The translations under genes were made by a program, and so were the position numbers. DNA of 24,930 nt from a virus. Below the pieces are notes generated by a model, which was not told the DNA's origin, made no database searches, and was given only the letters and a program-made list of their open reading frames with translations. Of the stretch, positions 1 through 24,930 are shown piece after piece; within the stretch, counting starts at the first letter, position 1, and the number at the start of each line of letters is the position of its first letter. The stretch lies in IMG/VR virus record IMGVR_UViG_3300009011_000049, positions 1-24,930 of that record. One strand, 5' to 3'.

Positions 1-1162
1 GACCGCCAACACCGACAACCAGCTGCGCACCAAGACCTGGCCGGAAATCATCAAATGGTCGAACCTGTCCATAACGAAAGAGTGGTTCACCTGCACCGCA
101 ACGGCGATGTACAGCAACGATCCAGGTCACGACAAACGCTGGCGCGCTGATGCAATCCCGTGGTCTGAGCACAACACAGAGGCGTTCGCCGGTCTGCACA
201 ACGAGCGCAAGCGCATCATCGTGGTATTCGACGAAGCGTCCAACATTGCCGATCTGGTGTGGGAGGTTGCCGAGGGTGCGCTGACGGACGAGGACACCGA
301 AATCATATGGGTGGCGTTCGGTAACCCGACGCGTAACACCGGGCGTTTCCGCGAGTGCTTCCGCAAATACAAACACCGATGGAAGTGCGCGCAGATTGAC
401 AGCCGTACTGTAGAAGGCACCAACAAGCAGCAGCTGCAGAAATGGGTGGATGACTACGGCGAAGACAGCGACTTCGTGAAGGTCCGTGTGCGGGGGATCT
501 TCCCTGACGCGTCAGAACTGCAGTTTATCCCGACCGGGCTCACTGACGAGGCGATGAAGCGCGTAGTGACCGCCGGTCAGGTCGCGCACGCTCCGGTGAT
601 TATCGGAGTCGACCCGGCGTATTCCGGCGTGGATGACGCGGTGATATATCTTCGGCAGGGTCTGCACAGCAAAGTCCTCTGGACCGGAAACAAGACCACA
701 GACGATCTGATTATGGCGAAGCGCATCGCAGACTTTGAGGACCAGTATCAGGCTGACGCGGTGTTCATCGACTTTGGTTACGGTACCGGGCTGAAGTCCA
801 TCGGCGACGGATGGGGCCGGACGTGGCAGCTAATCCCGTTCGGCGGTGGCTCGACCGATCCACAGATGCTCAACAAGCGCGGAGAGATGTTCAACAGTTG
901 CAAAACGTGGCTGAAGCTCGGCGGCGCGCTGGACGACCAGGAAACGGCTGATGACCTGTCGGCGGCTGAGTACAAAGTCAGGGTGGACGGCAAGATCGTC
1001 ATTGAGCCGAAGGAAGATATCAAAGAGAGGTTAGGGCGCTCGCCTGGCAAGGGTGACGCGCTGCTGCTGACATTTGCTTTCCCGGTTACGAAGCGCCTGC
1101 GCATCCCAGGGCAGGAGAGCCAGCAGGGGAAAGCGGTGACAGATTATGATCCGTGGAAATAG
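1..1162 (+). CDS. terL: Terminase large subunit, 5'-truncated by the window edge
   Basis: This is the ATPase/nuclease motor subunit that packages phage DNA into the prohead. The frame is open from base 2, so the true start lies upstream; the first ATG in frame is at 107. The visible part carries the end of the ATPase domain: a Walker B-type strand IIVVFDEAS around residues 72-80 of the visible 386, then a coupling-type motif GNPTRNTG. The C-terminal RNase H-like nuclease follows, with acidic residues in GVDPAYSG, in DAVFIDFG and in the late GDALLL motif. Walker A is outside the window. The gene ends with TAG at 1160-1162, followed by a leftward terminator. The small terminase should lie further left. 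The packaging mode (cos or headful) cannot be told from this part. Confidence 0.93.
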   Translation, partial: TANTDNQLRTKTWPEIIKWSNLSITKEWFTCTATAMYSNDPGHDKRWRADAIPWSEHNTEAFAGLHNERKRIIVVFDEASNIADLVWEVAEGALTDEDTEIIWVAFGNPTRNTGRFRECFRKYKHRWKCAQIDSRTVEGTNKQQLQKWVDDYGEDSDFVKVRVRGIFPDASELQFIPTGLTDEAMKRVVTAGQVAHAPVIIGVDPAYSGVDDAVIYLRQGLHSKVLWTGNKTTDDLIMAKRIADFEDQYQADAVFIDFGYGTGLKSIGDGWGRTWQLIPFGGGSTDPQMLNKRGEMFNSCKTWLKLGGALDDQETADDLSAAEYKVRVDGKIVIEPKEDIKERLGRSPGKGDALLLTFAFPVTKRLRIPGQESQQGKAVTDYDPWK

Positions 1163-1193
1163 TTAATAAAATCAATGGGCGCAAAATTGCGCT

Positions 1194-1225
1194 TGGGTAA
1201 AACAAAGCCCGCGCATCGGCGGGCT
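1194..1225 (-). terminator. Intrinsic terminator of the leftward Gp49-like gene
   Basis: The arms AGCCCGC (1206-1212) and GCGGGCT (1219-1225) form a 7-bp GC-rich stem with a 6-nt loop. Read leftward, the stem is followed by TTTGTTTTACCC. It lies about 20 bases beyond the stop codon of the leftward gene at 1246. On the plus strand there is no T-run, so it should not be efficient for terL transcription. Confidence 0.75.
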
Positions 1226-1228
1226 GAT

Positions 1229-1242
1229 TGTGACATGTCACA
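1229..1242. repeat. Perfect 14-bp palindrome containing GTGACATGTCAC (copy 1)
   Basis: TGTGACATGTCACA is its own reverse complement. The inner 12 bases recur exactly at 18404-18415. Both copies lie at the downstream end of a leftward accessory gene, next to its terminator, where the accessory block meets the rightward structural operon. No function can be assigned from sequence. It could be a protein-binding site or a relic of the recombination that inserted the accessory genes. Confidence 0.6.
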
Positions 1243-1245
1243 GCG

Positions 1246-1614
1246 TTATTGCTCGTTTAGTTTTTCCTTCAGCAGATAACCTTCGAGCATCCAGATTTTG
1301 TTAACCGCGTTTTCACGGGCAATCTTGCGGCCTATCTCCGGGTCGAAGTTCTCAGGGCTGGCGCAGGCACTCTCGCCGGTTACGGTGAAGCCATTGCGAA
1401 GCACCAGAACGCAGAAGGTTAACAGGTCGAGTGGTGCCAGGATGCGCTCACCTTCAACGTATTCAGATTTAACGCGCGCACCAGGAGAATTAGCACCATC
1501 AGTGCCAGTGAAATAAACTTCTGAACGGATAAGGCTTTCAATGTGCTGCGGCGTAACGCGCTGCGCTGTTAAGCCTTTGGCCTGAATTTCAGATTCAATA
1601 TCTTTATCACTCAT
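1246..1614 (-). CDS. Gp49 / Sf6 gp66-family phage protein (moron)
   Basis: The 122-residue product resembles the family named for N4 Gp49 and Sf6 gene 66, whose function is unknown. Features typical of that family are the N-terminal segment RVTPQHIESLI, a central hydrophobic strand LLTFCVLVLRNGF, the segment ESACASPENFDPEIG, and the C-terminal helix NKIWMLEGYLL. I chose the ATG at 1612-1614 because AAGG (1623-1626) lies 8 bases upstream; a GTG at 1621-1623 is also in frame but lies inside that Shine-Dalgarno sequence. The gene points against terL and the portal, a typical accessory insertion between terminase and portal. A hairpin plus T-run ends directly at its ribosome binding site, so its expression may be attenuated. 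Confidence 0.8.
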   Translation of the reverse strand: MSDKDIESEIQAKGLTAQRVTPQHIESLIRSEVYFTGTDGANSPGARVKSEYVEGERILAPLDLLTFCVLVLRNGFTVTGESACASPENFDPEIGRKIARENAVNKIWMLEGYLLKEKLNEQ

Positions 1615-1626
1615 AATATTCACCTT

Positions 1627-1650
1627 AAAAAAATTCCCGGACGAACCGGG
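1627..1650 (-). terminator. Hairpin plus T7 run abutting the Gp49-like ribosome binding site
   Basis: Read leftward, CCCGG (1646-1650), loop TTCGT and CCGGG (1636-1640) form a short GC stem followed by AA and seven T (1627-1633). The T-run runs straight into the AAGG Shine-Dalgarno sequence of the next gene. It therefore sits inside the leader and could terminate or attenuate transcription arriving from the promoter near 2313-2341. Confidence 0.6.
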
Positions 1651-1725
1651 CGAATAATCAACGGAGTGCCTTCCCTGGCAGTTACGGGTTTACAGCGCAA
1701 CGTCATCGGAATGGCGCTCTGCTGT

Positions 1726-1778
1726 AAAAAAAGTGTCGGTACCAGCGAGCGGCAACTCGGGATGAATCTGGTACCGAC
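1726..1778 (-). terminator. Strong leftward intrinsic terminator with an 11-bp perfect stem
   Basis: The arms GTCGGTACCAG (1735-1745 and, as the complement, 1768-1778) pair perfectly across 11 bases with a 22-nt loop. In the leftward direction they are followed by AC and seven T (1726-1732). It closes the small-ORF unit that starts near 2305 and lies about 110 bases upstream of the Gp49-like start. That gene therefore needs readthrough or its own promoter. Confidence 0.75.
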
Positions 1779-1822
1779 TAAGTCACACAGCAATTACATG
1801 GGCACTACGGTTTACCACGGTC

Positions 1823-2053
1823 CTAACGTGATTTGGTTGTGGTGGCCGGGCTGAGAATCCGGCTTACTGGTTGGAGCGCCCGCACCACCAGTGACACTGT
1901 CTTGAGGCGCCGATTGGTTACGGCTTGCCATGGGCGCTGTTTATACATCGGTCGCGCATCAGCCTGCGCATTCACCACAACATTGAGAGCACTGCACTTT
2001 GCTTCGTACTCCGTGGCAATCATGTCCACCATGTAAACCTGCAATGCTCTCAT
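1823..2053 (-). CDS. Small hypothetical basic protein, 76 aa
   Basis: I do not recognise this product. It starts with ATG at 2051-2053, preceded by GAGGA with about 7 bases spacing, which is the best ribosome binding site in this stretch. The N-terminal 30 residues look like a mixed helix (MRALQVYMVDMIATEYEAK). The C-terminal half is rich in Arg, Lys, Ser and Thr, with no transmembrane segment. It ends with TAG at 1823-1825, followed after about 45 bases by the strong terminator at 1726-1778. It would be the last gene of a leftward unit starting at the promoter at 2313-2341. Support is from context only: start signal, promoter, terminator. An overlapping plus-strand ORF exists but has no comparable signals. 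Confidence 0.5.
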   Translation of the reverse strand: MRALQVYMVDMIATEYEAKCSALNVVVNAQADARPMYKQRPWQAVTNRRLKTVSLVVRALQPVSRILSPATTTKSR

Positions 2054-2080
2054 CGTTGTATCCTCGTCTCTTCCGAGGTG

Positions 2081-2209
2081 TCACACCTGATCGCCACGCT
2101 GGTGAAACGCTATGTCGTGCATACCGAAAACACTGACTTGCACATTCCGGTTACCCGCTTGGCCGTAAACAGCAAGGGAGCCATCGGACCGCTGCGGCAC
2201 ATGTGCCAT
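2081..2209 (-). CDS. Possible small protein, 42 aa
   Basis: This is an open frame MAHVPQRSDGSLAVYGQAGN... ending with TGA at 2081-2083, 27 bases upstream of the 76-aa gene. The composition is protein-like, with alternating polar and hydrophobic residues (NVQVSVFG) that suggest beta strands, and few of the Cys/Arg/Ser runs seen in the competing frames. Its Shine-Dalgarno sequence is weak: GAG about 11 bases before ATG. It lies in the leader between the leftward promoter and the 76-aa gene. I do not recognise a family, and it could be a chance ORF. Confidence 0.3.
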   Translation of the reverse strand: MAHVPQRSDGSLAVYGQAGNRNVQVSVFGMHDIAFHQRGDQV

Positions 2210-2253
2210 ATACCGTACTGCTCACATCTGGAAGCGCACTCACCAGTTTTGAT

Positions 2254-2298
2254 TTAGCGACAAGACCTCACAGAACCGATATCGAAGTGCGCTTTCAT
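2254..2298 (-). CDS. Possible 14-aa leader peptide
   Basis: This is the first ATG (2296-2298) downstream of the leftward promoter and operator. AGGT lies about 9 bases before it, and the ORF encodes MKAHFDIGSVRSCR, ending with TAA. The same frame stays open after that TAA for another 47 codons, to a TAG. It may be a leader peptide, or the remains of a longer gene with an early stop. Evidence is positional only. Confidence 0.2.
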   Translation of the reverse strand: MKAHFDIGSVRSCR

Positions 2299-2304
2299 GT
2301 TGTG

Positions 2305-2319
2305 TTACCTGAAGGGTAA
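2305..2319. promoter_or_regulatory. Operator-like palindrome TTACC-N5-GGTAA, site 1
   Basis: TTACC TGAAG GGTAA is one of four copies of the same 15-bp palindrome in the window (others at 19213, 20280 and 20663). It sits over the -10 of the leftward promoter. Ten fixed bases would be expected by chance about 0.02 times in 25 kb. Confidence 0.7.
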
Positions 2320-2341
2320 TAATTGCACGGCATTATGTCAA
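2313..2341 (-). promoter_or_regulatory. Leftward sigma-70 promoter overlapped by operator 1
   Basis: Read leftward, a perfect TTGACA -35 box (2336-2341) is followed after 17 bases by TACCCT (2313-2318), which matches TATAAT at three positions including the key first two and last. The palindrome at 2305-2319 covers the -10 and the expected start site. This is the arrangement of a repressible promoter for the leftward accessory unit. Confidence 0.6.
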
Positions 2342-2409
2342 TACACTACGTAAAATAATCCGTATATGGTTAAATTGGTAATAATTTAATCGTGTGTGAG
2401 GTTATCGCT

Positions 2410-2616
2410 ATGTGTATCGGCAGCAAGCCATCAGTGCCAGCGGCACCAGAAGTTCAGGCCGCACCTCAGGAGCAGGACGCAGCTGTGGTCAGTGCCCGCG
2501 ATGACGAAGAACGCCGCCGCCGCGCAGCAGCAGGCACCAAATCGACAATGCTGACTGGCGCCCAGGGCGACACCTCCGCAGCCAACACCAGCGGTAAAAC
2601 GCTGCTCGGTCAGTAA
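2410..2616 (+). CDS. Small hypothetical protein before the portal, 68 aa
   Basis: The product starts MCIGSKPSVPAAPEV, is rich in Ala, Pro, Gln and charged residues, and looks largely disordered. It resembles the short MC-starting proteins that often precede portal genes in T7- and Bbp-like podoviruses, but the role is unknown. I chose ATG 2410 because GAGG lies 8 bases upstream (2398-2401); the in-frame GTG at 2392 lacks a ribosome binding site. The portal gene follows after 14 bases. It is the first gene of the rightward structural operon after the leftward island. Confidence 0.65.
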   Translation: MCIGSKPSVPAAPEVQAAPQEQDAAVVSARDDEERRRRAAAGTKSTMLTGAQGDTSAANTSGKTLLGQ

Positions 2617-2630
2617 CGGAGACCTGAGAG

Positions 2631-4301
2631 ATGGCGGAAACCGAAAAAGAGCGGTTGCTGAAGCAGCTCGCACAGCTGAAGAATGAGCGCACAACGTTCG
2701 AGCCGCACTGGCGCGACCTGAGCGACTTTATCAATCCGCGCGGTTCCCGCTTCCTGACGTCTGACGTTAACCGTGACGATCGCCGCAACACCAAAATTGT
2801 TGACCCGACCGGCTCAATGGCTCAGCGCATTCTGTCCAGTGGCATGATGTCCGGCATCACCAGTCCGGCCCGTCCGTGGTTCAAGCTTGCTACGCCTGAC
2901 CCTGACATGATGGATTACGGCCCGGTGAAAATCTGGCTGGAAGTCGTGCAGCGCCGCATGAACGAAGTGTTCAACAAGTCGAATTTGTATCAGTCACTGC
3001 CTGTCATGTACGCCAGCCTGGGTACTTTCGGTACCGCCGCAATGGCCGTGCTCGAAGATGACCAGGATGTGATCCGCACAATGCCATTCCCGATTGGCAG
3101 CTACTACCTGGCGAATAGCCCGCGCGGCAGCGTCGACACCTCATTCCGCCAGTTCTCCATGACCGTGCGACAGCTGGTGCAGGAATTCGGCCTGGATAAC
3201 GTGAGCACGTCCGTTAGGGGCATGTGGGATAACGGCACGTATGAGACGTGGATAGAGGTTAACCACTGCATCACGCCAAACATCAACCGCGACAGCGGCA
3301 AGATGGACAGCAAGAACAAGCCGTTCCGCTCTGTGTACTTCGAGACTGGCGGCGACTCCGACAAACTGCTGCGTGAATCAGGGTTCGATGAATTCCCGAT
3401 CCTGGCGCCGCGCTGGGAAGTGAACGGCGAGGACGTTTATGCATCTTCCTGTCCTGGCATGCTGGCACTCGGTCAGGTTAAAGCGCTGCAGGTTGAGCAG
3501 AAACGTAAAGCTCAGCTGATCGACAAAGCCACTAACCCGCCGATGGTTGCGCCTACATCGCTGAAGAATCAGCGCGTTTCCCTGCTGCCAGGTGATGTTA
3601 CCTATCTCGACGTGCTGAGCGGGCAGGACGGCTTCAAGCCTGCTTATCTGGTCAACCCGAATACTGCCGACCTGCTGGCTGACATTCAGGACACCCGCCA
3701 GACCATCAACAGCGCCTACTTTGTAGACCTCTTCATGATGCTGCAGAACATCAACACCCGCTCTATGCCGGTGGAAGCGGTGATCGAGATGAAGGAAGAG
3801 AAGCTGCTGATGCTCGGCCCAGTGCTGGAGCGCCTGAACGACGAGGCTCTCAACCCGCTTATCGATCGCGTGTTCTCCATCATGGCGCGAAAGAACATGC
3901 TGCCGCCGCCGCCGGAAGTTATGCAGGGCATGCCGCTGCGAATCGAGTACATCTCCGTGATGGCTCAGGCGCAGAAATCTATCGGGCTCACCAGCCTGTC
4001 GCAGACCGTTGGGTTTATCGGCCAGCTCGCACAGTTCAAGCCTGAAGCGCTCGACAAGCTCGACGTGGATCAGGCTATCGACGCGTTTTCCGAAATGTCA
4101 GGCGTATCGCCAACCGTCATCGTTCCGCAAGAACAGGTGCAGGGCATTCGCGAAGAGCGCGCCAAACAGGCTCAGCAGGCGCAGGCCATGCAGATGGGTA
4201 TGGCAGCAGCGCAGGGGGCCAAGACGCTCAGCGAGACGCAGACCACTGACCCAAGCGCGCTTACTGCTCTCACTAACGCAGCAGGAGCGGCGCAGCAATG
4301 A
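2631..4301 (+). CDS. Portal / head-tail connector protein
   Basis: The 556-residue product fits the length and character of the T7 gp8-type head-tail connector (about 535 aa). This is the dodecameric ring at the capsid vertex through which DNA enters and leaves. Supporting features are the N-terminal segment EPHWRDLSDFINPRGSRF, typical of podovirus connectors, the phrase LASGMM-like ILSSGMMSGITSPARPWFKL, and a Gln/Ala-rich C-terminal tail after residue 510 that would form the barrel or its flexible end. The start ATG has GGAG 9 bases upstream. The stop overlaps the next start (ATGA), which suggests coupled translation. Confidence 0.9.
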   Translation: MAETEKERLLKQLAQLKNERTTFEPHWRDLSDFINPRGSRFLTSDVNRDDRRNTKIVDPTGSMAQRILSSGMMSGITSPARPWFKLATPDPDMMDYGPVKIWLEVVQRRMNEVFNKSNLYQSLPVMYASLGTFGTAAMAVLEDDQDVIRTMPFPIGSYYLANSPRGSVDTSFRQFSMTVRQLVQEFGLDNVSTSVRGMWDNGTYETWIEVNHCITPNINRDSGKMDSKNKPFRSVYFETGGDSDKLLRESGFDEFPILAPRWEVNGEDVYASSCPGMLALGQVKALQVEQKRKAQLIDKATNPPMVAPTSLKNQRVSLLPGDVTYLDVLSGQDGFKPAYLVNPNTADLLADIQDTRQTINSAYFVDLFMMLQNINTRSMPVEAVIEMKEEKLLMLGPVLERLNDEALNPLIDRVFSIMARKNMLPPPPEVMQGMPLRIEYISVMAQAQKSIGLTSLSQTVGFIGQLAQFKPEALDKLDVDQAIDAFSEMSGVSPTVIVPQEQVQGIREERAKQAQQAQAMQMGMAAAQGAKTLSETQTTDPSALTALTNAAGAAQQ

Positions 4302-4594
4302 CCGACTTTGACGAAGAAGAACTGCGCATTCAGAACGAGCGGAAGAAGCACGATCTGGAGCAGCGCGAAAAGGACGACATCAAGTTCGTCATGGATAGCG
4401 AGCAGGGCCGCCGGGTCATCTGGTCACTGCTTGAGAAAGGTCAGGTATTCGGCACCTGCTTCAACGTAGAGCCGCACATCACAGCATTCAACGAAGGGCA
4501 GCGCAACCTGGCGCTGGTGCTGTTTCAGCGCGTCATGGCGCACTGCCCTGATCAGTATCTGAAGATGGCCTCAGAGGCCAGTGAACAGGAGTAA
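4298..4594 (+). CDS. Bbp19-like phage protein, 98 aa
   Basis: A short protein of the type encoded between portal and scaffold in Bordetella phage BPP-1-like and T7-like podoviruses (Bbp19 family). Recognisable features are DDIKFVMDSEQGRRVIWSLLEKGQVF, a central TAFNEGQRNLAL segment, and a C-terminal YLKMASEA helix. The N-terminus is very acidic and likely helical. The function is not established. It overlaps the portal stop by 4 bases and is followed after 2 bases by the scaffold gene, so it belongs to the head-assembly block. Confidence 0.7.
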   Translation: MTDFDEEELRIQNERKKHDLEQREKDDIKFVMDSEQGRRVIWSLLEKGQVFGTCFNVEPHITAFNEGQRNLALVLFQRVMAHCPDQYLKMASEASEQE

Positions 4595-4596
4595 CC

Positions 4597-5310
4597 ATGA
4601 ATTTATTTGAACGTTTGCTGCATCGCCGTCTTTGCAATGAGCAACCAGCTGATGGTGGCGCTGCACCGGCACCGTCTGAGCCATCCGCACCTGCTGCTGA
4701 TGCTCCGGCACCTGCTGCTGACCCGGCCAAACCAGAAGGCGATAAACCACAGCCTGGCACTGAAGGTGACAAGCCTCAGGAAGACAAACCCGCTGATGGT
4801 GAAAAGCCAGCAGACAAGCCTGCTGAAGAAAAAGAGCAGAAGCAGGAAGGCGCGCCGGAGAAATACGAATTTACAGCTGGCGAAGGCGTTGAGCTGGATA
4901 CCGAAGCGCTGAAGGACTTCGAGCCGGTTGCCCGCGATCTGAACCTGACCAATGAGCAGGCACAGAAGCTGGTGGATGCATATCCAAAAATTCTGGCCGG
5001 TGTGCAGCAGCGTCAGGCAGAAGCCTGGCAGGCGCAAACAGAGCAGTGGGCAGCCGACGTGAAGGCTGACAAAGAGATCGGTGGCGAAAAGCTGACATCA
5101 AACCTGAGTGCAGCTCAGCGCGCGCTGGACCAGTTTGGCACGCCTGAGCTCAAAGAATATCTGGAGGGAACCGGTTTGGGTAATCACCCGGAACTGGTGA
5201 AGGCCTTCATCAAAATCGGTAAGGCCATGTCAGAAGACGGCATGGTTACCGGAGCAAAAACTACGACACAGTCCGTAGCCCAACGTATGTACCCAAACAT
5301 GAACCCGTAA
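4597..5310 (+). CDS. Putative scaffolding protein
   Basis: A 237-residue acidic protein directly upstream of the major capsid gene, in the place of T7 gp9 and BPP-1 Bbp18. Residues 20-90 are an Ala/Pro/Lys/Glu-rich low-complexity linker with repeated DKP, EKP and ADKPA units. Residues 95-200 are predicted helical (VARDLNLTNEQAQKLVDAYPK and onward), a region conserved in scaffolds and capsid-assembly proteins of this phage group. The expected role is to template the procapsid and leave before or during packaging. The start ATG follows GGAG by 5 bases. Assignment rests on position, length and the helix pattern rather than on a diagnostic motif. Confidence 0.75.
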   Translation: MNLFERLLHRRLCNEQPADGGAAPAPSEPSAPAADAPAPAADPAKPEGDKPQPGTEGDKPQEDKPADGEKPADKPAEEKEQKQEGAPEKYEFTAGEGVELDTEALKDFEPVARDLNLTNEQAQKLVDAYPKILAGVQQRQAEAWQAQTEQWAADVKADKEIGGEKLTSNLSAAQRALDQFGTPELKEYLEGTGLGNHPELVKAFIKIGKAMSEDGMVTGAKTTTQSVAQRMYPNMNP

Positions 5311-5323
5311 GGAGATAACCATT

Positions 5324-6343
5324 ATGGCAACTCTTGCAACAGGTCAACTGACCCTGGCGGACTGGTCCAAGCGAATCAGTCCAGATGGTAAAATCGACCC
5401 AATCGCTGAACTGCTTTCCCAACAGAACGACGTTCTTGAGGACGTAGTTTTTGTTGAGGCAAACCAGCCAACAAGTCACGTCGTTACTATTCGTACTGGC
5501 TTGCCTGCTGTTTACTGGCGCGCATATAACCAGGGCGTGCCGTCAAGCAAATCAACTACTGCACAGGCAACAGAGCCATGTGCAATGCTGGAATCTCGCA
5601 GCCATATTGATGCCAAGTTGCTTCAACTTAACAACAACAGTGCCGAGTTCCGTCTCTCTGAAGAGTCTGCCTTCATCGAAGCGATGAACCAGGAAATGAC
5701 CGGCAAGATCTTCAACGGTAACGTCGGCGCTGATCTTAAAACATTCTCAGGACTGGCGACGCGCTACAGTTCAACAACCGCAGGCAATGGACAAAACGTA
5801 ATTCTGGCCGGTGGCACTGGATCTGACAACGCCTCTGTTTACCTTGTTGTGTGGGGTAAGCAAACCGTTTTCTGTCCGTTCCCTAAAGGGTCTCAGGCTG
5901 GTTTGAAGTCGCGTGATCTCGGCGAGGAATCAGTTCAGGATGCCAGCGGAAACTGGTATCAGGCAGCTCGCTCCCTGTTCCAGTGGGATGCCGGACTGGT
6001 CGTGAAGGATTGGCGTTACGTCGTACGTATCGCGAACATCGATATTTCTGACTGGGTTGGCGTAACAGGCACTCAGGCTTCAACTGCAAGCAGCAACCTG
6101 ATCAAGCTGATGATGCGTGCAATCGCTCGCATTCCAAACTTTAGCATGGGCCGCGCTGCTTTCTATACCAACCGTTCCATTCAGGAAGGTCTGATGATCC
6201 AGGCTCTGGAGAAATCCAACAATGCCCTGGCTATTCAGGAGGCTCTGTCTCAGTTTGGCACCAAGATGAACCAGCTTACCTTTATGGGTATCCCAGTTCG
6301 TCAGGTTGATCAACTGGGTATCGCTGAAACGCTGGTTTCTTAA
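5324..6343 (+). CDS. Major capsid protein
   Basis: A 339-residue protein with a strong ribosome binding site (AAGGAG, 7 bases before ATG), consistent with high-level expression. Length and gene order (scaffold, capsid, cement) match the BPP-1 Bbp17 and epsilon15 gp7 capsid proteins, which have HK97-type folds. Segments typical of that group include TLADWSKRISPDGKID near the N-terminus, AVYWRAYNQGVP, and the C-terminal FMGIPVRQVDQL strand. It would form the icosahedral shell, stabilised by the next gene product. GC is slightly lower than in the flanking tail genes. No frameshift product is apparent. Confidence 0.85.
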   Translation: MATLATGQLTLADWSKRISPDGKIDPIAELLSQQNDVLEDVVFVEANQPTSHVVTIRTGLPAVYWRAYNQGVPSSKSTTAQATEPCAMLESRSHIDAKLLQLNNNSAEFRLSEESAFIEAMNQEMTGKIFNGNVGADLKTFSGLATRYSSTTAGNGQNVILAGGTGSDNASVYLVVWGKQTVFCPFPKGSQAGLKSRDLGEESVQDASGNWYQAARSLFQWDAGLVVKDWRYVVRIANIDISDWVGVTGTQASTASSNLIKLMMRAIARIPNFSMGRAAFYTNRSIQEGLMIQALEKSNNALAIQEALSQFGTKMNQLTFMGIPVRQVDQLGIAETLVS

Positions 6344-6354
6344 GGGGATATGCC

Positions 6355-6810
6355 ATGACTATTCTTGACGCTCAACTCCAGTTATCAGCCGCCCAGGCGG
6401 TAACTGCCACTGCTGTATCAACCAATACCATTGATCTCGGTGTTAACCGTGACATGGGAGCTGGCAACCAACTGAACGCCGTATTCGGTGTTGATGTTTC
6501 TGCCGCAGCTGCTGGTGCCGCGACAGTGCGTTTCCAGGTTATCACTTCGGCGGCGGCCGCTCTGACAAGCCCAAACGTCATTGCGCAAACTGACGATATC
6601 CCGATCGCTAACCTAACAGCTGGTCGTAAGCCTATTGTGGTTTCCCTGAGCCCTGCGGTGCTGAACTCATTGCCAATTGGGCAGCGATATCTTGGCGTGC
6701 AGTACACAATCGGCACTGGCCCTCTTACGGCTGGATCTTTTACTGCATTCATCACGAATTCAGGTGTGGATGTAGGTAAAAACTACCCATCCGGATTTAC
6801 CGTTTACTAA
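6355..6810 (+). CDS. Bbp16-like capsid cement (decoration) protein
   Basis: A 151-residue, Ala/Thr/Val-rich, beta-strand-rich protein immediately after the capsid gene. It resembles BPP-1 Bbp16, the jellyroll cement protein that clamps neighbouring capsomers. Indicators are the N-terminal MTILDAQLQLSAAQAV, the conserved pair of strands around TIDLGVNRDMGAG, and VGVQYT-like LGVQYTIGTGPL near residue 120. AAGGGG lies 7 bases before the start. The 11-base gap from the capsid gene suggests co-expression at similar levels. Confidence 0.75.
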   Translation: MTILDAQLQLSAAQAVTATAVSTNTIDLGVNRDMGAGNQLNAVFGVDVSAAAAGAATVRFQVITSAAAALTSPNVIAQTDDIPIANLTAGRKPIVVSLSPAVLNSLPIGQRYLGVQYTIGTGPLTAGSFTAFITNSGVDVGKNYPSGFTVY

Positions 6811-6824
6811 CAGGTGAGGGGAAC

Positions 6825-7127
6825 ATGCCTAAATATTTAGCAGTAAACGACATCTGGCTTTCACATGAAAACCGCTTAATTCGTGCCGGTGAAGAGTTTG
6901 AAACCACTTTCCCAAAGGCAAAAACAGCCGACGGTAAAGAGGTAGATATGCGCCTTGGAACGAATATTAAGTTGGCAGAAGGTGAGCCAGTTCCTGATGG
7001 TGAAGAAGACATCGAAGCTCTTCGTAAGCTCTATGAAGAAATTTTCGGTGATAAGCCACACCACAACACAAGCGCGAAAACGCTTAAAGAAAAAATTGAG
7101 GACCGGCAAAAAGAACTTGGTATCTGA
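6825..7127 (+). CDS. Hypothetical head protein with C-terminal HeH-like helix pair
   Basis: A 100-residue acidic/lysine-rich protein with unknown role. The N-terminal third is strand-rich (MPKYLAVNDIWLSHENRLIRAGEEF). The C-terminal 35 residues (DIEALRKLYEEIFGDKPHHN and following) look like the short helix-extended-helix (LEM/SAP-like) domain seen at the end of many small phage head proteins. The start follows GAGGGG. It is the last gene of the head block: the terminator at 7140-7162 follows and separates it from the tail genes. Confidence 0.6.
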   Translation: MPKYLAVNDIWLSHENRLIRAGEEFETTFPKAKTADGKEVDMRLGTNIKLAEGEPVPDGEEDIEALRKLYEEIFGDKPHHNTSAKTLKEKIEDRQKELGI

Positions 7128-7139
7128 TTGTCGCTACGC

Positions 7140-7162
7140 CGGGGCCATACGGCCCCGTTTTT
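7140..7162 (+). terminator. Intrinsic terminator between head and tail genes
   Basis: The arms CGGGGCC (7140-7146) and GGCCCCG (7151-7157) form a perfect 7-bp GC stem with an ATAC tetraloop, followed by TTTTT. It would reduce transcription of the tail genes relative to capsid. T7 uses a terminator after its capsid gene in the same relative place (general knowledge of T7). Confidence 0.85.
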
Positions 7163-7182
7163 CTATGATTGTGGAGAATTAA

Positions 7183-7788
7183 ATGGCCTCCGTTATCGAG
7201 ATCTGCAACCGCGCGCTGAGCAATATCGGAAACAGCCGCAGCATAAACAGCCTGAACGAGGCCAGCAAAGAAGCCGATCAGTGCTCCCTGCATTTCGATG
7301 CGTGCCGCGATGCTGCGCTGGCTGACTTCGACTGGAACTTTGCCACCAAACGCCTGGCGCTGGCAGATACCAATAATCCTCCGCCGGACTGGCAATACGC
7401 ATACCAGTACCCGACAGACTGCATGCGCATCACGGAAATTATGGTGCCCGGTGTTCGTAACCCGACGGCTGCCATGCGCATCAATTATGAGGTCGGCTCC
7501 AACGGTGACGGCACTGGAAAGCTGATCTACACCGACCAGCCTCAAGCATGGCTGAAGTACATTGCGCGCGTCACCGACGTGAACATGTTCGATCCAATTT
7601 TCATGGAGGCGCTTTCATGGCGTCTGGCGGCCGCCATCAATATGCCACTCACCGGTAGCGCAGATCTCGGCAACAACGCGCTGAACATGTACCGAAACGT
7701 CATCCTGAGCGCTGGCTCGCATAGCCAGAACGAATCTCAGGAGCCGCAGCCGCCAATCGATGAGTTTACTGCAGCGAGGTTGTCATAA
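7183..7788 (+). CDS. Tail tubular protein A (T7 gp11-like)
   Basis: A 201-residue protein matching the length of T7 gp11 (196 aa), the adaptor ring between portal and nozzle. Typical features are the N-terminal SVIEICNRALSNIG helix, the central DACRDAALADFDWNFA segment, and WQYAYQYPTDCMRI, all characteristic of the tail tubular A family. The start has GGAG 7 bases upstream. The stop overlaps the start of the next gene (TAATG), which suggests translational coupling with the nozzle protein. Confidence 0.92.
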   Translation: MASVIEICNRALSNIGNSRSINSLNEASKEADQCSLHFDACRDAALADFDWNFATKRLALADTNNPPPDWQYAYQYPTDCMRITEIMVPGVRNPTAAMRINYEVGSNGDGTGKLIYTDQPQAWLKYIARVTDVNMFDPIFMEALSWRLAAAINMPLTGSADLGNNALNMYRNVILSAGSHSQNESQEPQPPIDEFTAARLS

Positions 7789-10259
7789 TGGCTATCAGTT
7801 GGATCCAGCCAAGTTTTGCCGGTGGTGAGATTGGCCCGTCGCTGTACGGGCGCATCGATATGTCGAAGTATCAGGTGGCGCTGCGCAAGTGCGACAACTT
7901 CATTGTTCGGCAATATGGCGGGGTGGAGAATCGACCTGGAACGCGCTTCGTGGGTGAAGCAAAATATTCAAACAAAAAATGCCGCCTTATCCCGTTCCAG
8001 TTTTCGACAGTTCAGACCTATGCGCTGGAGTTCGGCGATGGCTATATGCGCGTTATCAAAGACGGCGCGTATGTGCTCAACAGCAGCAATGTGATTTACG
8101 AACTGGCGATGCCATATGCAGAAGCCGATCTGTTCCGCATTAAATTCACGCAGAGCGCCGACGTGCTTACGCTGGTACACCCGGCATACCCTCCGAAAGA
8201 GCTGCGCCGCTACGCGCACGACAACTGGCAAATCGTCGATGTCACCACCAAAAACGGTCCTTTCGAAGACATCAACGTTGACCAGTCAATCAAGGTGTAT
8301 GCCAGCGCCAGCACAGGCACAATTACACTGACGGCAAGCGCCGCTATCTTCGGCGCTGAGCAGGTCGGAAAACTGTTTTACCTTGAGCAGCCGGCGGTTG
8401 ATTCCGTTCCAGTCTGGGAAACCAGCAAGACCACCGCTATCAACGATGTGCGACGCGCTGACAGCAATTACTACCGGGCCAATACAGCCGGCAAGACCGG
8501 CACTCTACGACCTTCACATACAGAAGGGATGTCGTGGGATGGCTGGGGAGGAACAGGATCAACAGACACCGGTATTCAGTGGGAGTATCTGCACAGCGGT
8601 TTCGGTATTGTGCGTATCACCGCAGCGGCAGGAACAACCGCCACAGCCACGGTGATCAGCTATATCCCGTCTCAGGTAGTTGGGTCAGCGAATGGCAGTT
8701 ACAAGTGGGCGCGCTATGCCTGGAACAGCGTCAGCGGTTACCCGAGCACTGTTGTCTATTATCAGCAGCGTCTTTACTTCGCCGCTTCCACCTCGTACCC
8801 GCAAACCATCTGGGCAAGCCGTACAGGTGATTACAAGGACTTCGGTAAGAACAACCCTATTCAGGATGACGATCGCATAATCTACACCTACGCCGGGCGA
8901 CAGGTTAATGAGATCCGTCACCTTATTGACGTCGGCACCCTGGTCGCGCTGACATCTGGCGGTGAATATACGATATCCGGAGACCAGAATAAGGTCCTGA
9001 CGCCATCAGCTTTTGCATTCAGCTCTCAGGGCAACAACGGCTCCAGCAATGTGCCTCCTATCGCCGTGGCAAACATCGCGCTGTTCATCCAGGAGAAGGG
9101 CAGCGTGGTCCGCGATCTGGCGTACTCTTTCGACGTAGACGGGTACCAGGGAACTGACCTGACGATACTGGCAAACCACCTTTTCCAGAAGCGCAGCATT
9201 GTCGACTGGTCATTCTGTATCGTGCCGTACAGCAGTGCGTTTTGCATCCGCGACGACGGAAAACTGCTGGTGCTGACCTATCTTCGCGATCAGCAAGTTT
9301 TCGCCTGGGCGCCACAGTCCAGCGCCGGTAAATACGAAAGCACATGCTCTATCAGCGAAGGCAGCGAGGACGCGGTTTACTTCGTGGTTAATCGCACTAT
9401 CAACGGGCAGACGAAGCGTTATATCGAGCGACTTTCCAGCCGACTGTTTACCAGTGATGAAGATGCGTTCTTTGTCGACTGCGGTCTGAGCTATGACGGG
9501 CGTAACACTTCAGCGCGCACTCTGACTATCAGCGGCGGAACTGGCGACTGGAGCTACCAGGTCGACTACCCAGTCACGATTACCGGCGGGGCTTATTTCG
9601 TCAACACGGACGTTGGCGCGCAGATCCAGTTCCCGTACTCAGAAACGAATCCTGATACTGGCTCGGTGGTGGCGAAAGAGTTACGTGGTGATATTGTTTC
9701 GGTAACCAGCAGCACGGCGGTGGTAGTACGCTTTAACCGTAACGTTCCTGCAGTCCTGCGCAGCGCGGCCACGACAAACTGGCAGATGGCGCGCCAGACT
9801 TTCAGCGGCCTGTCACACCTCGAAGGTCAGACGGTCAACATCCTCTCAGACGCCAGCGTTGAGCCACAGAAAATCGTAACTGGTGGCGCTGTCACTCTGG
9901 AATCACCTGGCGCGGTGGTGCATATCGGACTGCCGATAACCGCAGAATTCGAGACGCTGGACATCAATATCAACGGCCAGGAAACGCTGCTGGATAAAAA
10001 GCAGGTCATCCCTACCGTCACGATGGTGGTCAACGCCAGCCGCGGTATCTGGGCAACCACACCGGGCGGAACATGGTACGAATATCCGCAGCGTGAGTTC
10101 GAGTTTTACGACGACCCGGTTGATGATGCCACCGGCAAGGTTGAGGTGAAGCTCGACAGCAACTGGGATAAAAACGGACGCGTTAAAGTGCGTCAACTCG
10201 ATCCTCTTCCGCTTTCCGTTCTGGCTGTAATACCACGCCTTGCCGTAGGGGGATTCTGA
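7788..10259 (+). CDS. Tail tubular protein B / nozzle (T7 gp12-like)
   Basis: An 823-residue protein of the length and type of T7 gp12 (about 794 aa), the hexameric nozzle of the short tail. The N-terminal ISWIQPSFAGGEIGPSLYGR and the following RKCDNFIVRQYGGVENRPGTRFVGEAK are hallmark segments of this family. The body is beta-rich, and the conserved TVVYYQQRLYFAASTSYPQTIWASRTGDY stretch lies near residues 320-350. It overlaps the upstream gene (TAATG) and the downstream gene (TGATG), so tubular A, nozzle and the gp13-like gene should be coupled in translation. Confidence 0.93.
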   Translation: MAISWIQPSFAGGEIGPSLYGRIDMSKYQVALRKCDNFIVRQYGGVENRPGTRFVGEAKYSNKKCRLIPFQFSTVQTYALEFGDGYMRVIKDGAYVLNSSNVIYELAMPYAEADLFRIKFTQSADVLTLVHPAYPPKELRRYAHDNWQIVDVTTKNGPFEDINVDQSIKVYASASTGTITLTASAAIFGAEQVGKLFYLEQPAVDSVPVWETSKTTAINDVRRADSNYYRANTAGKTGTLRPSHTEGMSWDGWGGTGSTDTGIQWEYLHSGFGIVRITAAAGTTATATVISYIPSQVVGSANGSYKWARYAWNSVSGYPSTVVYYQQRLYFAASTSYPQTIWASRTGDYKDFGKNNPIQDDDRIIYTYAGRQVNEIRHLIDVGTLVALTSGGEYTISGDQNKVLTPSAFAFSSQGNNGSSNVPPIAVANIALFIQEKGSVVRDLAYSFDVDGYQGTDLTILANHLFQKRSIVDWSFCIVPYSSAFCIRDDGKLLVLTYLRDQQVFAWAPQSSAGKYESTCSISEGSEDAVYFVVNRTINGQTKRYIERLSSRLFTSDEDAFFVDCGLSYDGRNTSARTLTISGGTGDWSYQVDYPVTITGGAYFVNTDVGAQIQFPYSETNPDTGSVVAKELRGDIVSVTSSTAVVVRFNRNVPAVLRSAATTNWQMARQTFSGLSHLEGQTVNILSDASVEPQKIVTGGAVTLESPGAVVHIGLPITAEFETLDININGQETLLDKKQVIPTVTMVVNASRGIWATTPGGTWYEYPQREFEFYDDPVDDATGKVEVKLDSNWDKNGRVKVRQLDPLPLSVLAVIPRLAVGGF

Positions 10260-10723
10260 TGCTTAATGCTCAAATCGTACCGGCCACTGCAGATCACATC
10301 GAAGCCATGCTGCCACATGTCAGACAGGCAGATGTTGAAGAGTTTCTGGCGACAAACGGATGGAGTCCGCGGCGCGTGCTTGAAACCGGGCTGCGCACGT
10401 CAACATTCTGCTGCGCCGGACTGGTAAACGGGGAAGTGGTAACCATATTCGGCGTGGCCCCGGCATCAATGATCGGCGGCAGCGGAATCCCATGGCTGGT
10501 AGGCACTGACGCGCTGGAGAAATACCAGCGCACCTTCCTTCGCCGGTGCGGGAAAGTGGTCAATGCAATGCTGTCCGTTTACCCGTATCTTGAAAATTAT
10601 GTTGATGCCCGCAACCACGTTGCTCGCGTATGGCTTCACTGGCTTGGTTTCACCATTGAAGAGCCGAAGCCATATGGCATCCACAATCTCCCGTTCCACC
10701 GCTTCCACATGGAGAGAAAATAA
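10259..10723 (+). CDS. T7 gp13-like internal/assembly protein (GNAT-like fold)
   Basis: A 154-residue protein located exactly where T7 places gene 13. The N-terminal IVPATADHIEAMLPHVR, the central GVAPASMIGGSGIPWLVGT and the C-terminal NHVARVWLHWLGFTIEEPK resemble T7 gp13 and the acetyltransferase-like proteins of this family. Catalysis is doubtful, since this group is known for virion assembly rather than enzymatic activity. The start overlaps the nozzle stop, and the stop overlaps the next start (TAATG). Confidence 0.75.
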   Translation: MLNAQIVPATADHIEAMLPHVRQADVEEFLATNGWSPRRVLETGLRTSTFCCAGLVNGEVVTIFGVAPASMIGGSGIPWLVGTDALEKYQRTFLRRCGKVVNAMLSVYPYLENYVDARNHVARVWLHWLGFTIEEPKPYGIHNLPFHRFHMERK

Positions 10724-11262
10724 TGTGTAGTCCAGCGATCGCACTGGTTGCTGTAACGGTAGCCTCCGCTGCCGCCAGCGCATACAGCCAGAACCAGCAG
10801 GCAAAATATACGTCAGCAGTGGCCGAGAAAAATGCCGATATCGCAGAGTCACAGGCTCAGGATTCTATCAATCGTGGCAATGCTCAGGCTGATGAGATTC
10901 GCCGCCGTAACCGCCAGGCAGCAGGTACCCAGGCAGCCACGATGGGCGCGACAGGTGCAGAGCTCTCCACAGGTAACGCGCTGGATATCTTCGGCGATAC
11001 AGCTCAATTCGGCGCGCTGGATGCTCTGACTACCGTTAATAACGCCCAGCGTGAGGCATATGGCTATCAGGTGCAGGGGAGTAATTTCCAGTCTCAGGCT
11101 GATGCAACACGTAGCGCGAACAGCGCAGCATTAACCCAGACGCTGCTCACAACTCCGCTCAAAGCATACGGCGCTTATCAGATGGGGGGGGGAACCTGGT
11201 CCCCATTCAGCCAGAAGGCTGCGCCAATAAGCGCGGCGGTCGGAACCAGAACGGGGCGCTAA
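10723..11262 (+). CDS. T7 gp14-like internal virion (ejection) protein
   Basis: A 179-residue protein with the hydrophobic N-terminus MCSPAIALVAVTVASAAASAY and a Gln/Ala-rich helical centre. The C-terminus APISAAVGTRTGR is almost the same as the end of T7 gp14 (APIVAAKGTKTGR, from memory). In T7, gp14 forms the outer-membrane part of the ejected DNA channel. A run of nine G (11184-11192) encodes Gly-Gly-Gly after Met154. The frame is intact in this sequence, but the run is prone to slippage. The start overlaps the gp13-like stop, and the following gene has a strong AAGGAG site. Confidence 0.85.
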   Translation: MCSPAIALVAVTVASAAASAYSQNQQAKYTSAVAEKNADIAESQAQDSINRGNAQADEIRRRNRQAAGTQAATMGATGAELSTGNALDIFGDTAQFGALDALTTVNNAQREAYGYQVQGSNFQSQADATRSANSAALTQTLLTTPLKAYGAYQMGGGTWSPFSQKAAPISAAVGTRTGR

Positions 11263-11271
11263 GGAGACATC

Positions 11272-13800
11272 ATGCCAACAGTACCAACTGTAAACGGTCG
11301 TCAGGTAGAAAGCAGGGGATTCCAGTCCCCTGGACTTCAGGCATTCAACACGCCGCAAACTGCTGATGTGCTTGGTCAGGCCGCAGAGCAATACGCTGGC
11401 GCATTCGCGCAGGCCAAGCAGCGTGCTGATGTTGCACAGGCACAGGATGCATCCCTGCAACTCAGCCAGATTTCCAGCGATCTGCTGACGAACCCTGATA
11501 CCGGCCTGCTCAACATGCAGGGTAAAAATGCGCTCGGTAAGGGGCAGGAGTACACCCAGCAATTCGACTCGAAGGTTGAGCAGATTGCTATGACGCTGCC
11601 GGAAGGTTCCCGTGCCGGATTCATGCAGCAGGCTCAGCAGCAGCGCATCCAGTTCACCTCCCAGGCCGGTCGCCATGAGATCACCCAGCTCAACGCTTAC
11701 GAAGAGGGGCAGTTTCAGGCGACGCTGGCGAACAACGGGAAACTGGCTGCCTCAGCGTATGGCGATAATGCCAACTATGTGCTGTACAACCAGCAGACTT
11801 TCCAGCAGATCGACGACTACGGCGCCGCGCATGGCTGGAGCCCGGAACAGATTCAGGCGAAAAAGATTGAGTTCAAAGAGAAGGTTGCCGATGCTTCTTT
11901 GTCTCAGTGGTCAGCCAACAATGCTATCGACTTCATTCACAGCAATGGAGAGCTGAGCGACACGGCAACAGGCTCCCGTCGTGCGGTATCGGAAGGTGGC
12001 AGCGGTGATGGCGCCCGCGGCATCCGCAATAACAACCCTGGGAACCTCGAGTTCAGCAAAACCAATCCGTGGATTGGGCAAACCGGTGATGACGGCCGCT
12101 TTGCTAAATTCGAAACGCCTGAGCACGGCATCCGCGCGCTTGGCCGCAATCTGCTGTCTTACCAACGCCAGGGCATTGATACCGTCAGCGACATCATCAA
12201 CCGCTAGGCGCCTCCTTCAGACAATAACAACACCGATGCGTACATTAAAGCGGTATGCGCGCAACTTGGCGTGACGGCAGATCAGCAGCTTGATGCATCA
12301 AACCCTGACACGCTCAAAGCGCTGTGCGCCGCTATCATCCATCACGAGAACGGCAGCCAGCCCTATACTGACCAGCAACTTTCTACTGGCGTCAGTGCGG
12401 CAATTGGTCTGTCTCAGCTTCCGACCAGCACCAAGCGCTACACCGGGAACGCAGCATTCGACGCTGCATCTCCGGAGGCGCAGGCAACCTTCCTCCGCCA
12501 GGCCGACCAAATCCGCAAGTAGCAGCAGGCGGAGTATCGAACCACTATCGACAGCCAGGTCCGCGACGCAACAGCGGCCTACATGCGCGGAGTGGATTTC
12601 CCTAATGCGCCTTCGCAGACCGACTTCTTGGCGGCCTACGGTGTGCGTGAAGGTAACCTGCGGTACACCGAGTTCAAAAACACGCAGATAGCCGGGCAGT
12701 ACATCGGCTCATTCCGCAACATGCCGACGAGCAGCATCACGGCATACGTTGACCAGTTGCGACCTGGAACCGGAGAAACAGGCGAGGGCTATGCATCCCG
12801 CGCCGCATTGTTCGATCAGGTATCGGCGGCGGCTACGAAGGTTATCAGTCAGCGCCAGAACAACCCGTTCAATGCTGCCGTGGAGATCGGAGCGTATAAG
12901 CCGCTTTCCAGCAATAACCCGAATGACATCACGGCAGAGGTTGCCAACCGCTTCTCTTCTCAGGAGAGTTTGCGCGCGTTGGGTATCAACGCGCCAATCC
13001 TTTCCAGCGAAGAGGCGGCGGCCCTGTCTGAGCAGGTACGCGGCACCAAAGACGTAAACCAGACCATCAGCCTGTTGCAGAGCATGGGTGAAACGCTATC
13101 GGCACCCGCAATGCGCCAGGTCGCGTCTGCCATTGCGCCAAACAACGCTGCAACAGCCTATTCCGCGCTGCTGCTGGGGACGCCGGATAACCAGTACGAC
13201 AACAAAAAACCATCCATCGCATACAGTCAGTTCATTGGCTACAAGCCGACCATGAACAAGTACGACGTATCGAAGGTGATCCTGGCCGGTGACCAGTTGC
13301 TGAACCCGACGAAGGCAATGAAAGATGCTGGCATTACTCCGGTCCAGTTGCCGAGCGAAGATAAGCTTAAGCGCGCATTCGACGATCAGGTTGGTAACTC
13401 GTTCGCCAATAACCCACAGGCGCGCCAGCTGAGCTACAACCTTTTCAAAGCCGCTTATGCAGGGATCGCTTATCAGTCAGGCGATGCCACCATGACCCGC
13501 ACTGATGCAGCCAACTCAGATGTAGTGGAGAAGGCAGCGCAGTACGCCACAGGGGGAGTATACAAGGGATTCAATGGTGGAGATGTGGTAATGCCGTTCG
13601 GCATGGACAAATCCACCTTCAAGGACCGCTACACCGCATCTGCGCAGCAGGCTCTGAAAGATGCCGGGCTGAATGTCAACGCCGCATCAAACTTCACCCC
13701 GGTCAATATCGGCAATAACCAGTACCGCCTGGTAAGCGGCAGCGGGCGCTGGGCGACGGATCCGAAAACCAATGAAGCTATCGTCGTGAGGGTCGAATAA
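11272..13800 (+). pseudogene. gp15-like internal virion protein with embedded lytic domain, interrupted by two in-frame TAG codons
   Basis: One reading frame of 842 codons runs from ATG 11272 (strong AAGGAG) to TAA 13800. It is broken only by TAG at 12205-12207 (codon 312) and TAG at 12520-12522 (codon 417); no frameshift is needed. Residues 1-240 are a coiled, Gln-rich internal-virion region. Residues 240-350 resemble the virion lytic domain called structural protein P5-like (GIRNNNPGNLEF, then FETPEHGIRALGRNLLSYQR). The first TAG falls in IINR-stop-APPSDNN, where I recall the family having Trp (TGG). The second lies in RK-stop-QQAEY, possibly a former CAG. The remaining 425 codons form the long C-terminal domain. 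By position it equals T7 gp15, the periplasmic tube subunit. Either it is a broken gene, or it is read through by amber suppression. Confidence 0.82.
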
Positions 13801-15365
13801 TGTCTGATGTATTTTCTCTGGCTCCGGAAGGCCAGGCGTGGACCGACGATAAAACAGCAGCCAACCCTGCACGACCAGAAGACTATGAGCCGACATTCTT
13901 TCAGGGCTCAATCGCTGCGCCGGTGCGCGGCGTGGCTGAAGGCACGATCGGGCTCGCGCAATCTGCCGTCGGATTCAGTAAGCGCCTGATCAGCGATCCG
14001 GCATTCACCGCCGACGTTGCGCCGACGGTCAATATCTTCCGCGTGATGTTTCCCGATGCTGATAAAACGCTGAATGACACCTACGACACGATCGGCAAAC
14101 AGCTGCAGGAAGCACGCGGATACGTGAAGCCTGATGCAGGTAGCCAGGGCACTGCTGCTGAGGTGCTTTACGGTCTGGGCCAGTTTGTGCCGGCCATCGG
14201 TGCGACCATTGTCGGCGGCCCGACCGTTGGCGCCGCTACTGCATTCAGCTCTACGTATGAGCAGTCCTATCAGGATTTCAAGGGAAAGGGTGTTGACGAG
14301 TCGACGGCGCGTAATCTGGCAACGCAGCAGAGCCTTTTCAACGCGGCTGGCATGGCTTTACCTGCTGCCGTCGGTACAACACTGGCAACGCGCATTGCAT
14401 CTGGCGTCGCAATCAACACCGGGTTCGGCGGCCTTAACCGTTACTCCGTCGGCGAAACGCTGGAGGAAAAAGGTTACACCGAGATGGCTAAGCAGTACCG
14501 GGTATTCGACGGTCAGGCGATGCTGGTCGATGCGGTGCTTGGCGGCGCCTTTGGTGGTGCCCATCACCTTGCCGCGCGAAATGCTGACGTGCCGCCACCG
14601 CCAGATGCAGAAGCACCGATCCCGGCGGCAGAAGTGCAGAGTGTTCCTGACGCAACCGCAGAACCATCCACTTTAACAGAATCAGCACCAGTGACTGATG
14701 CACCTGGCGCACCGGCGCGATCTGATGTTCAGGCACCGGCATCAGAGCCTGTCGCGGCGCCAGACATCCCTGCTATTAAGCCGAGCGACATTGATGCAGC
14801 CCACACGCTGAATGAGGGGCTCTATTACGATCTGGAATCTGCTCCAGTTCTGCACGCCAGCAACGAGAGTATTAACAGCCATGTGGCAGCCATGGATGAA
14901 GCGTACCGGCAACTGAATGACGGTCAGCCCGTTAACGTCGGAATGATGGCGCGCGGTCTTGATGGTCCGGCGCGGCCCGGCATGCTGGAATCAGCAAACG
15001 AGCAGTACCATGCAATGCAGCAGGTTTTCGAAGAGAATGGTGTCAGGTATGAAACGCCGTCAGATCTGGCCGGGGAGCCACCGGCGCCGCGCGCCGAAAG
15101 CGCATTCACGGCAGCAGACGAAACTGGCGGGCAGGTCAGTGTAGATCCAGATACTGGCCAGGCGATTTCATCCAACAGTTACGACCTGATGGCGGCGCGT
15201 GATATGGCGACCACCAATCCGGATCTGACAATTACGCACCCAGACACCGGTCAGCCGGCGAAACTATCCGACGTTCTGGCTGAATTTGATGAACAAATCC
15301 AGACCGTACAGAACGAATCGAAAGTGTATTCCGTCGCCGCCGCGTGCTTCCTGAGGAACCCATAA
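13800..15365 (+). CDS. Internal virion / ejection protein, 521 aa (N-terminal part of gp16-like function)
   Basis: A 521-residue protein starting on the A of the preceding TAA (TAATG). The N-terminal 120 residues are polar. Residues 110-260 hold alternating Ala/Gly-rich hydrophobic stretches (GLGQFVPAIGATIVGGPTVGAATAF, AAGMALPAAVGTTLA, DAVLGGAFGGAHHLA) that look membrane-active, as expected for proteins injected into the inner membrane. From about residue 265 to 310 there is a Pro/Ala-rich linker, then a helical, charged C-terminus. The family is the large internal virion proteins of T7-like podoviruses. No lytic transglycosylase motif is visible here; the lytic domain is in the upstream gene instead. 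The stop overlaps the next start. Confidence 0.7.
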   Translation: MSDVFSLAPEGQAWTDDKTAANPARPEDYEPTFFQGSIAAPVRGVAEGTIGLAQSAVGFSKRLISDPAFTADVAPTVNIFRVMFPDADKTLNDTYDTIGKQLQEARGYVKPDAGSQGTAAEVLYGLGQFVPAIGATIVGGPTVGAATAFSSTYEQSYQDFKGKGVDESTARNLATQQSLFNAAGMALPAAVGTTLATRIASGVAINTGFGGLNRYSVGETLEEKGYTEMAKQYRVFDGQAMLVDAVLGGAFGGAHHLAARNADVPPPPDAEAPIPAAEVQSVPDATAEPSTLTESAPVTDAPGAPARSDVQAPASEPVAAPDIPAIKPSDIDAAHTLNEGLYYDLESAPVLHASNESINSHVAAMDEAYRQLNDGQPVNVGMMARGLDGPARPGMLESANEQYHAMQQVFEENGVRYETPSDLAGEPPAPRAESAFTAADETGGQVSVDPDTGQAISSNSYDLMAARDMATTNPDLTITHPDTGQPAKLSDVLAEFDEQIQTVQNESKVYSVAAACFLRNP

Positions 15366-18130
15366 TGAAACAGGCATGTGTTGAAGCCATTGCGCAGACA
15401 CTTGGCCGACAGCCTAAGGCTGACGAGCTGAAAGGTATTGAGGACCGCATCAAAGAAGCAGTGCGCCAGGTGCATAAGAAAAATGCCAGGGAAGGCAAGA
15501 CGGGCATCCCTGATGCGCAGACGTACATGGAGGCCGCCGATCTTGTTCGTCAGCGCGTTGTGCATGACGTCTATAAGAAGCGCCAGCGCGTCGCTCAGAA
15601 TGCGATAGCAATCAGCAGGGTCACAGATACCCTCGATGCTAATATCCCGCCAGAGCAGCAAACACCAGCCAATTTGCAGCAGTTTATCTTCGCAGGGAGG
15701 CGCACGAAGGTTTTCGGCAAGGATCCAGATATCAACGTGACGTCTGCCGAGGAACTGGCTACCGGAGCATATCAGGACTGGTCACGCCAGCTCAGCGCTG
15801 AATTGCTCAAAGCCGGTGATGATGTCCGCAAATTCTTTGAGCAGAGCAAGGCGCTCGGCGAGCAGCGTTTCCGCAGTCTTTTTGACCAGCAGGCGGCAAA
15901 ATCCGCGCAGTTCCAGATCCTGAAAGAGCTTTATGGTGAGGACACCGGGAACCCGCAGGCGAAGAAAATCGCGCAGGTCTGGAATGACGTTACCAGCCGG
16001 GCCCGCCAGGAAATGAACGATAACGGGTTCGATATCGGTCTGCGCGACGACTGGCACCTGCCGTATGTTGATGATGCCGACTTTATCCGCAACGCCGGGC
16101 GTGATGAGTGGCTGGCATCTTTGCCGGTGGCAGAGCAGGCTAAAGCGCGCCTTTCCGGCCGCCAGCCGCCGATTGAGTTTGCCCGCCAGGCATGGGTTGA
16201 TGACGTTTACAACACTCAGGACCGCAGCAACTACGTTAATCCGGACGGCAGCCCGATGAATGACATCGAGTATCGCCAGGCGCTGGAAGCGATCTTTGAA
16301 ACGAAAGCCACCGACGGCGCGAACAAAATAGACCCGGGCGCATTCATGGGCACCGGCGGGATTAAGAACCGTGGATCGCAGAGCAGGGTGATGGCGTTCA
16401 AGGATGCGCAGTCGCACTTTGCCTACATGGAGCGCTACACTCAGCAGCCGGTGGCGGGCGTAATGATGTCTCACCTGCAGTCTTCATCCCGCGATCTTGG
16501 CGTCGTCAAAGCTTTCGGCCCGGACGCTGCCCGCAACTTTTCCCTGGTGCTGGACCGCGTATATCAGCGTGCGGTAACCGGCGGGAAGGAAGTTGGAAAG
16601 ATGAACGACGAGCGCAAGATGGTTGAGCGCATGTTTAACTCTATGGCCGGGCTTAACGGCGCGGCCACATCTAGCGTGTTCACTTCTGCGGTTGGCGGCC
16701 TGCGCAACCTGATGACCAGCGCGATGCTCGGTACCAGCGTACTGACGGCAACCAGCGACCAGGCTATTATGCGCGCCAATGCCCAGGCGCTTGGCTTCAC
16801 CAGAGACGGCATGCGCCTGTCTGCCAACACCATTCGCAACCTGTTCAGCGGTGACGCGAAAAAAGCTAATGCAGAGCTCGGTCTGCTGGTGGATTCGCAT
16901 GCTGCTGTCGTCTCGAAGATGGGTGGCTTCGACCTATCGCGAGGCATCACAGGCTGGTTTGCAGAAAAGACGCTGAAGTGGTCAGGTCTGATCGCCATGG
17001 ACCGCGCCAACAAAGCATCGTTTGGCCTGCTGATGTACAAAAACATTGGCGAACTGACCCGCAAATTTAAAACACTGGACGACGTGAAAGGATCAGATAA
17101 AACCATCCTGGCTAACAAAGGCTGGAGTAATGAAGACTGGGCCATCATGGCAGCGGCAGATCTCCGGCCTATGACAACCGCCGGACATATGGGTATGACG
17201 CCTGATGCGATTTATGCCGTGCCCGATGACGTGATAGCCGGCATCATGGCAGACCGTATTGCGCAGGTGCGCGCCGGTAGTGACGCAGCACTGGCCGCGC
17301 TTGGTGATATACCACCAGATCGCCTGAAGAAAATGAAAGAGGCGTTCGACGCTGAAACAGAGCAGACCATCACGCGCATGGTTCGCAATGCACGCGCCGA
17401 GGCCGCTCAGAAACTGCTGGGTATCACGCATGGTGAAATGACCAGCGCCGTCACGACAGCCACCGGGCTGGACACCTACGCCCGCGATGATGCCGGGCAG
17501 CTGATCAAGAGCTTCATGCTCTTCAAAACCACTCCTTTCGCCGGGTTCCGGCAACTGGTTAACCGCTCTAAGGATCTGGACACAGTTCCTGCTCTCAAGT
17601 TTCTGGCTTCGTACATCGCAGGAACGACACTGGCTGGTATGTTCGCTAACCAGATGAACAGCCTGCTGACAGGAAATGATCCGCTGGATATGTCAAAGCC
17701 AACGACATGGGTGCAGGCGCTCCTGAAAGGTGGATCATTCGGCATCTACGGCGATTTCCTTTTCCAGGACCATACGCAATATGGCTCCAGTATTGCGGCC
17801 ACCATCGGCGGGCCGGTTCTCAGCTTCGCAGAGCAGTTAACCAAACTGCTGATCACGAACCCACAGAAGGCACTGCAGGGTGAAGAAACATCATTCGGTG
17901 CCGATGCTCTGAAGACGGCTCGCATGATCACCCCATTCGCAAACCTCTGGTATGCTAAGGCCATCACAAATCACCTGATCCTTCAGCAACTTCAGGAGAT
18001 GGCAAACCCAGGGTATAACGACAGGGTACGTGACAGAGCGCAGCGTGAATTCAACACAACGAGCTGGTGGGAGCCCGGCGATACAACGCCGCGTAGAGCG
18101 CCAGATTTAGGGAAAGCGGTGGGGCAATGA
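15365..18130 (+). CDS. Large internal virion / ejection protein, 921 aa
   Basis: I chose ATG 15365 because GAGGA lies 8 bases upstream and the start overlaps the preceding TAA; a GTG at 15344 is in frame but has no ribosome binding site. The N-terminal 130 residues are charged and helical (DELKGIEDRIKEAVRQVHKKN). The middle (residues 430-520) is Ala/Gly-rich and amphipathic. The C-terminal 250 residues include ...GQLIKSFMLFKTTPFAGFRQ, a hydrophobic stretch ASYIAGTTLAGMFANQM, and the terminal phrase NPGYNDRVRDRAQREF...WWEPGD, a pattern seen at the end of large internal proteins of this podovirus group. Together with the 521-aa protein it likely does the work of T7 gp16. It ends in ATGA, overlapping the next gene. 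Confidence 0.78.
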   Translation: MKQACVEAIAQTLGRQPKADELKGIEDRIKEAVRQVHKKNAREGKTGIPDAQTYMEAADLVRQRVVHDVYKKRQRVAQNAIAISRVTDTLDANIPPEQQTPANLQQFIFAGRRTKVFGKDPDINVTSAEELATGAYQDWSRQLSAELLKAGDDVRKFFEQSKALGEQRFRSLFDQQAAKSAQFQILKELYGEDTGNPQAKKIAQVWNDVTSRARQEMNDNGFDIGLRDDWHLPYVDDADFIRNAGRDEWLASLPVAEQAKARLSGRQPPIEFARQAWVDDVYNTQDRSNYVNPDGSPMNDIEYRQALEAIFETKATDGANKIDPGAFMGTGGIKNRGSQSRVMAFKDAQSHFAYMERYTQQPVAGVMMSHLQSSSRDLGVVKAFGPDAARNFSLVLDRVYQRAVTGGKEVGKMNDERKMVERMFNSMAGLNGAATSSVFTSAVGGLRNLMTSAMLGTSVLTATSDQAIMRANAQALGFTRDGMRLSANTIRNLFSGDAKKANAELGLLVDSHAAVVSKMGGFDLSRGITGWFAEKTLKWSGLIAMDRANKASFGLLMYKNIGELTRKFKTLDDVKGSDKTILANKGWSNEDWAIMAAADLRPMTTAGHMGMTPDAIYAVPDDVIAGIMADRIAQVRAGSDAALAALGDIPPDRLKKMKEAFDAETEQTITRMVRNARAEAAQKLLGITHGEMTSAVTTATGLDTYARDDAGQLIKSFMLFKTTPFAGFRQLVNRSKDLDTVPALKFLASYIAGTTLAGMFANQMNSLLTGNDPLDMSKPTTWVQALLKGGSFGIYGDFLFQDHTQYGSSIAATIGGPVLSFAEQLTKLLITNPQKALQGEETSFGADALKTARMITPFANLWYAKAITNHLILQQLQEMANPGYNDRVRDRAQREFNTTSWWEPGDTTPRRAPDLGKAVGQ

Positions 18131-18402
18131 GAAATCTTAACACACCATTAAAAAGGCTTGGATTAGTAATCTTGATCATCGGCCTTATGATGTTTTTTTA
18201 TGGTTGGTCACAATGGTTCATGCATGATTCCGTGGATGCATGGGAGGCATTTACCAGGTCGGTAGGCTTTGATACCTATTACTGGTATTGGTATAACTAC
18301 CCAATATCTATAGGATTTTATGTTTCTGTTTTAGGTTTTCTGCTGTCATATTTTTACGAATATGGTATTGGGAAAATCATCCAATGGATCAGGCATGGAT
18401 AG
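18127..18402 (+). CDS. Small inner-membrane protein, 91 aa
   Basis: Two clear transmembrane segments (about residues 11-28, RLGLVILIIGLMMFFYGW, and 58-78, ISIGFYVSVLGFLLSYFYE) flank a Trp/Tyr-rich loop (TYYWYWYNY). The start overlaps the preceding stop (ATGA), so translation is coupled to the ejection protein. The stretch is clearly AT-richer than the virion genes, suggesting a separate origin. The function is unknown. Possibilities are superinfection exclusion or an accessory lysis role, but nothing in the sequence decides. It ends with TAG just before the second GTGACATGTCAC palindrome. Confidence 0.7.
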   Translation: MRNLNTPLKRLGLVILIIGLMMFFYGWSQWFMHDSVDAWEAFTRSVGFDTYYWYWYNYPISIGFYVSVLGFLLSYFYEYGIGKIIQWIRHG

Positions 18403-18403
18403 C

Positions 18404-18415
18404 GTGACATGTCAC
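18404..18415. repeat. Palindrome GTGACATGTCAC (copy 2)
   Basis: An exact copy of the 12-base core of the palindrome at 1229-1242. It is again located between a rightward gene and the terminator of a leftward accessory gene. Confidence 0.6.
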
Positions 18416-18433
18416 AAAGGCCGCCGCACCAAC

Positions 18434-18456
18434 AAAAAAGCCCGCAACGCGGGCTT
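18434..18456 (-). terminator. Intrinsic terminator of the toxin gene
   Basis: AAGCCCGC (18438-18445) and GCGGGCTT (18449-18456) form an 8-bp stem with an AAC loop. Leftward it is followed by TTTTTTGTTGG. The stem overlaps the toxin stop codon (18455-18457). On the plus strand the following bases are TATTCTT, so it may act weakly in both directions and end the virion operon. Confidence 0.8.
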
Positions 18457-19000
18457 ATTCTTCCCATTTCTCATCGAAAAGGTCTTCTTCCAGTGGCATT
18501 GGTTGAGTTTTTGTTTGTTCAAAAAAGGCGTAGCTAACTGCGATTGCAGCCTCTGTGAATTCACCTTTTTCAGTCTCGTTATGGGCATCAGCATTCACAA
18601 AAAACATGACAAGCGCATCACGATTGTGATTGACCGAATAGACTAAAAAGCTATCACTAGTGTGGGTATACCTAACCTTGACAGATGCAATGTTTTTCCA
18701 AGCATCCCACGAAGATTTCTTTCCAGAGTGATCTTTAGCGCTATCTTCTGGAACGTAATCTTTAAGGTCGGAATGAGTGTGCCTTACGTGCAGGTTGAGG
18801 ATCTCTTTTGGCCGCGCAAAAGCCGCATCTTTCCCCATATCCGGGTGGTAACCTGTTTTCCAAAACTGCTTAAATGCGTCAGCAATTTTTTTCAATTCAG
18901 GATCAGATGCACAAAGGGCCGAGAAATTCTGCGTATGCAGTACTCGACCCTTGTATGTAACAACTTGATTTTGATTATTCTGCGACGCAGACGAACTCAT
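18455..19000 (-). CDS. YafO-like type II toxin (putative mRNA interferase)
   Basis: The 181-residue product contains the run FKQFWKTGYHPDMGKDAAFARP followed by LNLHVRHTHSD and later FLVYSVNHNRDALVMFFVNADAH. This matches the YafO toxin pattern (G-x-x-P-D, G-[RK]-D-A, a H-[IV]-[HR]-x strand, then a self-contained hydrophobic strand). YafO cleaves mRNA on ribosomes (family knowledge). It is longer than E. coli YafO (about 132 aa) at both ends, with a Ser/Gln/Asn-rich N-terminus and an acidic tail EEDLFDEKWEE. I chose ATG 19000 because AAGGGG lies 4-5 bases upstream; the longer frame would begin inside the upstream gene. It overlaps the 59-aa gene by 26 bases. Confidence is moderate because no catalytic assignment was verified. 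Confidence 0.6.
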   Translation of the reverse strand: MSSSASQNNQNQVVTYKGRVLHTQNFSALCASDPELKKIADAFKQFWKTGYHPDMGKDAAFARPKEILNLHVRHTHSDLKDYVPEDSAKDHSGKKSSWDAWKNIASVKVRYTHTSDSFLVYSVNHNRDALVMFFVNADAHNETEKGEFTEAAIAVSYAFFEQTKTQPMPLEEDLFDEKWEE

Positions 19001-19154
19001 AGTTCCCCTTATCATTGCGAGAATCATGGAAAGCGCGAGACACACGCATAGCATGTTCTTTTGTCATTGTTACTTTTACGTACTCAACGCCTTCTCTGAC
19101 AGAACGTCTTGCGGCAGCCTGCGCTCTACGCACCTGCAATCTTTCGTTTCGCAT
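18975..19154 (-). CDS. 59-aa basic protein upstream of the YafO-like toxin (candidate antitoxin)
   Basis: The ORF starts with ATG at 19152-19154, preceded by AGGTGA with ideal spacing, and ends at TAA 18975. The product begins MRNERLQVRRAQAAARRSVR, is strongly basic at the N-terminus and mixed after residue 25. Its end overlaps the toxin start by 26 bases, an arrangement usual for toxin-antitoxin pairs with the antitoxin first. It does not look like YafN. The basic helix could bind DNA or RNA. Alternatively it may be an unrelated small phage protein. It is short enough to be missed by automatic callers. Confidence 0.6.
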   Translation of the reverse strand: MRNERLQVRRAQAAARRSVREGVEYVKVTMTKEHAMRVSRAFHDSRNDKGNYEFVCVAE

Positions 19155-19212
19155 GACATCACCTCATAATTTAGAAACTACCTTCAACAAGGGTAAATCA
19201 AAACTTTTTTGT

Positions 19213-19227
19213 TTACCCTTGGGGTAA
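19213..19227. promoter_or_regulatory. Operator-like palindrome TTACC-N5-GGTAA, site 2
   Basis: TTACC CTTGG GGTAA lies immediately downstream of the TAATAT -10 element of the toxin-unit promoter. A bound protein would block RNA polymerase. An extra half site (GGGTAAA) lies near 19189-19195. Confidence 0.7.
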
Positions 19228-19255
19228 TATTACATCACTAATACGTGATAGCCAA
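19227..19255 (-). promoter_or_regulatory. Leftward promoter of the toxin unit
   Basis: Read leftward, TTGGCT (19250-19255), 17 bases, then TAATAT (19227-19232, five of six matches to TATAAT). The transcription start would fall inside operator 2 (19213-19227), placing the operator at about +1. The spacer also holds ATCAC-N6-GTGAT, a second small inverted repeat. Confidence 0.6.
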
Positions 19256-19280
19256 TTATTTTATAGCCGCATTGCCCTTT

Positions 19281-19303
19281 AAACAAAGGCACATCCTTGT
19301 GCC
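19281..19303 (-). terminator. Intrinsic terminator of the antirepressor gene
   Basis: GGCACA (19288-19293) and TGTGCC (19298-19303) form a perfect 6-bp stem with a 4-base loop. Leftward it is followed by TTTGTTT. It lies 8 bases beyond the antirepressor stop and separates that gene from the toxin promoter. Confidence 0.7.
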
Positions 19304-19310
19304 AGCTACA

Positions 19311-20006
19311 TCAGAACTCAGCTGTGTTTTTGGTGATGTACTGCGCGTGGCTGCGGATGTCGTTCAGGCATTTGCTGACGCCGACGATGTAGCTCACCAT
19401 GGTTGTGAACTCCGCCGCCGCGCCGGAAACATCGTGCCCGTCTTCCTGCATGCGGTTGAGCAGGTTCATCAGCAGTGAGTGCTCAGCTAGGCCGAGAACG
19501 CCTTCAGGAGAATGGATGTGCTCGCGATAGCCTGGCTTAAGCGGAACATTGTATTCCTGCTTTTCTCCCGACTTCATCGCTTCCAGAATCGCTGGCATAA
19601 AACTGTCGACAACCTTCTTTGCTTTATCTGCTGGAGACAGCTCTTCTCGAACGTAGCGCCCGGTCTGGCGGATCTGTGGCAGCACTTCGCCAGTGACCCA
19701 TTTGCGGAAACGGTAGGGAATAGTGCCAGGCGTAACCGCGTCACGGCAGCGGAGGATCAGTGTGTAGAGACCGGACTCGTTGATGACGCTTACATTCTGT
19801 GCGCCTTTAACGGTGTAAGTTGAACTTACTCCCTTCTCGTCATCATCTAACGCCTTCAGTGACATGCGTGAGTTGGTGAGTCCAAGAGCTTTGCAAACGT
19901 CGGAAGCCGCAAACCACGGATTGCCGTCGATGTTGAACATACGGACAGGGGTAGCGGACTCGAATTTGAATACTGCGTCTGGGGTAGGTTTTTTTTGAGC
20001 TGTCAT
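19311..20006 (-). CDS. BRO-N domain phage antirepressor
   Basis: The 231-residue product has an N-terminal BRO-N domain (about residues 14-120): VRMFNIDGNPWFAASDVCKALG, then SGLYTLILRC and YRFRKWVTGEVLPQIRQTGRY, all hallmark segments. The C-terminal 90 residues form a second domain found in antirepressors of enterobacterial phages. Such proteins bind and inactivate phage repressors to trigger induction. I chose ATG 20006 because GGTGA lies 4-6 bases upstream; the upstream in-frame GTG/ATG candidates lack a site. A run of eight A codes for Gln-Lys-Lys at codons 4-6. A leader of about 270 bases with hairpins and Ash/Icd-like coding traces precedes it, as known for P1 icd/ant-type units. The C-terminal domain is duplicated as a separate gene at 20326. 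Confidence 0.85.
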   Translation of the reverse strand: MTAQKKPTPDAVFKFESATPVRMFNIDGNPWFAASDVCKALGLTNSRMSLKALDDDEKGVSSTYTVKGAQNVSVINESGLYTLILRCRDAVTPGTIPYRFRKWVTGEVLPQIRQTGRYVREELSPADKAKKVVDSFMPAILEAMKSGEKQEYNVPLKPGYREHIHSPEGVLGLAEHSLLMNLLNRMQEDGHDVSGAAAEFTTMVSYIVGVSKCLNDIRSHAQYITKNTAEF

Positions 20007-20261
20007 AGCGATCACCTTTGTAGTCAGGATAATCACCACTTCCGACGCCAATCGGGATGGTGGTGAACTGTGCAGGGTTGGCGTAACCGGCTACAAAGGA
20101 CCCGGCGCACCTTTCGGTGCCCCCACACAGCCCACCATAGAAACTGGTTTGCTATGTAGCACGCATAAAAAAACCGCTCGCGCGGCATATGCGCCTTTGT
20201 AGTTATCCGGGACGCCAATCCCGGCACTGGATTTTGCCAGTGCCTGATTACTATGGCACAA
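19843..20261 (-). pseudogene. Ash/Icd-like coding traces in the antirepressor leader, split over two frames
   Basis: Two overlapping frames in the leader give Ash-like peptides. Frame A (20264-20091) reads AGIGVPDNYKGAYAARAV..., then VSMVGCVGAPKGAPG, and stops at TAG. Frame B (20151-19843) reads ...CAGSFVAGYANPAQFTTIPI, then GVGSGDYPDYKGDRY. It overlaps the antirepressor start and ends at TGA 19843. The phrase SFVAGYANPAQ and the repeated IGV...YKG unit are typical of the Ash / host division inhibitor Icd-like family. The two halves join with a 1-base shift near a GGG run (20101-20103). In frame B an ATG-CGT-GCT-ACA is followed at once by TAG (20152-20154). Either the gene is frameshifted, or only one half is translated. 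No good ribosome binding site is visible. Confidence 0.4.
20223..20244 (-). other. Perfect 8-bp hairpin in the antirepressor leader
   Basis: GGCACTGG (20223-20230) and CCAGTGCC (20237-20244) pair perfectly around a 6-base loop, without a T-run in either direction. It lies in the untranslated leader between operator 3 and the Ash-like region, so it is more likely an RNA structure that controls translation or stability than a terminator. Confidence 0.5.
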
Positions 20262-20279
20262 GATTTATGCAATGTAAAT

Positions 20280-20294
20280 TTACCGTAAAGGTAA
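20280..20294. promoter_or_regulatory. Operator-like palindrome TTACC-N5-GGTAA, site 3
   Basis: TTACC GTAAA GGTAA lies upstream of the antirepressor leader, between the two antirepressor-related genes. A weak leftward -35/-10 (TTGTAA near 20317-20322 and TCATTA near 20292-20297, 19 bases apart) would again place the operator at the -10. Another candidate promoter, TTTACA-N17-CATAGT, starts just downstream. Confidence 0.65.
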
Positions 20295-20325
20295 TGATTG
20301 CATGGAATTTAGGTAATTACAAACC

Positions 20326-20586
20326 CTATCTGGTTTGTTTCTTCAGTTGCTCTGCGCAGTAATCGAGATGCATCTGCAGATCCTTCATTGACATCTGCGA
20401 GCTGGTGACGTAATTCACCAGGGCTGTCAGCTCTGCCATCGGGCCATCAACGTTAAATCCGTCCTCATTAAGTTGTCGCAGCAACGTCATCAGGTGAGAT
20501 TCTTCAACAAGGGAGCGGACGCCTCCCGGCGTGTGTATGCGTTCGGCAAATCCTTTTTCCAGCGGGTGATGATACTGACGTTGCAT
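20326..20586 (-). CDS. Free-standing antirepressor C-terminal domain protein, 86 aa
   Basis: The product starts MQRQYHHPLEKGFAERIHTP. Along about 76 residues it aligns without gaps to the C-terminal domain of the adjacent antirepressor: about 30 identities counted by hand, including PL..G..E.IH.P.GV, E.S.LM.LL, EDG..V.G and AE.T..V.Y. It has no BRO-N domain. I chose ATG 20586 because GGAG lies 8 bases upstream; a TTG at 20604 is in frame. It sits directly behind a LexA-type box and, further up, operator 4. It could modulate the full-length antirepressor through shared oligomerisation or target binding, or act alone on a second repressor. This is inference. It may be co-transcribed with the antirepressor downstream. 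Confidence 0.7.
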   Translation of the reverse strand: MQRQYHHPLEKGFAERIHTPGGVRSLVEESHLMTLLRQLNEDGFNVDGPMAELTALVNYVTSSQMSMKDLQMHLDYCAEQLKKQTR

Positions 20587-20605
20587 CTCATATTCTCCAT
20601 GCAAT

Positions 20606-20625
20606 TACTGTATGAATGTACAGTA
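20606..20625. promoter_or_regulatory. LexA-type SOS box
   Basis: The sequence is TACTG-TATGAATGTA-CAGTA. Both outer pentamers match the E. coli LexA consensus exactly, with the required 10-base spacing and an AT-rich centre. The arms TACTGTA/TACAGTA are perfect inverted repeats. It lies 19 bases upstream of the small antirepressor-domain gene and overlaps a possible leftward -10 (TACAGT). It implies induction of this unit by DNA damage. Confidence 0.82.
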
Positions 20626-20662
20626 GCAAAAGTCCTGGGGACTATCCAGCATGATTTGTTGT

Positions 20663-20677
20663 TTACCCAAAAGGTAA
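20663..20677. promoter_or_regulatory. Operator-like palindrome TTACC-N5-GGTAA, site 4
   Basis: TTACC CAAAA GGTAA overlaps a leftward -10 element and lies 38 bases upstream of the LexA-type box, so the small antirepressor-domain gene appears to have two layers of control. Confidence 0.7.
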
Positions 20678-20704
20678 TAACTTTCCTGATTGTTATTCAT
20701 TCAA
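20675..20704 (-). promoter_or_regulatory. Leftward promoter upstream of the small antirepressor-domain gene
   Basis: Read leftward, TTGAAT (20699-20704), 18 bases, TTATTA (20675-20680). The -10 is overlapped by operator 4 (20663-20677), the same geometry as at sites 1 and 2. Match quality is moderate. Confidence 0.45.
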
Positions 20705-20781
20705 TTCATATAAGGGTTGTCAGGTAATAAACTGTCCAGATGATGCACGCGCGCCGGGCGCTGCTTTACTGGAGACAGGCC

Positions 20782-22752
20782 ATGACGGTATCAACCGTAG
20801 TTGACCATAACGATTACACCGGTAACGGTGTTACGACATCATTCCCGTACACTTTCCGTATTTTTAAGAAGACAGATCTGACTGTTTCAGTTATCGATCT
20901 AAGCGAAAACATCACGGTGCTGGTGCTGGACACTGATTACACCGTTACAAACGCAGGTGGCTTTAACGGCGGAAGTGTTGTTCTAACCTCGCCGCTGGCG
21001 AACGGTTGGCAAATCTCCATTGCCCGTGAACTGGAGCCGACACAGGAAACTGATCTACGCAATCAGGGTAAGTTCTTTGCTGAGGTTCATGAAGACGCAT
21101 TCGATAAACTGACGATGCTGATCCAGCAGGTTGGCAGCATGTTCCACCTGGCTCTGCGCAAGCCATCAAGTATCGCTAACTGGTATGATGCGCTAAATAA
21201 CTATATTAGAAACGTGAAAGACCCTGTCCTTGACCAGGACGCTGTAAACAAAAGAACGATGCGTGATTACGTTGATAAAGCACTAGCTGGCGTGGTTGGT
21301 GGCTATGGATGGTTTATACAATCAGGAGCTGGGGCAGTATATAGAACCTTTCAGGACAAAATGAGGGATGTGCTAAATGTTACTGATTTTGGGGCTGTTG
21401 GTGATGGGGTGAGTGATGATACTGCCGCCTTTCAACTCGCTGTTAATAAGGCAGGAATAAGCGGTGGGGAGATTAAATTAAAATCAGGGTGCATATATAG
21501 AATAAATGGATTTGTACAACTCAAGTCAAATGTACACATTGATCTTTCAGGCTGTACCATTTTAAAGAATGGTAGTGGGTCATGTTTTTATGCTGAAAAT
21601 ATTAATAATTTCAGTGTGTTTAATGGACGAATTTACACATCTCTATCATACCCTTCAAGTCCTCCTTCAGTTGTTCAGGCTGATAATTTTGGAATTGGCA
21701 TAAACAAATGCTCAAGATTTAAGATATCTAACCTTGATATTCGTGGTTTTGGTGACTGCGGGATTGTTGTTGCATCTTCTTCTGCTTCAAGTTCTGGTGA
21801 AGTTGTTTCATATTCAACAATTACTGAGTGCAATGTAAGTTATTGTTACAATGGGATTAAATTTGTTGGTTATTTCCCATCTGAATATATCAGTGTGACA
21901 TCTTGCTTTGGTTATAAAAACAACTTCGCAGGTTGTCATATTGAGGCTGGTAATATTTACATTTCAGCGAGTTCATTTTCAACTAACTCTCTTTATGGCC
22001 TTTATCTTAAATCTTCTGACAATGGAGGGCACGGCAATGCTAGCGGATGCTCTTTCAACCATAACTCTGGCAAAAACATCCTCATTGATGGCTTGCAGCA
22101 GGGGTTTATGTTTTCTGGATGTAATATATTCGACGATGCTGGATCAGACCCATACTCTGGGATGATTCAATTTGCAGGATGCAAAGGCGTGATTTTCTCT
22201 GGTTGTCAAATTATGGCAAACATACAAGCTGACGGGTTGTCATCAATAAATCAGTTTATCGGTTGCTCTTTCTATGGAACTCGGAACTACCTTGTATCAA
22301 GTACTGATGGAACTTCCGGATTCATTGTATTCACTAACTGTACGCAAGGCGCTGGTGCATTCAAAGCTAACCTTCCTGGAACAAATTCAACATACGGCTT
22401 TGTTTCTGCTGATTATTCAAACCCTTCAAACCCATCCGTTGTGAAGTTTAATCAGATTGGTAGTAGTTCTGGGGCTGCTATTCTGGATGCAACTACTGGA
22501 ATTTCAGTTGCACAATCAACTGGTATTCATTGCATTTCTTTCAAAGTAACTGCGACCGCGTCATTTACTTCAACGTTAGTTGCGAATGGCTCTCCTCATT
22601 CAAAATTTAGCTCCTCACAAACTGGATCAATTTATGTTTGTTCGGGAACCGTCTATGTATACCTTCAGAAAGGCCAGCAATTTAATGTAGCAATAGAATG
22701 CCCAGTAGGAACGACTATTCAACAACAATCAACATTGTTTACCTTTGTATAG
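20782..22752 (+). CDS. Tailspike with T7-fibre-type N-terminus and pectate-lyase-like beta-helix
   Basis: The 656-residue product begins MTVSTVVDHNDYTGNGVTTS and continues with FPYTFRIFKKTDLTV, the virion-anchoring domain of T7-type tail fibres (about residues 1-150). After a linker, VTDFGAVGDGVSDDTAAFQ (near residue 200) is the entry motif of pectate-lyase-3 beta-helix proteins. The rest is Ser/Gly/Asn-rich repeated strands, as in polysaccharide-degrading tailspikes. It should bind and probably cleave a capsule or O-antigen. I chose ATG 20782 because GGAG lies 7 bases upstream. From about 21350 the base composition becomes markedly AT-rich compared with the anchor, which indicates an exchanged receptor-binding module. 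No enzymatic residues can be named. Confidence 0.88.
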   Translation: MTVSTVVDHNDYTGNGVTTSFPYTFRIFKKTDLTVSVIDLSENITVLVLDTDYTVTNAGGFNGGSVVLTSPLANGWQISIARELEPTQETDLRNQGKFFAEVHEDAFDKLTMLIQQVGSMFHLALRKPSSIANWYDALNNYIRNVKDPVLDQDAVNKRTMRDYVDKALAGVVGGYGWFIQSGAGAVYRTFQDKMRDVLNVTDFGAVGDGVSDDTAAFQLAVNKAGISGGEIKLKSGCIYRINGFVQLKSNVHIDLSGCTILKNGSGSCFYAENINNFSVFNGRIYTSLSYPSSPPSVVQADNFGIGINKCSRFKISNLDIRGFGDCGIVVASSSASSSGEVVSYSTITECNVSYCYNGIKFVGYFPSEYISVTSCFGYKNNFAGCHIEAGNIYISASSFSTNSLYGLYLKSSDNGGHGNASGCSFNHNSGKNILIDGLQQGFMFSGCNIFDDAGSDPYSGMIQFAGCKGVIFSGCQIMANIQADGLSSINQFIGCSFYGTRNYLVSSTDGTSGFIVFTNCTQGAGAFKANLPGTNSTYGFVSADYSNPSNPSVVKFNQIGSSSGAAILDATTGISVAQSTGIHCISFKVTATASFTSTLVANGSPHSKFSSSQTGSIYVCSGTVYVYLQKGQQFNVAIECPVGTTIQQQSTLFTFV

Positions 22753-22790
22753 TCCAGGCATTTTCCTAAGGTAATATCTATCCATATATG

Positions 22791-22845
22791 GTTTATTGTG
22801 TATGATGAACTCACCAACTAAGGGGGTTCTTTATGCACAATAAAC
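22791..22845 (+). promoter_or_regulatory. Long inverted repeat abutting the holin ribosome binding site
   Basis: GTTTATTGTG (22791-22800) and CACAATAAAC (22836-22845) are perfect 10-base arms; three further pairs extend inward. The right arm ends exactly where the GGTGG Shine-Dalgarno sequence of the holin begins, so folding of the mRNA would crowd that site. Confidence 0.55.
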
Positions 22846-22871
22846 GGTGGTCACTATGGCAACCACGCTGA
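22833..22871 (+). CDS. Possible 12-aa ORF overlapping the holin start
   Basis: ATG 22833 has an excellent Shine-Dalgarno sequence (AGGGGG, 6 bases away) and encodes MHNKRWSLWQPR before TGA at 22869-22871, in a different frame from the holin whose ATG is at 22856. Its initiation signal is stronger than the holin's own. It may tune holin translation by coupling or competition. Confidence 0.4.
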   Translation: MHNKRWSLWQPR

Positions 22872-23260
22872 CAACGGAGTCGCTCAATCAGGGGCTTAGC
22901 CTTGGTGCGCTGGCTTCTGTTGTCGCCGGGGTTCCTCCTGAGGTGGCTTTAGGAGCGCTGGCTGGTGCGGTAATTTTTGTTACCTCAGCAGTTGAGTATC
23001 CGATTAAGCGTCGGCTTCTTCTGGCTCTCCTCAGCTTCCTCTGCGGTGTTCTCTTCTATAAAGCGACAGCTTCCATTCTGATTGGCTTTGCCAGCCTGAT
23101 ACCGACGATTACGCAGGACTCCTTCGAGAAGGGCATTGTGTATTCCGCCGGGGCATTCGTGTCGGCAATCGTCGCTGTTCGCATTGGCATCTGGCTGTAT
23201 CACCGTTCTGAAAATCCGCGCGACCTGATCCCGGGGAGAAAAGACGATGACCAGTCCTGA
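22856..23260 (+). CDS. Holin-like membrane protein
   Basis: The 134-residue product has three to four hydrophobic segments (about residues 17-44, 53-70, 73-88 and 96-115) and a charged C-terminus ENPRDLIPGRKDDDQS. It is the type of putative holin found next to a second, 3-TM holin in enterobacterial prophages. I chose ATG 22856 with GGTGG 5 bases upstream. Holins form membrane lesions that time lysis and release the endolysin, which has no signal peptide here. The end overlaps the next gene by 14 bases. Whether this one is the holin and the next the antiholin, or vice versa, cannot be decided. Confidence 0.7.
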   Translation: MATTLTTESLNQGLSLGALASVVAGVPPEVALGALAGAVIFVTSAVEYPIKRRLLLALLSFLCGVLFYKATASILIGFASLIPTITQDSFEKGIVYSAGAFVSAIVAVRIGIWLYHRSENPRDLIPGRKDDDQS

Positions 23261-23540
23261 TCTGCTTCTCATCCTTAACGCCGCTATCTGCGGCGGCATT
23301 GCAATCCGAGTCCTGCTATTCCGTCGTGACGGGTCACGCCATCGCTGGTGGGGTGGATGGCTCGCCTACATCCTGATTGTCGTGGCTGCCAGCGTTCCTA
23401 TCCGCACCTTCTACGGATACTACGTCAGCGCCGACTGGTCAGAAGTCATCATCAAAGCCGTGTTCCTTGCTGCGCTCATCAAGACAAAAGGGAACGTGGT
23501 GCAAATTTTCAAGATAACGAGGTCCCAGCATGGACATTAA
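23247..23540 (+). CDS. 3-TM phage holin family protein
   Basis: A 97-residue protein with three hydrophobic segments (about residues 5-24, 38-55 and 66-80), and short basic loops after the first (FRRDGSRHR) and at the C-terminus. This fits the putative 3TM holin family. GGAG lies upstream of ATG inside the previous gene, and the stop lies 11 bases inside the endolysin gene. The nested overlaps of four lysis genes imply strongly coupled translation. Confidence 0.78.
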   Translation: MTSPDLLLILNAAICGGIAIRVLLFRRDGSRHRWWGGWLAYILIVVAASVPIRTFYGYYVSADWSEVIIKAVFLAALIKTKGNVVQIFKITRSQHGH

Positions 23541-24159
23541 GCAATTTCAGCGTGCAGCGGGTATCAGCGACCTGTTGGCCACGCGCTGGTATCTGCATAT
23601 CACCGCAGCCATGAAAGAGTTTGGCATTGAGCAACCGCAGCACCAGGCGATGTTCATCGCGCAGGTTGGTCATGAGTCGACAGGGTTCACCCGGCTGCAG
23701 GAAAACTTCAACTACAGTGTTTCCGGGCTCGCAGGATTCGTCCGCGCCGGGCGCCTCACTCAGGGCCAGGCCAACGCACTGGGCCGCCGTGCTGGTGAAC
23801 CATCGTTACCGCTCGAGCGCCAGCGTGCGATCGCCAACCTGGTATACAGCAAGCGCATGGGGAACAATGGCCCAACCGATGGATGGTTCTACCGCGGGCG
23901 CGGGCTTATCCAGATCACTGGCCTGAGCAATTACCGCGACTGCGGCAACGGGCTCAAAATTGAGCTGGTTAGCCAGCCGGAGCTGCTGGCGCAGGACGAA
24001 TACGCGGCCCGCAGCGCGGCGTGGTTCTTTGCTACCAAAGGCTGCATGAAGTACACCGGTGACCTGGTGCGCGTCACGCAGATCATTAATGGCGGCCAGA
24101 ACGGTATCGACGACCGGCGCGCGCGGTACATCACAGCCAGTAAGGTGCTGTCGGTATGA
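23530..24159 (+). CDS. Endolysin, glycoside hydrolase family 19 (chitinase-like)
   Basis: A 209-residue enzyme expected to cleave the glycan strands of peptidoglycan at lysis. Motifs are typical of phage GH19 lysozymes: AQVGHESTGFTRLQENFNYS (catalytic Glu in HES, second acid in QEN), then NNGPTDGWFYRGRGLIQITG and LSNYRDCG. No signal peptide or transmembrane segment is present, so export depends on the holin. GAGG precedes ATG by 7 bases. The stop overlaps the Rz start by 4 bases. Confidence 0.92.
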   Translation: MDIKQFQRAAGISDLLATRWYLHITAAMKEFGIEQPQHQAMFIAQVGHESTGFTRLQENFNYSVSGLAGFVRAGRLTQGQANALGRRAGEPSLPLERQRAIANLVYSKRMGNNGPTDGWFYRGRGLIQITGLSNYRDCGNGLKIELVSQPELLAQDEYAARSAAWFFATKGCMKYTGDLVRVTQIINGGQNGIDDRRARYITASKVLSV

Positions 24160-24638
24160 TCTGGGCATTCGTGAAAGCGTACTGGAAACAGCTGCTTATC
24201 GTGTTGATGCTTGCTGCTCTGGTCATCGGTGGAGTGGTTGCCTGGAATGTGCACGGCAGCCGCCAGTACGACGCCGGATACGCGCAGGCTCAGGCAGACC
24301 GCAAAGCCGAAGATGAGAAAGCTCGTCAGCATGACGAACAGGAGAAAGCTACCAATGAACGTGAAGCGCAGCAGAGGATCGACCAGGCGCGCAATGATGC
24401 TCTTGATGCTGCCGCTCGCGCTGGCCGGTTGCAGCAACAGCTCGTTGCCATCCGTGAGCAGCTCAGGCAGTATAACGCCACTGTCGGCTCTGGGGCGTCA
24501 GCCGCAGACACCGGAGTTTTGCTTGCCGACGTGCTCAGCAAATCTCTCGAGCGAAACCGACAGCTGGCAGAGTACGCTGACCGGGCCGCCGAAGCCGGAC
24601 GAGTCTGTGAAACGCAGTACGATTCACTGACCCGGTGA
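24156..24638 (+). CDS. Rz-like inner-membrane spanin
   Basis: A 160-residue protein with one N-terminal transmembrane segment (about residues 13-31, LLIVLMLAALVIGGVVAW) and a long periplasmic coiled coil rich in Ala, Gln, Glu and Arg (residues 40-115). This is the layout of i-spanins that disrupt the outer membrane after endolysis. A separate o-spanin lies within it in another frame. The C-terminal stretch with Cys in RVCETQYDSL is seen in DUF2514/Rz relatives. Confidence 0.85.
   Translation: MIWAFVKAYWKQLLIVLMLAALVIGGVVAWNVHGSRQYDAGYAQAQADRKAEDEKARQHDEQEKATNEREAQQRIDQARNDALDAAARAGRLQQQLVAIREQLRQYNATVGSGASAADTGVLLADVLSKSLERNRQLAEYADRAAEAGRVCETQYDSLTR
24355..24630 (+). CDS. Rz1-like outer-membrane spanin lipoprotein embedded in Rz
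   Basis: This 91-residue frame lies entirely within Rz, one frame off. ATG 24355 (GGAG about 10 bases upstream) gives MNVKRSRGSTRRAMMLLML, a basic n-region plus a hydrophobic core, then the lipobox LALAGC with Cys26 as the lipidated residue. The mature part is Ser/Thr/Pro-rich, as in Rz1 proteins. Rz and Rz1 would form the complex spanning the periplasm. Confidence 0.82.
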   Translation: MNVKRSRGSTRRAMMLLMLPLALAGCSNSSLPSVSSSGSITPLSALGRQPQTPEFCLPTCSANLSSETDSWQSTLTGPPKPDESVKRSTIH

Positions 24639-24752
24639 CATGGCATTTTTCATGGTACTGATTTCCGGTGACGGTATATAAAACGGTACGGTGAAAATCA
24701 GGTTGCGGAAAGTTGTTATCAGTCAATTGGTTATGCTTGCCGTAAATAATTG

Positions 24753-24772
24753 AGTGGGAATAATTTCCCGCT
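24753..24772. repeat. Small inverted repeat in the gap after the lysis genes
   Basis: AGTGGGAA (24753-24760) and TTCCCGCT (24765-24772) pair with one G-T wobble around TAAT, with no T-run. The gap 24639-24787 shows no convincing gene and may contain the prophage attachment site, which I cannot delimit. Confidence 0.35.
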
Positions 24773-24787
24773 GAATTAACAACCAAA

Positions 24788-24813
24788 CCCTCTGCCTGTG
24801 CAGGGGGTTTTTT
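24788..24813 (+). terminator. Intrinsic terminator after the lysis cassette
   Basis: CCCTCTGC (24788-24795) and GCAGGGGG (24800-24807) pair with one wobble around CTGT, followed by six T (24808-24813). It would end rightward transcription from the prophage. It also lies 7 bases from the stop of the converging host-like gene, so it may belong to the host. Confidence 0.8.
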
Positions 24814-24819
24814 ATTGCC

Positions 24820-24930
24820 TTACTTCCCCTCTCCCAACCTATACGCCAGCGCCACCACCAGCGACTGCACCAGGCACAGCGTCGCCGACTGGGAGCGAAA
24901 CGCATCCACCTGCGCCTCTTTCACCACAAA
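24820..24930 (-). CDS. C-terminal end of an RpiR-like transcriptional regulator (probable host gene, partial)
   Basis: Leftward, the last 36 codons before TAA (24820-24822) read FVVKEAQVDAFRSQSATLCL, then VQSLVVALAYRLGEGK. This resembles the last helices of SIS-domain regulators of the MurR/RpiR family. The frame is open to the window edge. The gene converges on the lysis cassette and is unlike phage genes, so it most likely marks the chromosome beyond the right prophage end. The piece is short, so the family call is tentative. Confidence 0.5.
   Translation of the reverse strand, partial: FVVKEAQVDAFRSQSATLCLVQSLVVALAYRLGEGK

Follow-up and report, generated by a model that had tools for sequence, protein, structure and literature searches.

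Two TAG codons in gp15 of an epsilon15-like phage record are very probably a derived nonsense allele rather than a decoding feature

The Salmonella phage epsilon15 has been reported to eject internal virion proteins during infection, a statement that concerns the phage as a whole (PMC8954989). In its genome (AY150271), gp15 lies between gp14 and gp16 and is annotated as a putative lytic transglycosylase. The nearest annotated relatives of the gene considered here are epsilon15-like (Uetakevirus) phages and prophages. Two other kinds of system are relevant to a phage gene containing in-frame TAG codons, namely, TAG-recoded phages, which include some Crassvirales, and the classical amber mutants. 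The latter are conditional-lethal phage mutants whose amber codons each lie one transition away from Trp TGG or Gln CAG. The window, by which we mean the whole 24,930-base stretch of viral DNA that was analyzed, carries a gp15 gene interrupted by two TAGs. Our analysis indicates that these TAGs are very probably a double nonsense allele of gp15 that is derived and confined to one record, and not a feature of decoding.

The plus-strand gene at 11272-13800 translates to 842 residues followed by TAA, and its only in-frame stops are TAG at codons 312 and 417, as an earlier, sequence-only reading of the window had claimed. That reading had also seen no frameshift; indeed, most of ~85 homologues align with the gp15 frame along its entire length. 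The features on which the argument turns, some of them described with the help of a near-identical sister record introduced below, are as follows.

11272-13800, plus strand: gp15 gene of an epsilon15-like phage (probable internal virion or ejection protein, 842 codons) with two TAGs, assigned by homology and by phrog_992 on the intact sister protein.
12007-12402, plus strand: embedded putative peptidoglycan-lytic domain, approximately residues 246-377 of gp15, placed by profile matches to 9vvp_L and 7q47_A and by pairwise alignment.
12205-12207, plus strand: TAG at codon 312, in the RWAPP motif of the lytic domain; relatives and the sister read TGG (Trp).
12520-12522, plus strand: TAG at codon 417, downstream of the lytic domain; the sister reads CAG (Gln), and nearly all relatives encode Gln or Glu.
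13800-15365, plus strand: gp16 gene (phrog_1145), whose start codon overlaps the stop of gp15 as TAATG; a GAGG-like site shortly precedes it.

Several lines of evidence identify the gene. Over 100% of its length, its DNA identity is 85.4% to Enterobacter phage BUCT554 and 82.2% to epsilon15, and its identity to E. coli prophages reaches 88.6%. The homology is full-length and sits within the gp12 to gp17 gene order; an E. coli prophage has the identical order, with the gene following a T7 gp14-family virion core protein. The intact gp15 of the sister matches the PHROG family phrog_992 (head protein) over residues 1-842, and searches of Pfam and NCBIfam assigned no family to gp15. DNA identity, gene order, and phrog_992 thus agree on the gp15-like assignment made earlier, and these comparisons identify the gene as gp15 of a temperate podophage of the epsilon15-like (Uetakevirus) type. 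The gene order and the lytic domain suggest that its product is probably among the ejected internal virion proteins. A profile of 19 homologues, covering residues 246-377, matched PDB entries 9vvp_L (Gp29; 5.5e-44) and 7q47_A (an endolysin; 4.9e-27). The aligned lytic domains share an RWAPP motif whose Trp is residue 312, so the first TAG does fall inside the embedded lytic domain, as had been proposed. This domain has itself been exchanged in one relative from Superficieibacter electus (L088:5001-7106), which keeps the N-terminal part of the protein and carries a different domain where the lytic one usually lies, a domain swap.

The rest of the window has features of its own. An insert on the minus strand (18455-20604) lies between the gp17 module and the tailspike. 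Within it, the minus-strand gene at 18455-19054 (phrog_1651) is weakly YafO-toxin-like, below the Pfam cut-off, and the minus-strand gene at 19311-20051 encodes a BRO-N/Ant antirepressor. A third gene on the same strand, at 20326-20604 (phrog_450), belongs to a family shared with the C-terminal part of that antirepressor, which suggests a duplicated or split antirepressor C-terminal domain. Farther upstream, terL and the portal gene are separated by a minus-strand gene of the N4 gp49/Sf6 gene 66 family (1246-1623), and the corresponding interval of L001, a relative from E. coli, has an annotated pseudogenic tRNA-Gly.

To read the two codons among relatives, gp15 loci were gathered from IMG/VR, GTDB genomes, and annotated collections, and the codons aligned to 312 and 417 were recorded in 91 loci. 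Apart from the window copy and L088, in which another domain replaces the lytic one, every locus that covers codon 312 has TGG there. At codon 417, relatives encode Gln (CAG or CAA) or Glu (GAG or GAA), except L059 (TAA) and L088. A stop at codon 312 is therefore absent from every relative, and only L059 has one at the 417 position. The sequence-only reading had guessed at TGG and CAG as the ancestral codons and had suggested aligning homologues as a check; the alignment, with Trp at 312 and Gln or Glu at 417, supports the guess. It also disposes of the alternative that the homologues are naturally three separate proteins, since nearly all relatives encode one protein. Because the relatives and the sister carry sense codons, the TAGs of the window are derived, each by a single transition.

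Nonsense decay does not appear to be unheard of in gp15, judging from the gathered copies. Two of ~85 copies contain one nonsense codon each: codon 520 is TAG in L044, and the position of codon 417 is TAA in L059. L059 is an independent gp15 copy, 53% identical; its TAA, codon 414 in its own numbering, comes shortly after the lytic domain, and the copy most closely related to it, L064, reads CAG there. The TAG at codon 520 of L044 is a lone stop in an otherwise open frame, and a decayed prophage is likely there. The gp15 of L083 is broken in another way. We rejected the L059 stop as a sign that the 417 position is functional, as it is a single case and the window product would be truncated already at 312.

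The most informative comparison is with the sister record (L074; IMGVR_UViG_3300025735_000030), which is 41,177 bases long and contains the whole window. A first match between the two covered 11,215 bases and had two mismatches. Over all 24,930 positions, the window and its sister differ only at 12206, where the window has A for G, and at 12520, where it has T for C. These positions are the two TAGs; the remaining 24,928 positions are identical, and the sister gp15 is intact. Both TAGs are thus derived, and they are the sole differences between the records. Because an otherwise identical sister has an intact gene, the stops are very recent. Scanning IMG/VR for exact patterns brought up the sister or more distant relatives but never a second record with these TAGs, in scans from which the window's own record may have been withheld.

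How did two ambers come to be the only changes? One explanation, to which we give an even chance of being correct, is that the TAGs are absent from natural phage DNA and reflect library damage, an amplification or assembly error, or else deliberate alteration, whether of the DNA in the laboratory or of the sequence file. The sole near-identical public record carries sense codons, and both changes are C:G to T:A, a common class of damage and amplification error; ordinary sequencing or amplification errors of this class are a possible source. The window offers 13,373 possible C:G to T:A changes, comprising 4228 synonymous, 6516 missense, and 609 nonsense changes and 2020 outside the listed genes. 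Two random changes of this class would both create TAG with a probability of ~1.0e-3 and would both create TAG in one gene with a probability of ~9e-5, or 1.7e-4 for the same gene with any nonsense type permitted, figures that assume uniform mutation and overstate the oddity because the window was reported for its two stops. This small probability, which might favor an edit, therefore overstates the case for an artefact or edit in a window picked for its pattern, and a large scan can yield such a pattern once by chance. Moreover, random errors are as unlikely as random mutations to both be amber. Taken literally, however, a pair of ambers in a single gene with no other change resembles design more than decay: natural selection gains nothing from the second nonsense codon, yet a designer would include it as a guard against reversion. 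A natural allele and a deliberate alteration, at the bench or in the file, are therefore equally plausible. Dcm methylation hotspots were rejected as the cause, as neither site lies within CCWGG.

The other explanation that we take seriously, and hold tentatively as quite possible, is a real natural double-amber prophage allele that arose by two spontaneous transitions in an integrated, non-productive prophage. It draws support from the setting of the sister, in which a tyrosine integrase adjoins guaA at the contig end. Given this arrangement, the sister is, as its sequence reads, an integrated prophage whose insertion site is guaA. Across the full junction stretch, the identity of the guaA piece to E. 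coli reaches ~91-92%; to the enterobacterial genome G246 it is 98%, and the sister host is thus probably an enterobacterium other than E. coli. G246, one of the 392 genomes searched, gave no gp15 match itself. Since the sister is an integrated prophage, a dead virion gene could ride passively in such a lysogen without immediate cost. The single nonsense codons in two of the other ~85 gp15 copies, including a TAA in L059 where L064 has CAG, also favor a natural allele, and the locus shows what is expected of a nonsense-inactivated prophage gene, that is, a derived stop with close relatives intact. Against this, simple decay predicts missense, synonymous, and indel changes as well, and none is seen relative to the sister; there is no further substitution in 24,930 bases. 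L059 and L044 have one stop each and no comparably close sister was found for them, so that they offer no precedent for a clean double hit.

Whether the TAGs are a real allele or a record-level change, ordinary loss of function is the favored interpretation of the lesion. Under standard decoding, translation would stop after residue 311, within the lytic domain, leaving an N-terminal part that would lack a complete lytic domain and the C-terminal half. The gp15 gene itself is preceded by AAGGAG, and no ribosome-binding site is visible upstream of the in-frame GTG at 12271 or ATG at 12583, which makes an internal restart at either codon unlikely. With its own ribosome-binding site, gp16 would probably still be made, at a normal or somewhat lower level. 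Virions assembled under these conditions would have no functional gp15, and normal infection would not be expected of them. The predicted gp16 product is 521 aa long in the window and in BUCT554, and ~634 aa long in epsilon15 and the E. coli prophages.

It is very unlikely that a host suppressor tRNA reads TAG at both sites, or that TAG has been reassigned, such that full gp15 is still made. This idea has some appeal because the reading frame past both stops is unbroken and fully conserved, and because Trp and Gln are classical amber-suppressible positions. However, the preserved downstream frame requires no readthrough, since the sister is identical elsewhere and intact and the stops are very recent. 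The rest of the window also argues against it. Among the 21 window genes that were checked, gp15 alone has an internal stop, and TAG terminates terL (1162), a 91-aa gene (18402), and the tailspike (22752), where readthrough would add 38, 44, and 22 residues, respectively. The use of TAG by these three genes had been the earlier argument against genome-wide reassignment, and it stands. Neither the window nor its 41,177-base sister carries a tRNA gene, and hence neither has a phage suppressor tRNA with a CUA anticodon. Reassignment of TAG is rejected on stop usage, the lack of tRNAs, and the sister record. Conserved or programmed readthrough is likewise rejected because the stop is not conserved among relatives, none of which has one at 312. 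The sequence-only reading therefore holds up in the gene identity, the two TAGs, their ancestral codons, its case against reassignment, and the loss of function that is now favored; its branch of unusual decoding does not survive the sense codons of the sister, the lack of a phage tRNA, and the absence of homologue stops at 312. Finally, a real allele kept in a naturally amber-suppressing enterobacterial host, in which gp15 would be reduced and suppressor-dependent and infectivity would hinge on the host suppressor tRNA, is hardly credible.

A derived double nonsense allele confined to one record, our preferred reading, can now be set beside the known systems. A literature search for epsilon15 nonsense mutants and for double ambers in internal proteins returned nothing on gp15. 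Compared with epsilon15 gp15, the window gene matches in order, frame, and full length, with 92% protein identity outside the stops, whereas the epsilon15 gene is intact, reading TGG at 312 and CAG at 417. The likeness to TAG-recoded phages, such as some Crassvirales, lies in the in-frame TAG in a structural gene. In contrast to those phages, the window has only two such TAGs, in one gene of the 21, together with three TAG terminators, no phage suppressor tRNA, and a sister that uses the standard code. An apparent recoding signal in one phage gene thus vanishes once a near-identical sister is found. A real allele would amount to an ordinary defective prophage gene, its main use being that of a null allele, available ready-made, for an ejection protein. 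Should it not be real, the case cautions that nonsense codons seen in one metagenomic phage record call for support from reads. Overall, the window resembles the classical amber mutants in carrying ambers in a virion gene, and it differs from them in that the origin of its record may be metagenomic or informatic.

Follow-up and report, generated by a model that had tools for sequence, protein, structure and literature searches.

The window analysed here is a stretch of viral DNA of 24,930 nucleotides (IMG/VR virus record IMGVR_UViG_3300009011_000049), and the locus under study lies on its minus strand beside a divergent tailspike gene (Table 1). There, a gene for an 86-aa protein, antS, is preceded by a LexA-type box and followed downstream by a unit made up of an isrK-family RNA, a C4 antisense RNA and the antirepressor gene antL, and sites of one operator family, termed Rep operators below, are interspersed among them.

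Table 1. Features of the antS and isrK-C4-antL region, with positions in the window.
Feature	Position	Strand	Remarks
Rep operator TTACC-N5-GGTAA (TTACCCAAAAGGTAA)	20663..20677	.	between antS and divergent tailspike gene
Predicted small-ant promoter	20615..20648	-	-35-like TGGATA (about 20643-20648), 17-nt spacer, extended -10 TGcTACTGT
LexA (SOS) box TACTGTACATTCATACAGTA (coding-strand sense)	20606..20625	-	overlaps predicted -10 of ant promoter
antS, 86-aa putative antirepressor, SPC32H Ant orthologue by homology	20326..20586	-	PDB 5d50_E match, E 1.2e-45
Rep operator	20280..20294	.	ends 1 nt upstream of -35 of isrK-C4-antL promoter
Predicted promoter TTTACA-17-CATAGT (TG-extended)	20250..20278	-	predicted start is the isrK 5' end
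isrK-family RNA with intrinsic terminator (stem 20186-20173)	20167..20243	-	RF01394, 77.3 bits vs cutoff 50
C4 antisense RNA, unpaired a'/b' segments	20056..20142	-	RF01695, 79.7 bits vs cutoff 45
a2/b2 targets of C4: GATTGGCGTC, CTACAAAGGTG	20007..20052	-	CTACAAAGGTG contains antL Shine-Dalgarno
antL, 231-aa putative antirepressor, BRO-N and AntS-like C-terminal domain	19311..20006	-	Pfam Bro-N, 69.1 bits vs 25.6
Third Rep operator of the region	19213..19227	.	upstream of YafO-like accessory gene pair

The 86-aa protein aligned end to end, over residues 1-85, with chain E of PDB 5d50, the antirepressor Ant of Salmonella phage SPC32H solved in complex with its repressor (Kim et al. 2016, PNAS; also 5d4z). 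It is about 84% identical to its SPC32H counterpart, annotated as ant in the genomic record, and by this homology along the full 86-aa protein antS is the orthologue of SPC32H ant. The gene adjoins the tailspike gene in the window as it does in SPC32H, epsilon15, phiV10 and Tyrion, and epsilon15 covers 68% of the window at 84% identity; by sequence, the window represents part of a temperate podovirus of the epsilon15/SPC32H-like (Uetakevirus-like) kind. An alternative TTG start at 20604 would yield 92 aa; it was discarded because it sits in the gap that separates box and ATG, and because the orthologous protein is 86 aa long. The original prediction held that the gene encodes only the C-terminal domain of an antirepressor; as far as homology with the downstream protein goes, this stands, yet AntS corresponds to a complete known antirepressor and is no fragment. 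The Rep of SPC32H is described as uncleaved in the SOS response and inactivated by Ant (Kim & Ryu 2013, as cited in PMC7380047), and Rep interacts with Ant via its C-terminal tetramerisation domain (PMC9986798). The rep gene itself lies outside the 24.9-kb fragment.

The box in front of antS, TACTGTATGAATGTACAGTA, is a LexA (SOS)-type box that matches TACTG-N10-CAGTA with no mismatch in either pentamer and shares 17 of 20 positions with the 20-nt consensus TACTGTATATATATACAGTA, and it is the sole match with fewer than two mismatches in the whole window. With a scoring matrix derived from 11 SOS boxes of E. coli, it reached 23.0, compared with 22.7 for the recA box and 8.0 for the runner-up site in the window, and none of 400 Markov-shuffled windows scored as high. 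The near-perfect box of the original prediction was therefore recovered, together with its spacing: 19 nt (20587-20605) lie between the box and the antS start codon, an ATG.

The box is also retained among relatives. Of 80 related viral loci picked solely by similarity to the 86-aa protein, 79 have CTG-N10-CAG at the equivalent position, and the distance of the box to antS is 18-23 nt in nearly all relatives. In a gap-free alignment of 47 distinct upstream sequences, every column of the left arm was invariant and the right arm nearly so, with a conservation of 1.69 bits for the box versus 1.23 bits for the stretch between operator and box, apart from the block TGCTGGATA. A weakened form, ATG-N10-CAG, occurs in 13 of 82 distinct relatives, a more divergent group in which the rest of the box is kept; such an ATG-for-CTG left half was seen upstream of the small ant in L117-L121, L127-L131, L132, L137, L144, L147 and L152-L155, and may weaken the LexA site and make induction leakier. 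A natural 1-base insertion in the middle of the box (CTG-N11-CAG), upstream of position 3001 in locus L043, should likewise weaken LexA binding. In Enterobacter phage BUCT554 (L090), a second LexA-like box (17/20) was observed at 8210-8229, upstream of a 109-aa gene near the terminase genes.

The conserved block TGCTGGATA lies between the Rep operator and the LexA box, 17 nt ahead of an extended -10, and this arrangement suggests an antS promoter composed of TGGATA and the extended -10 TGnTACTGT, in which the -10 would be the left half of the LexA box. Both the -35-like and the extended -10 hexamers are kept in the 47 distinct upstream sequences. This small-ant promoter has no good -35, and a consensus promoter scan did not call it. 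The E. coli-type CTG-N10-CAG box thus lies at, and overlaps, the predicted ant promoter, in the manner of SPC32H. LexA reportedly represses expression of SPC32H ant, so that the core of the present finding is already explained, and the SOS control of an antirepressor, as originally suggested, is supported by this orthologue. The region is a divergent promoter region, which could accommodate a box that serves the tailspike gene, or a palindrome that arose by chance; given a score equal to that of the recA box, its absence from the shuffled windows, its position before antS in nearly all relatives and the published LexA control of the orthologue, such an origin is hardly credible.

The motif TTACC-N5-GGTAA occurs four times in the window, the fourth site lying at 2305. 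In six complete related genomes it was found 8-11 times per genome, against an expectation of 0.02-0.1, while seven alternative spacers between TTACC and GGTAA yielded a single instance, and in the epsilon15 record most of the equivalent sites, including the position matching 20663, are annotated as repressor-binding. By homology, these sites are presumably bound by the phage repressor Rep. The start of the 20663 operator is 71-73 nt from the end of the LexA box in every one of the 82 distinct sequences. The second operator proposed at 20663 is therefore a real site, but of the Rep type; a second LexA box at this position was considered and rejected in favour of a phage-repressor-type operator. 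It also lies upstream of a conserved element on the tailspike side and may serve the tailspike promoter instead of ant. A conserved ATTCATATAAGG and a GGTAAT half-site were observed at 20700-20730 (plus strand), in the interval from the Rep operator to the start of the tailspike gene, and are probably the tailspike promoter.

Two further observations concern the operator family. Rep operators paired at a spacing of exactly 62 bp were seen near rep and in the replication region of six phages (L086, L004, L087, L088, L089 and L090), for example at 33604/33666 and 35972/36034 in L086, and this spacing would suit a looping tetrameric repressor. Behind the operator at 19213, a 181-199-aa protein preceded by a 59-aa protein is encoded at 18455-19154 (minus strand); the larger protein has a weak, sub-cutoff match to the YafO toxin (22.4 bits vs 25), its relative in TL-2011b is annotated as a YafO-family toxin, and by sequence the two resemble an accessory pair of genes that Rep would control.

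Downstream of antS, the isrK-C4-antL unit has a promoter of its own. The order of Rep operator, 1 nt and TTTACA-17-CATAGT is found with identical geometry in 26 of 26 distinct relatives, and it is likely that this promoter is under Rep control. The isrK-family RNA scored above the Rfam gathering threshold and ends in a 3' intrinsic terminator (the same region reached 43.5 bits, slightly under the cutoff, with RF03163), and it carries the a1/b1 target sites of C4, which overlap the terminator. The C4 RNA, which likewise exceeded its gathering score, follows. Among 20 loci tested, isrK and C4 were both present in all 15 that have the unit and both absent from all five that lack it; the two are already known as a pair, being annotated together in APSE phages. 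For antL, the ATG at 20006, with CTACAAAGGTGATCGCT ahead of it, was taken as the start in place of a TTG at 20051.

The arms of C4 and both of its target pairs vary together across relatives. The first arm occurs as GGCGTC, GGTCTC, GGAACC, TGCACC or GAGACC and the second as CTACAAAGG, CTAAGTGG, CTAAAAGG or CTAGTAGG, and because the variants of the two arms appear in different combinations, their match with the targets does not reflect a single inherited event. For each of the four pairings, complementarity within the own locus exceeded that in all permutations (0/20000), with the permutation ignoring relatedness. The a'/b' arms are thus complementary to targets in the antirepressor leader, with covariation; the second arm spans the Shine-Dalgarno sequence of antL, and both arms are unpaired in the folded C4. 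Whole-RNA cofolding of C4 with its targets gave almost no gain, since C4 and the targets are both strongly folded, and the evidence for C4-target interaction used here is therefore local arm pairing and covariation in place of whole-RNA cofolding.

The N-terminal part of AntL matches Pfam Bro-N above the cutoff, and its C-terminal domain is 38% identical to AntS (E 9e-20) and also matches PDB 5d50_E (E 1.7e-13). AlphaFold2 modelled this C-terminal domain poorly (pLDDT about 31-62), and its assignment is based on the sequence match to 5d50_E, not on the model; a search of NCBIfam gave no matches for the four genes searched. In related loci, the same C-terminal domain is fused to AntA, ORF6N or P22_AR_N instead of Bro-N. 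As its N-terminal partners are swappable, the shared C-terminal domain is likely a Rep-recognition module, of which the 86-aa protein would be the free-standing form. Fusions with P22_AR_N, AntA and ORF6N were located at 3734-4684 (minus strand) in L028, 3330-4268 (minus strand) in L078, 4406-5062 in L058 and 4059-4793 in L017, and some phages have two or three copies of the SPC32H-Ant-like domain. In the sister phage ZX5, overexpression of the BRO-N antirepressor (ORF4) lowers lysogeny (PMC9782041), which by analogy supports an antirepressor function of AntL in this phage group.

On sequence evidence, namely the LexA-type box, the orthology of antS with SPC32H ant, the family of Rep operators, the geometry of the promoter, C4 and isrK with their covariation, and the domain common to AntS and AntL, we propose that the locus is in all likelihood the induction switch of an epsilon15/SPC32H-type podovirus, running from LexA through AntS and Rep to isrK-C4-antL. 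First, LexA would occupy the antS promoter in the lysogen, and upon DNA damage LexA would be lost and the 86-aa AntS produced, which would bind Rep and strip it from its operators, as published for SPC32H. By analogy with the SPC32H orthologue, this path from LexA release through AntS to the removal of Rep from its operators is almost certain, the LexA binding and the AntS-Rep binding being carried over from homologues. Second, loss of Rep from the operator at 20280 would turn on the isrK-C4-antL promoter, as should be expected from an operator that abuts this promoter. The C4 RNA would then pair with the antL ribosome-binding site and block antL translation, and the IsrK RNA, bearing the C4 target sequence, would act as a decoy that titrates C4. 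In Gifsy-1, IsrK increases translation of the AnrP antirepressor about 140-fold (PMC4825925), and in our own reading this fits a decoy for the RNA at the C4 position; in the present phage the decoy role is presumed from the shared target sequence. Finally, once C4 has been titrated by IsrK, AntL, which would presumably target the same Rep as AntS, might reinforce or lock the inactivation of Rep. The order of AntS before AntL and the locking role of AntL are put forward tentatively.

The original prediction envisaged a two-step switch in which the small protein comes first and the full antirepressor second; this order is plausible, but it is probably not brought about by read-through. A single SOS transcript from about 20600 through antS, isrK and C4 into antL would allow damage to give both proteins directly, and it accords with the shared strand of antS and antL, with the search for a terminator-like site between 20326 and 20250, which found none, and with the partial passage of Gifsy-1 transcripts through the isrK terminator (PMC4825925). 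However, antL has its own conserved promoter and Rep operator, the isrK terminator and C4 intervene between antS and antL, and in L031, L036 and L067 about 1.1 kb separates the two genes, with longer ORFs there on the opposite strand. Owing to this promoter, the isrK terminator and the intervening genes in some loci, SOS read-through is unlikely to be the main design.

The antL unit might alternatively be an independent module of the immI type, as in P1/P22, directed against resident repressors during infection, its adjacency to antS being coincidental. The C4-type arrangement is indeed the P1 immI design, many relatives (SPC32H, epsilon15 and BUCT554 among them) have antS without antL, and P22_AR_N genes with the same C-terminal domain occur on the other strand. 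Yet the isrK-C4-antL promoter bears an operator of the family that belongs to the phage's own repressor, antL has the AntS domain, and antS is on the same strand in 69 of 80 loci with the antL domain, on the opposite strand in five and absent from the examined stretch, some stretches being short, in six. Therefore, the Rep-type operator and the common domain wire antS and antL to the same Rep by sequence, and an independent module with coincidental adjacency is doubtful. Under the proposed induction switch, the locus could be a two-tier antirepression cascade, in which an SOS-controlled minimal domain is followed by a C4/IsrK-gated antirepressor with the same domain, to give a threshold and then a lock; we regard this as possible, somewhat short of probable.

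At its core, the system adds one more example of SOS induction through an antirepressor and not through cleavage of the repressor, and calls for no new biology; the SOS antirepressor and the pair of C4 and isrK are each of a known kind. In the tandem, two proteins with a common domain apparently act against one repressor, of which one reports DNA damage and the other is gated by Rep and an antisense RNA. A limited search of the open-access literature found no description of such coupling of antS and antL through a common repressor and domain. If the proposed order is true, the purpose of C4/IsrK-controlled antirepressors becomes directly testable, the repressor-antirepressor structure being already solved.

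Compared with known systems, the locus is closest in its SOS part to SPC32H Rep/Ant, with which it shares an Ant of high identity, the LexA box position, the gene neighbourhood and the operator motif. However, SPC32H lacks the isrK-C4-BRO antirepressor unit, and phage G001, the closest relative of the window with AntS and AntL identical to those encoded here, encodes a Rep that shares just 46% identity with its SPC32H counterpart. The LexA-controlled Gifsy/Fels-2 antirepressors and Tum of phage 186 are, by description, like AntS in being small SOS-controlled antirepressors acting against a non-cleaved repressor, and Kim and Ryu are said to class them as another type. The immI regions of P1 and P7 (C4 RNA, icd and ant) comprise a C4 antisense RNA with a'/b' arms, two target pairs and an antirepressor downstream. 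All three of these elements recur in the window unit, whereas it has no visible icd, carries BRO-N and SPC32H-Ant-like domains and adjoins an SOS antirepressor. With isrK-orf45-anrP of Gifsy-1, the unit shares isrK and its terminator, then a processed RNA of about 80 nt in the C4 position, and the antirepressor gene downstream; in contrast, Gifsy-1 has translation coupling through orf45 and an upstream antiterminator gene (PMC4825925), while in the window the predicted pairing partner of C4 is the ribosome-binding site of the antirepressor gene itself, and the promoter bears a Rep operator.
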